Origin: Bacteroidota bacterium
GTDB lineage: Bacteria > Bacteroidota > Bacteroidia > NS11-12g > UBA955
Assembly (NCBI GenBank): GCA_963169345.1
Contig: CAUJCT010000048.1
Location: 1 to 64,000, forward strand
Reading direction: 5' to 3'
Length of the DNA stretch: 64,000 nucleotides
This document shows, in pieces, positions 1-64,000 of the stretch (positions are counted from its first letter, which is position 1; each line of letters starts with the position of its first letter). A program made the translations under genes and the position numbers. The notes below the pieces were generated by a model that saw only the letters and a program-made list of their open reading frames with translations, made no database searches and was not told where the DNA came from.

Positions 1-386
1 TTGTGGTAGATGCAAGCGACAAAGTATTGGGCCGTTTGGCTTCACAAATAGCCGCCACTTTAATCGGAAAGAACAAAACCGACTACACTCCTCATTCTGA
101 TAATGGAGATTGTGTCATCGTTTTGAACGCTGGTAAAGTAAAACTTTCAGGCAGCAAATTGGCTGATAAAGAATACATCACTTACTCTGGTTATCCAGGT
201 GGACAAAAGCGTGTATCTGCTTCAGACCTCGTCAACAAAAAGCCTATTGCTCTTATAGAAGAGGCTGTAAAAGGTATGTTGCCAAAAAACAGACTTGGAG
301 CTGAAATGTTCCGCAGTTTGTTTGTATACGACAGCGACCAGCACCCTCACCAGGCTCAACAACCAAAAGAATTAAAGTTTAAATAA
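1..386 (+). CDS. rplM: 50S ribosomal protein L13 (5' truncated by window edge)
   Basis: Large-subunit ribosomal protein L13, an early assembly protein that binds 23S rRNA. The visible part begins in the conserved VVDASDKVLGRLAS region near the normal N-terminus, so only about 15-20 residues are missing to the left. The GTG in the ORF track is an internal codon and not the start. The C-terminal half shows the typical KGMLPKNRLG segment. It is followed 17 nt later by rpsI, the usual L13-S9 pair, and then rpsB and tsf on the same strand, so this is the front of a translation operon whose promoter lies outside the window. Confidence 0.97.
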   Translation, partial: VVDASDKVLGRLASQIAATLIGKNKTDYTPHSDNGDCVIVLNAGKVKLSGSKLADKEYITYSGYPGGQKRVSASDLVNKKPIALIEEAVKGMLPKNRLGAEMFRSLFVYDSDQHPHQAQQPKELKFK

Positions 387-403
387 TCCATACAAGCATT
401 TAC

Positions 404-790
404 ATGGAAGTTACAAACACATCAGGTAGAAGAAAAACATCAATTGCCCGCATTTATGTAAAAGCAGGTAATGGTAACATTCTGATCAACGATAAGCCAT
501 ACGACCAGTATTTCACTACACTGGTTAACCAATTCAAAGTGATGCAACCATTGCAATTAACTGATAACGTTGGAAAATACGATATCAAAATTAATGTAGA
601 TGGTGGCGGAGTTACCGGTCAAGCCGAAGCAGTTCGTCTGGCCATTTCCAAATCACTTTGTGAAATTAATCCTGAACACCGTCTGACTCTAAAACCAATC
701 GGCCTCCTGAGAAGAGACGACAGAATGGTTGAAAGAAAGAAACCAGGTCAAAAGAAAGCAAGAAAAAGATTTCAATTCAGCAAACGCTAA
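404..790 (+). CDS. rpsI: 30S ribosomal protein S9
   Basis: Small-subunit protein S9 (128 aa, normal length). It sits in the 30S head and its C-terminal tail reaches the P-site tRNA. The sequence starts with the GRRKTSIAR block, has the GGGVTGQAEAVRLAI core and ends in the basic tail KARKRFQFSKR with the near-invariant SKR terminus. It is the second gene of rplM-rpsI-rpsB-tsf, with 12 nt to rpsB. No internal promoter is evident. Family assignment is secure from these motifs and the neighbours. Confidence 0.98.
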   Translation: MEVTNTSGRRKTSIARIYVKAGNGNILINDKPYDQYFTTLVNQFKVMQPLQLTDNVGKYDIKINVDGGGVTGQAEAVRLAISKSLCEINPEHRLTLKPIGLLRRDDRMVERKKPGQKKARKRFQFSKR

Positions 791-802
791 TACATCATAC
801 AA

Positions 803-1555
803 ATGTCTTCAGTATCACAAGAACAATTATTGGAAGCAGGCTGTCACTTCGGACACCTTACCCGCAAATGGAATCCAAAAATGGCTCCTTACATTTTCAT
901 GGAGCAGGATGGCATTCACATCATAGATTTGAATAAAACTGCCACCAAATTGGATGAAGCCTCTTCTGCAATTAGAAATATGGTGAAATCTGGTCGCAAA
1001 ATCCTTTTCGTAGCTACCAAAAAACAAGCTAAAGAAATTATTAAGGAGGTTGCTTCCCAAACCAATATGCCTTTCGCAACTGAAAGATGGCTCGGCGGTA
1101 TGCTGACCAACTTCAGCACCGTGCGTAAGTCAATCAAAAAAATGCAGACCATCGACAAAATGGCTACCGACGGTACTTATGCCAACATCAATAAAAAAGA
1201 AAAATTGATGCTTGAGCGTGAAAAAGCTAAATTAGCTAAAGTATTAGGCGGTATCGCTGATATGTCTCGTCTCCCTTCTGCTCTCTTTATCGTGGACGTT
1301 AAAAGAGAACACCTTGCAGTTGCAGAAGCCATCAAATTAAATATCCCAACTATCGCTATGGTAGATACCAACAGCGATCCTACTAATATCGACTTCCCAA
1401 TTCCTTGTAACGACGACTCTTCTAAATCAATCAAATTGATCGTTGACGTTATCGCTAAAGCGATTGAAGAAGGTCAGATGGATAGAAAAAAAGAAAAAGA
1501 TTCAGCTGAATTAGAAAAATCTAAATCAGAAAAAGAAAACGCAGCTGAAGCTTAA
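803..1555 (+). CDS. rpsB: 30S ribosomal protein S2
   Basis: Small-subunit protein S2 (250 aa), required for S1 binding and translation initiation. Both S2 signatures are visible: the GCHFGHLTRKWNPKMAPYIF region near residue 14 and the FIVDVKREHLAVAEA region near residue 170, followed by IPTIAMVDTNSDP. The last 25 residues are a Lys/Glu-rich extension (RKKEKDSAELEKSKSEKE), common in Bacteroidota S2 and likely disordered. The ATG is chosen because it gives the standard N-terminus MSSVSQEQLLEAGCHFGH. It lies 28 nt before tsf, with which S2 is usually co-transcribed. Confidence 0.98.
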   Translation: MSSVSQEQLLEAGCHFGHLTRKWNPKMAPYIFMEQDGIHIIDLNKTATKLDEASSAIRNMVKSGRKILFVATKKQAKEIIKEVASQTNMPFATERWLGGMLTNFSTVRKSIKKMQTIDKMATDGTYANINKKEKLMLEREKAKLAKVLGGIADMSRLPSALFIVDVKREHLAVAEAIKLNIPTIAMVDTNSDPTNIDFPIPCNDDSSKSIKLIVDVIAKAIEEGQMDRKKEKDSAELEKSKSEKENAAEA

Positions 1556-1583
1556 TCAACCCCTAATACCAGAAGAAAGATAA

Positions 1584-2429
1584 ATGAGCAGTATGTCAAC
1601 AATTAGCGCAGCAGATGTAAACAAACTTCGTCAATTGACCGGTGCCGGTATGATGGATTGTAAAAAAGCCCTCACCGAAACTAACGGCGATTTCGAAGCA
1701 GCAATAGACTTTTTAAGAAAAAAAGGTCAGAAAATCTCTCTTAACAGAGCTGATAGAGCAGCTAAAGAAGGTGCAGTTATCGCTTTGACTTCAGCCGACC
1801 GTAAAGTTGGTGTTGTAGTCGAACTTAATTGTGAAACCGACTTCGTTGCAAAAAATGAAGACTTCGTTAAATTCGCTAACGAAATAGCTAACCTGGCTCT
1901 TACCAATCAACCAGCTGATGTAAACGCCCTTAAGGCTCTTAACATTGGCAGCATTTCTCTTGAACAAAAATTGTTGGATGAAATGGGTAAAACAGGTGAG
2001 AAAATGGATATCTCTAAATACGAAATTGTTAAAGGTAATAACGTTGTAGCTTATATCCACGCCGGTAACAGAATGGGTGTCCTTGTTGAAATGAACAATG
2101 AGCCTAGCGATGCTAACATGGCTGCAGGTAAAGATACCGCTATGCAAATAGCTGCTATGAATCCTATCGCCCTTAATGAAACTCAAGTACCTCAGGAAAC
2201 CATCACCAGAGAAATTGAAGTTGGTAAAGAACAAGCAATTGCTGAAGGTAAACCTGCTGAAATGGCTGAGAAAATTGCTCAAGGTCGCTTGAATAAATTC
2301 TATAAAGAATATACCCTGCTCAATCAGGAATTCGTTAAAGATGGTTCTAAAACTGTAGCTAAAATGCTTGCTGATGCAGAAGCTGGTCTTACAGTATTGA
2401 GCTTTAAACGTATTGCTCTGGGAGCTTAA
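1584..2429 (+). CDS. tsf: Translation elongation factor Ts
   Basis: EF-Ts (281 aa), the guanine-nucleotide exchange factor for EF-Tu. The N-terminal UBA-like domain (SAADVNKLRQLTGAGMMDCKKAL) and the TDFVAKNEDF motif that inserts into EF-Tu near residue 88 are present. The first ATG is preceded by an AGAAGAAAG stretch at a suitable distance; a second in-frame ATG three codons later is an alternative. Codons are strongly biased as expected for a highly expressed gene. It is the last gene of the operon and is followed at once by an intrinsic terminator. Confidence 0.97.
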   Translation: MSSMSTISAADVNKLRQLTGAGMMDCKKALTETNGDFEAAIDFLRKKGQKISLNRADRAAKEGAVIALTSADRKVGVVVELNCETDFVAKNEDFVKFANEIANLALTNQPADVNALKALNIGSISLEQKLLDEMGKTGEKMDISKYEIVKGNNVVAYIHAGNRMGVLVEMNNEPSDANMAAGKDTAMQIAAMNPIALNETQVPQETITREIEVGKEQAIAEGKPAEMAEKIAQGRLNKFYKEYTLLNQEFVKDGSKTVAKMLADAEAGLTVLSFKRIALGA

Positions 2430-2446
2430 TCCGTTAAAATATTTTG

Positions 2447-2475
2447 AAAAGCCGACCTTAATGTCGGCTTTTTTA
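2447..2475 (+). terminator. Intrinsic terminator after tsf
   Basis: AAAAGCCGAC and GTCGGCTTTT form a 10-bp stem around a 6-nt loop, followed by a T run. It starts 17 nt after the tsf stop. Because it also carries A residues on the left, it can serve the convergent cytochrome lipoprotein gene on the other strand, whose stop codon lies inside it. Confidence 0.9.
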
Positions 2476-2835
2476 TGTCTTATTTTTCTTCTTATAGGTT
2501 AAAAATGCAATGATACATACCAACTCATCTTGCGTTAATTGTGTCTCATTTAAATTGTCTTCATGCTTTTTATTTGCAAAGCGGAATTCGTAATTAGATA
2601 ATTGCTCCGGACTAAAATCAGGAATCACTTCTTTTCCTTTAACTGTATCTGAATGGCATTTGGCACAATTTAATCTGTATAATACCAGTCCTTTCTCACA
2701 TTGAGCCTGCACAGCTGTCCGAACGTCTGTACTCATCTCTGCTGGTAATTCGTAATAAACAATTTGCTTGCTCTTACATTGTGAAAACACCAGGCTTAAA
2801 CCTAAAATAATACTGCTTAATCTATACTGCTTCAT
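2473..2835 (-). CDS. Small c-type cytochrome lipoprotein
   Basis: A 120-aa exported mono-heme protein. The N-terminus (MKQYRLSSIILGLSLVFSQC) has a basic start, hydrophobic stretch and a Cys at position 20 suited to lipoprotein processing, so it is probably membrane-anchored facing the periplasm. A single CAKCH heme-c motif lies near residue 57. The spacing and length resemble small cytochrome c domains that pass electrons to or from a partner. Its start codon directly abuts the stop of the upstream di-heme peroxidase gene, so the two are surely co-transcribed. It may be the electron donor of that enzyme (inference). No recognised family name. Confidence 0.75.
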   Translation of the reverse strand: MKQYRLSSIILGLSLVFSQCKSKQIVYYELPAEMSTDVRTAVQAQCEKGLVLYRLNCAKCHSDTVKGKEVIPDFSPEQLSNYEFRFANKKHEDNLNETQLTQDELVCIIAFLTYKKKNKT

Positions 2836-4728
2836 TTAATATATTCCTCCAACTTGTCTGTTCTTTATTTTCTTTATGCTCGAAACTGGTAATTCTTTAG
2901 GTGCCTCTTCTAGCTGAATATTTTCATCGAGACTATTTAAAAAAGCGACCAAATCCGCAATTTCCTGTTTATTTAATCCCAGTCTTTCTCCTGATAATGT
3001 TTGATTCTCTAACTTTAATCCTCTGCCCTGAGCGCCTCCGTTATTATAAAACTCTATCACTTCGCTTAAGGTCCTGAAAACACCATTGTGCATATAAGGC
3101 GCTGTTCTGCTAATATTCTTCAAATTCCCGGTTCTAAATGCAAACATGGTTTCACTAGCAGGATTCACTACATATCTTCCTGAATCCTTTCCAAAAAGAT
3201 TAAATCCCGTGTCATCCGGTACACCTAAAACTTCAAACTCAGAACCTATATAAGGCGGTTTCACACCATTAAAATGCGGCACAAAATGACAAGTTGCACA
3301 TTGTGCTTTCGACATAAATAAATTAAATCCTCTTAGTTCCTCATTTGTTAATCTAGCTTGCCGCTCAATTGCCAAATCAAAACGCGATCTGTAACGACTG
3401 AATTTTGAATAGTAATAAGTCAAAGCCGAAATAATATGCTCCAGGTCAGGAGAATTTAACTGTGGGGTCAGTTGGGCTAATTCATTGAGCAATTTCTTAT
3501 ACGTTTTACAACTCATTACCTTCTTCAGAATTTCGTCTTGCTTTGCGCCCATTTCCTCAGGATTAATCATGACTGCTATTGCCTGCTGTTGCAAACTGAT
3601 GAATCGGCCATCCTGCATGATTAAATGGTTGTACTCAGCATTAATTGTAGATGGGGTATTTCTGGACAATCTGCCTTTGTGGTCAAATCTCTCTGCAGTA
3701 GAAAAACCTGTATCAGCAAAATATTCACCGGGTTTATGACATGAGGCACAACTCCTTTCGTTGTTTCCGGATAAAATTGGATCGTGAAAGAGCAATTTTC
3801 CAAGCTCTTCAATTTTTTTTAAAGACTCTGAATCCGATACTCTAAGAAAAATCCCCTTAGTATTCTGGGCAAAATAGATAGATTTATCAAAAATAGACTC
3901 TGCCTTCTTGTTCAATGCATAATCCATATTGCTTTTACTCCTGAAATTATTCTCCTGCATCCAACGGCTGTTTATTCCGTATAGTGGATTGACATAGTTC
4001 GACAGAAATTCAAAATGGTTAAAATCGCTCCAGTACTTGTTACTTTGAACAAACTGAATCATATCATCATATTGTTGGATGTAGTCGGTATGCAATTGCT
4101 TTTCCGGAAAACTGCGGTTATATGCCTCGTAAACATTTCTTACCAATGTCAGCATAGACTTTAACTCAGGTAAAATCTTAGCGGTATCAGGACATTCAAA
4201 TCCAGTCGTATAAATAGCCGCAAGATTGAGTAAATACAGGCGATTACAATGCGCAAAATGATCGGCGCTTTCTAAAAATAAACGCATCGAATCGGGTCTG
4301 AAATGTTCAATGGCAGCTTCAACTGGCAGCAATAATTGAAGTGCATAAGCATGGTCACCCTCATCCAGAGCTTGTTCTGCCAAGGTCAATCCATATCCAA
4401 TTCGTTTATAGGGAGGTTCGTATTTTTCAAACACTTCAGTTTCCCATTCAACAGGCAAAGGACCATTAATAATTTTATATTGAATGGGGTCAGTATATCT
4501 CCACCAGAAGTCAAGAGATTTAAGATTGATGCGCATCTCAGCAATCCAATTATTTAGAGCTAAAGTATCTGCGCTACTGATTGTTTTAAGCTCTTTCAGC
4601 TTATCATCAAACTTTTTATATTGTAATTGATACAGCTCAGTATATGCGTCTCTCTCATTTGTTCTAAAAGCTCCAAATATTAAAAGCAATACAGGTAGTA
4701 CTAGTATACAAATCCATTTAATTTTCAT
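2836..4728 (-). CDS. MauG/CcpA-type di-heme cytochrome c peroxidase with long N-terminal domain
   Basis: Periplasmic di-heme protein of the bacterial cytochrome c peroxidase/MauG superfamily (630 aa). It has an N-terminal signal anchor, about 290 residues of helical sequence containing a KSLDFWWRYTDP-type segment, and then the di-heme part with SCASCH near residue 324 and CATCH near residue 476. The C-terminal TAPYMHNGVFRTLSEVIEFY block is typical. Classical peroxidases are about 330-350 aa, so the N-terminal half is an extra domain, seen in many Bacteroidota homologues. Likely roles are H2O2 reduction or oxidative modification of a partner; the substrate cannot be told from sequence. It is followed without a gap by a cytochrome lipoprotein. 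Confidence 0.82.
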   Translation of the reverse strand: MKIKWICILVLPVLLLIFGAFRTNERDAYTELYQLQYKKFDDKLKELKTISSADTLALNNWIAEMRINLKSLDFWWRYTDPIQYKIINGPLPVEWETEVFEKYEPPYKRIGYGLTLAEQALDEGDHAYALQLLLPVEAAIEHFRPDSMRLFLESADHFAHCNRLYLLNLAAIYTTGFECPDTAKILPELKSMLTLVRNVYEAYNRSFPEKQLHTDYIQQYDDMIQFVQSNKYWSDFNHFEFLSNYVNPLYGINSRWMQENNFRSKSNMDYALNKKAESIFDKSIYFAQNTKGIFLRVSDSESLKKIEELGKLLFHDPILSGNNERSCASCHKPGEYFADTGFSTAERFDHKGRLSRNTPSTINAEYNHLIMQDGRFISLQQQAIAVMINPEEMGAKQDEILKKVMSCKTYKKLLNELAQLTPQLNSPDLEHIISALTYYYSKFSRYRSRFDLAIERQARLTNEELRGFNLFMSKAQCATCHFVPHFNGVKPPYIGSEFEVLGVPDDTGFNLFGKDSGRYVVNPASETMFAFRTGNLKNISRTAPYMHNGVFRTLSEVIEFYNNGGAQGRGLKLENQTLSGERLGLNKQEIADLVAFLNSLDENIQLEEAPKELPVSSIKKIKNRQVGGIY

Positions 4729-4742
4729 GTGGTTTATAAGCT

Positions 4743-4777
4743 AAAAAACAGTGTGCTCCAATCAAGGAACACACTGT
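4743..4777 (-). terminator. Intrinsic terminator of the PhoX/esterase-like gene
   Basis: On the minus strand ACAGTGTGTTCC and GGAGCACACTGT pair over 12 positions (one G-T) around a 6-nt loop and run into TTTTTT. It starts 25 nt after the stop of the upstream large gene and separates it from the di-heme peroxidase gene. Confidence 0.88.
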
Positions 4778-4801
4778 CGAGCGTTAAGAAAAGGAATATT
4801 G

Positions 4802-7800
4802 TTAATGTATCACTGCCAAACGGTATCTTGTAAGTACACCATTCACATTAAACTCAATTATGTAAATCCCGCTTACCAATTCTGAAGTTGGGATTTGCAA
4901 GGTGTGTTCTCCACTCTCCAATGTCAATGCCATTTGTGGCATCACATCTTTGCCTTGCAAATCAACCATTCTTACAATGACTTCAGAAGTGTTTATCAAG
5001 CCTAAATCAACTGTTGCTTCTGATGAACTTGGGTTAGGGTAAATATTCAGATTGCTGATGTTTTTATCCGTAATATCAGTATTAGAGTATCCTGTACCCT
5101 GCAATGCGAAGGAATAAACCAATTCATCTACATCATTGCTCTGAATTTTAAGAGTAGCCAATCTTACACCTACTGCTGATGGATTAAATTTAACCGTTAA
5201 AGTTAAAGATGCTCCACTAGCTAATGTTTGTGGCATAGTAGGTAAGTTTTCGAAAGTAAACTCACTGGCATTAACCCCACTTATCGCAATTGATTTAATA
5301 TTCAGATTACCTAAAGCAGTATTCTTAATTTCGAAAGTCATTACTTTCTGAGTGCTTAGTTTTACCTGACCAAAGTCTGTATTGTCAAATGATTTTGCAG
5401 TTGCACTACCATTTTTAATGACTTCACCATTACCACTCACTTCAATTTCTGGATTTTTCAGATAGGTATCAGGGTTGTAATAAGCCAGAATCTGACCGCC
5501 TTCAACTAATTCACCCGGTATACTGTAATGTGCCTGATCAACAAGAAGGAACATACCAGGACCAAGAATCTTTTGAACATCAATAATACCAGAAGCTTCT
5601 TCGTCAATGGTTAAGAAATTAGAACTGCCTGTGATAAATCTGGTTTGATCGTGTTCTGCTACCAATTTTATTTTATCAGTATTGACGTCGTACTGCCAGA
5701 TTTTACCATTGTGAATATTACCTCCAACATCTTCCTGAATCATGATATGACCGAAATTATCAATTCCAATATTGTCCATCATTTTAGGACCTTCTGTGCC
5801 ATCCAGAACTGCGGTAATAGTACCTCCAAGCTCAGGATTATTGATATCAGTGAAATGCAGTTTCCACATACGGCTAGGACTGCTGAAAGAGTTTGTTGTT
5901 ACAAAATAGAAATCATTAGGGTTCATTGGATCCCAGGCACCATCTTCTGGTCTGAGGAAATTGGTAACACCTTTTGTATTGCTATTGGTGTTCAATGTTG
6001 AACCGGTTGTATTTTGAACTTGTCCAAGATCAGCCAATGTAAATGCTGTACCTGCTGCAGGTATAGATGAACTCGACTCACTGGTCAATCCATTTACCGC
6101 AATACCAAATAGTTTACCACCTGTCAACCCTGCTTTTTCAATAGTACTACCAGTACTTGTTTTTGTTCCAACATAAACATAAACCTGACCCGGGGTAGCA
6201 TCGTCTAAACCAACCACGATTGTCTTATCAGAAGCATTCGGACAAGCTACAGAATTTTCCCATGAGAACTTACCCAGATATGGCAATTCATAAGTTGAAC
6301 CTGCTTCAGAACCAGTAAGAATGTGAGCAAAACCACGACCTTCATTACCTGACTCTTCACCATTCATGAAGATACGCTCTTGTGTACCTTTTCCTGTAGT
6401 CGCATTGTAAAACGCAGTCACTTCAGGTAAATCAGCTGAACAGAATCTTGAAAAAGCTGATTGAGCAACAGGATTTGTTGCATCATATTTCACATATTTA
6501 GAACCATCCCACAGATAAACCGATTGAATTAAATCCGATCCGCTTAAAACACTTAAATCTGATTTATTAACGATCCATTTTGAAACAAAAGCACCTTTAT
6601 TACCATGTGCTCTTACAGCTCCGGCGGTATTTCCAAATTCGTGATTGACTACAAGGGTAAATGTACCATTGCCGTTATCAAACGCACCGGCTCCGTCAGG
6701 TGTACCGCACATTCTGTAATTATTAATATAGTCACCAGCAGTCAAAATAGAAGTAAATTTACCACCATTGGTTACCGCAACCAGATATGGTGTCTGTGAG
6801 CTGCTTGGTCCAGTTAAACCAGCGTCTATACCTGTTCCCTGAATGCTGAATGTAAAGATACTTTCATCCACATCATTTGAATACAAATTGACAGAAGCAG
6901 TTCTTAGTGCTTTTTGTAATGGGGTAAACCTGACAACCAGATTAATACTTGAATTTGCTGGAATTTGCAAAGGCAATACAGGCGCATTCTCAAATGCAAA
7001 ATCCACTGCTGCTGCACCTTTAATTTCCAACTTTTTAAGTGTCAAAATTCCTTTGCCGGTATTTTTGATAACAAAGGTTTTTATTTGAGTACTTCCAACT
7101 GTACCAAAATCTGTGTTGTCTGTTGTAACCGGTGTGTTATCACCATTCACGATATCGATATTGTTTCCGGTAAGTGTCAATTCAGGATTTGAATTAAACG
7201 TTTCAGGATTAAACATTGCCAAGATCTGACCACCTTCAACTAATTCACCTGGTTGACTATAATGTGCCTGATCCACCAATAAAAACATACCAGGACCTAA
7301 TATAGTCTGAGCATCAATAATACCAGATGCTTCTTCATCCTGAGTCAGGTAATTCGAACCTCCGGTTATAAATCTGTTTGCATCATGTTCTGCAACCAAT
7401 TGTAATACATCTGTTGCAATGGTGTACATCCATACTTTACCGTTGTGCACATTGCTTCCAACATCTTCCTGAATCATAATGTGACCAAAATTATCAATTC
7501 CGATATTGTCCATCATTTTTGGACCCTCGGTGCCATCTAATACTGCAGTAATAGTTCCGCCAAGTTCAGGATTATTGATATCATTAAATCTCAATCTCCA
7601 CATACGACTTGGACTACTAAATGAGTTGGTAGTGACGAAATAAAAATCATTAGGATTAGATGGATCCCACAAACCGTCTTCAGGACGAAGGAAGTTTGTT
7701 ACTCCTAAATTATTGCTTAAGGTATTGATATATGAACCTGTGCTGTTTTGTATGGCACCTAAATCCACTAGTGTAAATCCTGTTCCTGGTGCAGGTATAG

Positions 7801-9910
7801 ATGAACTGGATTCTGTTGTTAATCCATTGACACTAATACCATATAATTTACCCCCTGTCAAACCAGCTTTTTCAATTTCATTACCAGAATTTGTTTTATT
7901 GCCTACATAAATATAAACTTGTCCGGGAGTAGCATCATCCATTCCGATAACAACAGTTTTATTTTGAGGATAAGGGCATGCTACCACGTTTTCCCATGAA
8001 CATTTACCCATAAATGGCAATTCGTAGGATGTTCCGGCATTTGCACCGGTTGAAATATGAGCGAATGCACGACCTTCATTTCCTGACTCTTCACCATTCA
8101 TGAAAATTCTTTCTGAAGAACCTAAACCAGTAGCTGCATTATAAAATGCGGAAGCTGATGGCAAATCGGCAGAACAAAATCTTGAGAAAGCGGATAATGC
8201 ATTTGGATTGCTTGCATCATAAGTATCATAGCTTGTTCCATTCCATATCTTGACAGTTTTAATCAAGTCAGAACCACTCACAACAGACAAGTCTGATTTA
8301 TTGATAACCCACTTAGATACAAAAGCACCTTTTGAACCATGCAATCTGTTAATTCCAGAAGTGTTTCCAAATTCATGATTAATCAACATGGTGAAAGTAC
8401 CATCTCCATTATCATAAGCACCGGCACCATCTGGTGTTCCGCACATTCTGTAACCGTTAATATAATCTCCGGCAGTAAGAATTGAAGTAAATTTAACGTC
8501 TTTAGCTACTCCATTCAAATATGGAGATTGTGATGAATTAGGTCCAGTTATACCAGAAATGATGGTGTAGTTTAAAGGTACAAAATTCTTTAACTTATTG
8601 TTGCCCTGTAAACGATACACCGCAACGTGACCAACATTAGTTGTGGCAGTCGCTATTCCATCTTCATTTGGTGAATATTGTCCATAATCATTATCATTAC
8701 ATACTGCAATAGTACTGTCATTGATGATTGCCAGACCTTCAAGTTTATCCAGTTTAGGATCCCATCCATACTGAAAGAAATTCATAAATAAGGTCTTTTT
8801 AACAGGTTTGATGCTTTGTGCAGTCAATCCCGTTGAATCAACCAATGCTTCGAGTGTTAATCCACCATAGAGTCCTGAGTTAACATTTGTAGCACCATTG
8901 ATGTTAATCATATACATTTTTTTGACATCAGTAGTACCTCTTAAGGCAGCTTCCAAAACCAAAAACGTACTGTCATTAATTGCAGCCATGTCTCCAATTT
9001 TCCAGTCTCTCAAACGAATTTGATTACTACCTGATCCTATGATACCATCATTGAGATATACATACATTTTTTGTGCATTGGTAACCGGATCAATTTCAAG
9101 AATCCTGTGTATTCTTGTACCTTCACCAATAGATTTACTAGGGTATAAAATTGGGCTTTGAATAATCGCATATACTTTGCCATTTGGGGCTATAGTTATA
9201 CCTTCAAAACCACGGTTGTTTTTTCTGTATTTGAAGCATGAATCAATCATGATATCCTGAGGCTGAGCACCAGGTAAATTTGCATAAGGTGTGTATCTCT
9301 TTAAAACAACACCTGTAGGGCTAACTACCCAAATAGTTGGACCACCTTCTTCACATATCCAGAAATTGCCCATTTTATCTAAAGCTAAACCTTCGGCATC
9401 AATGCCCCAAATGTCTTTAGCAGCAACTTTTAAATTAAATCCTGCACAGTTTAATACAGTATCTGTTGATGCTACCTCAGCAGATGTACTTCCAAATCCA
9501 GTTGGATTGATAATACCTGTAGCATTTGTTCCATTTGGTCTTTTAATAGTAATAGTTTGTAAAATTTGAACTGAATCACCTACTATTCTTACCCTGTGAA
9601 TTTTGGGAGCATAGTTAGGGAAAGCATAGATTTTGTCGTATGTAGGACGACATAAACTTGAGTTAGCGTTAGCAGCATCGATGTTAACGCCTCTGTCGGA
9701 TACAATCCAGAATTCTTTTCCATTGGTTCCCGGTATCATGTACATACCCGAAAAACCACTTTCGCGAAAAGTAATACCCTGGAAGGTACCGATGGTTGAG
9801 GAATACTTATTAGCGTAATCCTGCAGCAGAACAATTTGAGCATGTGCCGCATCCGGCCAGAATAACCATGCTAAAAGTCCTAAAATTGTTGTAGATATTT
9901 TCCGTTTCAT
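4802..9910 (-). CDS. T9SS-exported esterase-like/PhoX tandem protein
   Basis: Very large secreted protein (1702 aa from the chosen start). After a signal peptide (MKRKISTTILGLLAWLFW...AHA) comes an esterase-like-activity-of-phytase region to about residue 440. Two tandem copies of a DUF839/PhoX-like propeller follow (about 460-905 and 1030-1480), each trailed by a choice-of-anchor-D immunoglobulin-like segment, then a C-terminal T9SS sorting domain starting at NLNIYPNPSSSEATVDL. PhoX proteins are calcium/iron phosphatases, but enzymatic activity here is only inferred. The ORF-track start (9946) is rejected: a TAATTTTG -7 box overlaps it, so transcription should begin near 9938, and the next ATG at 9910 opens a clean signal peptide. 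A strong terminator follows. Confidence 0.82.
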   Translation of the reverse strand: MKRKISTTILGLLAWLFWPDAAHAQIVLLQDYANKYSSTIGTFQGITFRESGFSGMYMIPGTNGKEFWIVSDRGVNIDAANANSSLCRPTYDKIYAFPNYAPKIHRVRIVGDSVQILQTITIKRPNGTNATGIINPTGFGSTSAEVASTDTVLNCAGFNLKVAAKDIWGIDAEGLALDKMGNFWICEEGGPTIWVVSPTGVVLKRYTPYANLPGAQPQDIMIDSCFKYRKNNRGFEGITIAPNGKVYAIIQSPILYPSKSIGEGTRIHRILEIDPVTNAQKMYVYLNDGIIGSGSNQIRLRDWKIGDMAAINDSTFLVLEAALRGTTDVKKMYMININGATNVNSGLYGGLTLEALVDSTGLTAQSIKPVKKTLFMNFFQYGWDPKLDKLEGLAIINDSTIAVCNDNDYGQYSPNEDGIATATTNVGHVAVYRLQGNNKLKNFVPLNYTIISGITGPNSSQSPYLNGVAKDVKFTSILTAGDYINGYRMCGTPDGAGAYDNGDGTFTMLINHEFGNTSGINRLHGSKGAFVSKWVINKSDLSVVSGSDLIKTVKIWNGTSYDTYDASNPNALSAFSRFCSADLPSASAFYNAATGLGSSERIFMNGEESGNEGRAFAHISTGANAGTSYELPFMGKCSWENVVACPYPQNKTVVIGMDDATPGQVYIYVGNKTNSGNEIEKAGLTGGKLYGISVNGLTTESSSSIPAPGTGFTLVDLGAIQNSTGSYINTLSNNLGVTNFLRPEDGLWDPSNPNDFYFVTTNSFSSPSRMWRLRFNDINNPELGGTITAVLDGTEGPKMMDNIGIDNFGHIMIQEDVGSNVHNGKVWMYTIATDVLQLVAEHDANRFITGGSNYLTQDEEASGIIDAQTILGPGMFLLVDQAHYSQPGELVEGGQILAMFNPETFNSNPELTLTGNNIDIVNGDNTPVTTDNTDFGTVGSTQIKTFVIKNTGKGILTLKKLEIKGAAAVDFAFENAPVLPLQIPANSSINLVVRFTPLQKALRTASVNLYSNDVDESIFTFSIQGTGIDAGLTGPSSSQTPYLVAVTNGGKFTSILTAGDYINNYRMCGTPDGAGAFDNGNGTFTLVVNHEFGNTAGAVRAHGNKGAFVSKWIVNKSDLSVLSGSDLIQSVYLWDGSKYVKYDATNPVAQSAFSRFCSADLPEVTAFYNATTGKGTQERIFMNGEESGNEGRGFAHILTGSEAGSTYELPYLGKFSWENSVACPNASDKTIVVGLDDATPGQVYVYVGTKTSTGSTIEKAGLTGGKLFGIAVNGLTSESSSSIPAAGTAFTLADLGQVQNTTGSTLNTNSNTKGVTNFLRPEDGAWDPMNPNDFYFVTTNSFSSPSRMWKLHFTDINNPELGGTITAVLDGTEGPKMMDNIGIDNFGHIMIQEDVGGNIHNGKIWQYDVNTDKIKLVAEHDQTRFITGSSNFLTIDEEASGIIDVQKILGPGMFLLVDQAHYSIPGELVEGGQILAYYNPDTYLKNPEIEVSGNGEVIKNGSATAKSFDNTDFGQVKLSTQKVMTFEIKNTALGNLNIKSIAISGVNASEFTFENLPTMPQTLASGASLTLTVKFNPSAVGVRLATLKIQSNDVDELVYSFALQGTGYSNTDITDKNISNLNIYPNPSSSEATVDLGLINTSEVIVRMVDLQGKDVMPQMALTLESGEHTLQIPTSELVSGIYIIEFNVNGVLTRYRLAVIH

Positions 9911-9943
9911 CTCTATAAGATTTTCGGAACAAAATACCCCTGC

Positions 9944-9951
9944 CAAAATTA
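9944..9951 (-). promoter_or_regulatory. -7 box TAATTTTG for the PhoX/esterase-like gene
   Basis: Exact match to the Bacteroidota -7 consensus TAnnTTTG. No good -33 TTTG is obvious. It predicts a transcript starting about 28 nt before the ATG at 9910, which excludes the upstream ATG at 9946. Confidence 0.45.
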
Positions 9952-10099
9952 AGGCTCTGTGCAGACCATATTAATTATGAATTATAAAAATGTGTATTTA
10001 CACTACCTTTTAGCTTTGATATGGTAAAATAAAATTTACAATTTAACAACACGCGCCTATTGTTAGAAAAAGTAATCTACTAAAAATAAGATACAAGTA

Positions 10100-12364
10100 T
10101 CAAATCCCTAAATCGAGATTTTTCCCTTCAGGTGAACCGAACTCGTCTACGTCCCCTCCCGTTCCAAAATCACTGCATCTGAATTCAATACTTAATTCAT
10201 GTTGTGGTGGATCAATTGGCAATAATCTTATATCCAGTTTGGGGTCTGCTTTAGCCTTCTTTATAAAATAGGCAAATATTGGAAGTGCAGCATGAGCACC
10301 CTGACCATAAGCTGTATTTCTAAATCTGACTTTACGACTATCACAACCCACCCAGGTAGCACAAACTAAATCTTTAGTGACAGCCATAAACCATCCATCA
10401 CTGTTACTTTGTGTAGTTCCGGTTTTACCTCCAATCCATCCTTCCACACCGTATTTGTATCTTAATCTCTGACCGGTACCATACTGAACCACACCCTGAA
10501 GCAACTGACACATTACATACGCTTTTTCTTCTGTCATTATTTGCTTGATATTTGTTGGAGCAAATTCTGCCAGAATATTGCCATTCTTATCTTCTATGCG
10601 GGTCAAATAGGTTGGTTCAATCCAATAACCTTTATTAGCAAATGTGCTGAACGCTCCTGCCATATCGAATGGAGAAATATCAGTTACACCTAAACAAATA
10701 GAAGGATAAGGATCCAGTTTAGCCGAATCGATACCCATTTTTCTTACAAAATCCACCACATTGGCCGGAGCATGTTCTCCCATGGCATGTAAAACCTGCG
10801 CCACTATACAGTTAGTTGAAGTAGCAAGACCTCTGTACATATTCATTGAACCTCCATAAGATCCATCGCTGTTGCTGACTCTCCAGTTTGGATATGGTGG
10901 TGGAGTATTTGGAAACTGTGTACAAGGCGATAATTTATTATCAATGGCTAAAGCATATACAAATGGTTTAAAAGTTGAACCAACTTGCCTTCCAGCGCTT
11001 TTATTGACATGATCGTACTGAAAGTAATGGTGATTTATTCCTCCTACCCAGGCTTTCACCTGACCAGTTGAAGGCTGTATGGCTATAAATCCAGTGTGAA
11101 GAAAACGCTTCATATACTTGATTGAATCCAAAGGACTCATCATCGTATCCACATCGCCATTCCAGGAAAAAACAGTCATCTTAACTTTTGTTCTGCATGC
11201 CCGCATGATTTTAGTTGTGTCTTTTCCATATACTTCTTTCAAGGCAGCATAACGAGGAGTCTTTTTTAATTCCTGAACAGGGTAGTTAGGCAATACCTTC
11301 CAGTTTTCGTCTCTCCATGGCTCTTTATTTCCCCAGGATTTATCAAACTGCCCCTGTAAGTCTTTTAAATGCGTTGCTGCAGCTTGCTCTGCGTAAGTTT
11401 GTAATTTATAATTTATAGTGGTGTAAATCTTTAATCCATCTTTGTATAGGTTATACGACTCTCCATTAGGTTTTTTATGTTCCTTACACCATTTCATCAA
11501 ATCCTTCTTTAACCATTCTCGGAAATATACCGCCGGACCATCGTTGTGGTCTTCGTACTGATAATCCAAAACTATTGCCTGAGTTTTCAGTTTCTCCAGA
11601 TCTTCTTTACTCAAATCCTTATTTCGGAGTTTATCCCAGTTTCTGATCATCTGACCAATCACAACATTTCGTCTGTTCATCGAATTATTTGGATTGCGTT
11701 TAGGATTGTATGCACTGATTGCTTTAAGCATCCCTACCAAAACTGCACATTCTTCAACCTTCAGATCTTTTGGCTCTTTATTGAAAAACTCTTTAGCCGC
11801 TGACTTTACGCCATATGAACTACCTGAAAATTGAACTGTATTTAAATACATAGTGGCAATTTCCTCTTTAGTATATCGTCTTTCCAATCTGACTGCAATA
11901 ACCCATTCTTTTAATTTTTGAGCTAAACGAACCACTACATTAGGTCTGTGCCCATTGTCGTAATGAAACAAGTTTTTGGCTAACTGCTGTGTTATTGTAG
12001 ATGCACCACCTGAAGACCCCAAACGCAAAACTGCTCCAACTAAACGCTGAGCATCAATTCCCGAATGATCATAAAATCGCTCATCTTCAGTCGAAATAAG
12101 TGCATCAAACATCTGAACCGGAATTTCGTTGTACCCTAAGTATGATCTTTTCTGGATAAAGTACTGTCCCAGTAAAACGCCATCTTCACTGTATAATTCA
12201 CTTGCCAAAGCGCTTCTCGGATTTTCAAGTTCTTCTATGTCTGGCATTGAACCTAAAATACCAAAATTAACAAGTATGAAAAATACTGGAATGAAAAGGA
12301 GAAAATACAAATAGTATTTCCAGAATTTCTTTATAAACGATTGTTCCGTTTGCTGCTTACCCAT
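10100..12364 (-). CDS. Class A penicillin-binding protein (bifunctional transglycosylase/transpeptidase)
   Basis: PBP1A-type peptidoglycan synthase (754 aa) anchored by an N-terminal transmembrane helix. The glycosyltransferase domain (about residues 60-240) shows STEDERFYDHSGID and GGASTITQQLAKN. The transpeptidase domain has the serine in GSTFKPF near residue 462, STN in ATSTNCIVAQ and the KTGT box in GGKTGTTQSNSDGWF near residue 646. It therefore polymerises glycan strands and cross-links them in the periplasm. The start gives a short cytoplasmic tail MGKQQTEQSFIKKFWKYY. The gene lies 11 nt after the PorW-like gene on the same strand, so the two are probably co-transcribed. Confidence 0.95.
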   Translation of the reverse strand: MGKQQTEQSFIKKFWKYYLYFLLFIPVFFILVNFGILGSMPDIEELENPRSALASELYSEDGVLLGQYFIQKRSYLGYNEIPVQMFDALISTEDERFYDHSGIDAQRLVGAVLRLGSSGGASTITQQLAKNLFHYDNGHRPNVVVRLAQKLKEWVIAVRLERRYTKEEIATMYLNTVQFSGSSYGVKSAAKEFFNKEPKDLKVEECAVLVGMLKAISAYNPKRNPNNSMNRRNVVIGQMIRNWDKLRNKDLSKEDLEKLKTQAIVLDYQYEDHNDGPAVYFREWLKKDLMKWCKEHKKPNGESYNLYKDGLKIYTTINYKLQTYAEQAAATHLKDLQGQFDKSWGNKEPWRDENWKVLPNYPVQELKKTPRYAALKEVYGKDTTKIMRACRTKVKMTVFSWNGDVDTMMSPLDSIKYMKRFLHTGFIAIQPSTGQVKAWVGGINHHYFQYDHVNKSAGRQVGSTFKPFVYALAIDNKLSPCTQFPNTPPPYPNWRVSNSDGSYGGSMNMYRGLATSTNCIVAQVLHAMGEHAPANVVDFVRKMGIDSAKLDPYPSICLGVTDISPFDMAGAFSTFANKGYWIEPTYLTRIEDKNGNILAEFAPTNIKQIMTEEKAYVMCQLLQGVVQYGTGQRLRYKYGVEGWIGGKTGTTQSNSDGWFMAVTKDLVCATWVGCDSRKVRFRNTAYGQGAHAALPIFAYFIKKAKADPKLDIRLLPIDPPQHELSIEFRCSDFGTGGDVDEFGSPEGKNLDLGI

Positions 12365-12375
12365 TTGTGCTGCGC

Positions 12376-14925
12376 TTAATTCTTATAGTATGATTTGTAG
12401 AATAATATATAATCGCTAAGTACTTTGTCGCTGATTAGTACAGAGAAATTTTCTTTGCTTATTACCATATGGTCATCTGTGTTGACTGATTTTATTTCAT
12501 CAAGAAATTTCTTATCTGCAGTTATTTCCTTGAGATAGGCTTTCACAGCTTCGAGTGATTTGAAATTATTGACAATTAAAATTTGTGACTGGTCGCCAAG
12601 TAATGAGGTGGTTACCCTTAAACCGTCACTGCCATGGTAAGTTTTGTTGTAATTGATAAATGCTAATTTTAGTTGAGTCATATCAACTCCTTTAGGCACT
12701 ATTAATATATAAAAATGATCAGATGCTGCATTGTAATTGTATTTACCAGAACCTGAGCTAACCTTTACTTCACCGGTTTTTACTTTTATAAGTTCTATTG
12801 TCTTAAGACATTCTTTAGCAATATCTGAATTAGGATAATTTTCAACTATTGCTTCAAGTTTTGACCTGAAAACTTTCAGCTCTCCGGTCTTGCCTATTAT
12901 AAGAGCATCGATATAATCGAAGTTAACCTGCAGCGGACTACCCGGAAATCTGCTGTCATGTTCTTTCTTCTGATTTAAAGCTTCAGGATAATTACCCGCT
13001 TTATAGGCATTGAAACATTTCTGATAAATTTTTTCAACTTCATTGTCAACTTTTACCAGTTTGCTGGAGTCAATTCCTTTGTTTTCTAAAACATTTAAGA
13101 AATTACTGTTCGAGTCAACAGCCTTAATCAATCCTATATAATACTTCGCTTTCTCTTCATTTTTCAAATCGCGGTAAATTCTTGCGAGTAAATACCATGA
13201 ATTAATTTCATACTTGCTCTTTGGATATTTTCTATTCAATTCCTCCAGCATGCCTTTCGCCTTATCATATTCTTTTAAATTTTGATAATAAACATTGGCT
13301 CCAAGAAAATAAGATTCAGAAATTTCATCCATCATCTTTTGCTTTTCGGCTTGAGTAAATGGAATATTGGTATAGTATTTTTTTCTCTCTTCAGGTGCTT
13401 TGCTAATAATCCCTTCCTTTATCACACTTCCTTTATCATTTTTGGTTTGCTCATCGTCTATTTTCTTCCAGACTTCTTTTTGTCTGTTGCTGGCTATACC
13501 CCAAAAATCAGTCAATTCAAAAGTCCCCCAGATTCTCTGAAAATTCTGTATACCTTTGTTTTTTGCAGCCATATTGTAAAATGGGAAGCTTCCACTGACA
13601 GTTGTAGACGGTTGCTGCATACTCAAATTATTCTGCTGTTGCTTGCGAATTTCCTCCATCTGCTTCTCCTTTTCAACCCTGTCCTTTTCTTCTCTAATTA
13701 ATTTGTCAATTGTCTTTTCTCTTAATTTCTCATCATTGGATAATCGCAACAAACTATCTTTCTCCTTGATATTGACCAGATGTTTGATAAGTTCGTTTAG
13801 CACCAGATTTTTCTCCTGAACCAACTCAAAATTAGGATTGGATTTATCAATTGTTCTTGCGGCGCTATCGTAATAGAGCTGAGCGTTCTCATAGTCCTGA
13901 TATCTAAAATACAAATCTGCCAAAGCAAGATAGGCATTACTTTTTATTGCCAGATCAGATGATTTGCTTCTAAGTGCATTGGTGTACTCAGCTATAGCGC
14001 CTCTGTCATTTTTATCCGCTATTTCAAGATTGCCGAGCTCATAATAGATCTGATCAAAATAGTCGATATTTTTATCATCTCTCAACATGTCCCTTAAAAC
14101 CATTTTGGCATTCTTAACCTCAGAACGATTTTTAAGATTAATCGCTTTAGCCATGTTGAGCTTGGCATTGAATGCGAATTCATAAGGAGGATTGAGTTTA
14201 ATGACTTTCTTATACCTTTCAAGAGCTTGAGGGTTTTGCTTAGTTAAAGCATACAATTGCGCCAAAACAAAATTGTAGCGAATCTTCTGCATTTTGTTCT
14301 TAATTTTTGGAATAGCTTCTTCCAATAATTTTATTGCTCCTGGATATTTGCCCTGTTTGATGTTTACTGCCGCCCCAGCTATATCCAGCTGCGTCTTTAA
14401 TTTTTCAGGAAATTCCTTTTTACTGTTGAGTTTGGTGTATAGAGCTTCTGCATCTTCAAATTTCTCTTGCAGAATATAAGTGACAAGAATGTTTATTTCA
14501 GCTTGTTTAGCAGGTAGTGATTTTTTAAAAGTCCCTGCCACATATTCATAAACTTCAATTGCCGAATAAAAATCACCCTTGAATAAATGAGCATCACCCA
14601 TTAAAAGATAGCTATCGTCTACCCATTTGCTTTTAGAATGCCTCTCAATAATATGAGAACATTTCTTCAGCACTTCATCCATCTTTGTTGCATTGCCTTT
14701 TAAATCGGCTGGCGTCGGAATTGGATAAAGAGCTAATACATTTTTATAATTGTCTTTAAATGCAATAAGCGATTCCTCCCTGATATCTGAAATCATCAGG
14801 TTGGCGTTATAATAATAGTTGTAGTGAGAAACACTGTTATGCCATTGTCTGGATAGCCAACTTTGAGCCATCAAATTTTGCGCAAGAAGCAGCAGAATTA
14901 CACTGAGTTTTTTTGTACTAAACAA
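12376..14925 (-). CDS. PorW/SprE-like type IX secretion TPR protein
   Basis: Large exported tetratricopeptide protein (849 aa from the chosen start). The N-terminal region with SVSHYNYYYNAN, then KWVDDSYLLMGDAHLFKGDFYSAIEVYEY repeats resembles SprE/PorW, the periplasmic lipoprotein needed for T9SS and gliding in Bacteroidota; length agrees. TPR-like helices fill residues 80-350 and 560-700, with a Lys/Glu/Gln-rich linker around 420-450. No lipobox Cys is visible, so lipidation is doubtful. The ORF-track ATG (15009) overlaps the divergent M23 gene and lies upstream of a TAAATTTG promoter box; a TTG at 14925 gives an ideal signal peptide (LFSTKKLSVILLLLAQNLMAQS). It fits the T9SS cargo encoded elsewhere in the window. 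Confidence 0.75.
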   Translation of the reverse strand: MFSTKKLSVILLLLAQNLMAQSWLSRQWHNSVSHYNYYYNANLMISDIREESLIAFKDNYKNVLALYPIPTPADLKGNATKMDEVLKKCSHIIERHSKSKWVDDSYLLMGDAHLFKGDFYSAIEVYEYVAGTFKKSLPAKQAEINILVTYILQEKFEDAEALYTKLNSKKEFPEKLKTQLDIAGAAVNIKQGKYPGAIKLLEEAIPKIKNKMQKIRYNFVLAQLYALTKQNPQALERYKKVIKLNPPYEFAFNAKLNMAKAINLKNRSEVKNAKMVLRDMLRDDKNIDYFDQIYYELGNLEIADKNDRGAIAEYTNALRSKSSDLAIKSNAYLALADLYFRYQDYENAQLYYDSAARTIDKSNPNFELVQEKNLVLNELIKHLVNIKEKDSLLRLSNDEKLREKTIDKLIREEKDRVEKEKQMEEIRKQQQNNLSMQQPSTTVSGSFPFYNMAAKNKGIQNFQRIWGTFELTDFWGIASNRQKEVWKKIDDEQTKNDKGSVIKEGIISKAPEERKKYYTNIPFTQAEKQKMMDEISESYFLGANVYYQNLKEYDKAKGMLEELNRKYPKSKYEINSWYLLARIYRDLKNEEKAKYYIGLIKAVDSNSNFLNVLENKGIDSSKLVKVDNEVEKIYQKCFNAYKAGNYPEALNQKKEHDSRFPGSPLQVNFDYIDALIIGKTGELKVFRSKLEAIVENYPNSDIAKECLKTIELIKVKTGEVKVSSGSGKYNYNAASDHFYILIVPKGVDMTQLKLAFINYNKTYHGSDGLRVTTSLLGDQSQILIVNNFKSLEAVKAYLKEITADKKFLDEIKSVNTDDHMVISKENFSVLISDKVLSDYILFYKSYYKN

Positions 14926-14963
14926 TTTTATTCTTCGGTTAAAACCTATTAACTTTGAAAACG

Positions 14964-14971
14964 CAAATTTA
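14964..14971 (-). promoter_or_regulatory. -7 box TAAATTTG for the PorW/SprE-like gene
   Basis: Exact TAnnTTTG match on the minus strand inside the ORF-track N-terminus of the PorW-like gene. It predicts a start of transcription near 14958 and supports the TTG start at 14925. Confidence 0.45.
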
Positions 14972-14994
14972 TTATTTGTGGACCATTTTTTTAC

Positions 14995-15870
14995 ATGGAG
15001 CGTAAACAAAACAGGCGAAAGTTACTCAAAAAACTCAAAAACAGATACAGGTTGCTCATTATTAATGAAACCAACCTGCAGGAAAAGACGTCTTTAAGTC
15101 TAACGCCATCCAACGTTTTACTAATTGGTTCAGCAGGTCTTTTAATATTTTCCCTTATAAGCTGGGGTATCTACACTTTGTTTCCGGGTGTAAAAGATTA
15201 CGCACCAGGATACAGCCAGACATTTGATGGTAAAATGAAAAATGAAGTTTTACGCAAAATCAGTACTCTGGAAAGTGAGCTGGAAATGTCCAAGAAAAGG
15301 GAAATTGCTATGAAACAAATCATCAGTGGTGAGGATGTAACAGCATACGATATTCCTTATAAGGCCGACAAAGGCAGAGATAAAGAAATTGCCGTCAACG
15401 AAAATAAAGCTGAAAGCGAAGTAAAACCAAAAGAAAGCAGAAGTACAGCACCAATTGCATCGACCGGTTCAGTTGGCATAGATGAAAGCGATGATCTGGA
15501 TAACGACTTTTTGTTTTTTACACCACTAAAAGGCAGTGTCTCAAATGCATTTAATAACCGAACTCACCCTTCTATCGATATAGTTCCTGTTATTGATGAA
15601 ACGGTTAAAGCAACAATGGATGGGACAGTTATTTTTAGCGGATGGACACCTGAATACGGTTATATCATTTCTGTACAGCATCAAAACAACTGGCTTTCCA
15701 TTTATAAATACAATGCGGCTGTATACAAAGAATTAGGCTCTTATGTGAAAGCCGGTGAAACGATTGGTGTTATAGGCTATGTAGACAAAGACAACCCAAA
15801 GAAGCAACTGCGATTTGAACTTTGGCACAATGGTGTAGCTGTCAATCCTTTAAATTACATTGTTTTTTAA
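14995..15870 (+). CDS. Degenerate M23 (LytM-type) peptidase-like protein
   Basis: Membrane-anchored protein (291 aa): a basic cytoplasmic N-terminus, one transmembrane helix (about residues 38-58), a coiled-coil-like segment (75-105), a charged linker, and a C-terminal M23 domain (about 175-290). The first zinc motif HxxxD survives in RTHPSIDIV near residue 191, but the second HxH is replaced by QLRFEL near residue 271, and the middle catalytic His is replaced in SIYKYNA. It is therefore probably not an active endopeptidase but an EnvC-like regulator or a wall-binding scaffold. A bactofilin gene follows after 12 nt; M23-bactofilin pairs control cell shape in other bacteria. Confidence 0.85.
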   Translation: MERKQNRRKLLKKLKNRYRLLIINETNLQEKTSLSLTPSNVLLIGSAGLLIFSLISWGIYTLFPGVKDYAPGYSQTFDGKMKNEVLRKISTLESELEMSKKREIAMKQIISGEDVTAYDIPYKADKGRDKEIAVNENKAESEVKPKESRSTAPIASTGSVGIDESDDLDNDFLFFTPLKGSVSNAFNNRTHPSIDIVPVIDETVKATMDGTVIFSGWTPEYGYIISVQHQNNWLSIYKYNAAVYKELGSYVKAGETIGVIGYVDKDNPKKQLRFELWHNGVAVNPLNYIVF

Positions 15871-15882
15871 TATACTTGCAAC

Positions 15883-16263
15883 ATGTTGAACAAATCTCCC
15901 AAAAATGAAATCAGCCAGAATTCGGCATTAAATATGATAGGACTAGGCACCGTTATTAAAGGTGACTTAAGTTCTGATGGTGACTTGAGAATTGACGGTA
16001 AAATTGAAGGAAAAGTAATCTCAAAATCCAAAATTGCTATGGGTGCCGGTGCTGAAATTAAAGGAGATGTTAATGCCCGAAGCGCTGATATCTCCGGAAA
16101 GATAGAAGGTGATATTATTATTAGTGAAACGCTATTTTTGCGTTCTTCTGCCAAGATTAATGGCAATATCAGCTCTTCGAAACTGGTTATTGAGAGTGGT
16201 GCCGAATTCAATGGCAATTGCAATATGAACAGCAAATCGACAGGAGCCAAAATCAGCGATTGA
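15883..16263 (+). CDS. Bactofilin (polymer-forming cytoskeletal protein)
   Basis: 126-aa bactofilin-family protein (DUF583/CcmA). The repeating beta-helix pattern is plain: GDLSSDGDLRIDGKIEGKV, AEIKGDVNARSADISGKIEGD, then SSAKINGNISSSKLVIESG. Short disordered tails flank the core, as usual. Bactofilins form nucleotide-independent filaments on the inner membrane and recruit wall-modifying enzymes; the preceding degenerate M23 protein is the likely partner. TATACTTG, one mismatch from the -7 consensus, ends only 4 nt before the ATG, so a leaderless transcript is possible. The stop overlaps the TTG start of atpZ. Confidence 0.93.
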   Translation: MLNKSPKNEISQNSALNMIGLGTVIKGDLSSDGDLRIDGKIEGKVISKSKIAMGAGAEIKGDVNARSADISGKIEGDIIISETLFLRSSAKINGNISSSKLVIESGAEFNGNCNMNSKSTGAKISD

Positions 16264-16466
16264 AACCAAGAAAACCACTACCGGATTATGCCAGATACTC
16301 AGGTTTAGGTTTGCAAATGGCCGCCTTTATTGTGATATGCACTTTTGCCGGCAGATATATTGATAAATTTCAGATTGTCCGATTTCCTCTTTTTACCATC
16401 ATCGGCATAATGTTTGGCGTTTTCGGAGCAATGTATTACATGATAAAACAAATAAAAGACAAGTGA
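16260..16466 (+). CDS. atpZ: AtpZ/AtpI-like small membrane protein
   Basis: 68-aa protein with two transmembrane helices and the YARYSGLGLQMAAFI signature of AtpZ, which helps assemble or supply Mg2+/Ca2+ to F-type ATP synthase. The ORF-track start (16218) would overlap bactofilin by 46 nt; the in-frame TTG at 16260 overlaps the bactofilin stop (TTGA) and gives the usual short basic N-terminus LKPRKPLPDYARYSG. An AGGAG lies 13 nt upstream. It heads the atp operon. Confidence 0.8.
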   Translation: MKPRKPLPDYARYSGLGLQMAAFIVICTFAGRYIDKFQIVRFPLFTIIGIMFGVFGAMYYMIKQIKDK

Positions 16467-16867
16467 AGAGTTATTTAAACTTCGTTTATGCCCTTATTGC
16501 ACAGTTAGCAATAGTTTGGTTAGTACCGGCTTTGACAAAAGGGATGGAGGATAAAATAATCCTGTCGGCTGTTTTGATTATTTTTTGTGCCATTTTTATT
16601 CTTGGAGCCCGTAAAATAAGCCATTCTTTAAAGGTATCTCAGTCGCAGTTCAATGCAAAATATTTTGGGTCCATGGGACTAAGAATTGTTGTTGCCCTGT
16701 TTTCTATTGCCATATACCTAAAAATCAGCACAATAGTCAATAAAGCCGGAGCTATATTTTTGTTAATATCATATTTTGTCTACATGGGTTTTGAAATTAA
16801 GATTATCCTTCATAAATTGCGCCTCGATTCAGAAAAATCACAAAATACTGATGATGCCCGAAAATAA
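16463..16867 (+). CDS. Small four-helix membrane protein of the atp operon (AtpI-like position)
   Basis: 134-aa protein with four predicted transmembrane helices (about 6-24, 33-50, 70-87, 93-112) and a charged tail. A GTG start overlaps the atpZ stop (GTGA). It sits between atpZ and atpB, where AtpI-like assembly proteins are found, but I see no diagnostic AtpI motif. A role in ATP synthase assembly is inferred from position only. Its 3' end overlaps the atpB start. Confidence 0.65.
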   Translation: MKSYLNFVYALIAQLAIVWLVPALTKGMEDKIILSAVLIIFCAIFILGARKISHSLKVSQSQFNAKYFGSMGLRIVVALFSIAIYLKISTIVNKAGAIFLLISYFVYMGFEIKIILHKLRLDSEKSQNTDDARK

Positions 16868-18041
16868 AGGACTTCCCGTTTTTCAAAGAATACAATTTTT
16901 GTTTCTTTTAATCATTTTTACGCTTTTTTCATTTCAAAATGTGAGAGCTAATGGTCACGAAACTGCCTCGGACTCTGTCAGTGTAGCAAATTCAGAACAC
17001 CATGCCAACCACGAAGCTAATCATGAGGGTGCTCATGGTGAAGAAGCTTTCAATCCTGGTAAAATGATTCTCGACCACGTAAAAGATGCTCACGACTGGC
17101 ACATTATGGATATCAATGGTCATGCTGTCAGTGTTCCATTGCCTGTGATTTTATATGACAATGGTCTTCATTTCTTTTCTTCCTCCAAATTCGAACACGG
17201 ACACGCAACTGTTGAAAGCAACGGTAACTTTTATAAACTGCACAATGGCCACATCTTTAAAACAGATGCCAGCGGTGAACTACAGTTAAACGAAAAAGGT
17301 GAAGCTTTAAATGATAAGCCACTTGATCTTTCAATTACAAAAAATGTGTTTGCTTTATTATTAGGCGCGGCTCTTTTACTTATCATATTCTTAAGTGTTG
17401 CCAAATCTTACAAAAAGAGAGGCACTTCAGCTCCAAAAGGATTACAGTCTTTACTGGAACCACTGATTCTTTTCATGAAAGATGAAGTGATTAAGCCATC
17501 TGTTGGTAAGCATTATGCTAAATTTCTTCCATTGTTACTGACCATATTCTTCTTTATCTTCATTAATAACCTGATGGGATTGATTCCAATTTTCCCATTC
17601 GGCGCCAACTTAACTGGAAATATAGCTGTAACCATGGTATTGGCGGTAATAGTCTTCATAGTTGTAAACTTTTCAGGAAACAAACATTACTGGAAACATA
17701 TATTCATGCCGGATGTACCAGTAGGATTATGGGTATTGTTAATTCCAATTGAAATACTGGGAGTAGTATTAAAACCATTTGTATTGATGTTGCGTTTGTT
17801 TGCAAACATCACAGCAGGTCACATCATCATACTTGGTTTCTTCAGTTTGATTTTCATTTTTGGGACAAAGAATGTTGTTGCAGGATACGGATCAGCCGTA
17901 TTTTCAGTAGCTTTCACATTGTTTATGAGTGTCCTTGAACTACTTGTAGCATTCCTGCAGGCATATGTATTCACATTATTAGCTTCTTTGTACATTGGAT
18001 CGGCAACAGAAGAACACCACCACGCAGAAGAACATCATTAA
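16854..18041 (+). CDS. atpB: ATP synthase F0 subunit a
   Basis: Proton-channel subunit a (395 aa). The essential Arg is in MLRLFANITAGHIIIL, and FIFINNLMGLIPIFPFG is typical. Compared with the roughly 270 aa of E. coli, there is an N-terminal signal-peptide-like helix and a His-rich periplasmic stretch (SEHHANHEANHEGAHGEE) of about 150 residues, a known feature of Bacteroidota subunit a. It ends in EEHHHAEEHH. The ORF-track start at 16776 is unlikely because it lies well inside the preceding gene; tandem ATGs at 16851/16854 give MPENKGLPVFQRIQFLFLL. The His-rich ends might bind metal (inference). Confidence 0.95.
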   Translation: MPENKGLPVFQRIQFLFLLIIFTLFSFQNVRANGHETASDSVSVANSEHHANHEANHEGAHGEEAFNPGKMILDHVKDAHDWHIMDINGHAVSVPLPVILYDNGLHFFSSSKFEHGHATVESNGNFYKLHNGHIFKTDASGELQLNEKGEALNDKPLDLSITKNVFALLLGAALLLIIFLSVAKSYKKRGTSAPKGLQSLLEPLILFMKDEVIKPSVGKHYAKFLPLLLTIFFFIFINNLMGLIPIFPFGANLTGNIAVTMVLAVIVFIVVNFSGNKHYWKHIFMPDVPVGLWVLLIPIEILGVVLKPFVLMLRLFANITAGHIIILGFFSLIFIFGTKNVVAGYGSAVFSVAFTLFMSVLELLVAFLQAYVFTLLASLYIGSATEEHHHAEEHH

Positions 18042-18067
18042 TCCGTCAATAAAATACAATAAAATAA

Positions 18068-18325
<258 letters not shown>

Positions 18326-18350
18326 TCAATCATATCAGAATAAACGAATT

Positions 18351-18379
18351 GGCAGGGGGTTAACGAAAAACCCCTTGCC
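18351..18379 (+). promoter_or_regulatory. Strong hairpin between atpE and atpF
   Basis: GGCAGGGGGTT and AACCCCTTGCC form an 11-bp stem (one G-U) around a 7-nt loop, 26 nt after atpE. What follows is A-rich (TTAAATTAAAAAAAA), not a U run, so it is not a normal intrinsic terminator. More likely it stabilises or delimits the upstream atpBE transcript and sets differential expression. Confidence 0.7.
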
Positions 18380-18412
18380 TTAAATTAAAAAAAAACATTC
18401 AATAACAATAAA

Positions 18413-18922
18413 ATGGAATTAGTATTACCTGGCGTCGGGTTAACATTCTGGATGGTACTGGTATTCGGTATCCTTCTTTTCATGCTAAAAAAATTCGCAT
18501 GGAAGCCAATCCTGACTGCCTTGAGTGAAAGAGAGAATTCAATTGAAGAAGCTCTTAAATCTGCTGAACAGGCACGCGAACAAATGGCTAAACTTAAAAG
18601 TGACAATGAAGCACTTTACAAAGAAGCCAGAGAAGAACGCGATCAGATTTTAAAAGAAGCTCGTGAGATGAAAGAAAACATCATCAGCGAAGCTAAAAAA
18701 TCTGCTGAAGAAGAAGGTAAGAGAATGATTCAAAAAGCATCTGACGAAATCAATAAGCAAAAAGCCAACGCAATTGCCGAATTGAAAGGTCAGGTGGCTA
18801 GTCTGTCTGTTAATATTGCAGAAAAACTGATCAACAATCAGCTTTCTAACAATGAAGAACAACAGAACATCATTGCTAAACAAGTCAATAATCTGAACAA
18901 CAACCAACAAGCTATCGCTTAA
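18413..18922 (+). CDS. atpF: ATP synthase F0 subunit b
   Basis: Peripheral-stalk subunit b (169 aa). One N-terminal transmembrane helix (about residues 8-25) is followed by LKKFAWKPILTALSEREN, the usual membrane-exit motif, and a long charged coiled coil (35-150) with AEQAREQ and EAKKSAEEEGKRM. It dimerises and links F0 to F1 through delta. A single nucleotide separates it from atpH. Confidence 0.96.
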   Translation: MELVLPGVGLTFWMVLVFGILLFMLKKFAWKPILTALSERENSIEEALKSAEQAREQMAKLKSDNEALYKEAREERDQILKEAREMKENIISEAKKSAEEEGKRMIQKASDEINKQKANAIAELKGQVASLSVNIAEKLINNQLSNNEEQQNIIAKQVNNLNNNQQAIA

Positions 18923-18923
18923 G

Positions 18924-19463
18924 ATGTCTGAAACAAAGATTTCAAATAGATACGCTCACGCCCTGATGCAACAGGCTAACACCGACAGCAAGCTATCTGC
19001 TGTTGCCGCTGATATGTCAGTCATCAGCGCTACTTGCAAAAACAGCAAGGACCTGCGTAATGCGTTGAAAAATCCAATTATCAACCCAATCCAAAAACAG
19101 AATGCAATTCTGTCCATCTTTTCTAAAACAGATAAGACTACACAGGATTTTCTGAAATTGGTTTGTCAAAGAAACAGAGAAAACTTTCTTCCAGATATTG
19201 CCGAAGCCTTTCTGACATTATACAGAAAAGCTCAAGGTATTGAGAAAGTGCTGGTACAATCAGCCGCTCCAATCAGCGAAAGTGATAAAAAAAGCATTGA
19301 GGCATACGTTCAAAAACATACCGGAGCAAAAGCTATCGAGATGCATACAGAAATCCAGGCTTCCGTAATTGGTGGTCTGGTGATAAAGTTTGGTGACAAT
19401 TTATTGGACACCAGCGTATCCGCTAAACTAAGAAAACTCAAAAAAGAATTAAACATAGCATAA
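18924..19463 (+). CDS. atpH: ATP synthase F1 subunit delta
   Basis: OSCP/delta subunit (179 aa) joining the peripheral stalk to the top of F1. The N-terminal helical domain begins ISNRYAHALMQQA and the C-terminal part has the typical EIQASVIGGLVIKFGDNLLDTSVSAKL block near residues 145-172. Position between atpF and atpA is canonical, with 12 nt to atpA. Confidence 0.96.
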   Translation: MSETKISNRYAHALMQQANTDSKLSAVAADMSVISATCKNSKDLRNALKNPIINPIQKQNAILSIFSKTDKTTQDFLKLVCQRNRENFLPDIAEAFLTLYRKAQGIEKVLVQSAAPISESDKKSIEAYVQKHTGAKAIEMHTEIQASVIGGLVIKFGDNLLDTSVSAKLRKLKKELNIA

Positions 19464-19475
19464 AAACAATAAGTC

Positions 19476-21056
19476 ATGGCAGAAATAAGACCTGATGAAG
19501 TTTCAGCAATCCTGAAACAACAAATAACAAACTTCAAGACCGAGTCCGAATTGGAACAGGTCGGAACGGTGCTCCAAGTGGGTGACGGTATTGCCCGTAT
19601 CCATGGATTGACTCAAGTACAATCCGGTGAGCTTATCGAATTTGAAAACGGTATGAAAGCTATCGTTCTGAACCTGGAAGAAGACAATATCGGTGCGGTA
19701 TTGTTTGGCAGCAGCACTCAGATTAAAGAAGGTGATACCGTAAGAAGAACTGGTAAAATCGCTTCCATTGAAGTGACTGAAAGCATGCTGGGTCGTGTTA
19801 TCAATACACTTGGTGAACCAGTTGACGGTAAAGGTGCATTGACTGGCGAAAAATACGAAATGCCACTTGAGCGTAAAGCACCGGGTGTGTTGTTCCGTGA
19901 ACCGGTTAAAGAACCACTTCAAACTGGTATCAAGGCTATTGACGCTATGATTCCAATCGGTAGAGGTCAGCGTGAGTTGATCATTGGTGACCGTCAGACT
20001 GGTAAAACAGCTGTGGCTATCGATACCATTATCAATCAAAAAGAATTTTACGACAAAGGTCAACCGGTATATTGTATCTACGTTGCAGTAGGTCAGAAAG
20101 AATCTACTGTTAAACAAGTAGTGAAAACTTTGGAAGAAAAAGGTGCAATGCCATATACAGTGGTAGTTTCTGCTCCGGCTTCATCTCCAGCTCCATTGCA
20201 GTTCTTTGCTCCAATGGCTGGTGCTGCTATCGGTGAATTTTTCCGCGACAGAGGTCTTCCTGCTCTTATCGTTTATGATGACCTTTCTAAACAAGCTGTA
20301 GCTTATCGTGAGGTTTCATTGTTGTTGAGACGTCCACCGGGCCGTGAGGCTTATCCGGGTGACGTATTCTATCTTCACAGCCGTTTGCTTGAAAGAGCAT
20401 GTAAATTGAATGCTTCTGATTCAATCACAGCTAACATGAACGACTTGCCTCCATCATTGAAAGGTAAAGTTAAAGGCGGTGGATCATTGACTGCATTGCC
20501 AATTATCGAAACTCAGGCAGGTGACGTTTCTGCTTATATTCCAACCAACGTAATTTCGATTACAGATGGTCAGATTTTCCTTGAATCGAACTTGTTTAAC
20601 AGTGGTGTTCGTCCAGCTATCAACGTTGGTATCTCTGTATCACGTGTGGGTGGTAACGCTCAGATTAAATCAATGAAAAAAGTGGCCGGTACATTGAAAC
20701 TCGACCAAGCTCAGTACAGAGAATTGGAAGCTTTCGCAAAATTCGGTTCTGACCTCGATGCTGCAACCAAATCGGTTCTGGAAAAAGGTTCAAGAAACGT
20801 GGAAGTATTGAAACAAGGTCAATATTCACCATTCAGAGTAGAGCAACAGGTAGCTATCATTTACTTGGGTACTAAAGGTTTGTTGAACTCTATTCCTGTA
20901 AACAAAGTGCGTGAGTTTGAAGCTGAATACCTTCAGGTGCTTGAAAGCAAACACAAAGATGTATTAAACAGTCTTGCTTCAGGTAAAATTGAAGACAGCA
21001 TTACTTCTGTTTTAGAAGAGGTTGCAAAACAAGTAGGAAATAATTACAAAGCTTAA
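19476..21056 (+). CDS. atpA: ATP synthase F1 subunit alpha
   Basis: Non-catalytic nucleotide-binding subunit alpha (526 aa). The P-loop [10 protein letters not shown] is near residue 170, and the family signature [14 protein letters not shown] and the [12 protein letters not shown] block are present. It pairs with beta, whose gene is not in this cluster. Codon use is strongly biased as for a highly expressed gene. It is followed 10 nt later by atpG. Confidence 0.98.
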
Positions 21057-21066
21057 TCCATTTTAA

Positions 21067-21948
21067 ATGGCCAACTTAAAAGAAGTAAGAGTCAGGATCA
21101 GTTCAACCATCTCAACACAGCAGATTACAAAAGCTATGAAGCTTGTATCTGCTACAAAATTGAGAAAAGCCCAATCGGCTATATTTCAAATGCGCCCTTA
21201 TGCCGACAAGCTGAATGGTGTATTGAAAAATCTCGGTGATTCTGTTGATGATGAAAAACTATCCAAATACTTCAGAGAGCAAACACTCGATCGCGTATTA
21301 CTGATTGTTGTAAGCAGCGACAGAGGTTTGTGTGGTGGTTTCAACGCTAACGTTGTTAAACGTACCCGTACTCTTCTGAATAATGAATACGCCGAATTAG
21401 TCGCTAAGAAAAAAGTTGATTTACTTTTTATCGGTAAAAAGGGATTCGAGATGCTCAAAAAGTTCGAATTACCAACCAATACTGAGTTCATGGGTACGTT
21501 CGGTCAATTGAATGCTGATAGTGGATTTGCCATTGGTGATTATGCAATGGATAAATTCCTCAACGGCACTTACAACAGGGTTGAGGTTGTTTACAACAAA
21601 TTTAAAAATGCCGCTACACAGATTGTAAGTAATGAGATTTTATTGCCGGTTAGCATTAAGAAAAGTGCAGCAACCAAGAGTGTCAGCAACGATTATATTT
21701 TTGAGCCTAATAAGGTTGAAATATTAGAGGAGTTGATTCCAAGATCAATTAAGACTCAGCTTTACAGAAGTTTGTTGGATTCATTTGCCAGTGAACACGG
21801 AGCCAGAATGATATCCATGGATAAGGCAACCGACAATGCCGGTGAGATATTGAAACAGTTAAAATTGCAGTACAACAGAGGCCGTCAGGCTGCTATTACG
21901 AATGAAATTTCGGAGATAGTTGGTGGTGCAGCAGCTTTAAATGGCTAA
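21067..21948 (+). CDS. atpG: ATP synthase F1 subunit gamma
   Basis: Central-stalk subunit gamma (293 aa). The N-terminal helix has RISSTISTQQITKAMKLVSA and the C-terminal helix QYNRGRQAAITNEISEIVGGA, the two strands of the rotating coiled coil. SSDRGLCGGFNANV is conserved. It ends the operon: a terminator follows and atpD/atpC are absent, as in other Bacteroidota where beta and epsilon are encoded separately. Confidence 0.97.
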   Translation: MANLKEVRVRISSTISTQQITKAMKLVSATKLRKAQSAIFQMRPYADKLNGVLKNLGDSVDDEKLSKYFREQTLDRVLLIVVSSDRGLCGGFNANVVKRTRTLLNNEYAELVAKKKVDLLFIGKKGFEMLKKFELPTNTEFMGTFGQLNADSGFAIGDYAMDKFLNGTYNRVEVVYNKFKNAATQIVSNEILLPVSIKKSAATKSVSNDYIFEPNKVEILEELIPRSIKTQLYRSLLDSFASEHGARMISMDKATDNAGEILKQLKLQYNRGRQAAITNEISEIVGGAAALNG

Positions 21949-21978
21949 TTAAAAATAAGAAGAAGAATGAAAAGAAGC

Positions 21979-22003
21979 CCCCGGAGAGATTCGGGGTTTT
22001 TTT
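21979..22003 (+). terminator. Intrinsic terminator after atpG
   Basis: CCCCG and CGGGG with an 8-nt loop followed by seven T residues, 30 nt after atpG. It closes the atp operon just before the hairpin-repeat array. Confidence 0.85.
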
Positions 22004-22010
22004 ATGTATA

Positions 22011-22395
22011 ATTTTTTTAATCCTCTTTACCCTGCTAGGGTGTCGGAAATTAAAATAATTTCCGATCATCCATTTCCATTCAAAAAGTTTTCTTTATCAC
22101 TTATTAAAAATTGTGACGGATTAGATAAAGTGCACTAGGAAAATTGATTTAAATAATGGATATGAAATAAGGAGTAATTTTTTTAATTGTATTCACCCTG
22201 CTAGGGTATCTGGAATTAAAATAATTTCCGACCATCCAATTCTATTCAAAAAGTTTTCTTTATCCCTCATTAAAAATTGTGATGGATTAGATAAAGTGCA
22301 CTAGGAAAATTGATTTAAATAATGGATATGAAATAAGGAGTAATTTTTTTAATTGTATTCACCCTGCTAGGGTATCGGAAATTAAAAAAAATAAA
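22011..22395 (+). repeat. Tandem hairpin-repeat array A (three cores, 166-bp period)
   Basis: Fills most of the gap between atpG and the RAYT gene. Three identical cores ACCCTGCTAGGGT at 22029-22041, 22195-22207 and 22361-22373 are exactly 166 bp apart. Each has a T tract on the left and GGAATTAAAA-type sequence on the right; copy 1 adds a second perfect palindrome, TCGGAAATTA-AAA-TAATTTCCGA (22043-22065). The two complete units carry a box GATTAGATAAAGTGCACTA whose ATAAA starts 90 nt from the core centre (22125 and 22291). The third copy is cut short and runs into the RAYT terminator. No coding potential is visible. Confidence 0.9.
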
Positions 22396-22415
22396 AAAGC
22401 CTCCCCGAGCTTTAA

Positions 22416-22472
22416 CAAAAAAAAAGCCTGAATCAAAAGAAATATTGTCTACTTCGTTGATTCAGACTTTTT
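22416..22472 (-). terminator. Intrinsic terminator of the RAYT gene
   Basis: On the minus strand AGTCTGAATCAA and TTGATTCAGGCT pair over 12 positions around a 20-nt loop and run into nine T residues. It lies about 75 nt after the RAYT stop. Confidence 0.85.
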
Positions 22473-22492
22473 AATTATAAATAAATTGATTA

Positions 22493-22507
22493 TAACCTCG
22501 AAGGTTA
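22493..22507. repeat. Palindrome TAACCTCGAAGGTTA downstream of RAYT
   Basis: Perfect 6-bp stem with a CGA loop, the same size class as the other hairpin cores (stem plus 3-nt loop), between the RAYT stop and its terminator. T-rich sequence lies left and A-rich sequence right. It may be another core variant of the same family. Confidence 0.5.
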
Positions 22508-22544
22508 CATTAAAATTTAATCTGATGAAGACCTAAGCTAATTT

Positions 22545-23177
22545 TCAATAATCCCAATCTTCACCAGCTGGTCGATTTAAGTGAAATTCCATCATATTTT
22601 CCAGACCATTAAATGCCTGCAAAATCTCAGATTGAACAATGAAACCATCTCTTCCGAATTTAAAATCCAAAAAAGATGACCAATGCCAATCTTCATATCT
22701 GGCAACAAAATTATGATGCACAGGGTTATAATGAATGTATCTCACAGAATTCAATAAATAACCCAGACTATCAATTTCAAATACTTTATAACTCTTTTGA
22801 AATAAATTGCCTTTACGCTTAGTCATAAGGTTAAATGATTGAGCATAACTGTTAAATAAATTTGAAAACTGCTGATTCACATGATAAAATGGATCTATCG
22901 CTTTTAGTTTTAATAAAGATTTTTGATGCTTTGTCATAGCCAACAGTTTTTGAACTTCAAAATCTTCCATCAGTTTGAGTCTTATGTCTTGTTCTTCATG
23001 GATTTTCACAAGCAGATGTATGTGGTTAGGCATTAAACAATAAGCGTGAATTCTGGCTACTGGTGCGAGCTTTACAACCGCTTTCTGAAGAAATAAATTA
23101 TAATGGGCGGGGTCTTCAAATAAATTATCCCAACCATTAGCACGACTCACCACATGATAAAATTTTCCATGATTCAT
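22545..23177 (-). CDS. REP-associated tyrosine transposase (RAYT, Y1 HUH family)
   Basis: 210-aa single-strand DNA transposase of the IS200-like Y1 superfamily. The HUH motif is HIH in YCLMPNHIHLLVKI at residues 52-54. The probable catalytic tyrosine is Y111 in NLFNSYAQSFNLMTKRKGNL, and the RAYT-type tail YIHYNPVHHNFV and WHWSSF is present. RAYTs nick and rejoin REP hairpins and are single-copy domesticated transposases. Here hairpin repeats flank the gene on both sides in inverted orientation, and its leader shares the unit structure of arrays elsewhere in the window. The ORF is intact with its own terminator, so it is likely functional. ATG gives MNHGKFYHVVSRANGWDNLF, the standard N-terminus. 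Confidence 0.92.
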   Translation of the reverse strand: MNHGKFYHVVSRANGWDNLFEDPAHYNLFLQKAVVKLAPVARIHAYCLMPNHIHLLVKIHEEQDIRLKLMEDFEVQKLLAMTKHQKSLLKLKAIDPFYHVNQQFSNLFNSYAQSFNLMTKRKGNLFQKSYKVFEIDSLGYLLNSVRYIHYNPVHHNFVARYEDWHWSSFLDFKFGRDGFIVQSEILQAFNGLENMMEFHLNRPAGEDWDY

Positions 23178-23197
23178 TCGCTAAAACTAATAATGCG

Positions 23198-23335
23198 AAA
23201 TGATATAAAATAGTTCACTTTATCGAATCTAACCTTATTTTTTGCAAACACCTTCCTTTTTTTTCCTAATTGAAAATGTTCGGAAATAATTTATTTAATT
23301 TGAAACACCCTAGCAGGGTATAAATCGTTAAAAAA
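23198..23335 (-). repeat. Hairpin-repeat unit upstream of RAYT (core E4)
   Basis: Core ACCCTAGCAGGGT at 23307-23319, which is the reverse complement of the array A core. The box read on the minus strand is GATTCGATAAAGTGAACTA (23211-23229), differing from the array A box at two positions. Its ATAAA starts exactly 90 nt from the core centre, as in array A. The unit forms the 5' leader of the RAYT gene on one side, and its A tract touches the start codon of the divergent T9SS gene on the other. Confidence 0.85.
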
Positions 23336-24421
23336 ATGAAAAATCTCCTTACAATATTCCTTTCATGTCTGGTTTCTCAGGCTTTTTCACAGATTATTTT
23401 AGAATCTGCACATGTCATCCCAACCGGAAGACAATACATCATGGCAACTGATAATAAATCGCAAAAATTAGCACCTGCCGGACCTAATCAAAACTGGAAT
23501 TATGCCTCTCTAAACAGCTCAAAGAAAGACACCACAAGAACAGGCATGCCTTTTTGGTACAAAGGTTTTTCTAATTTCCCTCAAAGCAACTACGCCACAA
23601 TCAACAGCACGGATAATAATACGGTGAATTTCTATGAACTTAATGACAATGCTTTTTACAATCATGGTGTATATGCATCAACTGATACTTCACTGAACAT
23701 CGTTAAAATGAAAACCCAAATTTTCCAGTTCCCTGGCCATTTTCAAGATGCTTTTAACGAATCTGATACAATTTTTGGATTATCTCTGGAACTTGGCTTC
23801 GACCCAGATACCGCCGGGCCAATGCCGTTTCTGGATTCTCTGCGTATCTCCACCAGATTTGACAGATTAGTTGAACTAAACGGTTGGGGTAAATTAACTA
23901 CTCCTATTGGAACTTTTGATGCTCTGCGACAAAATACCCGAAATATCATTTCTCAGTTTGTTATGATATACTCTAACGGCAATTGGATTTCAGCACCAAA
24001 ATCTGTTATCGATTACTTCGGTTTATTTATCCCTCAGCCTGATACTGTTCACAATGTTATTTTCATGACCAATAGCGGCGCTTATGGAGCACCCCTGCTG
24101 ACTTACAGCAATAGAAATAAAGATACATCTGCTACGATGAAATGGTTGTTTCAAACTCCTACTAAAAGCTCAGTTGCCAGCTCTAATACTTTCGAATTGA
24201 ATATTTATCCTAATCCATGCAGTGAACATCTTAAACTTGAAATTCCTGGCCTGACTGCACATTATAAAATTGTCAATGTACTGGGACAGGTATTTATAGA
24301 AGGGGATTTCCAGGACAATACAACAGTCGATATTCAGGATTTATCTGAAGGTATTTATTATGTTCAGATTGAATCAGAAAGTGGTACTTTGCTGACCAGG
24401 AAAATAATAGTTACAAATTAA
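23336..24421 (+). CDS. T9SS-exported protein of unknown function
   Basis: 361-aa secreted protein: signal peptide MKNLLTIFLSCLVSQAFSQ, an unassigned beta-rich region (20-280), and a T9SS type A sorting domain from NTFELNIYPNPCSEHLKLEI to the end (GIYYVQIESESG). The N-terminal part gives no family I recognise. The start ATG is joined to the A tract of a hairpin repeat (GTTAAAAAAATG), so its 5' UTR is formed by the repeat, with no clear ribosome site other than the A tract. It ends 2 nt from the convergent L,D-transpeptidase-like gene. Confidence 0.8.
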   Translation: MKNLLTIFLSCLVSQAFSQIILESAHVIPTGRQYIMATDNKSQKLAPAGPNQNWNYASLNSSKKDTTRTGMPFWYKGFSNFPQSNYATINSTDNNTVNFYELNDNAFYNHGVYASTDTSLNIVKMKTQIFQFPGHFQDAFNESDTIFGLSLELGFDPDTAGPMPFLDSLRISTRFDRLVELNGWGKLTTPIGTFDALRQNTRNIISQFVMIYSNGNWISAPKSVIDYFGLFIPQPDTVHNVIFMTNSGAYGAPLLTYSNRNKDTSATMKWLFQTPTKSSVASSNTFELNIYPNPCSEHLKLEIPGLTAHYKIVNVLGQVFIEGDFQDNTTVDIQDLSEGIYYVQIESESGTLLTRKIIVTN

Positions 24422-24423
24422 TC

Positions 24424-25227
24424 TCAGATTTTACTTGCAAACAGAGCGTCAAATCTGTTAGCAGATGACATCTTCAGATAACTTTTGTTGGGATAATAGG
24501 CGAAGAGACAAGTACCATTGGCTATTACCGAACTAAGTTCGTCTATCACATCCATTGAAACAGCTGGACAACCCAAACTTCTACCAAGTCGCTTGTTTTG
24601 CTTTATGAAATCGTAGCTAACATAATCAGCGCCATGAATAACAATTCCTCTGTCCATTGCATTGCTGTTAAATTTACGTTCAAGTCCCTGCATTTTAATA
24701 CTTCTTTCGTGCTTGCCATTGTAAATTTCTCCGGTTACAAAGAAACCCAGACTAGTCTGAAATGAGTTTGTAACATTTGAGAATTTTCTGGCATATTCTT
24801 CACCAGAATTTCTACCATGAGCAACTAACTCATGAAACAAGACTTTCATTTTACCCAAATCAACTACCCATAATCTTTTGACATTTGAGGATAATGAATA
24901 ATCGATAAAAGTTAGAATGTCTTTCTTGGCCAACAAGCCTTGAGCGGCATAATGAGCATAGCCTTTTAAAGCCATTTCAAACATTCGCTTAGTCGGGCGG
25001 TTCGATGAGTTAAATAACTGATTATAAACCGTATCACAATAGGTTCTAAATCTTAAGGAAGAAGTGTAGAAATACTCATACACTTGATTGTCACACACAT
25101 TGTCACTGGCGTTAGTTGCCACATTTTCAGTTGCATTTGCTTTACCACCTTCTCCACTGTCCGGAAAAGTGAACGCTACTAAGCAAAAAATACCAAAAAT
25201 AGCTGATAATGAGTTTTTTACGCGCAT
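24424..25227 (-). CDS. Murein L,D-transpeptidase catalytic domain protein
   Basis: 267-aa exported protein of the YkuD_2 type, common in Bacteroidota. The N-terminus is a signal peptide. The catalytic region (about 110-250) has RGIVIHGADYVS with the conserved His, and RSLGCPAVS with the putative nucleophilic Cys. Such proteins are predicted to make or edit 3-3 crosslinks in peptidoglycan; activity is inferred. A -7 box TATATTTG lies 10 nt before the ATG, so the leader is very short. It shares no operon with neighbours. Confidence 0.85.
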   Translation of the reverse strand: MRVKNSLSAIFGIFCLVAFTFPDSGEGGKANATENVATNASDNVCDNQVYEYFYTSSLRFRTYCDTVYNQLFNSSNRPTKRMFEMALKGYAHYAAQGLLAKKDILTFIDYSLSSNVKRLWVVDLGKMKVLFHELVAHGRNSGEEYARKFSNVTNSFQTSLGFFVTGEIYNGKHERSIKMQGLERKFNSNAMDRGIVIHGADYVSYDFIKQNKRLGRSLGCPAVSMDVIDELSSVIANGTCLFAYYPNKSYLKMSSANRFDALFASKI

Positions 25228-25237
25228 TGTAAGAGGG

Positions 25238-25245
25238 CAAATATA
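25238..25245 (-). promoter_or_regulatory. -7 box TATATTTG for the L,D-transpeptidase-like gene
   Basis: Exact TAnnTTTG match ending 10 nt upstream of the ATG at 25227, predicting a leader of about 5 nt. Confidence 0.5.
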
Positions 25246-25425
25246 GACCTTTCAAACGAGTTTATCAACACTTTATTGTTAAAAACAGTATTTTTATAAC
25301 ACATATCCATATTTGTTAAATCTATTAGTGTTTTTCTATTGCACTTACAATTAAAATTTCAGTTAGGTATTCAAATGGTTATTTCGTCCCAAAATCTTTA
25401 GTTTTTATAGGCAATTCTAAATCTG

Positions 25426-25433
25426 TATTTTTG
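25426..25433 (+). promoter_or_regulatory. -7 box TATTTTTG for the acyl-CoA mutase gene
   Basis: Exact TAnnTTTG match ending 13 nt before the ATG at 25447, in a 219-bp intergenic gap between divergent genes. The predicted leader is about 8 nt. Confidence 0.5.
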
Positions 25434-25446
25434 CAGTAATTTCACC

Positions 25447-27423
25447 ATGTCTTCAAGTAACACACCTAATGTCACATTGATTTCTGCCATCGAAGAAGAA
25501 ATCATCAAATTGGAGAGAAAACTCAATCCTGAGAATAAAGATTTAATTAAAAACTGGGATAGTCTCGTCGAAAAATATAAAAACGAGGATTACATTTTTA
25601 AAGTCAGAGACAAGGAAGTCAGAATAAAAACACATACTGAAAGCCTCAGTCATACTCCGGTTGCAAAAGTTGCGATGCCTAAATTCAAAGCTTGGGGCGA
25701 CCGTTTAAAATGGCAGTTACAGGAAAATGTTCCAGGAGAGTTTCCTTATACATCCGGTATATATCCATTTAAACGCGAAGGTGAAGACCCAACACGTATG
25801 TTTGCTGGTGAAGGTGGACCGGAACGCACAAACCGAAGATTTCACTATGTGAGTTTAGGCATGCCTGCTAAACGTTTGTCAACTGCATTTGATAGCGTAA
25901 CCCTTTATGGCAATGACCCACACCTGCGTCCTGATATTTATGGAAAAATTGGCAACTCAGGTGTTAGTATTTGTTGCCTTGATGATGCCAAAAAACTATA
26001 CAGTGGCTTTAATCTGGCCGACCCAAAAACATCTGTGTCAATGACCATTAATGGTCCGGCTCCAATGTTACTTGGCTTTTTCATGAACGCAGCCATCGAT
26101 CAGCAATGTGAGTTGTACATCAAAAAGAATGGACTTGAAAAAGAAGTTAAAGCTAAAATCGAAGCCATTTACAAAGAAAAGAAACAGGCTATTCCAGTAT
26201 ACCAGGGCGAATTACCTGAAGGCAATGATGGCTTGGGCTTAATGTTACTGGGCGTTACAGGCGACCAGGTTCTACCGGCAGATATTTACAATGAAATTAA
26301 AGCGTATACATTGTCTCAAGTAAGAGGTACTGTTCAGGCAGATATTTTAAAAGAAGATCAGGCACAAAATACATGTATATTCAGTACTGAATTTGCCCTG
26401 CGATTAATGGGTGATGTACAAGAGTATTTCATCAAAAATAAAGTTAGAAATTTCTACTCTGTTTCAATTAGTGGATATCACATTGCAGAAGCTGGTGCAA
26501 ATCCTATTACACAGTTGGCCTTCACACTGGCAAATGGTTTTACCTTCGTTGAATATTATTTAAGCAGAGGCATGGACATCAACGAATTTGGTCCAAATCT
26601 CTCCTTCTTCTTCAGCAATGGTATCGATCCTGAATATGCAGTTATTGGTCGCGTTTCAAGACGTATCTGGGCCAAAGCGATGAAACTAAAATACGGTGCT
26701 AACGAGCGTTCTCAAATGCTTAAATACCACATCCAAACTAGTGGAAGAAGCTTACATGCACAGGAAATTGATTTTAACGATATTCGTACAACCTTGCAGG
26801 CGCTTTATGCTATTTATGACAATTGCAATAGTTTGCATACCAATGCCTACGATGAAGCTATAACAACTCCTACCGAAGAATCGGTTAGAAGAGCGATGGC
26901 TATACAGCTCATCATCAACCGTGAACTTGGTTTGGCAAAAAATGAAAATCCTATGCAAGGTTCTTTCATAATTGAAGAATTAACCGACCTGGTTGAAGAA
27001 GCTGTTATGGCAGAATTTGACAGAATCACAGAAAGAGGAGGCGTTTTAGGTGCTATGGAAACCATGTATCAGCGTAGTAAAATTCAGGAAGAAAGCTTGT
27101 ATTACGAAACACTTAAACACACAGGTGAATATCCGATAATTGGCGTCAATACTTTCTTAAGCAGCAAAGGTTCTCCAACTATCCTTCCTAAAGAAGTCAT
27201 ACGTGCTACAGAAGAAGAAAAGCAGTATCAAATCAATATGTTGAAACTGCTTCACGACAGGAATGAAGAAAGATGTCAAAAAGAATTGAGACAAGTCCAG
27301 GAGACCGCTATAAAAAACAAAAACGTTTTTGAAGCACTTATGGAAGCTTGCAAAGTGTGCTCACTTGGTCAGATTACTTCAGCATTATTTGAAGTAGGTG
27401 GCCAGTACAGACGTAATATGTAA
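25447..27423 (+). CDS. Stand-alone IcmF-type acyl-CoA mutase (catalytic part only)
   Basis: 658-aa adenosylcobalamin-dependent acyl-CoA mutase. It matches the C-terminal mutase part of the fused isobutyryl-CoA mutase Icm[38 protein letters not shown] and [20 protein letters not shown]. The position of the substrate-carboxylate Arg of methylmalonyl-CoA mutase appears to be Gln (AQNTCIFS instead of VRNTYIFP), pointing to a non-dicarboxylic substrate such as isobutyryl-CoA. No B12-binding DxHxxG motif and no GTPase P-loop are present; fused IcmF is about 1100 aa. Those parts must be elsewhere or lost. It ends [16 protein letters not shown], and this 3' end is duplicated 3.1 kb downstream. Confidence 0.85.
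27382..27423 (+). repeat. 42-bp direct repeat, copy 1 (mutase 3' end)
   Basis: Begins GCATTATTTGAAGTAGG and ends at the mutase TAA. It is identical to 30500-30541 on the same strand. The pair brackets the 986-aa T9SS gene. Confidence 0.95.
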
Positions 27424-27477
27424 TTCCATTGAATTTTATTATTTTTAGGTTAAATTTGTTTAGATTTAGCTTAAACT

Positions 27478-30438
27478 ATGAAAAAATTTCTCCTATTCCT
27501 TTGTTTACTCCTGATTTTTAAGGTTTACAGTCAGAACTCCGTTTTCATCACCAATAAGGGAGATGTTTATTCTAGTAAATTGTATGGCCAATACCTGTAT
27601 TTTATGGTTGGAGGCAACAATGCATACTATAGTCAATTGTACCGAATGAAACTACCAGATGGCGCCCCTGAAGCCATCGATACCAATATTTTATTCGGTC
27701 AATCGGTTATCATGGGCGATAGCGGTGTATTTTACATTTCGTTTGCATATGATGCCAATGGAAATGATGGCAAACATACGCTGAATTTCATGCCTTCTAA
27801 CAACACTCAAAAAAGAGAGCTCAAAGTGATAAATGATTTTGTTGAGCATCCATACCGAACTTTACCTTTATTGCCTAAATTGCTCAATGGTAAATATTAC
27901 ATTTCAAGCTGGTTTAATAATAAAAATTGCATCTGGGAAAGCGACGGCTCATTAGACGGAACAAGGATAACCTATACAAGTACTTCAGAAATCAAAGACT
28001 ATTCTATATATCAAAACAAACCAATAGTCATCGCCGGCAACAACCAAAAATATTTTGTTGTAAATGATCAAAATCAGAAACTAAGTCCTGAATATAGCTG
28101 GAAAAATAATTCTCCATTTTATTTCTATTATACCAGTAATTCCGTTTGTATTTATACAATCAACAAAAAGTTATATTTATGCGGCGAAGTTGGTAAAGTT
28201 GATTCCCTGTCGTTAAACTTTAATGGATTCAGAACTTTCACAATAGTTAAACAAAGCGACAGCATTTTGCAGGGGTATAATTACGTTGGCAATACCTTAT
28301 ATACCTATTCGATGCGTATAAAGGCTCCATTTACTTACGACAGTTTACCTCCATCAGCAGCTATATTGTCGATGCAAATCCCACGATTTGATTTAACGAA
28401 TAACAGCTTTTTAAGTTTCTGGAATTTCTCTACTGGTTGTGAAATGATTTATTCGTCTTTCGATGACAGCATTCGTCTGATTAAAGATCTTAATCCCGGT
28501 CATAGTTCAGGAATCTCCAATATTACACGTAGTGGCGATTTGTTTCAACAGGATGGCATCGCTTATTTCAGCGCCAGTAATGGTTCGGATGGCAAAAACT
28601 ATCTGTACACTAGTGACGGGCATTATATGAAAAGTCATTTCCCATGGGGAAACATTTACAGCCATACTCAGGGATTGTGTATTAAAGACAGCCAGTTTTT
28701 CTGGTGTTCATTTTACAAAGACACCTTATTGATTGGACATCAGAACCTATATGGCAGGGATACTCAATTAGCCCCTCATCCGAAGATTAGAGAAAGAAAC
28801 AATGGAGAATGGTTAAGGACGCTTTCTCCTGTAAGTGTCCAATATCAGTATCCCAATAATATATACAACAATAATCTGACCAGTCAAATGGTTGCAGCAG
28901 ACCCTTCAGGGAATGTCTTTGTCTGCGGTTTGGCGACAAATTATGACCGTGACTATTTAATTCGTTTTTCGGATACGGATGCCATTCAACCGTTTAATGG
29001 TGATTATTTTATCGCAAAATATGATTCATCCGGAAATCTGTTATGGTTTAAATCAGTAGGTAAATACGATAATTGGTCATCCAGAGATGCAGCTTTTAAT
29101 CTTGACCGAAATGGTGATGTGATTATATTCAGCAATTACTTTCAGCATTCTGATTTCGATAGTCTTCAGCTCAATACTTCTCGCTCAGCCATGTTTGTCT
29201 GTAAGCTGAATGGTTTGGATGGCAAAGTAAAATGGGTGAAACAGTTTAATCCTACGATGTACAGTAACGACAATACAACAAATAAAATTGTCAGCGACCA
29301 CTCCAACAATATATACCTGAGTTTTTCATTCCGAAATTTTGTAGCAAATATTAACCAACTGCAAATAATATCAGACCGAAGTCCAAGCAATGGTTTGGTT
29401 AAACTTGATCCAGACGGTAATGTAATATGGGCAAAAGCCAATTCAACACCATGGACTGATAAATATGGTATCAGCCGGGATATGGCCTACGATTCAGTAA
29501 GTAACAGCATCTATAATTTGATTGGTCAGGGATTTTACAATTGGTCGGCCTCTTGCAGATACGCTCCTTTCAGAAGTATACTATACAACATAAGTACCGA
29601 CGGCGATATCCAGTCTTTGCAAGCTCTTGAAGGCAACGACTTAAATGCATCAACTATAGCAGAAATTACCAAAAGTAAATCTGTATTCGTCAGCGGATAC
29701 TATCGCAGCAATTTTGGAACTCCTCCATATGCAGTTGCCAGCCCTTATGACAGCAAAACAGGTTGCTACAAATGGGAACAGTATTATGCTAATATTGAAG
29801 CTAAAAATGGCCATCTATTGTCTTTACATAGTACACAAAACGATGCATTTTATCCTTTTGACGCTTGCTCTGATGCTCAATATATTTATGTCCTTGGGGC
29901 GCAAAAATATTCGACAAACACTACATCCGGCAATTACATTTTATGTATCCGGAGATACACGCACCTTGGGCGATATAAAGGCAGCCGCCTTTTTGTAAAT
30001 TGCTATACCTATGACCCATTTGATTTTAATTTTTATTACAACATTTCAAGTAGCGGTTCTTACCTTCTGCTCTCCATGAATAGTATTTCCAGGATTTCCC
30101 CCTTCAACAATTTCGTTGAAAATTATGAAGGACTTTCCGTATACCGTCTCCTCAAGGAAAAAGATTGGAGAGATGAGCAGAATTTTAACGAGAAAATCCC
30201 GGAATCAGGCATTCTCATAGCCCCTAACCCTGCGTCTGAGTATTTAAATCTTCAATTTTATAATCCTGGAGATTACAAACAACTCGAAATTTATGACGCG
30301 CTTGGTCGTTTAGTCTTATCCTCAGATTTAAGCGGCGAAATGTATGAACAGATTTCGATTTCAGAATTAAGTTCAGGCGTATACACCATACTTTTCAAGG
30401 GCACAATGAATCATACAGAAAAACTCATTGTAAGGTAG
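27478..30438 (+). CDS. Large T9SS-exported repeat protein
   Basis: 986-aa secreted protein: signal peptide MKKFLLFLCLLLIFKVYSQ; an N-terminal part with ELWxSDGT-like segments (IWESDGSLDGTRITY); a middle part (about 470-850) with propeller-like repeats such as GNVFVCGLATNYD and DYFIAKYDSSGNLLW; and a C-terminal T9SS sorting domain from ILIAPNPASEYLNLQF. Function is unknown; surface or extracellular location follows from the sorting domain. The gene is bracketed by the real mutase 3' end and a 42-bp copy of it, so it may have been inserted behind the mutase. Confidence 0.8.
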   Translation: MKKFLLFLCLLLIFKVYSQNSVFITNKGDVYSSKLYGQYLYFMVGGNNAYYSQLYRMKLPDGAPEAIDTNILFGQSVIMGDSGVFYISFAYDANGNDGKHTLNFMPSNNTQKRELKVINDFVEHPYRTLPLLPKLLNGKYYISSWFNNKNCIWESDGSLDGTRITYTSTSEIKDYSIYQNKPIVIAGNNQKYFVVNDQNQKLSPEYSWKNNSPFYFYYTSNSVCIYTINKKLYLCGEVGKVDSLSLNFNGFRTFTIVKQSDSILQGYNYVGNTLYTYSMRIKAPFTYDSLPPSAAILSMQIPRFDLTNNSFLSFWNFSTGCEMIYSSFDDSIRLIKDLNPGHSSGISNITRSGDLFQQDGIAYFSASNGSDGKNYLYTSDGHYMKSHFPWGNIYSHTQGLCIKDSQFFWCSFYKDTLLIGHQNLYGRDTQLAPHPKIRERNNGEWLRTLSPVSVQYQYPNNIYNNNLTSQMVAADPSGNVFVCGLATNYDRDYLIRFSDTDAIQPFNGDYFIAKYDSSGNLLWFKSVGKYDNWSSRDAAFNLDRNGDVIIFSNYFQHSDFDSLQLNTSRSAMFVCKLNGLDGKVKWVKQFNPTMYSNDNTTNKIVSDHSNNIYLSFSFRNFVANINQLQIISDRSPSNGLVKLDPDGNVIWAKANSTPWTDKYGISRDMAYDSVSNSIYNLIGQGFYNWSASCRYAPFRSILYNISTDGDIQSLQALEGNDLNASTIAEITKSKSVFVSGYYRSNFGTPPYAVASPYDSKTGCYKWEQYYANIEAKNGHLLSLHSTQNDAFYPFDACSDAQYIYVLGAQKYSTNTTSGNYILCIRRYTHLGRYKGSRLFVNCYTYDPFDFNFYYNISSSGSYLLLSMNSISRISPFNNFVENYEGLSVYRLLKEKDWRDEQNFNEKIPESGILIAPNPASEYLNLQFYNPGDYKQLEIYDALGRLVLSSDLSGEMYEQISISELSSGVYTILFKGTMNHTEKLIVR

Positions 30439-30490
30439 TAAAAAGCTTCTTCAATTATTTGGACTTTTTAATATTTACATTAATAGTCCT

Positions 30491-30541
30491 ATCACCAGCG
30501 CATTATTTGAAGTAGGTGGCCAGTACAGACGTAATATGTAA
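30491..30541 (+). pseudogene. Remnant of a mutase C-terminus, including 42-bp repeat copy 2
   Basis: Encodes [16 protein letters not shown] followed by TAA, exactly the mutase C-terminus. The last 42 bp (30500-30541) are identical to the functional gene. The preceding three codons differ synonymously (ATC ACC AGC against ATT ACT TCA). Upstream of these the similarity ends. The in-frame sequence before it is open back to a TAA at 30431 but shows no mutase homology or start. The synonymous changes suggest the tail came from a diverged mutase homologue and not from simple slippage. Confidence 0.85.
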
Positions 30542-30546
30542 GCTTT

Positions 30547-31089
30547 TCAATTAGTACTCAATTCTTCTGTTTTGCTGCTATTGCGCTTTAATATAAATGC
30601 AGCAATTAATGAAATAAGTAAACCTACCGGTAATATTTCAAGATAAGTTGCCAATATCCTGTACCAGGCATTGTTTTTATACATAACGCCCTGTTCCTGC
30701 ATTTCCTTCAAAGTTTTATCAATTTCAATCTGAGGAGCACCACTTTCTTGCATCTTCTTGATACAGGCTGCTGTGTATTTCTCGAAAAAATCTGGGATGA
30801 AAAACTGAAATTCTATCATCCAGGTAATGACATAAATTGTCGAAGCAATGAGTGAAATTAATGCCCCAATCTGAAATGCCTTACCAAATGATATAATTCC
30901 ATTGTTCTCATTGTTTCTAAATTTAATAATTGCAACAAAAATGAATGAAAAGGCTAATATCATGGTTGCGAAACCAAGAATCATCCCTATATCCATCATC
31001 TGATCCATAGAAATTGCCGCACTGAAAAACATCCAGATACTGCATAAAAAACCTGAAAGCAGGCCGTAAACGAGAATAAGTTTTTTCAT
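30547..31089 (-). CDS. DUF4199 membrane protein
   Basis: 180-aa integral membrane protein with four predicted helices (about 3-20, 30-52, 70-95, 140-165) and the Bacteroidota DUF4199 layout, including GIISFGKAFQIGALISLIAS and a soluble loop with Lys/Glu-rich helices. Function is unknown. The ORF-track start (31137) adds 16 residues without membrane character; the ATG at 31089 (MKKLILVYGLLSGFLCS) fits the family. It follows a LuxR-type regulator gene by about 100 nt, with a long inverted repeat between them. The pair is probably functionally linked. Confidence 0.75.
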   Translation of the reverse strand: MKKLILVYGLLSGFLCSIWMFFSAAISMDQMMDIGMILGFATMILAFSFIFVAIIKFRNNENNGIISFGKAFQIGALISLIASTIYVITWMIEFQFFIPDFFEKYTAACIKKMQESGAPQIEIDKTLKEMQEQGVMYKNNAWYRILATYLEILPVGLLISLIAAFILKRNSSKTEELSTN

Positions 31090-31142
31090 AAAAAATAAAT
31101 TTGATTGGCGCAAAAATGATTCAAATCCCAGTTTCAAATATC

Positions 31143-31190
31143 ATACTTAAGTAGGAAATTATGTAATTTTTCTGAATCCTACTTTAGTAT
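31143..31190. promoter_or_regulatory. 14-bp inverted repeat between regulator and DUF4199 genes
   Basis: ATACTTAAGTAGGA and TCCTACTTTAGTAT pair with one mismatch across a 20-nt spacer. It sits between the end of the LuxR-type gene and the start of DUF4199. It could be an operator for the upstream regulator or an mRNA stem-loop. Confidence 0.5.
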
Positions 31191-31651
31191 TATGGTATGA
31201 TTTTCAAATATTTACCTCTTTCAACTGCTTGAGTCCTTCTTTTGACATCCAGTTTTTCAAATAAATTGGATGCATGACTTTTTATAGTTGGTACAGACAA
31301 ATGCAACTTATCTGCTATTTCCTGATTACTTAATCCTAAAGACATAGAAGTTAATACTTCCAATTCTCTTTCTGTTAAACCACTTTCCAAAAAAGCACTT
31401 TCATTAAAAATAAATTCAGGGCCTTTCTCAACTATAACTTCTTTCTCAACAACTACTGTCTTAATTTGGGGTTTTGTCAATTTTGATGACAACCAGATAC
31501 CCAATACTGTGAAAACAACCGCGACTGCGCCTATCATCACTTCAATAGAATGACTGTAAAGTAGAAATTTAACTTCGAACCATTTTAAAAGAAACAGCAA
31601 TAGTGCCAAACTGGCTCCATAAATCAGAATATCACTGTATCGGCGAGTCAT
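31190..31651 (-). CDS. Membrane-anchored LuxR-type transcriptional regulator
   Basis: 153-aa protein with two N-terminal transmembrane helices (about 7-24 and 36-55), a charged linker (VVVEKEVIVEKG) and a C-terminal LuxR/NarL helix-turn-helix: LTERELEVLTSMSLGLSNQE then VPTIKSHASNLFEKLDVKRR. No receiver domain is present, so signalling must come through the membrane part or a partner, perhaps the DUF4199 protein encoded next. The ATG at 31651 is preferred to 31669 because a TAAATTTG -7 box lies between them, 5 nt from the chosen ATG. That layout predicts a leaderless transcript. Confidence 0.8.
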   Translation of the reverse strand: MTRRYSDILIYGASLALLLFLLKWFEVKFLLYSHSIEVMIGAVAVVFTVLGIWLSSKLTKPQIKTVVVEKEVIVEKGPEFIFNESAFLESGLTERELEVLTSMSLGLSNQEIADKLHLSVPTIKSHASNLFEKLDVKRRTQAVERGKYLKIIP

Positions 31652-31656
31652 ATTTG

Positions 31657-31664
31657 CAAATTTA
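31657..31664 (-). promoter_or_regulatory. -7 box TAAATTTG for the LuxR-type regulator
   Basis: Exact TAnnTTTG; a TTG about 24 nt upstream could be the -33 element. It ends 5 nt from the ATG at 31651, so the mRNA may start at or next to the start codon. Confidence 0.5.
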
Positions 31665-31732
31665 CCCAATAATATCTTAGTATTTTAACAATTTGTCATA
31701 AGCCTTATATTCCAATAATCCGAATATATAGC

Positions 31733-34700
31733 TCAATGAATGGTGTACAAACCTTTCAGCTCCTCTAGCGTTTCCTGAGCCCTGTTCATTCCGTCAACCG
31801 ACTTGACTATCAATATCACCGTTTTTGAACTCTGTTTCATTTCAAATCGCATAGGATTTGTTGCCACATATTGCATAATCTTCATAAATGCCGGGCTGTC
31901 GTAGAGCGCTGCTTTTTCATCTGCAGGAAAATATATCTTCATGATATTCTTCTCAAGTGAAATCTTCTCAAAACCCATCTGTTTGCCCATCCATTTTAAC
32001 CTGACAGATGACAATAAAACACTGACTTCCTTCGGATATCTTCCAAATCTATCTATTAATCGCTCACCAAATTCTTTAAGCTGATCATCGTTTTCGACTT
32101 TACCTAATTCTGTGTATAAACTCAATCGTTCAGGCATATTGCGAACATAATCGTCGGGAATTAACATATCCAAATCTGTATCCACCTGACAATCCCTGCT
32201 GCTCACATCTTCTTTGAAATCCGCAAACAAGTCTGCAAACTCATCATGTTTCAGTTCCCTGATTGCTTCATCCAGAATTTTATGATAAGTATCAAAACCA
32301 ATTTCGCTTATGAATCCGCTTTGCTCGCCCCCTAGCAAATTACCTGCACCTCTTATATCCAGGTCGCGCATTGCCACATGAAAACCTCCTCCCAAATCAC
32401 TGTATTCTTCGATAGTACTTAATCGTTTTTTTGCATCACCTGTCAATGAATTCAAAGGTGGTGACAACAGATAGCAATAGGCTTTTCTGTTACTCCGTCC
32501 CACCCTTCCGCGCATTTGGTGCAAATCACTCAAACCAAACATGTGAGCATTATTAATGATGATGGTATTGCAATTAGGAATATCCAAACCCGCTTCAATA
32601 ATGGTAGTAGCAATTAAAACATCGTAGTCACCTTCAATAAATCGCACCATTACATCTTCCAGCTCATGCCCTTCCATTTGTCCATGCGCCACAGCCACCT
32701 TTATCCCCGGAATCATCATTTCAAACATGGCCTGATAATCATAAATATCTTTAATTCTGTGATGTACAAAATAAGTTTGACCACCTCTGCTAAGTTCATG
32801 TGAAATGGCTTTATATATAATCTCCTTATTGAATGTATGTAGTTCTGTTTTTATTGGAAATCTGTTAGGAGGTGGCGTATTGATGACGGATAAATCACGC
32901 GCCCCCATCAAGGAAAAATGCAAAGTCCTTGGTATAGGCGTTGCAGTAAGAGTGAGGGTATCAACATTGACTCTTATCTCCTTTAACTTGTCTTTTACGC
33001 CAACTCCAAATTTTTGTTCTTCATCAATGATCAATAATCCCAGGTCTTTAAATTTTATATCTTTACCTACTATTCTGTGTGTTCCGATTAAAATATCCAC
33101 TTGACCTTCCTTCAATTTTGCTAAGGTCTTCTTCTGTTCTGCTGCTGATTTAAAACGGTTGATATAATCGACATTCACAGGGAGTCCTTTAAGTCTCTCC
33201 TTGAATGTTCTGTAATGCTGATGAGCAAGTATTGTAGTAGGAACTAGTACGGCCACCTGTTTACTATCTGCTACCGATTTAAATGCAGCACGAATAGCCA
33301 CTTCTGTTTTACCAAACCCAACATCCCCACATAATAACCTGTCCATTGGCTTCTCACTCTCCATGTCGCGCTTAATTTCCTCGGTAGCTTTCGCCTGGTC
33401 GGGTGTATCTTCATAGATAAATGAAGCTTCCAACTCAATTTGCATATAGCTATCCTGACTAAATGCAAAACCTGGCTGTGCCTTGCGTTTAGCATACAAC
33501 TTTATAAGTTCACGAGCAATGTCTTTGACTTTCTTCTTCGTAGATGCTTTTTGCTTCTCCCAAACACCTGAACCTAATTTATGAATTGTTGGCTCCGTGC
33601 CCTCTTTACCTGTAAACTTGGATATTTTATGAAGTGAATTGACATTTACAAATAGCAAATCCCCATCTCTATAGGCTATTTTTACAGATTCCTGAATGAC
33701 ACCATTGTTAATGTTTTTTTGCAGACCCAGAAATTTTCCTACACCGTGATCAATGTGTGTTACATAGTCTCCGGGCTGAAGTTCACTTAATTCTTTTAGC
33801 GTTAATGCAGTACTTTTGGTATAACCTCTCCTGTTAGTCTTGAATCTGTAATATCTTTCAAACAGTTGATGCTCGGTGTAACAAGCCATCTTTAAATCAT
33901 TATCCAAAAAACCTTCTGCTAAACCATGATAGATAGGAACAATATTGATTTGCTTTTGTCTGTCCTGAATAATTGAGATAAGACGTTCAATCTGTTTGCC
34001 AGTATCGCTGAAAACCAGGTTCATGATACCGCTTAATTCATTGCCCTGCAAATGATTCATGAGCATCTCAATGTTTTTCTGAAACAAAGGCTGTGGCACA
34101 GTATTGAACTTGTAAATTTTACCGGATTTGAATGCCTGCATCGCCCCAATTTCAATAATTGAACGACTGTCCGAAATTAAATCCCTTAAATCTTTTGGTG
34201 AAAGCCAAATATTCTCAGGGTCTTTCCCTTCATCCTTTAACTTTTCCCATTGTTTGACCAGATATTGAAACTGATCTTCGAAATGACGCAAAACAACAAT
34301 GGCAGATTCATCAAAATATTTAAATAGCGCGACTTTTTCCCCTGCTATTCCGGCACTTTGAATGTTAGGAACAATACTTAAATGATTGATTCGGGCAACA
34401 GACAACTGACTGTCAATCTCGAATGTTCTTATGCTTTCAATCTCGTTGCCATCCAGTTCAATTCGATATGGTTTTTCATTGCTGAAAGAATAAATATCAA
34501 CTATGCCCCCACGAATGGCGTATTGACCCGGTTCATATACAAAGTCTTCCCGTTCAAATTCATTTTCATCGAGAAAATCTCCCAGGAATTCAAGATCGAG
34601 TTTTTCTCCAATTCTAATTTCAAATGAGTTCTTTTTTAGTTTTTCATCGCTAATAACTTTTTCGATGATGCTTTCAGGTGTTGCCACAACGATGTGTGGA

Positions 34701-35053
34701 GCATCCGATTTTTGCAATCTGGTAATCACTTCTGCTCTCGACTGAATTGCATCATTATCAATCTCTTCATACTCGAAAGGCCTTTTAAAACTTTCAGGTA
34801 AGAGCAAGACTTCATTTTCAGTTAACAGGTTGGAAAGGTCGCTTTTGAGAAACTCCGCTTCCTCGCTGTCAGGAACAAGGATCAGAATATCAGATTGCTT
34901 TTGTACGAAAATAGAGGCAATTGCCATTGCTACTGAAGAGCCAGCCAGACCTTCAAATCGGGCAATATGTCGGCCTGATTCCCGGAGATTATCCAGGAAT
35001 TCCTTAACTTGGGTATGTCTGCCGAAAGATTCGACAAGTTCCTTAACCTTCAC
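31733..35053 (-). CDS. mfd: Transcription-repair coupling factor Mfd
   Basis: 1106-aa DNA translocase that displaces stalled RNA polymerase and recruits UvrA. The UvrB-homology module is at the N-terminus (GSSVAMAIASIFVQ). The CarD-like RNA polymerase interaction domain follows LQPGDYVTHIDHGVGKFLGL near residue 430. Helicase motifs include GDVGFGKTEVA (P-loop, near 576), LIIDEEQKFG, TATPIPRTLHFSLMGARDLS and QMRGRVGRS. The C-terminal D7 domain is present. The start is a GTG; an in-frame stop lies just upstream. A TACCTTCG box at 35082-35089 is a likely -7 element. A hairpin-repeat unit fills the divergent upstream region. Confidence 0.97.
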   Translation of the reverse strand: MKVKELVESFGRHTQVKEFLDNLRESGRHIARFEGLAGSSVAMAIASIFVQKQSDILILVPDSEEAEFLKSDLSNLLTENEVLLLPESFKRPFEYEEIDNDAIQSRAEVITRLQKSDAPHIVVATPESIIEKVISDEKLKKNSFEIRIGEKLDLEFLGDFLDENEFEREDFVYEPGQYAIRGGIVDIYSFSNEKPYRIELDGNEIESIRTFEIDSQLSVARINHLSIVPNIQSAGIAGEKVALFKYFDESAIVVLRHFEDQFQYLVKQWEKLKDEGKDPENIWLSPKDLRDLISDSRSIIEIGAMQAFKSGKIYKFNTVPQPLFQKNIEMLMNHLQGNELSGIMNLVFSDTGKQIERLISIIQDRQKQINIVPIYHGLAEGFLDNDLKMACYTEHQLFERYYRFKTNRRGYTKSTALTLKELSELQPGDYVTHIDHGVGKFLGLQKNINNGVIQESVKIAYRDGDLLFVNVNSLHKISKFTGKEGTEPTIHKLGSGVWEKQKASTKKKVKDIARELIKLYAKRKAQPGFAFSQDSYMQIELEASFIYEDTPDQAKATEEIKRDMESEKPMDRLLCGDVGFGKTEVAIRAAFKSVADSKQVAVLVPTTILAHQHYRTFKERLKGLPVNVDYINRFKSAAEQKKTLAKLKEGQVDILIGTHRIVGKDIKFKDLGLLIIDEEQKFGVGVKDKLKEIRVNVDTLTLTATPIPRTLHFSLMGARDLSVINTPPPNRFPIKTELHTFNKEIIYKAISHELSRGGQTYFVHHRIKDIYDYQAMFEMMIPGIKVAVAHGQMEGHELEDVMVRFIEGDYDVLIATTIIEAGLDIPNCNTIIINNAHMFGLSDLHQMRGRVGRSNRKAYCYLLSPPLNSLTGDAKKRLSTIEEYSDLGGGFHVAMRDLDIRGAGNLLGGEQSGFISEIGFDTYHKILDEAIRELKHDEFADLFADFKEDVSSRDCQVDTDLDMLIPDDYVRNMPERLSLYTELGKVENDDQLKEFGERLIDRFGRYPKEVSVLLSSVRLKWMGKQMGFEKISLEKNIMKIYFPADEKAALYDSPAFMKIMQYVATNPMRFEMKQSSKTVILIVKSVDGMNRAQETLEELKGLYTIH

Positions 35054-35109
35054 AAATCCCGACTGCTAAATATTGGAGGTGCGAAGGTAGTATAAAACTT
35101 TAAAAGTAA

Positions 35110-35244
35110 ATTGTCAAGATACGTTTTGTGAACAGGAATTAATTTTTATTGAAAACAGCAGTTTTTTTTATAAAGGATGAAGAGAGTTTCAGAATTATTT
35201 TAATTTCCAACACCCTGGCAGGGTATTTTAAATTAAAATAATTC
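35110..35244 (-). repeat. Single hairpin-repeat unit with 53-bp extended palindrome (core E5)
   Basis: Core ACCCTGGCAGGGT at 35212-35224. It is enclosed by a perfect 15-bp inverted repeat, GAATTATTTTAATTT (35192-35206) and AAATTAAAATAATTC (35230-35244). A diverged box (minus strand CACAAAACGTATCTTGAC) begins about 89 nt from the core centre. It lies between the divergent mfd and vWA genes, where a terminator would make no sense. Confidence 0.8.
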
Positions 35245-35290
35245 ATCCATTCCCCCGTTTACCTTATTTCAACATTCAGTATTTAACTCT

Positions 35291-36409
35291 ATGAAATCTA
35301 AATTCCTGACACTTATTCTAACCCTTTGTCTGTCACAAACATTTGGACAGAACACTAACAAAAACAACGTAGTTCAATTGGCACTGCTACTCGATGTCAG
35401 CAGCAGTATGGATGGTTTAATCAATCAGGCTAAATCTGAACTCTGGAACATCGTTATTGAAGTTTCTAAAGCCAGTAAAAATGGTCAGGCCAGCAGTCTT
35501 GAAATCGCTCTGTTCGAATATGGTCGCAGCACTAACGACCGAAACAAAGGATACATAAAGAAACATCTGGATTATACCAATAATCTTGACACAATCTCGA
35601 AAGTGCTGTTCAGCCTTACCACCAATGGCGGTGATGAGTATTGCGGAATGGTTATTGACGATGCTTTAAAACAATTGCAGTGGCGCGAAAATGACTCGAT
35701 TTATAAAGTCATTTTCATAGCAGGCAACGAACCATTTAATCAAGGAACGGTTAACTATTCAGGACCTTGTCAACAGGGTGCTGAAAAAGGGATTTTTATT
35801 AATACCATCCATTGCGGTGATTCATTGACCGGTGTTAGAACCTTTTGGAAACACGGTGCAGAACTGGGAAAAGGTGAGTACTTTTTTATCAATTCTAATC
35901 TGGTTAAAACTGATATTGCCACTCCCTATGACAGCCTGATAAATATATATGGCGACAGTTTAAACAACACTTACTGGAATTACGGTAGCTATGGAACAAC
36001 CGCTAAAGCCATGCAATTAGAAGAAGATACAAAAGCCAAATCTTATAGCAAGACCGGAAATGTTAAAAGGCAAATAGCCAAATCAAAAGGCAATGTTTAC
36101 AAAAATGATAAATGGGATGTTGTTGATGCTAATTTATCAGACTCATTCTGGTTAATGAAAACTGACGAGAAAGCACTACCGGTTTACTTGCAAGGAAAAT
36201 CTTTAACCGAAAAGAAATTAATTATTGATAGTCTTTCTAAAGAAAGAGTCCGTTTAAGCAACACAATTGGTGAACTCGGTAAAAAAAGAGATGAATACAT
36301 CAAAACCAATACAACAACTGACAGTAAAGAAAAAACTCTTGGTGATGCTTTGATTGAAGTGATAAGAAGACAAGCAGGTAAAAAAGGATTTGTATTTAAA
36401 GAAGGTTGA
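35291..36409 (+). CDS. Exported von Willebrand factor A domain protein
   Basis: 372-aa secreted protein with signal peptide MKSKFLTLILTLCLSQTFGQ and a vWA domain from about residue 28 to 215. The MIDAS motif DVSSSM (DxSxS) is intact, and the GNEPFNQGTVNY segment carries further conserved residues. The C-terminal part (230-372) is Lys-rich with a predicted coiled region (SLTEKKLIIDSLSKERVRLS). It probably binds a ligand through a metal ion; the target is unknown. A DUF4424 gene follows 15 nt later. The start is 46 nt after a hairpin repeat, and no TAnnTTTG box is seen directly upstream. Confidence 0.82.
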   Translation: MKSKFLTLILTLCLSQTFGQNTNKNNVVQLALLLDVSSSMDGLINQAKSELWNIVIEVSKASKNGQASSLEIALFEYGRSTNDRNKGYIKKHLDYTNNLDTISKVLFSLTTNGGDEYCGMVIDDALKQLQWRENDSIYKVIFIAGNEPFNQGTVNYSGPCQQGAEKGIFINTIHCGDSLTGVRTFWKHGAELGKGEYFFINSNLVKTDIATPYDSLINIYGDSLNNTYWNYGSYGTTAKAMQLEEDTKAKSYSKTGNVKRQIAKSKGNVYKNDKWDVVDANLSDSFWLMKTDEKALPVYLQGKSLTEKKLIIDSLSKERVRLSNTIGELGKKRDEYIKTNTTTDSKEKTLGDALIEVIRRQAGKKGFVFKEG

Positions 36410-36411
36410 TG

Positions 36412-36419
36412 TAATTTTG
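36412..36419 (+). promoter_or_regulatory. -7 box TAATTTTG for the DUF4424 gene
   Basis: Exact TAnnTTTG beginning 2 nt after the vWA stop and ending 5 nt before the ATG at 36425. It predicts a leaderless transcript separate from any read-through from vWA. Confidence 0.5.
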
Positions 36420-36424
36420 CTTTG

Positions 36425-37528
36425 ATGCAAAGATTATTTCGTCTTATTTTCATTTTTATACCCCTTCTCCTTAAAGCAAATGACGGTAGTTTTTATGTCA
36501 ATGGGAATCACCTCATACCCATGAATGAAACGCGCATCAGTATCAAAAAAGAGATTCTTAATATAAAACTTATAGATGACCATTTCTTCATAGAGGTTAA
36601 TTATGAATTTTACAATCCGGATAATTTACGAATACTTGAAATTGGATTTGAAGCCGAAAGTCCGGAAGGTGATGTAAACCGCGAAATTCCTGATAATAAA
36701 AGGCACCCTTATATTTTCAATTTCACAGTTTCTGTTAATGACACAGACACAAAATACAATACCACTATAGTCAACCGTGATGACTATTATAAAAACGGTA
36801 TTTATAAAAAAATGGACTTGAAGAACATCAATTATGAAGATGATCCTGATTTTTATCATCGTTACGTCTACCACTTCAAAGCCAAATTTAGAAAAGGGAT
36901 AAACACATTAAGACACACTTATCAAATAATAGCATCCACTTCGGTTATCGATAAATACTCATTGATGTATGTTCTGACAACAGCTATGCGCTGGGCAAAC
37001 AAACAAATTGATGATTTTACACTCAATATTGACCTGGGCAATTCGCAAACAACCTTAATTCAAAACAGTTTTTTTAATTCTGTCAGCGAATGGACTTTCA
37101 AAGGAAATGGCACAGCTTATGACACCTGCCACTATTTTCAATCTGATGAATATTTGAATAAATGTGAATTTAACATTCTGAGTGGAGCTCTCTATTTCCA
37201 TGCTTTAAACTTTAAAACTAAAGGCGAACTAAATCTCTCAATTCCTCATTCCATTTATTACAACAACTTTTCGCAAAACCACAACTTTGATTATTCAACA
37301 AATTGGTTACCGCTTGATATGAATTTAGACTCTTTTTCATCGGCAGACAGCATTTCCTTAAAAATTCTGAAAAACTGGCCCTATGCCAGAAGAGGCTACA
37401 TTTTTAAGTCTCAAACTCTTCAAAGCTATTTTGAGAAAATGCCATGGTATGTGCGGGATCCTGAATACAAAGCTGAACTTTCAAATCTGAGTGCTGAAGA
37501 AAAGAAATGGCTAAAAAGTCTTAAGTAA
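36425..37528 (+). CDS. DUF4424-like exported protein
   Basis: 367-aa protein with a signal peptide (MQRLFRLIFIFIPLLLKAND) and a DUF4424-like beta-rich domain: NETRISIKKEILNIKLIDDH, then VNYEFYNP and RKGINTLRHTYQI. Function is unknown. It is encoded directly after an exported vWA protein, and both end up outside the cytoplasm, so a complex is possible but unproven. The TTG of the ORF track is one codon upstream; ATG at 36425 is preferred. The -7 box just before it suggests its own leaderless mRNA. Confidence 0.7.
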   Translation: MQRLFRLIFIFIPLLLKANDGSFYVNGNHLIPMNETRISIKKEILNIKLIDDHFFIEVNYEFYNPDNLRILEIGFEAESPEGDVNREIPDNKRHPYIFNFTVSVNDTDTKYNTTIVNRDDYYKNGIYKKMDLKNINYEDDPDFYHRYVYHFKAKFRKGINTLRHTYQIIASTSVIDKYSLMYVLTTAMRWANKQIDDFTLNIDLGNSQTTLIQNSFFNSVSEWTFKGNGTAYDTCHYFQSDEYLNKCEFNILSGALYFHALNFKTKGELNLSIPHSIYYNNFSQNHNFDYSTNWLPLDMNLDSFSSADSISLKILKNWPYARRGYIFKSQTLQSYFEKMPWYVRDPEYKAELSNLSAEEKKWLKSLK

Positions 37529-37619
37529 AACCACCGTAAACTCAATGGTTCGGTTTAGGCTTTAAACCACTCTGCATCAGGCTTCCTGTCTTTTTCTCGA
37601 CAAATTCCCAAATTCAATG

Positions 37620-37627
37620 TACTTTTG
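37620..37627 (+). promoter_or_regulatory. -7 box TACTTTTG overlapping the ORF-track start of the E1 dehydrogenase
   Basis: Exact TAnnTTTG. It overlaps the first codons from the track start at 37617, so the true start must be downstream; the GTG at 37632 is 4 nt from the box. Confidence 0.55.
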
Positions 37628-37631
37628 CGCC

Positions 37632-39608
37632 GTGAATTTCAATCGCAGAAACCTTAGCAACGAAGAACTGTTAAGTATCTACAAAGAATTACTGTATCCT
37701 CGTATTATTGAGGAAAAAATGCTTATCCTGCTGCGTCAGGGTAAAATTGGCAAATGGTTCAGTGGTATTGGTCAGGAAGCAATATCTGTAGGCGCTACCC
37801 TTGCTCTCGAGCATGACGAATATATTTTGCCCTTACACAGAAATCTGGGCGTCTTCACTTCACGTAAAATTCCGTTTAAAAAACTCTTTGCTCAATGGCA
37901 AGGTAAAAAAAGTGGTTTTACAAAAGGACGCGACCGTAGTTTCCACTTTGGTGCCAACGAATACCATATTGTCGGCATGATATCTCATCTGGGTGCAATG
38001 TTGGGTGTTGCAAATGGCATTTCTACAGCACATCTGCTGAACAATGACAAGAAAATTTCTTTAGTTTTCAGCGGAGATGGTGGTACAAGCGAAGGTGATT
38101 TCCACGAAGCTATGAATGTGGCAGCTGTTTGGAGTTTGCCGGTCATTTTCTTAATCGAAAACAATGGTTACGGACTTAGCACGCCAAGTAATGAGCAATT
38201 CCGATGCAAGCAATTTATAGATAAGGGCATTGGTTACGGTATGGAAGCCTATCAGGTTGATGGCAATAATATACTTGAAGTGTATCATAAGGTGAATGAA
38301 CTCGCTTCAAGTATGCGCAATGCACCAAGACCAATTTTGCTTGAATGTATGACCTTCCGTATGCGCGGGCATGAAGAAGCCAGCGGTACTAAATATGTCC
38401 CTCAGGAACTTTTTGATGAATGGGGCAAGAAAGATCCAATTTCTAATTTCGAGAAGTTCTTATTTGAAGAAGGCATTCTGAATGAAGCTGTCAAACAGCA
38501 GGTCTATGACGAATTAAAAGCCGGCATGGATGAAGATTTGGCCGAAGTGTTTGCAGAAGCTGAAATTACAGCTGATACTGAAGAAGAACTTAACGACGTT
38601 TATGCACCGCATACTCAAATTTTGACTGCTCCTTCAACGAACAACGTATCCAACAAACGATTGGTGGATGCTATTTCTGATGGATTGAGACAATCTATGG
38701 AAAAATATGACAACACGGTTGTAATGGGACAAGATGTCGCTGAATATGGAGGTGTTTTTAAAATTACCGAAAACTTCTATAAGATGTTTGGTAAAGCCCG
38801 TGTTCGCAACACCCCTATTACTGAATCATCAATTCTGGGAGCTGGCTATGGTCTGGCGATAAAAGGCTATAAGGCTATTGTAGAAATGCAGTTCTCCGAC
38901 TTTGTAAGTTGTGGTTTCAATCAAATAGTCAATAATCTGGCGAAAAGCCATTACCGCTGGGCTCAGGCTGCAGATGTAGTAGTGCGCATGCCTACTGGTG
39001 CCGGTGTTGGTGCGGGACCATTCCACAGTCAGAGTACAGAAGCATGGTTTTTTCATGTTCCGGGATTAAAGATTGTATATCCAAGTAATCCATACGATGC
39101 AAAAGGATTGTTGTGTGCTTCAATAGAAGACCCAAATCCTGTAATGTTTTTCGAACACAAAGCTTTATACAGAAGTATTGAAGCTCCGGTTCCTGATGAT
39201 TACTACACTTTGGAAATTGGAAAGGCAATTTCGGTACAATCAGGTGATGAATTAAGTATTATCACGTATGGTTGGGGTGTTCAATGGGCAATTGAAGCTT
39301 GTAAACATTTGGGAATAAGTGCAGAAATAATTGACTTGAGAACTTTACTTCCATGGGATAAAGACTCAGTAAAACAAGCTGTGGAGAAAACCGGGAAAGT
39401 ATTGGTATTACACGAAGATACTATGATTGGTGGTATTGGAGGTGAAATTGCAGCATGGATTGGCGAATATTGCTTCCAACATCTGGATGCACCTGTAAAA
39501 CGTGTGGCAAGTTTGGATACGCCTGTTCCTTTGGCAAAAGATCTAGAAGAAAACTTTCTTGCCAAGAAGCGTTTAAATGCTGCTTTGGAAGAGTTAAGAA
39601 ACTGGTAA
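37632..39608 (+). CDS. Fused E1 alpha/beta 2-oxo acid dehydrogenase (branched-chain type)
   Basis: 658-aa thiamine-diphosphate enzyme carrying both E1 halves. The alpha part (about 1-310) has the TPP motif GDGGTSEGDFHEAMN...IENN near residue 155-180 and FRMRGHEEASGT. The beta part (about 340-658) has MGQDVAEYGGVFKIT and MPTGAGVGAGPFHSQSTEAW. It decarboxylates a 2-oxo acid, probably branched-chain 2-oxo acids by similarity, and passes the acyl group to an E2 lipoyl protein not encoded here. The ORF-track ATG at 37617 overlaps a perfect -7 box; the GTG at 37632 gives VNFNRRNLSNEELL. The Bacteroidota fused form is normal. Confidence 0.88.
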   Translation: MNFNRRNLSNEELLSIYKELLYPRIIEEKMLILLRQGKIGKWFSGIGQEAISVGATLALEHDEYILPLHRNLGVFTSRKIPFKKLFAQWQGKKSGFTKGRDRSFHFGANEYHIVGMISHLGAMLGVANGISTAHLLNNDKKISLVFSGDGGTSEGDFHEAMNVAAVWSLPVIFLIENNGYGLSTPSNEQFRCKQFIDKGIGYGMEAYQVDGNNILEVYHKVNELASSMRNAPRPILLECMTFRMRGHEEASGTKYVPQELFDEWGKKDPISNFEKFLFEEGILNEAVKQQVYDELKAGMDEDLAEVFAEAEITADTEEELNDVYAPHTQILTAPSTNNVSNKRLVDAISDGLRQSMEKYDNTVVMGQDVAEYGGVFKITENFYKMFGKARVRNTPITESSILGAGYGLAIKGYKAIVEMQFSDFVSCGFNQIVNNLAKSHYRWAQAADVVVRMPTGAGVGAGPFHSQSTEAWFFHVPGLKIVYPSNPYDAKGLLCASIEDPNPVMFFEHKALYRSIEAPVPDDYYTLEIGKAISVQSGDELSIITYGWGVQWAIEACKHLGISAEIIDLRTLLPWDKDSVKQAVEKTGKVLVLHEDTMIGGIGGEIAAWIGEYCFQHLDAPVKRVASLDTPVPLAKDLEENFLAKKRLNAALEELRNW

Positions 39609-39640
39609 CAGTAAAAAAAACATTTAGAGATTTAGAAAGA

Positions 39641-39775
39641 AATTTCCAAGTCCTTCTTATCGAATCTTACTTTATTTTTTTCGAAACAACGTGAATTCTT
39701 TTTAAAAGAAAATTTAAGACTTGCATTTTTTTTAACTTCAAACACCCTGGCAGGGTGGAGTAAATTAAAAAAATT
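39641..39775 (-). repeat. Single hairpin-repeat unit (core E6) between E1 and recJ
   Basis: Core CACCCTGGCAGGGTG at 39743-39757 with eight T residues on the left and seven A residues on the right. On the plus strand the box TTATCGAATCTTAC matches the RAYT-leader unit TTATCGAATCTAAC, and its reference base (39660) is exactly 90 nt from the core centre. The unit fills half of the 263-bp gap; a recJ promoter box follows. Confidence 0.85.
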
Positions 39776-39855
39776 CAAAACCCTCCCAATTGGTCAGCCT
39801 ATTCCCTCTCCTGGCCATTCTGTATAATTGTGGAAATTCCTTAGCTTTTTTTTCC

Positions 39856-39863
39856 TATCTTCG
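39856..39863 (+). promoter_or_regulatory. -7 box TATCTTCG for recJ operon
   Basis: Matches TAnnTTnG, one change from TAnnTTTG, ending 8 nt before the recJ ATG. It would drive recJ-lptB-pth-thioesterase. Confidence 0.4.
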
Positions 39864-39871
39864 CGCCTTAT

Positions 39872-41569
39872 ATGGCTTATCGCTGGACGGCTTCCCCTAA
39901 ATTGAATGATCAAAAGGTTGAACAACTGGCTAACAGCATCAATGTCTCACCTGCAATAGCCACACTCCTGCTTCAAAGAGGAATCGAAACCTTCGACCAA
40001 GCTAAAAAATTCTTCCGTCCCCAACTCAACGATTTGTACGACCCTTTCCTTATGAAGGATATGGATAAAGCCGTTGAACGAATTAAATATGCCATCTCAA
40101 ATAAACAAAGATTTTTAGTCTATGGCGATTATGATGTTGATGGTACTACATCCGTTTCCATCGTCTATTCGTTTTTCAGGAAACTAACGCCCAACATCGA
40201 ATACTATATCCCCGACCGCTACAAAGAAGGATATGGTGTATCAAAAATCGGGATCGACTATGCCATTCAAACCGGAGTTAATCTCATAATAGCACTCGAC
40301 TGTGGCACCCGTTCCATTGAGCTAATTCAATATGCGAAAGACAATGGGATCGATTTTATAGTCTGCGATCACCACCTTCCGGGAGAAGATTTGCCAGATG
40401 CCATAGCATTGCTTAATCCAAAAAGAAAAGATTGCGAATATCCCTATAAGGAACTCTCTGGTTGTGGTATTGGATTCAAACTTCTTCAAGCTTATACCCA
40501 GGCTTCAGACATGCCAGATGAGGAAGTATACCGCTACCTCGATCTTGTAGCTGTCAGTACCTGCAGCGATATCGTCGAAATTAGAGATGAAAATCGAATT
40601 CTAGTTTACTACGGCTTAAAAAAAATCAACGAAGACCCATGCATTGGGCTTCAAGCTTTATTACAAAGTTATGCCATCAAACAGGAATACGACGTCTCTG
40701 ATATCGTATTCGGAATTGGACCAAAAATCAATGCGGCAGGCCGTATCGCCGATGCTCGTTCTTCTGTCAAATTACTTATCGAAGAGGACTTCCATCAGGC
40801 GCTGACTCTATCCAAAACGCTGAATGAGAACAACTCCGAAAGAAAAGATATTGACAACGATATCACTAAGGAAGCGATGGATATTCTCGAAACCAGTGAG
40901 GAGCTCAGATCACGTAACAGCACTGTGCTCTACAGCGAGAAATGGCACAAAGGTGTGATAGGTATTGTTGCTTCCCGTTTGATTGAAACTTACTACAAAC
41001 CTACTATCATCTTCTCTGAAGTGAATGGTATGCTGACGGGTTCGGCAAGAAGTATTAAAGATTTTGATGTCCATGAAGCCATTGGTGCCTGCGGCGACCT
41101 TGTCATCCAATATGGAGGTCACAAATACGCTGCTGGTTTAACCATTCGCAAAGAATCATTTGAAGCTTTCACAAAAAAGTTTGAAGAGATTGTTACGCTC
41201 AACACCTCCGAAGAATTACTTACTCCCGAAATTGAGTATGATATGGAACTTAATTTCTCTGATATAACTTCCAATTTCTTCAAAGTTCTCGACCAGTTCA
41301 AACCACATGGTCCGGGTAATATGGTGCCTATTTTCAGAACCAACAACTTGTTAGACGCCGGTAGCCGGGTAGTCAAAGAAAAGCATTTAAAATTGGTGGC
41401 CATTCAAAAGGGCATAAGATTTGACGGAATAGGATTTAATATGGGTGATTTCTATTCTATTATTGGCAAAAATCAACCCTTTGATATTTGTTATTCTCTG
41501 GAGATGAACGAATTCAAAGGCAATAAAAACCTCCAACTGAAAGTTAGAGACATCCGGCCATCTTTATGA
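39872..41569 (+). CDS. recJ: Single-stranded-DNA-specific exonuclease RecJ
   Basis: 565-aa 5'-3' ssDNA exonuclease of the DHH superfamily, used in recombination and mismatch repair. The metal-binding motifs are [12 protein letters not shown] near residue 84, ALDCGTRS, and [12 protein letters not shown] near residue 165, followed by the DHHA1-type [14 protein letters not shown] and an OB-fold C-terminus. Length is standard. It overlaps lptB by 4 nt (ATGA), so translation of the two is coupled. Confidence 0.96.
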
Positions 41570-42318
41570 AACTAAGAGCAGAAAAATTAGTCAAACAATA
41601 CAAACAAAAGAGAGTCGTCAATGATGTTTCTATATATGTAGAGCAAGGCGAAATCGTTGGATTACTCGGACCTAATGGTGCCGGAAAGACAACCTCTTTT
41701 TACATGACTGTTGGCTTGGTAAAACCGGATGAAGGCCATATTTATCTGGATGATGAAGACATCACTGAACTTCCTATGTACAAAAGAGCTCAGAAAGGTG
41801 TTGGCTATTTGCCGCAGGAAGCTTCTGTGTATCGCGACTTATCTGTTGAAGACAATATACTGGCAGTTTTAGAACTCACTAAAATGACCAAGGCTCAGCA
41901 GCACGAAAAATTAGAAAGTCTACTGGATGAATTCAGTTTGCACCGTGTCAGAAAAAATCTGGGTAAAGTATTGAGCGGTGGAGAAAGAAGACGTACCGAA
42001 ATTGCACGCGCTCTCGCTACCGATCCAAAATTTATTTTGCTGGATGAACCTTTCGCAGGTGTTGACCCCATAGCTGTTGAGGATATTCAAACGATAGTTT
42101 ACAAACTCAAAAGTAAAAATATTGGCATTCTGATTACCGATCACAATGTTCAGGAAACATTGAGTATTACCGACCGAGCTTATCTTCTTTTCGAAGGTAA
42201 ATTGCTGAAACAAGGTACTGCTAAAGAATTAGCTGAAGACGAATTAGTTCGAAAAGTTTATCTGGGTAAAAACTTTATTCTCAGAAGAGCGTTGTCTATA
42301 AATAAACCCGAAGATTGA
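41566..42318 (+). CDS. lptB: LPS export ABC transporter ATP-binding protein LptB
   Basis: 250-aa ABC ATPase. Walker A is [11 protein letters not shown] near residue 37, the signature [15 protein letters not shown] near 135, Walker [13 protein letters not shown] near 160, and the switch His in ITDHNVQET. The [20 protein letters not shown] start and [20 protein letters not shown] are typical of LptB. It powers extraction of lipopolysaccharide with LptFG, which are not encoded nearby. The last codons overlap the TTG start of pth. Confidence 0.94.
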
Positions 42319-42875
42319 ATCACCTCATTATAGGACTCGGAAATGTTGGCTTGCAATACGACGGAACCCGCCACAATATTGGGTTCGATGTAGTTGATGC
42401 ATTTGCCAAAGAACTTAATTGCACGTTTACATTAGGCAAAAATGCCATGATTGCTGAAGGTCGACTTAAGAACAAGACTTTTATGCTTATAAAACCTACT
42501 ACTTTTATGAATCTGAGTGGTAAGGCAGTAAGTCACTATTTGCAACAAACTAAGGTGCCTTTAGAAAACATATTGGTTATTACAGATGATCTGGCACTGG
42601 ATTTAGGCACTATTCGCATAAGAAGCAAAGGCAGTCACGGAGGACATAATGGTTTGCGAAATATAGAAGAAGTGCTGGGTACCCAACAATATCCCAGAAT
42701 GAGATTTGGCATTGGCAACCAGTTCGACAAACACCGTCAAATCGACTTTGTTCTTGGTAAATGGAAGTCAGATGAACAGCCTGTAATTAATGAGAAAACC
42801 ACAAAAGCTGTTGAGGCCATTCAATCGTTTATTTTAGAAGGTATTTCACAAGCAATGACCAAATACAATGGATAA
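42315..42875 (+). CDS. pth: Peptidyl-tRNA hydrolase
   Basis: 186-aa enzyme that releases peptides from peptidyl-tRNA and recycles tRNA. The [22 protein letters not shown] block contains the catalytic His, FMNLSGKAV and the [16 protein letters not shown] loop are present. The start is a TTG overlapping the lptB stop (TTGA), which gives NHLIIGLGN at the correct distance. The last nucleotides overlap the thioesterase start. Confidence 0.95.
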
Positions 42876-43275
42876 ATTTCAATACGATCACGAACTGAAA
42901 TTTAAAGTAAGAGACTATGAACTGGATTTACAAGGTATAGTTAACAATTCGACTTACATGAATTATCTGGAACATGCCCGACACGAATATCTGGATGCAA
43001 AAGGAGTAAACTTTAATCAATTGCACCAGGATGGTTTTGACGCTGTAGTGGTAAGAGCTGAAATTGACTATAAGAAATCACTTAAAAGCGGCGATCACTT
43101 TGTTGTAAGAACCGGGGTTACAAGGGAAGGCAGATTAAGACTGGTTTTCAATCAACAGATAATCCGGGTTTCAGACCAGGCACTCATGATCAATGCCAAA
43201 ATTTATGCTGCCTGTATACACAACAACCGACCAATAGAGCCTCTCTTTATTTTAGAAAAAATCGGCCTTCTTTAA
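42868..43275 (+). CDS. Hotdog-fold acyl-CoA thioesterase (YbgC/FadM-like)
   Basis: 135-aa single-domain thioesterase. The family signature with the putative catalytic Asp is VRDYELDLQGIVNNSTYMNYLEHARHEYL; VVVRAEIDYKKSLKSGD follows. It probably hydrolyses an acyl-CoA; the substrate is unknown. It overlaps pth by 8 nt and ends the recJ operon. The 285 bp after it hold no gene or clear terminator, only the nuo promoter. Confidence 0.88.
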   Translation: MDKFQYDHELKFKVRDYELDLQGIVNNSTYMNYLEHARHEYLDAKGVNFNQLHQDGFDAVVVRAEIDYKKSLKSGDHFVVRTGVTREGRLRLVFNQQIIRVSDQALMINAKIYAACIHNNRPIEPLFILEKIGLL

Positions 43276-43523
43276 ATAATTATTTCTTCGATTAAAAATA
43301 CTTCCGATTTCTGTTTTTAAATTGACATTAAAACTGCATTAAAATCAGTTAGCATGATTAAGGTCATATTGATGCTTAAAATTTAAGAAGACACACCTCA
43401 GCAAACCGCCTGAAAATATTGGATTCACAGAATGTCTGACTGAATAGAATTTACTCTTATAGACAGTTGTTAAAAAATATGAAAATAAATTCGTTCAGAC
43501 CTATGAGATTACATAATAAAATG

Positions 43524-43531
43524 TAATTTTG
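43524..43531 (+). promoter_or_regulatory. -7 box TAATTTTG for the nuo operon
   Basis: Exact TAnnTTTG, 29 nt before the nuoA ATG, giving a leader of about 24 nt. It is the only promoter-like site in the 285-bp gap before the 14-gene operon. Confidence 0.55.
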
Positions 43532-43560
43532 CATCCATTATTTAAATTAAGCGTTTAAAA

Positions 43561-43941
43561 ATGACTTTTCTAATTGTTGATGGAGGTTTACAAACCTACC
43601 TACCGATTCTCTTCATGTTTATTGCTGCAATGGGCTTTATTGTCACCTCCATGTTTGCCACGCACTATCTTGGTCCGAAGAGAAAATCAAAAGTAAAAGA
43701 TGAAGCTTTCGAATGTGGTGTTGAATCACAGGGTAATGCCAGAACTCCTTTTTCAATCAAATATTTTTTAGTTGCCATTTTGTTCGTGTTATTCGACGTA
43801 GAGGTTATTTTCATGTATCCCTGGGCAGTCAACTTTAAAAATCTGGGTGTTTTAGGATTGATTGAAATGTTTATGTTTATGGGTTTCCTGGTTTTAGGAC
43901 TCATTTACATCATCAAAAAAGGTGCTCTTAAATGGGAATAA
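43561..43941 (+). CDS. nuoA: NADH-quinone oxidoreductase subunit A
   Basis: 126-aa membrane subunit of complex I with three helices. The first loop has the conserved KVKDEAFECGVESQGNAR with the quinone-site Cys, followed by FSIKYFLVAILFVLFDVEVIFMYPW. It opens a complete nuoA-N operon and is 47 nt from nuoB. Confidence 0.96.
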   Translation: MTFLIVDGGLQTYLPILFMFIAAMGFIVTSMFATHYLGPKRKSKVKDEAFECGVESQGNARTPFSIKYFLVAILFVLFDVEVIFMYPWAVNFKNLGVLGLIEMFMFMGFLVLGLIYIIKKGALKWE

Positions 43942-43988
43942 GTTAAAACAGATAACGCTTAGTTTTGTTAATTTAAGAAAATAATTCA

Positions 43989-44537
43989 ATGAGTACAGTC
44001 GATATAAAACCAGAATACAAACCTGAAGGTGTAGAAGGTGCAGGATTTTTTGCCACTTCACTCGATAAGGTAGTTGGTTTGGCCAGAGCAAATTCTCTGT
44101 GGCCTCTTCCCTTCGCTACTTCCTGTTGTGGAATTGAGTTCATGGCAACAATGGCCTCTCACTACGACTTATCAAGGTTCGGTTCAGAGCGTTTAAGTTT
44201 CTCTCCACGTCAGGCAGATTTATTGATGGTAATGGGTACCATTTCTAAAAAACTGGCTCCGGTGCTTAGACAGGTTTACGAACAGATGGCAGAACCAAAA
44301 TGGGTACTCAGCATGGGTGCTTGTGCCAGCAGTGGTGGTATTTTTGATACTTACAGCGTTTTGCAAGGTATAGACAGAGTCATTCCGGTGGATGTTTATA
44401 TCCCAGGCTGCCCTCCACGCCCTGAACAAGTATTGGATGGTATCTTAAGAATACAGGAATTATCTAAAAACGAAAGTCTGAGAATGAGAAATTCTCCTGA
44501 ATATAAAGCTAAATTAGCCCTTTATGGTATCGAATGA
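43989..44537 (+). CDS. nuoB: NADH-quinone oxidoreductase subunit B
   Basis: 182-aa peripheral-arm subunit carrying the terminal N2 [4Fe-4S] cluster next to the quinone site. The ligands are visible in [28 protein letters not shown] and [11 protein letters not shown]. The N-terminus contains [20 protein letters not shown]. The start at ATG 43989 gives normal length. One nucleotide separates it from the preferred nuoC start. Confidence 0.97.
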
Positions 44538-44538
44538 G

Positions 44539-45045
44539 ATGACTATACAACTGAAAGAAAAGATAGAGACGCTGCTTAAAGAGAAATTTCCAAATGCAGT
44601 ATTAAATGTCTCTGTAGAATATGATTTTCCGGTTTTTGAAATTGAAAAAAATGCCATGCTGGACGTCATTACTTTTCTGAAAAATGCTCCAGAAACCGGT
44701 TTTGGATTCCTGACCACCATGGCCGGACTTCATTATCCTGATAATGCTGACAAAGAATTCGGCATGATGTATCAGTTGCATAAACTTGAAACAAACGAAC
44801 GCATACGACTTAAAGTCTTTACATCTAAAAATGATTTAAAAATCCCAAGTCTTACTCACTTGTGGCCAACTGCAAACTGGATGGAAAGACAAGAATACGA
44901 TTTCTTCGGTTTTAATTTTACAGGTCATCCTAATCTTGTTCGTATTCTCAATATGGACGAGATGAACTATTTCCCATTGAGAAAAGAATATCCTTTGGAA
45001 GATGGCTCCAGAGATGACAAAAACGATAAGATGTTCGGCAGATAA
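44539..45045 (+). CDS. nuoC: NADH-quinone oxidoreductase subunit C
   Basis: 168-aa peripheral-arm subunit, not fused to NuoD. The C-terminal signature HLWPTANWMERQEYDFFGF and FPLRKEYPLEDGSRDD is clear. The track start (44524) would overlap nuoB by 14 nt; the ATG at 44539, just after the nuoB stop, begins MTIQLKEKIETLLKEKFPN and is preferred. Confidence 0.95.
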   Translation: MTIQLKEKIETLLKEKFPNAVLNVSVEYDFPVFEIEKNAMLDVITFLKNAPETGFGFLTTMAGLHYPDNADKEFGMMYQLHKLETNERIRLKVFTSKNDLKIPSLTHLWPTANWMERQEYDFFGFNFTGHPNLVRILNMDEMNYFPLRKEYPLEDGSRDDKNDKMFGR

Positions 45046-45056
45046 GATCACTTCAA

Positions 45057-46262
45057 ATGACTAAACAAGCAGAATCCAACCAAACGACTGAATCAGAGAA
45101 AGTCTATAACATAATCAACCTTGGTCCTACTCACCCGGCTACCCATGGTATTTTCCAGAATATCCTTAAAATGGATGGTGAAATCATCATGGATGCAGAG
45201 CCAACTGTTGGTTATATCCACCGTGCTTTCGAAAAAATAGCTGAACACCGTCCATATAATCAGATTACACCACTCACCGATCGTCTAAACTATTGCTCTT
45301 CCCCTATTAATAATATGGGCTGGCACATGACTGTCGAAAAACTGATTGGATGCGAAGTACCTAAACGTGCACAGTATATGAGAGTCATTATTATGGAACT
45401 CTCGCGTATTGCCGACCACGTCATTTGTACTACCATTATAGGACAAGATACAGGAGCAACAACTGGTTTCCTTTATTTCTTTCAAATGAGAGAGAAAATA
45501 TATGAAATTTTTGAAGAAATATGTGGTGCTCGTCTGACTACCAATATTGGCAGAATAGGTGGAATGGAGCGCGATTTCAGTGAAACAGCCTGGAAAAAAC
45601 TGGATATTTTCATGAAAGAATTTCCGGAGTACTTGAGCGAGTTCCAAAATCTGATTGAACGCAACAGAATCTTTATGGACAGAACCATAGACTGCGGCCC
45701 TATTAGTGCTGAGCGTGCTCTGGCTTACGGATTCACTGGTCCAAATTTGAGAGCTGCAGGTGTCGATTATGACATACGTGTTGCTATGCCATATTCCAGT
45801 TACGAAGATTTCGAATTCAATATCCCGGTTGGTCAAAATGGTGATACCTACGACCGCTTCATGGTGCGAATTCAGGAAATGTGGGAAAGCTTAAGTATCA
45901 TTCGCCAGGCTGTAGAGAAAATGCCTGAAGGACCATTCCATGCGGATGTACCAGAATTTTACCTGCCAAATAAAGAAGATGTCTACAGTAAAATGGAAGC
46001 TTTAATTTTCCATTTTAAAATTGTAATGGGAGAAACCGATGTTCCCAAAGGTGAAGTTTATCACTCTGTAGAAGGAGGCAATGGTGAACTTGGCTTCTAT
46101 CTGGTCAGTGACGGAGGTAGAGCGCCATACAGACTTCATTTCAGAAGACCATGCTTCATTTATTATCAGGCCTACCCGGAAATGATCATTAATGGATTGC
46201 TCAGTGATGCTATTTTAACACTCAGCAGTCTCAACGTAATCGCAGGTGAATTAGACGCATAA
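45057..46262 (+). CDS. nuoD: NADH-quinone oxidoreductase subunit D
   Basis: 401-aa 49-kDa-type subunit forming the quinone cavity with NuoB. It starts with the conserved NLGPTHPATHG loop and has GYIHRAFEKIAEHRPY and KGEVYHSVEGGNGELGFYLV. The last codons DGLLSDAILTLSSLNVIAGELD fit the family end. The TAATG junction couples it to nuoE. Confidence 0.97.
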   Translation: MTKQAESNQTTESEKVYNIINLGPTHPATHGIFQNILKMDGEIIMDAEPTVGYIHRAFEKIAEHRPYNQITPLTDRLNYCSSPINNMGWHMTVEKLIGCEVPKRAQYMRVIIMELSRIADHVICTTIIGQDTGATTGFLYFFQMREKIYEIFEEICGARLTTNIGRIGGMERDFSETAWKKLDIFMKEFPEYLSEFQNLIERNRIFMDRTIDCGPISAERALAYGFTGPNLRAAGVDYDIRVAMPYSSYEDFEFNIPVGQNGDTYDRFMVRIQEMWESLSIIRQAVEKMPEGPFHADVPEFYLPNKEDVYSKMEALIFHFKIVMGETDVPKGEVYHSVEGGNGELGFYLVSDGGRAPYRLHFRRPCFIYYQAYPEMIINGLLSDAILTLSSLNVIAGELDA

Positions 46263-46798
46263 TGAATAACACAATGATGACAAATTCTCAAGATATACAA
46301 TTCAGTACCGAAGCTATGGAGAAAGTCCGTAAAATTATCAGTCGTTACCCGACTGGTAAACATAAGTCGGCCTTAATTCCCATACTTCATATCGCACAGG
46401 CTGAATTTGGAGGTTGGTTGAGTTCTCAAACAATGGACTATGTGGCTTCTATCCTAGAAATCCAACCAATAGAAGTATATGAAGTAGCTTCTTTCTATTC
46501 CATGTTTAATCTTCAACCAGTTGGCAATTGCCTGATAGAGGTTTGCAGAACCAGCAGCTGCTGGCTGTGTGGCGCAGAAGATATTATCGACCATATAGAA
46601 AATAAATTAGGTATCACAGTTGGTGAAACTACTCCGGATGGCATGTTCACTCTAAAAGCTGTGGAATGCCTTGGTAGCTGCGGCACTGCTCCTATGATGC
46701 AGGTTGGAGCTGATTACCATGAAAACCTTACCATCGAGAAGGTTGACAACTTACTTGACCAATTTAAAACCGATAACAAAAAGAGCAGATATTGTTAG
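46262..46798 (+). CDS. nuoE: NADH-quinone oxidoreductase subunit E
   Basis: 178-aa thioredoxin-fold subunit with the N1a [2Fe-2S] cluster. Ligands are in VCRTSSCWLCGAED (C-x4-C) and CLGSCGTAPMM (C-x3-C). A second ATG lies four codons on (46274) and could be the start. It belongs to the NADH-oxidising module with NuoF and NuoG. Confidence 0.96.
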   Translation: MNNTMMTNSQDIQFSTEAMEKVRKIISRYPTGKHKSALIPILHIAQAEFGGWLSSQTMDYVASILEIQPIEVYEVASFYSMFNLQPVGNCLIEVCRTSSCWLCGAEDIIDHIENKLGITVGETTPDGMFTLKAVECLGSCGTAPMMQVGADYHENLTIEKVDNLLDQFKTDNKKSRYC

Positions 46799-46800
46799 GC

Positions 46801-48132
46801 ATGAGCAGAAAACTCCTTTTAAAGAACGACCATATTCAAGGCATAAATACCCTGAAAACCTATAAGGAAAACGGAGGTTATTCGGTACTTGAAAAAGCGC
46901 TTAAAGGCATGAGCCCGGATGCAATAGTTGAGGAAGTAAAAAAATCCGGCTTAAGAGGTCGTGGTGGTGCAGGCTTCCCTACTGGCATGAAGTGGAGCTT
47001 CCTTGCAAAGCCTGAAGGTGTGCCTCGTTATCTTGTTTGCAACGCAGACGAAAGTGAACCTGGTACATTTAAAGACAGATACCTGATGGAACGCATACCG
47101 CATCTTTTGGTAGAAGGTATGATTCTCTCGAGTTTTGCTTTGGGCGCAAATACATCTTATATCTACATACGTGGTGAATATTTTTATGTTTCACGCATTC
47201 TGGAGCAAGCCATAGAAGAAGCTTATCAGGCTGGTTATCTAGGTAAAAATATTTTAGGTACTGGCTTTGATCTCGACTTATATGTACAGGTGGGAGCCGG
47301 AGCATATATCTGTGGTGAAGAAACAGCCTTGCTTGAAAGTCTGGAAGGTAAAAGAGGCAATCCTCGTATTAAACCTCCATTCCCTGCAGTTGCGGGTCTT
47401 TATGGTTGCCCTACTGTCGTCAATAACGTTGAAACCATAGCAGCTGTCGTTCCAATTATTGAAATGGGAGGCGATGAGTACGCTAAGATTGGTATTGGCA
47501 AAAGTACTGGTACAAAATTAATTTCAGCATCAGGTCATATCAATAAACCTGGCGTATATGAGATAGAACTTGGACTTCCAGTGGAAGAATTTATATTTTC
47601 AGAAGAATGGTGCGGAGGTATTAAAGGTGGAAGGAAATTAAAAGCAGTTGTAGCAGGAGGTTCTTCTGTTCCAATCTTGCCGGCTGACTTAATCCTGAAA
47701 ACTGCTAATGGTGAGCCTAGATTAATGAGTTATGAAAGTTTAGGTGAAGGTGGATTCGTTACCGGTACTATGTTAGGTTCCGGTGGATTCATAGTGATGG
47801 ATGAAGATACCAGCATTGTGAAAAATTTATATACTTTCTCAAGATTCTATCACCACGAAAGTTGCGGTCAGTGCAGTCCTTGCCGTGAAGGTACAGGATG
47901 GATGGAGCGCATCTTAAAAAAGATACTGGATGGAAGAGGTTCCCTAGCTGACATCGATTTACTCTGGGATATTCAAAGCAAAATTGAAGGTAAGACTATT
48001 TGCCCTCTTGGTGAAGCTGCTGCATGGCCTGTAGCTGCTGCTATCAGACATTTCCGTCCTGAATTTGAAGCTTATGTTACCAATCCAGACAGCATCAAAG
48101 ACATCAAACATTATTACAGATTGAAAAACTAA
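46801..48132 (+). CDS. nuoF: NADH-quinone oxidoreductase subunit F
   Basis: 443-aa subunit that binds NADH and FMN and the N3 [4Fe-4S] cluster. [18 protein letters not shown] is the FMN site, [18 protein letters not shown] the NADH/FMN loop, and [16 protein letters not shown] plus [11 protein letters not shown] supply the cluster Cys. The track TTG start overlaps nuoE; the ATG at 46801 is preferred. Confidence 0.97.
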
Positions 48133-48155
48133 AGAGTCATTTAATACATCGAACA

Positions 48156-49193
48156 ATGCCTAAAATTACCATAGACGATATTCCAATAGAAGTTCCTGAA
48201 GGCACTACCATACTCCAGGCTGCAAGAATGATTGGTGGAGATATAGTTCCTCCGGCCATGTGTTACTACAGCAAACTGGAAACCAGTGGTGGCTATTGCC
48301 GTACTTGTATTGTTAAAGTAGAACAAGGTTCTGCCAAAGATCCCCGTCCTATGCCTAAACCTGTGGCAAGTTGCCGTACAACTGTCATGGATGGCATGGT
48401 AGTCAGAAACATTACTTCACCAGAAAATCTGGAAGCCAGAGCAGGTGTTGTTGAGTTTTTACTTTTGAATCATCCTTTGGACTGTCCGGTTTGTGATCAG
48501 GCTGGTGAATGTCATTTGCAGGATTTATCATACGAGCACGGTAAAGAAGCTACCAGAAACGAATTTGAAAGAAGAGAATACGACCCAATAGATATTGGAG
48601 ATAAAATCAAATTGCACATGAACCGCTGTATCCTTTGCTATCGCTGCGTTAAAGTAGCCGATCAGCTTACAGATGGCCGCTGCCATGGCGTCATCAACAG
48701 AGGTGAGCATGCTGAAATTTCTACTTATATCGAGAAAGCTATTGACAATGATTTCTCTGGAAATATGATAGATGTTTGCCCTGTAGGTGCATTAACAGAC
48801 AGAACTTTCCGATTTAAAAGTCGTGTTTGGTTTACTAAACCAGTTGATGCCCATCGCAACTGCGATAAATGTTGTGGTAAAGTAAGACTTTGGAACCAGG
48901 GTGAAGAAGTATTGCGTGTTACAGCAAGAAAAGATCAGTGGGGTGAAGTAGAAGATAATGACGATGGTTCAACAGCCTGGATTTGCAATGAATGTCGCTT
49001 TGAAAAGAAAAATCTCAGTGACTGGACAATTGAAGGTCCGAGTGATATCAGCAGACATTCTGTTATTTCAGCTAACCACTACGAAACATTAAGATCAATT
49101 CAAACCAACACATTGAAAATGATGGGTGCAAAACCACATGGTGTTAAGGTTGAACTTGGAGAAGGTGCACTTGACCCAAATAATCAGAAATAG
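48156..49193 (+). CDS. nuoG: NADH-quinone oxidoreductase subunit G, short form
   Basis: 345-aa iron-sulfur subunit, about half the usual length because the molybdopterin-like domain is missing. The N1b [2Fe-2S] ligands are in GGYCRTCIVKVEQG and VASCRTT, the His-ligated N5 in HPLDCPVCDQAGECH, and N4 in CILCYRCVKVAD and DVCPVGAL. A final Cys-rich part has CDKCCGKVRLW and WICNECRF, a rearranged version of the N7-type motif. It ends right before nuoH. Short NuoG is known in Bacteroidota, so this is not a broken gene. Confidence 0.92.
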   Translation: MPKITIDDIPIEVPEGTTILQAARMIGGDIVPPAMCYYSKLETSGGYCRTCIVKVEQGSAKDPRPMPKPVASCRTTVMDGMVVRNITSPENLEARAGVVEFLLLNHPLDCPVCDQAGECHLQDLSYEHGKEATRNEFERREYDPIDIGDKIKLHMNRCILCYRCVKVADQLTDGRCHGVINRGEHAEISTYIEKAIDNDFSGNMIDVCPVGALTDRTFRFKSRVWFTKPVDAHRNCDKCCGKVRLWNQGEEVLRVTARKDQWGEVEDNDDGSTAWICNECRFEKKNLSDWTIEGPSDISRHSVISANHYETLRSIQTNTLKMMGAKPHGVKVELGEGALDPNNQK

Positions 49194-49199
49194 ACAAAT

Positions 49200-50225
49200 A
49201 TGGATCCACTGCTTATAAAAGCCATAATCGTATTAATAGTTTTCGCCATTACACTTCTGGTTGCAACATATTCGACCTGGGGTGAAAGAAAAGTGGCAGC
49301 TTTCCTGCAAGACAGGGTTGGACCAGACCGCGCCGGACCAGCTGGTTTATTTCAGCCATTGGCAGATGCTGTGAAAATGTTCATGAAGGAAGAAATTATT
49401 CCTTCTGTTTCAAATAAATGGCTATTCGTCCTGGGCCCTTGTATTTCCATGCTCACAGCTCTTATGACGGGTGTTGTGATTCCATGGGGTGGTGAACTGA
49501 CAATTGCCGGTCAAACATTTGATTTGCAAATAGTCGATTTAAACATCGGTATACTCTACTTATTTGGTGTTGTATCACTTGGAGTATATGGTATAATGAT
49601 TGGTGGATGGGCCTCTAACAATAAATACTCTTTGTTAGGTGCTATTCGTGCTTCATCTCAAATGATCAGCTATGAAATAGCCATGGGTCTGGCAATTGTA
49701 GCTCTTGTTATGACAACAGGAACACTTAGCCTGAAAGAAATTGTCCAACAACAGGACGCAGGATTTGCTAATATAGTTTATCAACCTTTGGGTTTTATCA
49801 TATTTTTAATTTGTGCTTTTGCAGAAACCAACAGAGCTCCATTCGATTTACCTGAATGTGAAACAGAATTGATAGGTGGATATCATACTGAATATTCATC
49901 CATGAAACTCGGATTCTTTCTTTTCGCAGAGTACATCAATATGTTTGTATCTTCCATGGTTATTGTCAGTTTCTATTTTGGTGGTTACAATTTCCCATTC
50001 CAGCATGAAATTGGACTTGAAGGCAATATTCTGACATTTGTACAAACAGGATTTTTCTTCCTGAAAGTTTCCTTCTTTGTATTCTTCTTCTGGTGGGTGA
50101 GATGGACTTTACCGCGATTCAGATACGATCAACTAATGAATTTGGGCTGGAAGGTATTATTGCCTTTAGCTCTTGTGAATATTTTCGTTACCGGTTTAAT
50201 CATGTATTTCACCGGCAACCTATAA
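49200..50225 (+). CDS. nuoH: NADH-quinone oxidoreductase subunit H
   Basis: 341-aa membrane subunit at the junction of the two arms and next to the quinone cavity. STWGERKVAAFLQDRVGPDR and FAETNRAPFDLPECETELIG are the family signatures; eight or so helices are predicted. It lies 6 nt after nuoG. Confidence 0.97.
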   Translation: MDPLLIKAIIVLIVFAITLLVATYSTWGERKVAAFLQDRVGPDRAGPAGLFQPLADAVKMFMKEEIIPSVSNKWLFVLGPCISMLTALMTGVVIPWGGELTIAGQTFDLQIVDLNIGILYLFGVVSLGVYGIMIGGWASNNKYSLLGAIRASSQMISYEIAMGLAIVALVMTTGTLSLKEIVQQQDAGFANIVYQPLGFIIFLICAFAETNRAPFDLPECETELIGGYHTEYSSMKLGFFLFAEYINMFVSSMVIVSFYFGGYNFPFQHEIGLEGNILTFVQTGFFFLKVSFFVFFFWWVRWTLPRFRYDQLMNLGWKVLLPLALVNIFVTGLIMYFTGNL

Positions 50226-50245
50226 ACCCCTAAGTACGAAAAAAA

Positions 50246-50848
50246 ATGCTAACGAACAGAAGCAAACAAGTAGTAAAAAGAGAAATGACCTGGTTTGAGA
50301 GGGCTTATTTTCCTGCCATTCTTCATGGTCTGAGTATTACTATAAAACACTTCTTTATGAAGAAGGCGACGGTGAAATATCCTGAGGTTAAAAGGGAATT
50401 TGCACCCGTATACCGCGGTCAGCACGTATTAAAGCGCGACGAAGCAGGTGCTGAAAGATGCACAGCTTGCGGACTTTGCGCTGTTGCCTGTCCTGCAGAA
50501 GCTATTACCATGACTGCTGCGGAAAGGAAAAAGGGTGAAGAAAATCTCTACAGAGAAGAGAAGTATGCATCCGTTTATGAAATCAATATGCTGAGATGTA
50601 TTTTCTGCGGATTGTGTGAAGAAGCTTGTCCTAAAGAAGCCATTTTCTTAACCGATAGAATTGTGCCAAGTACTTTTGAACGTGACAGCTTTGTTTATGG
50701 TAAAGACAAATTGGTAGAGCCAATTGACCAAAGAGTTGATGTCAGCAAACGTCAAACTCCCGCTGTTCTCGAATTTAAAAAAGATAAACATCACAAGCAC
50801 AACCTGACCTTTATGGATAAAGTGCTTGGAAAAGCTAAGAAACATTAA
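50246..50848 (+). CDS. nuoI: NADH-quinone oxidoreductase subunit I
   Basis: 200-aa ferredoxin-like subunit with clusters N6a and N6b in the electron path to N2. The two motifs are CTACGLCAVACPAEA near residue 72 and CIFCGLCEEACPKEA near residue 122. The C-terminal 50 residues are Lys/His rich. It has an amphipathic N-terminal helix and no transmembrane segment. Confidence 0.97.
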   Translation: MLTNRSKQVVKREMTWFERAYFPAILHGLSITIKHFFMKKATVKYPEVKREFAPVYRGQHVLKRDEAGAERCTACGLCAVACPAEAITMTAAERKKGEENLYREEKYASVYEINMLRCIFCGLCEEACPKEAIFLTDRIVPSTFERDSFVYGKDKLVEPIDQRVDVSKRQTPAVLEFKKDKHHKHNLTFMDKVLGKAKKH

Positions 50849-50904
50849 TAGTGGAAAAACAAGCAAAACATAAAACAACAAAATAATTTATTTCGCATCA
50901 GCTA

Positions 50905-51405
50905 ATGAACATTACTCAATATATTTTTTGGTTCCTGAGCTTTCTGGCTTTGCTGAGCGCATTGATGGTAGTCTTTTCCAAGAACCCGGTTTACAGTGTG
51001 CTTTACCTCATTATCACTTTCTTTGCAATTGCGGGTCATTATGTGTTAATGAGTGCTCAATTTTTGGCAGCAGTACACATTATAGTATATGCAGGTGCTA
51101 TAATGGTACTTTTCCTCTACACGATAATGATGTTGAATCTCAACAAGGAAACAGAACCACAAAAGAAAACCTATATACAGATTATAGCGATAGTTGCCCT
51201 GGGCTTACTAATGGTTACAATGATTGGTAGTATAAAGGGAGCAGAAGCAGCTCAGCCAATAGCAGATGCTGCCGGAATAGGAACTGTAGAAAAATTAGGA
51301 GATGTGTTGTTCAATAAATTCCTCCTGCCTTTCGAAGTATCGTCCATTTTATTCCTTTCAGCAATGGTAGGAGCAGTTTATTTATCTAAAAAGAATTTAC
51401 AATAA
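50905..51405 (+). CDS. nuoJ: NADH-quinone oxidoreductase subunit J
   Basis: 166-aa membrane subunit with five predicted helices. The conserved helix 3 is [21 protein letters not shown], and [14 protein letters not shown] ends the protein. The final A of its stop codon is the first base of the nuoK ATG (TAATG). Confidence 0.96.
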
Positions 51406-51725
51406 TGCAAGAAGTTATATCCGGAATTCCACTTGTCAATTACATATATATAAGTGCTGCCTTGTTTGGCATTGGTGCATTGGGCGTAATGGTCAGAAGA
51501 AATGCCATTGTACTGTTTATGTGCATTGAATTAATGCTGAATGCTGTTAACTTATTGCTGGTAGCTTTTTCGAGTTATCTGGGCGATACATCTGGTCAGG
51601 TGTTTGTTTTCTTTATTATGGCAGTTGCTGCAGCTGAAGTAGCAGTCGGTTTAGCAATACTTATAATGATATATCGCAACGCCAACACAACGGATACGGA
51701 AGTCCTTAATCAACTTAAATGGTAA
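51405..51725 (+). CDS. nuoK: NADH-quinone oxidoreductase subunit K
   Basis: 106-aa three-helix antiporter-like subunit. The two membrane glutamates of the proton path are visible in [19 protein letters not shown] and [14 protein letters not shown]. It overlaps nuoJ by 1 nt. Confidence 0.97.
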
Positions 51726-51751
51726 AATCAGTCGATAGCTATAAATAAAGA

Positions 51752-53650
51752 ATGGAACAACTCGTCAAACTCGTCCCCTTATTCCCGCTGATTAGCTTTG
51801 CTATCATTGGATTGCTCAACAGAAAACTCACTAAAATACACGCAGCTATATTTGCCTGCACCGGTGTACTTCTGAGCTTTGTTGATTCAATAATGATTTT
51901 TATCGCTCAACTCAATCATGGTCCGGTTGAAGTCAAAATTTTTGATTGGATTGTGGCAGGAGATTTCAGCGCAAGTCTAACCTTTCTGTGCGATCATTTG
52001 TCCTCTATATTCCTTTTAGTTATAACAGGTGTAGGATTTCTAATCCACATTTTCTCGGTTGGCTATATGATGGAAGACGATGGATTCAGAAGATTCTTTG
52101 CTTATTTAAACTTGTTTATTTTCTTTATGTTGTTGCTGGTTTTAGGCAATAACTTCTTAGTCATGTTTATAGGTTGGGAAGGTGTAGGTTTCTGTTCCTT
52201 CATGCTCATAGGCTTCTGGTTCAAAGAAGAAGCCAATAACAACGCTGCTAAGAAAGCTTTTGTAATGAATCGTGTTGGTGATCTGGGCTTCCTTATCGCC
52301 ATGTGTCTAATATTTGTAGCTTTCGGAACCTTAGATTTCACAAAATTGTTTTCAGGTGGTTTACTTGCCAGTACCTCTGTCAGCAATGAAATGATGACCA
52401 TAATTACACTCTGCCTATTTGTTGGTGCAATGGGAAAAAGTGCTCAGATTCCATTATACACCTGGTTACCTGATGCAATGGCAGGACCAACTCCGGTATC
52501 TGCACTCATTCACGCAGCAACAATGGTAACTGCCGGTATCTATATGGTTGCCCGTACCAATTTTATGTTTAATATGACACCAGCTACTCTTGAATTTGTG
52601 GCTATTATTGGTGCATTAACAGCATTGTTGGGTGCAAGCATTGGACTGTTTCAAAATGATATTAAGAAAGTACTCGCTTATTCAACCGTAAGCCAATTGG
52701 GATTAATGTTTCTTGCATTAGGACTTGGCGCATACAGTGCGGCTGTGTTTCATGTTGTCACTCACGCTTTCTTTAAAGCCTTGCTATTCCTTGGTTCAGG
52801 AAGTGTAATTCACAGTATGGGAGGAGAACAGGATATTCGAAAAATGGGCGGATTGAAGAAACACATGCCTGTTACCTACATGACTTTCCTAATTGGTACC
52901 ATAGCTATTTCAGGAATTCCACCTTTAGCAGGTTTCTTCAGTAAAGATCAAATACTTGCTGCAGCTTTCGAACACAATAAATTGTTGTTTGTACTTGGTA
53001 TGATTGTATCTCTTATGACAGCATTCTATATGTTCCGTTTATTGTTTCTAACATTCCACGGTTCTTTCAGAGGCACTCATGAGCAAGAACACCACTTGCA
53101 CGAATCTCCTTTTACCATGACTTTCCCTTTGATAGTTTTGGCCATATTTTCTGTTATTGCAGGATTTATTGGATTTCCGCATGCACTTGGAGAACAAATG
53201 GGCATACACAACTGGTTTGATGATTTTTTAAAGACAAGTGTAAGTTCCGTTCATACCGAAGCTCATCTTTCAACAGAATTAACGATGATGGGTATAACAA
53301 CAGCTTTAATCTTAATTGTCATTTTCATTGCACGTTCCATTTATGTAGGTAAAGGAGCAATACCAGAGGATGAAAAAGTTGAGAGAAAAGGTTTGCAAAA
53401 ACTGATATACAATAAGTACTATGTTGACGAATTGTATAATGCTTTATTTACCCGTCCGGTAGACAAACTATCTGCATTTTTTCAAAATTTCATGGACAAC
53501 AAAATTGTAGACGGTATCGTCAACGGTTTAGGCAAAACCACTACAAAAGGTGGCTCTTATGTGCGCATTTTACAAAGCGGTAACATAAATGCCTATGCTA
53601 TACTATTCATTTTAGCCATCACTTTATTATTCCTTATTATTTTATTCTGA
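51752..53650 (+). CDS. nuoL: NADH-quinone oxidoreductase subunit L
   Basis: 632-aa Mrp-type antiporter-like proton pump at the far end of the membrane arm. WEGVGFCSFMLIGFW carries the key Glu and TWLPDAMAGPTPVSALIHAA the conserved lysine-region motif. A C-terminal extension with a long amphipathic segment (about 500-600) should form the lateral helix. It starts 27 nt after nuoK. Confidence 0.97.
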   Translation: MEQLVKLVPLFPLISFAIIGLLNRKLTKIHAAIFACTGVLLSFVDSIMIFIAQLNHGPVEVKIFDWIVAGDFSASLTFLCDHLSSIFLLVITGVGFLIHIFSVGYMMEDDGFRRFFAYLNLFIFFMLLLVLGNNFLVMFIGWEGVGFCSFMLIGFWFKEEANNNAAKKAFVMNRVGDLGFLIAMCLIFVAFGTLDFTKLFSGGLLASTSVSNEMMTIITLCLFVGAMGKSAQIPLYTWLPDAMAGPTPVSALIHAATMVTAGIYMVARTNFMFNMTPATLEFVAIIGALTALLGASIGLFQNDIKKVLAYSTVSQLGLMFLALGLGAYSAAVFHVVTHAFFKALLFLGSGSVIHSMGGEQDIRKMGGLKKHMPVTYMTFLIGTIAISGIPPLAGFFSKDQILAAAFEHNKLLFVLGMIVSLMTAFYMFRLLFLTFHGSFRGTHEQEHHLHESPFTMTFPLIVLAIFSVIAGFIGFPHALGEQMGIHNWFDDFLKTSVSSVHTEAHLSTELTMMGITTALILIVIFIARSIYVGKGAIPEDEKVERKGLQKLIYNKYYVDELYNALFTRPVDKLSAFFQNFMDNKIVDGIVNGLGKTTTKGGSYVRILQSGNINAYAILFILAITLLFLIILF

Positions 53651-53654
53651 TTAC

Positions 53655-55103
53655 ATGCTGACATTATTGCTCATACTGATCCCATTTATTAGTTCAGGCT
53701 TGTTTTTTCTGATTGGTAAAAACATTGCCCGACCGTTGGCAATCGTATGCTCTATCATCGAATTGGTTCTTGCCTTGTTTGTCCTGAATAACTACATGTC
53801 CGGACACCATGATATGCTGCAAATGAATCTGGCATGGATCAGCAGTCCGGGTATAAATTTTCATATAGGAATTGATGGTATCAGTATGTTAATGGTATTG
53901 CTGACTACTATTTTAATGCCATTGATAGTTTATGGTTCATTCAATCGCAACTTTGAAAATGCATCCACTTTATATGGATTAATGTTCCTGATGCAAGGTT
54001 CAATTATTGGGTCATTTCTTGCAATGGATGGCTTCTTGTTTTATCTGTTTTGGGAAATCGCATTGATACCAATCTACTTTATCATACTTGTTTGGGGTGG
54101 TGAAAACAGACAAAAAATTACCTTTAAGTTCTTCCTTTATACTCTGTTTGGTAGTTTATTCATGTTGGTTGCATTGATTTATGTGTATTTGCAAACACCT
54201 GAGAGAAGTTTCGATATTCAGGCATTGTATCAGGCCGGACGACAGATGGGCTTAACTGAACAGGCATGGGTAATGTCTGCCATATTTTTAGCTTTCGCTA
54301 TCAAGATGCCAATAGTTCCGTTTCATACCTGGCAACCTGCAACTTACTACACTGCACCTACTCCGGGTGTTATGATGCTTTCAGGTGTTATGTCTAAAAT
54401 GGCCACTTATGGTATGATCAGATGGATTCTGCCAATGGTACCGGATGCTATTCAGGAATATGGTTATATCCTTATCATCATTTCCGTTATTTCAATTATT
54501 TATGCTTCTTTGATTTCAATAGTTCAGAAAGACTTTAAATATTTGATAGCATTTGCATCTATTGCTCACATGGGATTGATTGCCGCCGGTATAGTTGCAG
54601 CCAATACACAGAGTTTACAAGGTAGTTTAATTGAAATGCTGAGCCATGGTATTAATACTATAGGTTTATTCTTTGTATACGACATAATTGTATTAAGAAC
54701 AGGTACCAGTGAAATGAAGAAACTGGGCGGTATTCGAGGCATAGACTCCAGCTTTGCTTTCTTGTTTTTCATCATCGTACTGAGTGTTGTGGCATTGCCT
54801 TTTACAAATGGATTTGTCGGAGAGTTCCTGTTAATTGTCGGACTATTCCAAAGCCAACCAATTGCTGCATCATTCGCAGGTTTAAGCATCATACTAGGTG
54901 TCGTATATATGTTCAGGTCATTCCAGGCAATGATGCTGGGTGAAACCAATTCTCTAACAGCTAATCTGCCAAGGTTAAACGTTCAGGAAAAAACTATTTT
55001 GATCATCGTGGTGGCCATGATCATCACTTTCGGTGTATATCCGAAAATGATTTTAAGTATCACCGAAGAATCAATTAAATCACTTTTACAAGGCATTCAA
55101 TGA
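53655..55103 (+). CDS. nuoM: NADH-quinone oxidoreductase subunit M
   Basis: 482-aa antiporter-like proton pump. LFYLFWEIALIPIYFIILVW contains the membrane Glu, and PFHTWQPATYYTAPTPGVMM is the second-half signature. It begins 5 nt after nuoL and overlaps nuoN by 4 nt (ATGA). Confidence 0.97.
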   Translation: MLTLLLILIPFISSGLFFLIGKNIARPLAIVCSIIELVLALFVLNNYMSGHHDMLQMNLAWISSPGINFHIGIDGISMLMVLLTTILMPLIVYGSFNRNFENASTLYGLMFLMQGSIIGSFLAMDGFLFYLFWEIALIPIYFIILVWGGENRQKITFKFFLYTLFGSLFMLVALIYVYLQTPERSFDIQALYQAGRQMGLTEQAWVMSAIFLAFAIKMPIVPFHTWQPATYYTAPTPGVMMLSGVMSKMATYGMIRWILPMVPDAIQEYGYILIIISVISIIYASLISIVQKDFKYLIAFASIAHMGLIAAGIVAANTQSLQGSLIEMLSHGINTIGLFFVYDIIVLRTGTSEMKKLGGIRGIDSSFAFLFFIIVLSVVALPFTNGFVGEFLLIVGLFQSQPIAASFAGLSIILGVVYMFRSFQAMMLGETNSLTANLPRLNVQEKTILIIVVAMIITFGVYPKMILSITEESIKSLLQGIQ

Positions 55104-56470
55104 GAGAGTTACTATTAATATCAGGATTAGGTGTATTATCACTTTTCAGTGGTCTGTTAAACATCAGAAAAGGGTTTCTCCTTGTCGTTATTGTTGGCTT
55201 ACTGCTCAACATCGGATTTAGTATAGCCGACTGGAACGGCAATGAAGATGTTTATGGCATGATGCTAATGGATAATTTTGCCTTAGCCTTTAACGCTTCA
55301 TTTTCTGCTTTAGCCATTCTTTGGTTCATAAGCGCTCATAGTTATTTCAACAATGACAATAATTTCTCTGACCATTTTGCGTTGGTACTCTTTTCAATAT
55401 GCGGTGGTTTAGTTTTAGTGTCATTCTCTAATATGGCCATGCTGTTTCTTGGAATCGAAATTCTTTCTATCCCGTTATTTGTTTTAGTGGGTAGTGATAA
55501 GACTAAGCTTTCTTCCAACGAAGCTGCATTCAAATATTTCCTTTTAGGCGCATTTGCTTCCGCATTCCTTCTGTTCGGTATAGCATTGGTATACGGCGCA
55601 ACCGGTAGTTTCGAAAATGCAAAAATAGCTTCTGTGCTTGCAGGTGGTTCTGTCAATCAGTTAGCTCTTGCAGGAATGTTAATGATGATGGTGGCTATGT
55701 CATTTAAGGTATCAGCAGCACCATTTCATTTCTGGGCACCAGATGTTTACCAGGGCGCACCGGGATACATCACAGCCTTTATGGCAACTGTTGTAAAGAC
55801 GGTTGCATTTGCAGCATTTTTCCGACTCTTTTCCAGCACATTTGCCAGCATGCAATTTGAATACAAAGTATTATTTGCAATTGCTGCGGCACTAACTCTG
55901 CTAATTTCCAATATAACAGCTTCAGTACAAACCAATGTAAAGAGAATGTTGGCATACTCAAGTATTTCACATGCAGGATTTATGATGGTCACCCTGCTGT
56001 GTATGAATTCGGGTACTGTGGGCATCTTATATTTCTACACATTGGTTTATAGTATTTCAAGTATTGCAGCATTTACCATATTTGAGGTAGTTAGAAGCAA
56101 TAGCAATGGAGGTGAAGACATTGATACCTTTAAGGGATTGGCAAAACGCAGTCCTTTAATGGCAGCAGTCATGACACTGGCCATGTTATCCATGTCGGGT
56201 ATACCACCATTGGCAGGTTTTTTTGCGAAATATTTAGTTTTCACATCAGCAATAGAAAATGGTTATTTGTGGCTGGCAATAATAGGAATTGTAGCATCTT
56301 TAATTGCGGTTTACTATTATTTCAAGGTCATTATAGCGATGTATGGACATCAAAGTGATTTAGCAAAAATAGAGGTCAGTGTATTGCACAAATTAGTTCT
56401 AATAGTCTGCGCATTGGCTTTGTTGTTGCTGGTGGTTTTCCCTAATCTGGTGACAGGGGTATTGGGATAA
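55100..56470 (+). CDS. nuoN: NADH-quinone oxidoreductase subunit N
   Basis: 456-aa antiporter-like proton pump closing the operon. LFLGIEILSIPLFVLVG and FHFWAPDVYQGAPGYITAF are typical, and SSISHAGFMMV follows. No classical terminator comes after it; instead the T tract of the first hairpin repeat of array B begins 7 nt past the stop. Confidence 0.97.
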   Translation: MRELLLISGLGVLSLFSGLLNIRKGFLLVVIVGLLLNIGFSIADWNGNEDVYGMMLMDNFALAFNASFSALAILWFISAHSYFNNDNNFSDHFALVLFSICGGLVLVSFSNMAMLFLGIEILSIPLFVLVGSDKTKLSSNEAAFKYFLLGAFASAFLLFGIALVYGATGSFENAKIASVLAGGSVNQLALAGMLMMMVAMSFKVSAAPFHFWAPDVYQGAPGYITAFMATVVKTVAFAAFFRLFSSTFASMQFEYKVLFAIAAALTLLISNITASVQTNVKRMLAYSSISHAGFMMVTLLCMNSGTVGILYFYTLVYSISSIAAFTIFEVVRSNSNGGEDIDTFKGLAKRSPLMAAVMTLAMLSMSGIPPLAGFFAKYLVFTSAIENGYLWLAIIGIVASLIAVYYYFKVIIAMYGHQSDLAKIEVSVLHKLVLIVCALALLLLVVFPNLVTGVLG

Positions 56471-56476
56471 AATATA

Positions 56477-57057
56477 TTTTTTTTAATCTCCTATACACTG
56501 CTAGGGTGGTTGAAATTAAAATAATTATCCCGATCCATCTTTCCTTTAAAAAATATTCTGCATTACCCGATAAAAATTAGTGTTGTTTCAATAAAACGCG
56601 TTTGGCTTTTTGATTTAAAAACACGAATTGGTTAGAGTTTGATTTTTTTACTCTCAGATACACTGCTAGGGTGGTTGAAATTAAAATAATTATCCCGACC
56701 CATCTTTCCTTTAAAAAATATTCTGCATTACCCAATAAAAACTAGTGTTGTTTCAATAAAACGCGCTTGACTTTTTAATTTAAAAACACGAATAGGTTAG
56801 AGTTGGATTTTTTTAATCTCAGATACACTGCTAGGGTGTTTGAAATTAAAATAATTATCCCGGCGCATCTTTCCTTTAAAAAATATTCAGCATAACCCAA
56901 TAAAAATTAGTGTAGTTTCAATAAAACGCGCTTGACTTTTTAATTTAAAAACACGAATTGGTTAGAGTTGGATTTTTTTAATCCGTTTATCCGCCTCAGG
57001 CGGATGTTTGAAATTAAAATAATTATTTACTTCCCTTTCATTTCCGATTTTAAAACG
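56477..57057 (+). repeat. Tandem hairpin-repeat array B (four cores, 165-166-bp period)
   Basis: Occupies most of the 748-bp gap after nuoN. Cores ACACTGCTAGGGT lie at 56495-56507, 56660-56672 and 56825-56837; a fourth, ATCCGCCTCAGGCGGAT, is at 56989-57005 with the same flanks (T7AATC left, GTTTGAAATTAAAATAATT right). Each of the first three units has TTTCAATAAAACGCGCTTG or a near variant with ATAAA starting exactly 90 nt from the core centre (56591, 56756, 56921). Spacers resemble array A only weakly, but phase and boxes agree. No gene is visible. Confidence 0.9.
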
Positions 57058-57060
57058 AAT

Positions 57061-57191
57061 ATTCCAAGTCTGCTTTATTGAATATAAACCTATTTTTTTC
57101 TAAGAAGCATAAAATTTTGTGAATGGAATTACTTGAACCGGAGTTTTTTTAATTTTTGACACCCTAGCAGGGTGTTGATTATTAAAAAAAA
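57061..57191 (-). repeat. Inverted hairpin-repeat unit closing array B (core E11)
   Basis: Core ACACCCTAGCAGGGTGT (7-bp stem) at 57159-57175, enclosed by TTTTTTTAAT and ATTAAAAAAA. Its orientation is opposite to the four cores before it, but it stays in phase, 170 bp from the last. The box CTTTATTGAATATAAACC at 57073-57090 matches the RAYT-leader unit, 89 nt from the core centre. TTCCAAGTC just left of it is shared with the 39.7-kb unit. Confidence 0.85.
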
Positions 57192-57218
57192 TAAATTCCT
57201 CCCCTGAATCCCCAATTC

Positions 57219-58097
57219 TTACATTAATAATATATTCAGAATCCCCAGTACCATTAGAACTTTGTACAAGGTGTTCACTTGCTTGTATCTGTTGCGATGA
57301 ATCAGATAACCGCTCAATGCTATGACCGCCATACTCAATGCAATAAAATAATTACGAGCGCTCAATCCTTCGTAGAATAAAATGCCCAGTCCCCCACAAA
57401 ATGATAAAACCATAACAAAACCAAGAAATGCACGTGCTTTCTCCTGTCCCAAAGAAACCGGAATTGAATGAATCTCTAAAGCTAAATCACCATTATAATT
57501 GATAAATTGTTTCACAACCTCTCTGCTGTATACCAAACTCATGTAAAAAGCCCCATAAACAAATATAAATGGGTAGTATTTTGAGAAATGCAATAACACA
57601 GCGAAAAAACAGGCTACACTTAATGCCGATGCTACGAACTCTTTAATAAAAGCCATCTTCTGCAGCTTATGTGAATACAACCATAATGCTGAAATAAATA
57701 TCATAAAAAAGACCCCAATTTTAAAAGAGGACATAAATGCCACTGTTACGGCTATCAAATTAAATAGAATATAAAAATTAAGCTGACTCCGCTTACTTAC
57801 TGTTCTGTTAAAAAGTGTTGAATGTGGCCTGTTGATGAGGTCCTTCTCAAAATCGTAGAAATTATTTATGATGAAACCTCCTGCAATGCTAAATATTGAT
57901 GCCAGAACGATGCCGTGCAACTTAAAATCCACCAACAGATCATGCAAGGTTTGTGGCTCATCCCGCATCAAAACAAATGCGGATAAATACTGGGCAAAGA
58001 TGGTCAATAAAATATTATACCACCTGACTATCGAAAGCAATGCCAGCCACTTAAGCGCTCTCGGACTTTTACTTTCTGCTTGGCCCGAAGCTGTCAT
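57219..58097 (-). CDS. UbiA-family prenyltransferase (possible geranylgeranylglyceryl-phosphate type)
   Basis: 292-aa integral membrane prenyltransferase with about eight helices. The first Asp-rich motif NNFYDFEKDLINRPHS (near residues 77-92) is intact and resembles digeranylgeranylglyceryl-phosphate and chlorophyll synthases. The second motif, usually REx2KDx2Dx2GD, reads REVVKQFINYNGD, so two of its Asp are Gln and Asn. It is the last gene of a mevalonate-pathway operon, 5 nt after mevalonate kinase, so it likely uses an isoprenoid diphosphate made by that pathway. The acceptor is unknown; archaeal-type lipid, quinone or other prenyl product are all possible. Confidence 0.75.
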   Translation of the reverse strand: MTASGQAESKSPRALKWLALLSIVRWYNILLTIFAQYLSAFVLMRDEPQTLHDLLVDFKLHGIVLASIFSIAGGFIINNFYDFEKDLINRPHSTLFNRTVSKRSQLNFYILFNLIAVTVAFMSSFKIGVFFMIFISALWLYSHKLQKMAFIKEFVASALSVACFFAVLLHFSKYYPFIFVYGAFYMSLVYSREVVKQFINYNGDLALEIHSIPVSLGQEKARAFLGFVMVLSFCGGLGILFYEGLSARNYFIALSMAVIALSGYLIHRNRYKQVNTLYKVLMVLGILNILLM

Positions 58098-58102
58098 CTT
58101 AA

Positions 58103-59047
58103 TTAAAATTTATAAATAACCTGTAATTGGTGGTGTTTCAATTTCTCAGAAGCCTTTTCAAAATCCTCAGTAAATCCAAGAATAAAACCTCCTCCTCCAC
58201 TACCGCACAGCTTTAGATAATAACTATTGCTGTCTATACCTTCTTTCCATAGTGACTTGAAATTATCCGGTATCATAGGACTGAAATTGTCATATACCAA
58301 CTGCGATAATTGCTTCAATGATTTAAATAATGGCTTGAAATCGCGGTTTAAAAAGGCATGTATACACTCATCGTTGTACTTCTTGAATTGATGTCTTACA
58401 AGATTGCGGAAACCATCCTGCTTACACTTCTCCAGAAAAATAGCCACCATATTTTGAGTTTGACCAGGAATACCACTATCCATTAAGAAAATAGCTCCTT
58501 TTCCACTCTCATCCGGAACCGGCAAACCTACCGTGTCCAGATGGTTTTTTGATTTTATTAAAACTGGTAAATTTAAATAGCAAATCAATGGGTCTAAACC
58601 AGAACTCTTGCCGTGAAAATAAGACTCCAGTTTGCTGAAAATATTCTTTAACAACAAAATCTCATCACCACTCTGATTCGATTTAATTTCAACTTTATCG
58701 TTGCAATAAGCATCATAAATCGAAGCAACTAAAGCTCCGCTGCTTCCAACTCCAAAACCCTGAGGTATACTACTGTCAAAATACAATCCCTTCTCCAAAT
58801 CTGCCTCCAGTCTTGCAAAATCAAATTCACAAACTGTTTCACCTTTCAGATTTAAAGCTTTTAAGTATTCCGCAAAACCTTTGATATCTTTGTTTGAAGT
58901 TCTGGCGAATTCATCCTGATTGTCATCGGTCTTTAAAGCTCCATTGAATTTGTTAAATGGAATGGACAGACCCATAGAATCCTCAATGATGCCATATTCT
59001 CCGAATAAAAGAATTTTGGCGTAATACAGCGATTGTTTGAGTTTCAT
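58103..59047 (-). CDS. Mevalonate kinase (GHMP family)
   Basis: 314-aa GHMP kinase. The N-terminus AKILLFGEYGIIEDSMGLSI, the ATP-binding loop PQGFGVGSSGALVASIYDAY near residue 95 and the C-terminal KLCGSGGGGFILGF motif are complete. It should phosphorylate mevalonate. Assignment over phosphomevalonate kinase rests on the GEYGI-type start and on the presence of a second GHMP kinase in the operon. Its ATG overlaps the mvaD stop by one base (TAATG). Confidence 0.8.
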   Translation of the reverse strand: MKLKQSLYYAKILLFGEYGIIEDSMGLSIPFNKFNGALKTDDNQDEFARTSNKDIKGFAEYLKALNLKGETVCEFDFARLEADLEKGLYFDSSIPQGFGVGSSGALVASIYDAYCNDKVEIKSNQSGDEILLLKNIFSKLESYFHGKSSGLDPLICYLNLPVLIKSKNHLDTVGLPVPDESGKGAIFLMDSGIPGQTQNMVAIFLEKCKQDGFRNLVRHQFKKYNDECIHAFLNRDFKPLFKSLKQLSQLVYDNFSPMIPDNFKSLWKEGIDSNSYYLKLCGSGGGGFILGFTEDFEKASEKLKHHQLQVIYKF

Positions 59048-60090
59048 TATGTATTTATTTTCTCAGGGCCTTTTCCAACTGTGTTGCAAAGATACAAAGC
59101 ATTCTGGCAATATCCTACCAGTTCACTTTTTATAAACTCTTGCACCCTATTGTCTTCATTTTCAGGATTTAACAAATGGACATTAGCGCCTGCATCTAAA
59201 GTAAATAACAAATGAAGTCCGGTTTGGTTTCTGAAATCCTGAATTTTTTCTATCACAGCCAGTGTATTTGGCTTCATTAAGATAAAAGGAGTCGGTGATG
59301 TCATCATCAAAGCGTGCAACATCAATGCCTCTGCTTCTACCAATTGCACAAAAGCATCCAGATCCCCTGATTCAAGTATTTCCAATAAAGTTGCAGTATT
59401 CTTGAATCCTGCCCTATACCTGTGTTCTGCAAATGGATGCGTTTCCAGTAAAGCATGACCTGTAGTGCTGGATACAGCTTTCTTGCCTTTTTCAATAATC
59501 AGAATTGTATCTTTAAAGTTCTTAAAAACCGGGTGTACTATATCATCAATATTTACAGCATATTCATCACTCGTACCTATTAAAGCATCTGTTTGCCCCC
59601 ATAGATTAAATCCGCCATACACACTTCTGCAAGCGCTGCCCGAACCTACTCTCGACCAATAAGATGCTTTTTCAAAGAAATCTTTGTCACTTAACAATCC
59701 CAATTGCTGGTCGATGCTGCAAAGACACAATGCCAAAGCACTAAATGATGAAGCTGATGAAGCTATTCCACTGCTATGAGGAAAAGTATTACTCGACTGA
59801 ATAATCAAATGATGTTCTTTTAACCATTCAAAACCTGTTTCTGCTCTTCTTAAAAATCCGAGCATCTTATCCTCAAATGCTTTATTGCGCTCACCATCGA
59901 AATACAACTCCAAACTAACACCGCCTCCCTGAGTCTTTTGAGCAAGAACTTTTGTCTCCGTTGTAGCCTTATCCAAAGTGAAACTTATGGATGGATTAGC
60001 AGGTAACTGAAATCCCTTTTTACCCCAATATTTCACCAGGGCAATATTGGATGGACTCTTCCATGCTGCTTGTATTTGCGATGTATTCAT
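59047..60090 (-). CDS. mvaD: Diphosphomevalonate decarboxylase
   Basis: 347-aa GHMP enzyme that converts diphosphomevalonate to isopentenyl diphosphate with ATP. SPSNIALVKYWGKKGFQLPA, the loop HSSGIASSASSFSALAL near residue 105, RVGSGSACRSVYGGF and the catalytic-Asp segment FTLDAGANVHLL near residue 313 are all present. It overlaps both neighbours by one base. Confidence 0.95.
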   Translation of the reverse strand: MNTSQIQAAWKSPSNIALVKYWGKKGFQLPANPSISFTLDKATTETKVLAQKTQGGGVSLELYFDGERNKAFEDKMLGFLRRAETGFEWLKEHHLIIQSSNTFPHSSGIASSASSFSALALCLCSIDQQLGLLSDKDFFEKASYWSRVGSGSACRSVYGGFNLWGQTDALIGTSDEYAVNIDDIVHPVFKNFKDTILIIEKGKKAVSSTTGHALLETHPFAEHRYRAGFKNTATLLEILESGDLDAFVQLVEAEALMLHALMMTSPTPFILMKPNTLAVIEKIQDFRNQTGLHLLFTLDAGANVHLLNPENEDNRVQEFIKSELVGYCQNALYLCNTVGKGPEKINT

Positions 60091-61001
60091 TAGTTTAATA
60101 TCATATCTGTGAAAGGTATAATCCTCTCGTATCCTTTACTTGTAAAATACTCAATAGCGTCGGTTCCGGTAACAAGTACATAATCACCTCCCCATGCACC
60201 CAAACTCTTAACTGTACCATGAAAATCCGGAAATAATTCTTGCTTTATCGTTGGTCGACCTAAAATCTGAGATAATTCATTTTCTGCCAACTCCAGTAAG
60301 AGACAAAATTCAAAATAATCATCATTTGCTGATATTAACTTTGATATTCTGGATATCTGAGCCAATTGAGCATGATTAAACTGAGGGTTATTTGCAATTT
60401 CCGAGCGGCTGTTTTGTTTTTTATTTAAATGGACAAAATACAACTTATCCGTAAAATCTTTGCTCCATTCAATAACATCTATCACCGGATTATTTCCGTT
60501 CATAGTGTATAATAACGGCTTCCCTTTCATAGCCATTGCAACATCAAATCCGCTGCCTTTAAAAGCATTGAAATGCAGGGAAAACGCATTGATTCCTGCC
60601 CATTGGGCAATGTTATTTGTTAATGTCGAACTGCTGCCTAAACCTTCATCCAGATCAAATTCAAGATAACTCTCAACTTTATAAGAGTATGTGCCTTCTA
60701 AAAACAATGGATTTAAAACTTTGGCATTGGTAAGAAATCGCACCAATTGAATAGCCACAGTCTGATCACTGCTGTACTCTAAAATTAAATATGGTAAAAT
60801 CAATTTACATTGAAACCAGATATTGCCATGTTTGTCATAGCTAATCCAATCAATATGCCTGGATTCCTGTGACAGATGTTCACTTACACGTAAACCCTGA
60901 CCGGCTTTTGTGGGCAATACAAAGGCTGTGGCGCCTCCCAGAACGGCATATTCGCCGCATATCATTAACTTACCGTGGCTGTAATAGGTCCTTGACTCCA
61001 A
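60090..61001 (-). CDS. GYDIA-type GHMP kinase (probable phosphomevalonate kinase)
   Basis: 303-aa GHMP kinase of a Bacteroidota group named for a GYDIA motif, here GFDVA in FKGSGFDVAMAMKG. The N-terminus HGKLMICGEYAVLGGATAFV and the loop EGLGSSSTLTNNIAQW (EFDLDEGLGSSSTLT) are intact. It lies between HMG-CoA reductase and mvaD in an operon otherwise lacking the phosphomevalonate kinase step, so that activity is the best inference; it is not certain from sequence. Confidence 0.75.
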   Translation of the reverse strand: MESRTYYSHGKLMICGEYAVLGGATAFVLPTKAGQGLRVSEHLSQESRHIDWISYDKHGNIWFQCKLILPYLILEYSSDQTVAIQLVRFLTNAKVLNPLFLEGTYSYKVESYLEFDLDEGLGSSSTLTNNIAQWAGINAFSLHFNAFKGSGFDVAMAMKGKPLLYTMNGNNPVIDVIEWSKDFTDKLYFVHLNKKQNSRSEIANNPQFNHAQLAQISRISKLISANDDYFEFCLLLELAENELSQILGRPTIKQELFPDFHGTVKSLGAWGGDYVLVTGTDAIEYFTSKGYERIIPFTDMILN

Positions 61002-61007
61002 TCCCTC

Positions 61008-62357
61008 CTACTTTGATTTTGTAACTGCTGACGGCACCTCTATTCCTCTAATCTTACAGAAGATTTCAACTGTTGCACTATAGCTTACTACATTGTCTTT
61101 GAAATGGTCAACTATCTTTACTTTTTCCTCCTCTGTTGCTTCCAGTTGATTCAGTATGTTCAACAGGTGCATTTTCATGTGACCTTTTTGAATACCCGAA
61201 GTTACCAATGAACGCAGTGCTGAGAAATTCTGTGCCAATCCCACAACTGCTGTTATACGCATCAATTCTGAAGCACCGGGATTACCCAACATTTTATAAG
61301 CAAATTTAACCATCGGATGCAGATTGGTCAATCCACCAACCGTTCCTAAAGCCAAAGGTATATCCAGCCAGAATCTGAACATGCCATCCTTAACTTCAGC
61401 ATGTGTCAAACTACTGTACTGACCATTTCTTGAAGCATAGGTATGAGCACAGGCTTCAACAGCTCTGAAATCATTACCTGTGGCAATCACAATGCTGTCA
61501 ATACCATTCATGATGCCTTTGTTATGGGTAGTGGCACGATATGGTTCTATCTCCGCTATGCGCACTGCTCTGCAAAATTTTTCTACAAACTCTTCCCCAC
61601 TAATTGAATCACCTTCATTCATCAAACTAACCGGAGCTCTTACCTCAGCTCTTACAATACATTCAGGCGTGTAGTTACTCAAAATGCACATCACCACCTG
61701 AACTTGTCTCTCCGAAGCTTCCAAAATATCAGTCTTCTCAATTTCATCCCTCAATATTTTTGAAAACTCTTCCAAAACTGAATTGATGAAATTTGCACCC
61801 ATACTATCGCAGGTGTCAAACTTGGACATTATCTGGAAATAACCAGGTTCCTTATCCGTTTTATCAACCAGTTGAATATCTAATATCCCACCACCTCTTT
61901 GTTGCATATTGCGGGTGATATGATTGGTACCTTCAAATAACAATGGTTTTAAAGTGTCGAAAAACTGAAACAATTTCGACTTATCCTTTCCCTCCCAGAT
62001 AAAATGCACATGACCAATTTTAACCATGTCAATGACCTCGGTGTGAAAACCGCCTCTCTCCAACCAAAAATTGGCTGCTTTTGCTGCTGCTGCAACTACA
62101 GAACTTTCCTCGATGGCCATAGGAACACAATATTTTTTACCATCGATTAAAAAATTCGGTGCTACGCCAAATGGTAAATAAAAATTGCTAATGGTATTTT
62201 CTATGAACTCGTCATGGAGTTTTTGAACTGCCTTGTCTTCGTGCCAATAACTCTTTAAGAAATCGACCGCTTCAGGATCATTTTCCAGATAATTGGAAAC
62301 AATCCACTCAATTTTGGCTTCTTTGCTCAGTTTTGAAAAACCTTTGATTGTAGGCAT
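61008..62357 (-). CDS. Class II hydroxymethylglutaryl-CoA reductase
   Basis: 449-aa soluble HMG-CoA reductase of the bacterial class II type. Catalytic residues are recognisable in VPMAIEESSVVAAAAK (Glu), TTHNKGIMNGIDS (Lys), ATGNDFRAVEACAH (Asp) and the His-containing KGHMKMHLLNIL. Annotation tools often call it degradative, but with mvaD, two GHMP kinases and an IPP isomerase around it the direction is surely mevalonate synthesis. It follows fni by 10 nt. HMG-CoA synthase is not in the window. Confidence 0.94.
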   Translation of the reverse strand: MPTIKGFSKLSKEAKIEWIVSNYLENDPEAVDFLKSYWHEDKAVQKLHDEFIENTISNFYLPFGVAPNFLIDGKKYCVPMAIEESSVVAAAAKAANFWLERGGFHTEVIDMVKIGHVHFIWEGKDKSKLFQFFDTLKPLLFEGTNHITRNMQQRGGGILDIQLVDKTDKEPGYFQIMSKFDTCDSMGANFINSVLEEFSKILRDEIEKTDILEASERQVQVVMCILSNYTPECIVRAEVRAPVSLMNEGDSISGEEFVEKFCRAVRIAEIEPYRATTHNKGIMNGIDSIVIATGNDFRAVEACAHTYASRNGQYSSLTHAEVKDGMFRFWLDIPLALGTVGGLTNLHPMVKFAYKMLGNPGASELMRITAVVGLAQNFSALRSLVTSGIQKGHMKMHLLNILNQLEATEEEKVKIVDHFKDNVVSYSATVEIFCKIRGIEVPSAVTKSK

Positions 62358-62367
62358 GTATTGATTT

Positions 62368-63390
62368 TTATTTTAATTTAAGGTATTGATAACAGGTCAT
62401 CAAACCTTTTCGTTGTGATTCACAATATTGTTGCAGATGCTCGTAGTCTCCTGTAGCATGTTTTAAGAAAGCAGAAGCCTGAGCATAAACGGCGTTGATT
62501 TTTAATTTGCTCAATAAATAATAACCATCCAGGAAATTTTGAATTCCTCCACTGGCAATTACAGATTTACAACGGGCATCGTATCTCAGTTTTGATAGAG
62601 CTAAATTGGTCAAATCAACCATTTCATCAGCGCTATGTCCAATGTTAGTAATGGGTGACAATTGTTTCTTAATACTGTCTTCGTGCCTGTGCAATTCCAA
62701 TGTAGCAAAGTTAGTACCTCCATGGGCACCAAATTCAATCGCTTCGATAGGGAGTCGCAATAATTCCATTAATGAACGCGGCCCGAATCCCTGACCAACT
62801 TCCTTAACAATTATTTTTGTGTCAACTACATTTATCAGCCTTTGTATGGTATCAAGTGGACTGTATTTTATTCTGTCACCTTCGGGTTGCAGCCACTCCT
62901 GCAAAGGATTGACGTGAACTATCAAACCATCGGCATCCAGTCGCTTTATTAAGGATTTAATTTTATCAGCCCTTTTGTTATCCAGTAAATCCTCAATCTG
63001 AGCAATTCCAAGATTGGCAAATAATGGTTGATCATCTCCTAGAATTGGACGAACATTAAAATCTTCAAAATAGGTATCATCATCTAAAATGATGCGGCAA
63101 GACCCAAGTCCGAAACCCATGCCAAATTCTTTACAAGCTCTTGCCAGATTGCGATTGATATGGCCTGCCTGCTCTGTACCACCTGTCATACTGCTGACCC
63201 AAAGAGGCAACTTCAACTTTTTACCGGCAATTTCTTTTACAGGTATTACATGCTCATTGGGATGAGGAGATAACATTGGCTCATAGTAAAAGCGCTCATC
63301 CCTTTCCGAAGTCTGGGATAAAAAGGCCAGTTCTATGTGGTCTTGTTTGCGTTTGGAAGTCTGATTTTGGTCCAAAACCTGGGCAGGCAT
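62368..63390 (-). CDS. fni: Type 2 isopentenyl-diphosphate delta-isomerase
   Basis: 340-aa FMN enzyme interconverting IPP and DMAPP. SKRKQDHIELAF is the N-terminal substrate site, SSMTGGTEQAGHINRNLA and FGMGFGLGS the FMN region, HVNPLQEWLQPEGDR the catalytic Gln segment, and FGAHGGTNFATLE plus IASGGIQNFLDGY the phosphate loop. It is the first gene of the mevalonate operon. A TATCTTTG box lies 13 nt before the ATG. Confidence 0.96.
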   Translation of the reverse strand: MPAQVLDQNQTSKRKQDHIELAFLSQTSERDERFYYEPMLSPHPNEHVIPVKEIAGKKLKLPLWVSSMTGGTEQAGHINRNLARACKEFGMGFGLGSCRIILDDDTYFEDFNVRPILGDDQPLFANLGIAQIEDLLDNKRADKIKSLIKRLDADGLIVHVNPLQEWLQPEGDRIKYSPLDTIQRLINVVDTKIIVKEVGQGFGPRSLMELLRLPIEAIEFGAHGGTNFATLELHRHEDSIKKQLSPITNIGHSADEMVDLTNLALSKLRYDARCKSVIASGGIQNFLDGYYLLSKLKINAVYAQASAFLKHATGDYEHLQQYCESQRKGLMTCYQYLKLK

Positions 63391-63403
63391 TTATAATTAA
63401 CCG

Positions 63404-63411
63404 CAAAGATA
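63404..63411 (-). promoter_or_regulatory. -7 box TATCTTTG for the mevalonate operon
   Basis: Exact TAnnTTTG match ending 13 nt before the fni start; predicted leader about 8 nt. It should drive six genes down to the UbiA-family gene. Confidence 0.5.
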
Positions 63412-63488
63412 CGATTTTGTTTGCCAGCTTGTATAAAATTAAACAATACTTTAGAACAAAAGTCGAAGATTTTTAAGCGATTAAGTTA

Positions 63489-64000
63489 TTAAAACTGATA
63501 TCTAATACCAAACATAATGTTAAAAGGCATACTGGTTTCAGACTTGTATCCTTTAAAATTGTACTTCTGAACGCGAATTCTACCCTCTGACACAAAATGA
63601 ATATGTTTCCAAAATTCGTTGGTTTTACTCAATTTATAGTCTAGCCCAAATGGAATATAAACGCCAAAACTGACATGATTTGGGTTCTTAAATGATTCTG
63701 ATTCCGTTTTCAATTCGCCTGGCATGTAGCTGGTATTGTTGTATCTGTCAGAACTTATTCTCTTGCGTGAGTAATAATTTAAAGATGTATAAACATTAAA
63801 TGAACCGCCATAGAACGCTCCAAATCCACCGAAAAAAGTCATTTTGTTGGCATTTCTGGTCCTCCAGATACAAGCCAAATCCAATTGAATCATATCTGAA
63901 TTGGTACTGAAATTATAGGCTTCTGTATGAACGGAGTCTATATATGTTGTTGCACCTGTGCGAGGAGATACCAGGGTATCAATATGTTTGTATGTTTCGT
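63489..64000 (-). CDS. Outer-membrane beta-barrel protein, C-terminal part (runs off the window)
   Basis: The frame stays open from the track ATG at 63893 to the window end, reading YKHIDTLVSPRTGATTYIDS in the added part, so 63893 is an internal Met and the gene continues to the right. The visible 170 residues alternate hydrophobic and polar positions (FFGGFGAFYGGSFNVYTSLN, then VSFGVYIPFGLDYKLS) and end in FNIMFGIRYQF, with the terminal Phe typical of beta-barrel outer-membrane proteins. The family beyond that is not recognised. Confidence 0.7.
   Translation of the reverse strand, partial: ETYKHIDTLVSPRTGATTYIDSVHTEAYNFSTNSDMIQLDLACIWRTRNANKMTFFGGFGAFYGGSFNVYTSLNYYSRKRISSDRYNNTSYMPGELKTESESFKNPNHVSFGVYIPFGLDYKLSKTNEFWKHIHFVSEGRIRVQKYNFKGYKSETSMPFNIMFGIRYQF

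Follow-up and report, generated by a model that had tools for sequence, protein, structure and literature searches.

The locus that is examined here raises the question of whether a RAYT transposase has spread the hairpin repeat by which it is framed. It is located in a stretch of 64,000 nucleotides, referred to as the window, from a Bacteroidota genome of 3,629,957 bases (59 contigs, 99.9% complete). The first-pass annotation of the window had described an intact Y1/HUH protein between inverted copies of a dispersed hairpin, and had proposed that this RAYT spread the repeat. Our reading is that this is quite probably a REP-RAYT (REPtron-like) system of Bacteroidota with an atypical, non-GTAG repeat, the cleavage and mobilisation of which we infer. 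The gene in question is the following:

22545-23177, minus strand: RAYT-A, a TnpA-REP-like HUH-Y1 transposase of 210 aa (HuH at 52-54, Y147 in YIHYNP, WSS tail motif)

The open reading frame of RAYT-A is unbroken, and its translation has HIH at residues 52-54, as had been described; the catalytic tyrosine, which had been placed near residue 111, is instead Y147 of the YIHYNP motif, which is invariant among the aligned homologues together with the HIH. Y111 is likewise invariant, but is located in a helix of the predicted model. Pfam Y1_Tnp matches RAYT-A above its cut-off (29.4 bits, cut-off 23), and the NCBIfam model REP_Tyr_transpos (REP-associated tyrosine transposase) matches residues 3-167 with 63.7 bits, below its cut-off of 80. 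The sole PDB chain retrieved by a profile of ten homologues is 4ER8, the E. coli TnpAREP (E=1.4e-6); the same structure, containing TnpAREP and a REP hairpin, is the top Foldseek match of the AlphaFold model (mean pLDDT 88; E=6.4e-8), ranked before the transposases of IS200, IS608 and ISDra2. By its HuH motif and its single predicted catalytic tyrosine, located in a modelled Y1 fold, RAYT-A is a RAYT / TnpA-REP. In E. coli, GTAG is read by residues W94, Q95, E100, H101 and R104 (PMC6006769), the counterparts of which, in the alignment to 4ER8, are F126, Q127, V132, F133 and D136, i.e. only the glutamine (Q95 = Q127) is retained among the five; the replacement of most of these residues is consistent with a repeat without GTAG. 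RAYT-A is present in one copy in the 3.63-Mb genome and forms the longest branch of the homologue tree, without secure placement; the samples searched contained no close orthologue above ~42% identity.

The repeat that surrounds RAYT-A is referred to as family A. Its exact core, ACCCTAGCAGGGT, occurs at 42 sites genome-wide, compared with 0 for the reversed control pattern, and the window contains 12 core rows versus 0.38 expected from shuffles. The cores that had been reported are present both at the RAYT locus (22029, 22195 and 22361 on the minus strand, 23307 on the plus strand) and at the recurrences at 35.2, 39.7 and 56.5-57.2 kb (35212; 39744; 56495, 56660 and 56825 on the minus strand, with one mismatch; 57161 on the plus strand). 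The alignment of the copies has revealed that the bare core is just the tip of a longer hairpin, H, which consists of TTTTTTTAAT or TTATTTTAAT, a 7-nt internal-loop strand, ACCCT-RGC-AGGGT, 7 nt and ATTAAAATAA; this interrupted, A/T-armed hairpin is terminal in a longer unit (U+H), the U part of which contains conserved blocks, e.g. ACTTTATTGAAAC. The unit of 166 bp that had been described is valid at the RAYT locus, while the consensus is ~171 bp, comprising U (~120 bp) plus H. When folded as single-stranded DNA, single H oligonucleotides are much more stable than their shuffled versions (z -6.3 to -3.0). The stem columns of family A are nearly invariant, with covariation giving no support either way, and RNAalifold yields no consensus pair for the family, so that the model of H (R1) is one of sequence only. 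GT[AG]G at the 5' foot of H is present neither in the alignment of 37 copies nor in the consensus of 80 units. The units that are located in the window, downstream and upstream of RAYT-A and beyond, are the following:

22008-22174, minus strand: third downstream unit, core 22029-22041, adjoining the atpG terminator (nhmmer E=3.1e-37)
22171-22340, minus strand: second downstream unit, core 22195-22207 (nhmmer E=6.7e-37)
22337-22505, minus strand: RAYT-proximal downstream unit, core 22361-22373 (nhmmer hmm 5-173, E=1.3e-23)
23193-23345, plus strand: unit U+H upstream of RAYT-A, inverted relative to the downstream units (nhmmer hmm 21-173, E=8.6e-22)
35096-35253, plus strand: solitary unit, core variant ACCCTGGCAGGGT (core match, unit HMM)
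39622-39784, plus strand: solitary unit, core variant ACCCTGGCAGGGT (core match, unit HMM)
56473-56965, minus strand: three-unit array, core ACCCTAGCAGTGT (core match, unit HMM)
56990-57004, no strand assigned: H with its core swapped for another hairpin, TCCGCCTCAGGCGGA (sequence)
57035-57201, plus strand: unit opposed tail-to-tail to the array at 56473-56965, with no RAYT between them (unit HMM)

Genome-wide, a search with the unit profile HMM yields 80 units, which are grouped in 39 clusters and correspond to about 38 loci, as the RAYT locus is counted twice; all of these units are intergenic, except for overlaps with short spurious ORFs. Some are solitary, and others form head-to-tail arrays of two to four or tail-to-tail dimers (H'U'-UH). 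Many contig ends are located near family A units, partly through an insertion sequence at the arrays, and the copy number is therefore probably underestimated; contigs that end at a few hundred bases from such a unit are C2, C15, C32, C34, C43, C50, C51 and C57. The genes beside the units are diverse and the orientation of the units is mixed. The H end is often directed toward a gene that starts at a distance of 30-150 bp, and divergently oriented genes seem to be frequent at the unit sites, unlike what a pure 3'-end preference would give. The values of GC skew, from which strand bias would be read, are too noisy on short contigs, and the right-arm types of last and internal units differ with p = 0.07, from which site-specific joining is not claimed.

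At the RAYT locus, the gene is located between tail-to-tail units in the order H'U'-RAYT-UH (22337-22505 on the minus strand and 23193-23345 on the plus strand), its ORF being separated from them by 41 bp downstream and 15 bp upstream. The upstream unit has its hairpin core at 23307-23319, and the right arm of this hairpin extends over the start codon of the gene that begins at 23336; the diverged U of the unit at 22337-22505 takes in the terminator-like region of the RAYT. The two relatives whose atpG is most similar (86-87% identical) have the orthologue of the next gene 226 and 99 bp after atpG, with that of the gene at 24424 coming next; in two further relatives atpG and the next gene are likewise adjacent, at about 120 bp. 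Neither a RAYT nor units are present between the two genes in these relatives, and because the site is empty there, the H-to-H segment is an insertion relative to those genomes; the interval to which the first-pass annotation had drawn attention, 22011-23335, is almost exactly this missing segment.

The absence of the 1.3-kb segment from relatives, and the close fit of the RAYT ORF between inverted units, would also be expected if H'U'-RAYT-UH were an IS-like autonomous element, of the TIRtron type that has been described (PMC3733652), inserted whole after atpG, with the dimers and single units as its deletion derivatives; inverted dimers that lack a RAYT do occur at three loci (C20, C30 and 56.8-57.2 kb of the window). 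We regard this as very improbable: RAYT-A is present in a single copy, the second RAYT of the same genome, introduced below, lacks a comparable bracket of inverted units, and the spacers of the dimers, by inspection, are without evident similarity to the RAYT flanks, on which ground the derivation of the RAYT-less dimers by deletion has been rejected.

The reading that we prefer, with the RAYT as the spreader of the repeat, draws on the comparison with other genomes. A count of the hairpins in relatives with and without the RAYT had been suggested as a check: the sequence model of H has matches in two of the 70 genomes of the family, source genome included, with ~77 places in the source genome and weak matches in one of the 69 others. 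This other genome, G015, has a small number of matches to H (lowest E 8e-8) and contains two RAYT homologues; no core was found near either gene, for which reason a link between its A-like hairpins and one of its RAYTs has been rejected, and we treat it as a partial exception to the pairing of repeat and enzyme. The source genome contains a second RAYT, RAYT-B (C34:26229-26840; L081, L094), which is 35% identical to RAYT-A and groups in the tree with the two RAYTs of G015 (support 100/93). RAYT-B is flanked by a repeat of its own, family B (TTCAACCTG-NN-AGGTTGA), which has 40 distinct places in the genome, compared with 0 for the control pattern; its unit has ACTTTATTGAAAC and a T-tract in common with family A.

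Beyond the family, we have compared the best 80 of 433 homologues from named genomes, nearly all of them Bacteroidota. A repeat common to the 350 bp upstream and the 350 bp downstream of the gene is present in 47 of these 80 (about 59%), compared with 3/72 and 2/72 (5/144) when the test was moved elsewhere in the same loci; the other 33 have no shared flanking repeat at the threshold used. Most of the shared repeats are palindromes, for which AACCT..AGGTT-NNNN-AACCT..AGGTT is a frequent form; a copy is also located inside the gene in 17 of the same 80 loci. The palindrome that flanks the gene of Chryseobacterium sp. ZHDP1 occurs at 29 dispersed places, where its stem exhibits paired (compensatory) changes: CTCATAGG/CCTATGAG, CTCACAGG/CCTGTGAG and CTTATAGG/CCTATAAG. 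The wider homologue set has mostly NHFH, with YIHNNP being the most frequent tyrosine motif and 79 the median HuH-Y spacing. Since H is absent from most relatives, RAYT-B is paired with family B, and the homologues are flanked by repeats more often than the controls, it is very likely from these sequences, i.e. from the second pair and the 80 relatives, that RAYTs of this kind spread such repeats; the proposal that RAYT-A spread family A is, on the same grounds, upheld as the best inference.

The same comparisons bear on two other explanations, both of which we consider improbable. In the first, the units are MITE-like and were spread by another recombinase, e.g. an IS110-like element, the RAYT having merely landed among them: such an element joins the family A arrays at fixed positions, the unit is long and has a conserved non-hairpin part (the 120 bp of U are larger than any REP needs, which counts against the REP-RAYT reading), and the A-like hairpins of G015 are located away from its RAYTs; on the other hand, the ends of the IS have no sequence in common with the unit ends, the IS interrupts the arrays and does not bound them, and the pairing is repeated with different sequences, both in RAYT-B with family B and in 47 of the 80 homologues. 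In the second, the units are kept for a host function, as a regulatory, RNA or protein binding site, and multiply by tandem duplication, with a domesticated RAYT being incidental. The direction of the H ends and the frequent divergent pairs agree with this, as do the common head-to-tail arrays and the single-copy state of the RAYTs, which is expected of domesticated genes (PMC6006769); against it are the same-genus genomes without any units, the diversity of the neighbouring genes and the mixed orientation, and a host function is in any case compatible with RAYT-driven spread and not opposed to it.

Returning to the RAYT as the spreader of the repeat, its binding, cutting and strand transfer at the hairpin would most likely proceed as in TnpAREP (PMC8266576), by analogy. 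RAYT-A would recognise the folded, single-stranded tip hairpin ACCCT-RGC-AGGGT, carried on the T/A arms with the 7-nt internal loop, mainly through stem and loop and not through a GT[AG]G guide; it would nick near the tip hairpin through Y147, retain the 5' end in a phosphotyrosine linkage and join it elsewhere, thereby copying U-H units to sites between genes. The growth of the head-to-tail arrays may be due to this same reaction or to unequal recombination.

In five units, the core is replaced by the hairpin TCCGCCTSAGGCGGA or a variant: at 56990-57004 of the window, and at ~7.57 kb of L263, ~10.1 kb of L268, ~9.85 kb of L276 and ~14.7 kb of L254. In three of the five, the swapped core directly follows ACCCTAG; exact TCCGCCTSAGGCGGA hairpins number five genome-wide, three of which are located inside core-swapped units. 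One further hairpin is broken in its loop (ACCCTAG|TTCCTTG), close to an IS left end (C36:~42020, L245). Four altered units, i.e. three core swaps and the broken hairpin, thus have an exact break at ACCCTAG|. The loop reads CT[AG]G, an echo of GT[AG]G, and taken together with the four breaks this is a hint, of a speculative kind. A bolder proposal, that RAYT-A reads the interrupted T/A-armed hairpin by the CT[AG]G loop motif, which would replace the GTAG foot, mobilises the whole 171-bp unit and swaps tips at ACCCTAG|, as a modular hairpin-swapping element between an IS and a domesticated RAYT, seems rather unlikely to us.

With regard to known systems, the earlier statement that the repeat does not fit any recognised REP class holds for the GTAG REPs, but atypical repeats beside Bacteroidetes RAYTs have been reported (PMC6006769): subclass 2.6 of the TnpA-Y1 proteins (Quentin 2018) is dominated by Bacteroidetes, and its genes have on their flanks 'atypical secondary structures' that lack GT[AG]G and are also present at other places in the genome; in subclass 2.4 repeats are inserted inside the gene. 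Compared via the published motifs, our system resembles subclass 2.6 (Bertels group 5), with which it shares the Bacteroidetes host, the RAYT core, a long HuH-Y spacing and flanking structures without GT[AG]G that are copied elsewhere. The motifs of this subclass are NH[LIV]H, YIH[QN]NP, W-Q and an SS tail, with a median HuH-Y of 82 (PMC6006769); NHIH and WSS of RAYT-A fit, whereas YIHYNP and F-Q differ from YIH[QN]NP and W-Q, and the spacing is ~92. The 171-bp unit with its T/A-armed, interrupted hairpin, the head-to-tail arrays, the inverted dimers, the core swaps and the array-targeting IS are new relative to subclass 2.6. RAYT-A shares with the E. coli REP-RAYT (REPtron; 4ER8, PMC8266576) the fold, the catalytic motif, the single gene and the dispersed intergenic hairpins of its own that flank it, but has no GTAG tag, has most GTAG-reading residues replaced, and has a unit of 171 bp versus 20-40 bp. 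De Nocera et al. 2013 (PMC3733652) described RAYT-like genes that are flanked by long inverted repeats (TIRYT / TIRtron), dispersed copies of which are likewise single, dimeric or clustered; unlike these, the GGGGWSAS motif is not seen here, the repeats end in a defined hairpin, and the head-to-tail arrays have a fixed period. HUH-Y1 chemistry and recognition of single-stranded DNA hairpins would be expected in common with IS200/IS605, from which RAYT-A differs in its single copy and its RAYT-type class 2 motifs (NHxH and YIHxNP, not DH[VI]H and Y[IV]ENQ). The system falls within an already known kind, the RAYTs with atypical or long inverted repeats (PMC6006769, PMC3733652), while no description of the 171-bp unit, its arrays, inverted dimers and core swaps, or of two parallel pairs, was found in the literature searched. 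The biochemistry of RAYTs is based on proteobacterial GTAG repeats; with two pairs in one genome and dozens elsewhere, a group of Bacteroidota that lacks GTAG is a natural experiment that bears on how RAYTs read hairpins, on the choice of the cleavage site and on whether domesticated transposases still spread repeats.

Lastly, we mention additional elements next to the repeats. An IS110-like element is located at array junctions (L243-L247, L114, L123, L124), with left end TCGTATGTTTGAAAAATC and right end GAAAGCAACACAGAATCT: all five left ends follow CCCTAAATCC or CCCTTAAATCC, four of them beside an intact or broken unit, and the three right ends that have sequence beyond them are located directly before U. 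Its assignment to IS110 has been rejected, as the only fragment, of 51 aa, is below the Pfam cut-off, and the one clear IS110 transposase of the genome belongs to a different element. REP-targeting insertion sequences have been described (PMC1525189), to which the IS at the array junctions is a parallel. A third Y1 transposase gene, L031 (C50:16596-16940), has three GCCCGACGCGTCGGGC palindromes on its downstream side.

Follow-up and report, generated by a model that had tools for sequence, protein, structure and literature searches.

The 5′ leader of a RAYT gene in the 64,000-nt window (the whole stretch of DNA analyzed here, contig C48 of a 3.63-Mb genome in 59 contigs, G000) is itself a copy of a repeat unit that occurs about 78 times in the genome. 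RAYTs are domesticated "jumping-gene" enzymes. As in a REPtron, this gene is flanked by hairpin repeats that are also spread through the genome, namely the leader unit, array A and the 78 copies overall. The repeats are probably those of a Bacteroidota-type RAYT/REP system in which the RAYT would use both the hairpin and a set of boxes at a fixed distance from it. Judging by their anatomy, hairpin and box seem to act jointly. Repeats of this kind have been noted for Bacteroidota RAYTs but little described. Bacteroidota RAYTs are set apart by "atypical" repeats, the lack of GTAG and unconserved GTAG-binding residues. With its hairpin, constant length, phased boxes and two natural hairpin variants that have one box in common, the unit provides a concrete, mutable substrate on which the replacement of the GTAG guide can be tested, and the same substrate could show whether RAYTs use double-stranded besides single-stranded contacts.

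The core of the repeat, CCCTGCTAGGGT, was found with at most one mismatch at 73 sites across the 3.63 Mb; the reversed pattern, used as a control, gave 2. It is a mini-hairpin, CACCCT-GCT-AGGGTG, with a 3-nt loop inside an outer A/T palindrome; the consensus 5′ of it is GAATTATTTTAATCtAAAACACCC, from which the GT[AG]G tetranucleotide that canonical GTAG REPs carry at the 5′ foot of the hairpin is absent. After 75 core-bearing copies had been oriented and scanned for the box, a trained PWM placed its ATAAA at +90 from the core centre in 66 of the 71 scoring units and at +89 in 4. Since the PWM had been trained on the copies it scored, the spacing was retested on units outside the window with the consensus of the original prediction, TTCRATAAAN5CTTGR, which had been fixed from the window copies. 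The box was at +90 in 55 of these 65 units and at +89 in 3, where shuffles give 0.15 at +90, and 32 of the 37 non-window arrays have a unit with the box at +90. The spacing noted in the window copies is thus conserved elsewhere in the genome. Within the window, +90 holds as originally listed for the leader, both array A units, the three array B units and the 39.7-kb unit (where the motif reads ATAAG), as does +89 for the 57.1-kb unit. The 35.2-kb unit had been wrongly assigned a box at 89 nt: its ATAAA lies at +69, and TTCACAAAACGTATCTTG occupies the +90 register.

The genome-wide profile scan for core plus box that had been proposed as a check was run with a unit profile built from 30 dereplicated copies. 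It returned 78 matches above 70 bits; the next score, after a gap, is 58 bits, from which point reverse-strand readings of the palindrome begin. Match length is exactly 140 nt in 67 of the 78 and 139 nt in 5. The RAYT leader, which had been called a repeat unit, is confirmed as one (92.7 bits, E = 5e-11, exactly 140 nt), although the profile includes the window copies and the leader too, so that their scores are partly by construction. A further motif, GGATAWG, stands at +123 in 28 of the 32 units that carry it, and the linker between a box and the following core differs in length among copies (periods 163–190). Taken together, these observations indicate that length is constrained along the entire unit and not between core and box in particular. 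The earlier idea of a two-part functional unit therefore holds in part: the fixed spacing fits a unit of several parts, and a second RAYT/repeat pair described below reinforces it, but the entire unit is length-locked rather than core and box alone. The sequence between core and box has indeed drifted further, as had been noted, with a pairwise identity of 0.88 in the core, 0.42 at +27..+40, 0.49 at +61..+84 and 0.66 in the box.

Some variation touches the core itself. The palindrome TCCGCCTGAGGCGGA replaces the left half of the core at C31:15101, C42:10349 and C20:7595, and both halves at window 56990–57004. The right half still lies 90 nt from the box at C31 and 89 nt from it at C42, so this half seems to be the reference point for the spacing. 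In several arrays TTTTTTTAA stands left of the core in the outermost unit on the 5′ side, where later units have GAATTATTTTAAT; this difference is possibly the trace of an insertion site. The window copies are collected in Table 1.

Table 1. The RAYT gene and the repeat-unit features of the window (positions in the 64,000-nt window).
Feature	Position	Strand	Basis
RAYT gene, 210 aa	22545..23177	-	PF01797 match, motifs, predicted fold
RAYT 5′ leader repeat unit, oriented as the gene	23201..23340	-	profile R1 match, 140 nt
Leader-unit core mini-hairpin, centre 23313, RAYT ATG 136 nt away	23306..23320	-	sequence
Leader-unit box ATTCGATAAAGTGAACTATTTTATAT, ATAAA 23223 = +90	23203..23228	-	weak box-PWM match (12.0)
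Array A unit 1, core 22028-22042, box ATAAA 22125	22008..22147	+	core, PWM, profile
Array A unit 2, core 22194-22208, box ATAAA 22291	22174..22313	+	core, PWM, profile
Array A terminal core (22362), box absent, 3′ of RAYT gene	22360..22374	+	PWM 1.7 at +90
35.2-kb unit, TTCACAAAACGTATCTTG at +90, TTCAATAAA 21 nt (one step) earlier	35106..35245	-	consensus test, profile
39.7-kb unit, box ATAAG 39660	39638..39777	-	consensus test, profile
Array B unit 1, box ATAAA 56591	56474..56613	+	consensus test, profile
Array B unit 2, box ATAAA 56756	56639..56778	+	consensus test, profile
Array B unit 3, box ATAAA 56921	56804..56943	+	consensus test, profile
Alternative palindrome TCCGCCTCAGGCGGA replacing the core, at the junction of array B with the opposed 57.1-kb unit	56990..57004	.	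sequence
57.1-kb unit, 139 nt, box +89	57056..57194	-	PWM, profile

The protein encoded by the RAYT gene has the Y1 HuH fold, with an HuH motif (NHIH, residue 51) and a catalytic-tyrosine Y..NP motif (YIHYNP, residue 147). It matches PF01797 (E = 9.7e-7), its AlphaFold model has a pLDDT of 92.5, and the best PDB fold is 4er8 (E = 2.3e-7), the structure of TnpA_REP, a REP-associated tyrosine transposase, with a REP hairpin. N51, H52, H54, Y147, N151 and P152 are invariant in 53 relatives. With the NCBIfam equivalog model NF047646 (REP_Tyr_transpos) the protein scores 63.7 bits, under the cut-off of 80; two related RAYTs reach 47–52 bits, so this model may not cover the subclass. To judge from its motifs (NHIH, YIHYNP with Y in place of Q/N, and an SS motif at S167-S168) and its relatives, the window RAYT appears to belong near subclass 2.6 (group 5). 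As PMC6006769 describes this subclass, its genes have flanking "atypical secondary structures" that lack GT[AG]G, and the GTAG-binding residues are not conserved. An IS200/IS605 insertion sequence was considered and rejected, as the tyrosine motif is YIHYNP and not Y...Q and no repeated copy of the RAYT is present in the genome. Two Y1 transposase-like genes (C50:16596-16940 and C19:8757-9098) were likewise set aside as partners of the repeats; their Y..Q..HH motif is the published signature of subclass 1.2.

A second RAYT of the same class, ~35% identical to the window RAYT, lies at C34:26169-26846. Two copies of another hairpin, ATTCAACCTNNNAGGTTGAAT, precede it, and the genome has 84 sites of this hairpin where the control has none. 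Units of this second family share their box, TTTCAATAAA, with the first; it stands at +54 in 17 of 18 of them, a TTTCATT motif occurs 21 nt ahead of it, and the leader of the C34 gene is built in the same way. The family-2 spacers are well conserved, which makes fixed spacing weaker evidence there, and taken by itself this family shows no significant periodicity (z = 2.76). G008, the genome of another species in the genus, has a related RAYT and a hairpin of its own in 17 copies; its TTCA boxes stand at +53/+54 in the RAYT leader and two copies, and two further copies have them at +30 to +32. From hairpin centre to ATG, the distance is 129 nt for the C34 RAYT and 141 nt for that of G008. Among 70 genomes of the taxonomic family, the family-2 core pattern exceeds chance only in G000 (70 hits) and G008 (11), with 0–1 in the others, and both genomes carry close RAYTs; the family-1 core reaches copy number only in its own genome.

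Used as sole query against the genome contigs, the window RAYT protein gave no match; an alignment of three RAYT sequences retrieved 507 relatives, the best 80 of which are nearly all from Bacteroidota. A palindrome lies within 260 nt upstream in 47 of 70 readable loci, a count that has no control, and 31 of 70 have a palindrome common to the upstream and downstream flanks. Related loci L150–L229 carry double palindromes of ~33 nt, each arm a mini-palindrome with a 3-nt loop (ACCT-N3-AGGT); such mini-palindromic arms make up 68 of 123, against 3% of shuffled arms. The cores of the window genome look like one half of these palindromes. A box common to all Bacteroidota RAYTs was rejected, since the linkers in the leaders of distant genes differ and are without the TTCA box. 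The box is accordingly particular to this lineage and does not characterise the RAYT subclass in general.

Several known systems resemble this one in part. Subclass 2.6 (Bertels group 5) RAYTs, to which the window gene is likened by its motifs, share NHxH, YIHxNP and the SS motif, and have non-GT[AG]G repeats flanking the gene with copies elsewhere; where PMC6006769 describes them, the structures are "atypical" and without a unit anatomy, whereas here the unit is length-locked with a fixed, 21-nt-phased box. Group 2/3 TnpA_REP REPtrons of E. coli, Stenotrophomonas and Marinomonas (PMC8266576, PMC2817692) also join a Y1 HuH enzyme to its own adjoining hairpin repeats, and the Stenotrophomonas REP is likewise a perfect palindrome with a 3-nt loop (PMC8266576, PMC2817692). 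Those REPs measure 20–40 nt, in contrast to the ~140–157-nt unit, head-to-tail arrays, second conserved box and missing GTAG guide seen here. TIRYT genes (PMC3733652) are RAYT-like, with non-GTAG, self-complementary flanking repeats that can form genomic families, but their TIRs are double palindromes; ours consist of one mini-hairpin, equivalent to half of a ~33-nt palindrome of the kind described above, plus a distant box. REPINs and BIMEs (PMC3116915) are, like these repeats, RAYT-dependent and mostly intergenic populations. They pair two opposed REPs, whereas the arrays here are direct repeats with one hairpin per unit and no inverted or alternating pairs.

The body of the unit is periodic. 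Its column autocorrelation peaks at a lag of 21 (z = 4.7; in 99.9% of permutations the maximum over all lags is below 4.25), and the repeated motif TTCANAAA has its C at +46, +67 and +88. The box of the original prediction is the third and last of these three motifs, TTTCAATAAAG..CTTGG at +90, and the 35.2-kb copy carries the TTCAATAAA form one step earlier, in register with the ladder. The unit is best read as having three parts: a 3-nt-loop mini-hairpin in an A/T palindrome, a body of constant length with TTCANAAA at a 21-nt step, and the last motif at +90. The RAYT gene starts within the body of the leader unit and has a core behind it, so that gene and repeats have sequence in common. Like E. 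coli TnpA_REP, the RAYT would recognise the CCCTGCTAGGG hairpin on single-stranded DNA, and the phased boxes may be a second, distance-dependent recognition or positioning element that replaces the missing GTAG guide. A copy in its leader would let the RAYT bind or act on its own 5′ region. We infer that recognition may be followed by cleavage and mobility of the units. The arrays grow mainly by local tandem duplication. A more specific version, in which the RAYT measures a fixed distance without GTAG on a TTCANAAA ladder phased at two helical turns, and in which this second recognition module was kept while hairpin specificity diverged between the two RAYT/repeat pairs of this genome, can be put forward only tentatively.

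The main rival explanation is that the units are a host regulatory or nucleoid element, in which boxes spaced by 21 bp, or two helical turns, bind a host protein on double-stranded DNA and the RAYT merely carries a copy. We consider this rather unlikely, even though the direct 21-nt periodicity on one helical face speaks for it, as does the occurrence of one box with two different hairpins. The absence of core-box pairing in RNA or single-stranded DNA also fits a host protein. RNAalifold found no compensatory pairs and returned only the core and the outer A/T arm as stems, and in a permutation test over 11 region pairs no pairing survived multiple testing (best p = 0.02), so a conserved RNA or single-stranded DNA stem linking core and box was rejected. 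By crude ORF calls, all arrays are intergenic, and 15 of the 32 with both neighbours called sit between divergent genes, a placement that would suit a regulatory array. Classical REPs favour tandem and convergent gaps (PMC3733652). We read the location as favouring neither a RAYT substrate nor a host-protein site. Against the host element, the two hairpin families are found in species that possess close RAYTs, and genus members lacking such RAYTs have neither family; each RAYT leader has its own hairpin type, and spacing fixed to 1 nt is stricter than phasing on double-stranded DNA usually needs.

That the spacing is fixed simply because the copies are young, duplicated too recently for indels to accumulate, is improbable. 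Identity among the units of one array is 85%, and the period is common to them, as recent duplication would predict. Across arrays, however, identity is 64%, and the least conserved stretches are only 36–43% identical with their lengths still constant, while the box-to-next-core linker does vary.

The suggestion in the original prediction that the units are internally deleted RAYT elements, MITE-like derivatives of a transposon, did not stand up and is very improbable. In its favour, one end is common to gene and repeats, the leader being a unit, and the terminal core of array A lies 3′ of the RAYT gene, which places cores on both sides of it. The unit tail, however, resembles neither the RAYT gene nor its 3′ flank more closely than it resembles random window segments, a fraction of 0.65 (consensus tail) or 0.21 (array A tail) of the random controls aligning at least as well, and the reported likeness between the array A ending and the RAYT start, ATGAAATAAGGA and ATGAATCATGGA, fails since the spacing differs between them. 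Array A also runs opposite to the gene, and the leader is the most diverged unit, with a box identity to the others of 0.54 against an average of 0.66 among them. The leader is hence not the source of recent copies.

A transcribed RNA element (a terminator, leader RNA or small RNA) is the least probable reading; the core is a hairpin and a unit lies in the same orientation in the 5′ leader of three RAYTs, but an Rfam search gave no match, the box and body are without covariation, and for an intrinsic terminator the T tract before the core and the A tract after it are the wrong way round.

Many contig ends adjoin family-1 units (C2, C15, C32, C34, C43, C50, C51 and C57), some with common flanking sequence, which indicates that the units adjoin multi-copy regions that broke the assembly. 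Separately, an exact 42-bp repeat occurs at window 27382–27423 and 30500–30541; one copy forms the 3′ end of a called gene, and the other lies shortly after the point where the next gene stops.

Follow-up and report, generated by a model that had tools for sequence, protein, structure and literature searches.

In a Bacteroidota genome, the hairpin core of a REP-like palindromic repeat (P) has been replaced inside existing P arms by a different hairpin (core B, TCCGCC-NNN-GGCGGA), which we read as an independent 15-bp palindromic repeat and not as P's own. About 76 P copies are present in the genome, at least 71 of which carry the usual core (core A) and five core B; since the tips of these five have been replaced by a widespread 15-letter hairpin, exchange between unrelated hairpins can involve a very short DNA segment. 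One swapped copy lies in the window (the whole 64,000-nucleotide stretch analyzed here), where it is the fourth P element of an array designated array B (56973-57024, forward strand, sequence read directly). Its core, ATCCGCC-TCA-GGCGGAT, occupies 56989-57005 (no strand assigned), with the 15-bp unit TCCGCCTCAGGCGGA at 56990-57004, and the family arms are intact: T7 at 56973-56979, AAT at 56980-56982 and GTTTGAAATTAAAATAATT at 57006-57024. Direct reading thus confirmed an earlier note made from the sequence, which had reported this core with family arms on both sides. The preceding three cores of the array (56496, 56661, and 56826) are CACTGCTAGGGTG. The form ACACTGCTAGGGT, which the note had taken as the normal core, holds as the local variant of array B and not as the family consensus, which is CACCCT-GCT/GCC-AGGGTG genome-wide. 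The exact 15-mer of the swapped core does not occur a second time in the window (shuffled sequences gave 0 occurrences), and no match to a known RNA family was found in the window.

In arrays, P alternates with a non-coding spacer (S) of ~115 bp, giving a period of ~165-172 bp. Array B sits between convergent genes, namely a Proton_antipo_M ORF (NADH dehydrogenase/antiporter subunit) that ends at 56470 and, on the minus strand, a UbiA-family ORF (57219-58097). Besides the swapped copy, it contains three core-A elements on the plus strand (56478-56526, 56643-56691, and 56808-56856) and a fifth, also with core A, in the opposite orientation (57142-57190, minus strand); the right arm of the third and the spacer upstream of it match the flanks of the swapped copy. 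Its spacers were delimited with nhmmer at 56534-56639 (E 1.6e-20), 56699-56806, and 56865-56971 on the plus strand and at 57038-57141, between the swapped copy and the fifth element, on the minus strand. Array A (22012-22392, plus strand) consists of three core-A elements (22012-22060, 22178-22226, and 22344-22392) and two S spacers, and single core-A elements lie on the minus strand at 35193-35241 and 39725-39773. Besides the spacers of both arrays, the S model detected lone copies at 35 kb and 39.7 kb as well as weak remnants flanking a transposase-like gene, RAYT1 (22545-23177, minus strand), on either side. Upstream of this gene is another core-A element (23288-23336, minus strand), separated from the start codon by a stretch that contains a weak S remnant (23197-23247). 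Inward-facing P-S units therefore enclose RAYT1 at 22012-23336, in the order P>S>P>S>P, S remnant, RAYT1, S remnant<, P<. The layout of array B, P>S>P>S>P>S>P'<S<P (P' being the swapped copy), resembles that of the RAYT1 locus without the gene. At a convergent P pair elsewhere in the genome, the centre is occupied by another hairpin, GAGGATTTTG-CTAGTT-CAAAATCCTC, at a position where P might have been expected.

The P family was characterized in the host assembly (3.63 Mb in 59 contigs, many with ends in these repeats), which represents one genome of the species. P has A/T-rich arms around a hairpin with a 6-bp stem and a 3-nt loop, and an exact fit to TTWTTTTAA-N18-48-TTAAAAWAA was obtained 73 times in the genome versus once for a mirror control. 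Core A is CACCCT-GCT-AGGGTG; an alignment of 71 core-A copies shows ACCCT-GC(T/C)-AGGGT to be near-invariant, and the outer arms TTTTTAA / TTAAAAA pair with few or no exceptions. No core between A and B was found among the P copies, so that the 71 core-A copies without a single intermediate bear out the earlier claim that point mutation is an unlikely route; what is retained is the architecture (short GC stem, loop of 3 nt), not the sequence, also as claimed. Other core types within the same arms, which the note had thought worth seeking, did not emerge: the P copies have just the two types plus a hybrid of them. No matches to P were detected in viral contigs or plasmids. As the arm pattern exceeds the control in the host genome only and falls to control level in the other sampled genomes of the taxonomic family, P is specific to the host species among those sampled. 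For the same reason, core B was rejected as a relic of common P ancestry.

RAYT1 encodes a 210-aa protein similar to Y1/REP-associated tyrosine transposases, with the HUH motif NHIH and the motif YIHYNP. It scored above the cut-off of Pfam Y1_Tnp, reached 63.7 bits against the NCBIfam REP-associated tyrosine transposase model (under the cut-off of 80), and gave a single, weak match in PDB, TnpA_REP 4er8 (E 0.03). Like REPs, which are intergenic palindromes of 20-65 nt in many copies that flank a RAYT gene, P is multicopy and intergenic (in array B) and lies with S on either side of RAYT1; however, it lacks the 5' GT[AG]G at the hairpin foot, where the consensus is an A-rich N6 followed by CA-CCCT on one strand and TTTCCRA-CACCCT on the other. 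RAYT subclass 2.6, from Bacteroidetes, has been described as having 'atypical secondary structures' at its flanks (PMC6006769). Of the subclass motifs NH[LIV]H and YIH[QN]NP, RAYT1 has the first as NHIH, but YIHYNP in place of the second (motif reading). Given the absent foot and the atypical structures flanking subclass 2.6 RAYTs, P is best called REP-like. Two RAYT-like genes are present in the genome: RAYT1, bracketed by core-A P and S remnants, and RAYT2, which adjoins another, unrelated hairpin (AACCTGCCAGGTT / CAACCTGGAAGGTTG). The suggestion that a RAYT paralogue might serve the new core was thus not borne out, no separate RAYT for core B being found in the genome. Near RAYT relatives in the taxonomic family, very long perfect palindromes were observed (stems of 14-20 bp, 3-nt loop, often ACCTTCCAGGT-like), each genome having its own sequence.

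Five P elements, each on a different contig, carry the core-B hairpin between their arms: C31:15101, C42:10349, C48:56990 (the array-B copy), C20:7595, and C56:72773, the last with one mismatch. In the array-B copy and C56:72773 the whole core (11 nt, CCCTGCTAGGG) is replaced, and in the other three only CCCTG (5 nt), with CTAGGGT still adjoining the new hairpin. All five copies have an identical left junction, and the loops vary (TGA, TGT, and TCA). With the core excluded, the flanks of C42:10349 and of the array-B copy find their closest match in the core-A neighbour of their own array, which argues that the core changed in place within an existing P. These neighbours provide a comparison of filled and empty sites within one genome, and the description of the hairpin as an exchangeable cassette holds in the sense of such a swap. 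Judged by structure, at least two swaps would have been independent, though not necessarily all five. The hybrid junction CTAG-TCCGCC, present in three copies in the host genome, was absent from the 395 other Bacteroidia genomes sampled, and the idea of an ancestral long hairpin (CTAG-TCCGCC...GGCGGA-CTAG) that decayed into the two cores was rejected on this ground.

Outside P, core B was found both in the same genome and across the class, which removes the concern that the window might hold a sole copy of a hairpin occurring nowhere else and agrees with the conjecture of the earlier note that the hairpin exists as a repeat of its own. In the host genome it is native to another repeat family (Q, ~16 copies; ...CGAACTA-TCCGCCATAGGCGG-WGGGATGGCGCTGAAAGATTCGCAGATGAT...), whose members have a TCCGCC-ATA-GGCGG core, ~200 bp of common flanks, and a hairpin with decayed variants. 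Direct copying from Q would be possible, but the loops differ, that of Q being mainly ATA; no donor with a TCA or TGA loop was found outside P in the host genome. Within the taxonomic family, 14 of 70 genomes contain core B, and the Bacteroidia sample has 501 sites (118 of 396 genomes), compared with 77 sites for a mirror-image hairpin of identical composition, which is thus ~6.5 times rarer. The contexts of core B are mutually unrelated, ranging from terminator-like stems and other repeats to truncated tRNA-Met(CAT) copies, such that it has the properties of a nano-palindromic repeat (a palindrome of very few bases that recurs in many unrelated settings far more often than by chance). A modest enrichment at the tips of longer stems was detected in an unbiased set (7 of 66 sites versus 1.6 expected) and was absent in a tRNA-biased set; a general rule that core B sits at hairpin tips was therefore discarded.

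In the truncated tRNA-Met(CAT) copies, the 10 nt after CATA (ACCCTAAGGC or ACCCGAAGGT) are replaced by the 15-nt TCCGCCTNAGGCGGA, which puts the hairpin where the 3' anticodon arm would be. When 84,980 species were scanned for TTCATATCCGCCTNAGGCGGAC, 48 such loci were obtained, 47 of them in Bacteroidota by record title and the remaining one with the hairpin layout of a searched relative. An intact tRNA-Met is present in the fetched stretch at 35 of the 48 loci. At 27 there is a small same-strand GIY-YIG ORF, in no case farther than ~510 bp from the hairpin. Modules composed of an intact tRNA-Met(CAT), a small GIY-YIG ORF, and truncated tRNA-Met copies with the hairpin recur in Bacteroidota. 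Further TCC...GGA palindromes (TCCCGATNNNNATCGGGA and the like) also lie near GIY-YIG genes, including in the host genome, and TCCCGATAGCTATCGGGA, TCCCGCA..TGCGGGA, and TCCCGTA..TACGGGA were observed near such genes or in tRNA-like fragments, again including the host genome.

It is fairly probable that two unrelated repeats meet in the swapped copies, namely the REP-like P and an independent 15-bp unit that would have been swapped in by short-patch template switching or break repair and spread by conversion, leaving P copies that are predicted to be poor substrates of RAYT1. Judging from linkage, RAYT1 probably helped to spread or amplify the P-S units. The likeliest and most economical route to the swap would be template switching or break repair at a stalled P hairpin, by which the new hairpin was copied in as a short patch, followed by short-tract conversion between P copies that spread the hybrid. 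The junctions in P and in the tRNA copies represent replacements, with 5, 10, or 11 nt lost and 15-16 nt gained, and as no target-site duplication accompanies them a classical transposase is unlikely; enzyme-guided cleavage could be an alternative in view of the left junction shared by the five copies. In Stenotrophomonas REPs, changing the loop GCT to its reverse complement AGC severely affected RAYT cleavage and binding (PMC8266576), and core A has the same GCT loop that is critical there. Because both loop and stem are read by RAYTs, and the loop is now TCA or TGA instead of GCT, the core-B copies are predicted by analogy to have lost recognition by RAYT1.

A single ancestral swap, after which whole elements with core B were moved by RAYT1 (or RAYT2), is unlikely: the three hybrids on three contigs have exactly equal structure and a RAYT gene is at hand in the genome, but the loops differ among the copies, and the arms and spacers of C42:10349 and of the array-B copy match their array neighbours and not one another. 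Convergence, by which core B would be a transcription terminator or RNA stem of ordinary type with repeated origins, is consistent with those sites that form perfect stem tips of terminator-like hairpins; it appears highly improbable given the rarity of the mirror hairpin of equal composition and the replacement of defined segments in P and tRNA copies by an identical 15-mer. The tRNA loci raise the question of whether TCC...GGA palindromes are actively mobile and placed by a nuclease-driven process tied to small GIY-YIG genes acting on tRNAs, with P elements as side targets. The frequency of GIY-YIG ORFs at these loci and the other TCC..GGA hairpins near such genes point in this direction, but no GIY-YIG gene was found adjoining a core-B P copy and the link may merely reflect hairpins that mark dead tRNA copies, so we regard such a process as very unlikely to account for the swap. 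More broadly, it is conceivable, if quite unlikely, that TCC...GGA palindromes of Bacteroidota constitute a mobile hairpin class (15-18 bp) whose members overwrite other hairpins (REP tips, tRNA arms, and terminator loops) by a process of their own, possibly one linked to small GIY-YIG nucleases homing into tRNA genes, and that the array-B swap is one of its products.

The exchange of a hairpin that is read by a transposase suggests a route by which REP copies might be silenced or re-specified. As near-identical arrays hold filled and unfilled versions of one site, the spread of very small palindromic repeats, a poorly understood process, becomes testable. In addition, the recurrence of this hairpin across Bacteroidota, in truncated copies of tRNA-Met next to GIY-YIG genes, ties two phenomena together, a connection that was not found in the open-access literature searched.

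Among known systems, P is most similar to REP/REPtron elements with TnpA_REP, sharing a high-copy, clustered intergenic palindrome by a Y1 transposase-like gene and a hairpin with a 3-nt loop; it differs in lacking the GT[AG]G foot, in its A/T-rich outer arms, and in forming direct P-S arrays of the above period, whereas the REP standard is an inverted doublet. In this respect the description of RAYT subclass 2.6, with its atypical flanking structures, would fit best (PMC6006769). For core B, shared features and differences are found in three other systems. Rickettsia palindromic elements are, like core B, small palindromes in unrelated contexts, but they are much longer than core B and often lie in coding regions. 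Elhai et al. in 2008 reportedly described very small mobile repeated elements (small dispersed repeats) in cyanobacteria, also inside other repeats and RNA genes; this work is cited in PMC3116915. The elements have been summarized as dispersed repeats of ~20 bp that may be mobile (PMC2884548); they belong to another phylum and have another sequence, and core B is a 15-bp perfect hairpin that replaces sequence instead of adding to it. Yeast mitochondrial GC clusters merge and shuffle (PMC4478555). Like core B, they are short GC-rich palindromes in an A/T-rich genome that merge or reshuffle with other palindromes; unlike core B, which shows no target duplication, they are mitochondrial and have short direct repeats at their flanks. 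The likeness of core B to the cyanobacterial repeats and the yeast GC clusters would thus be one of behaviour, not of membership.
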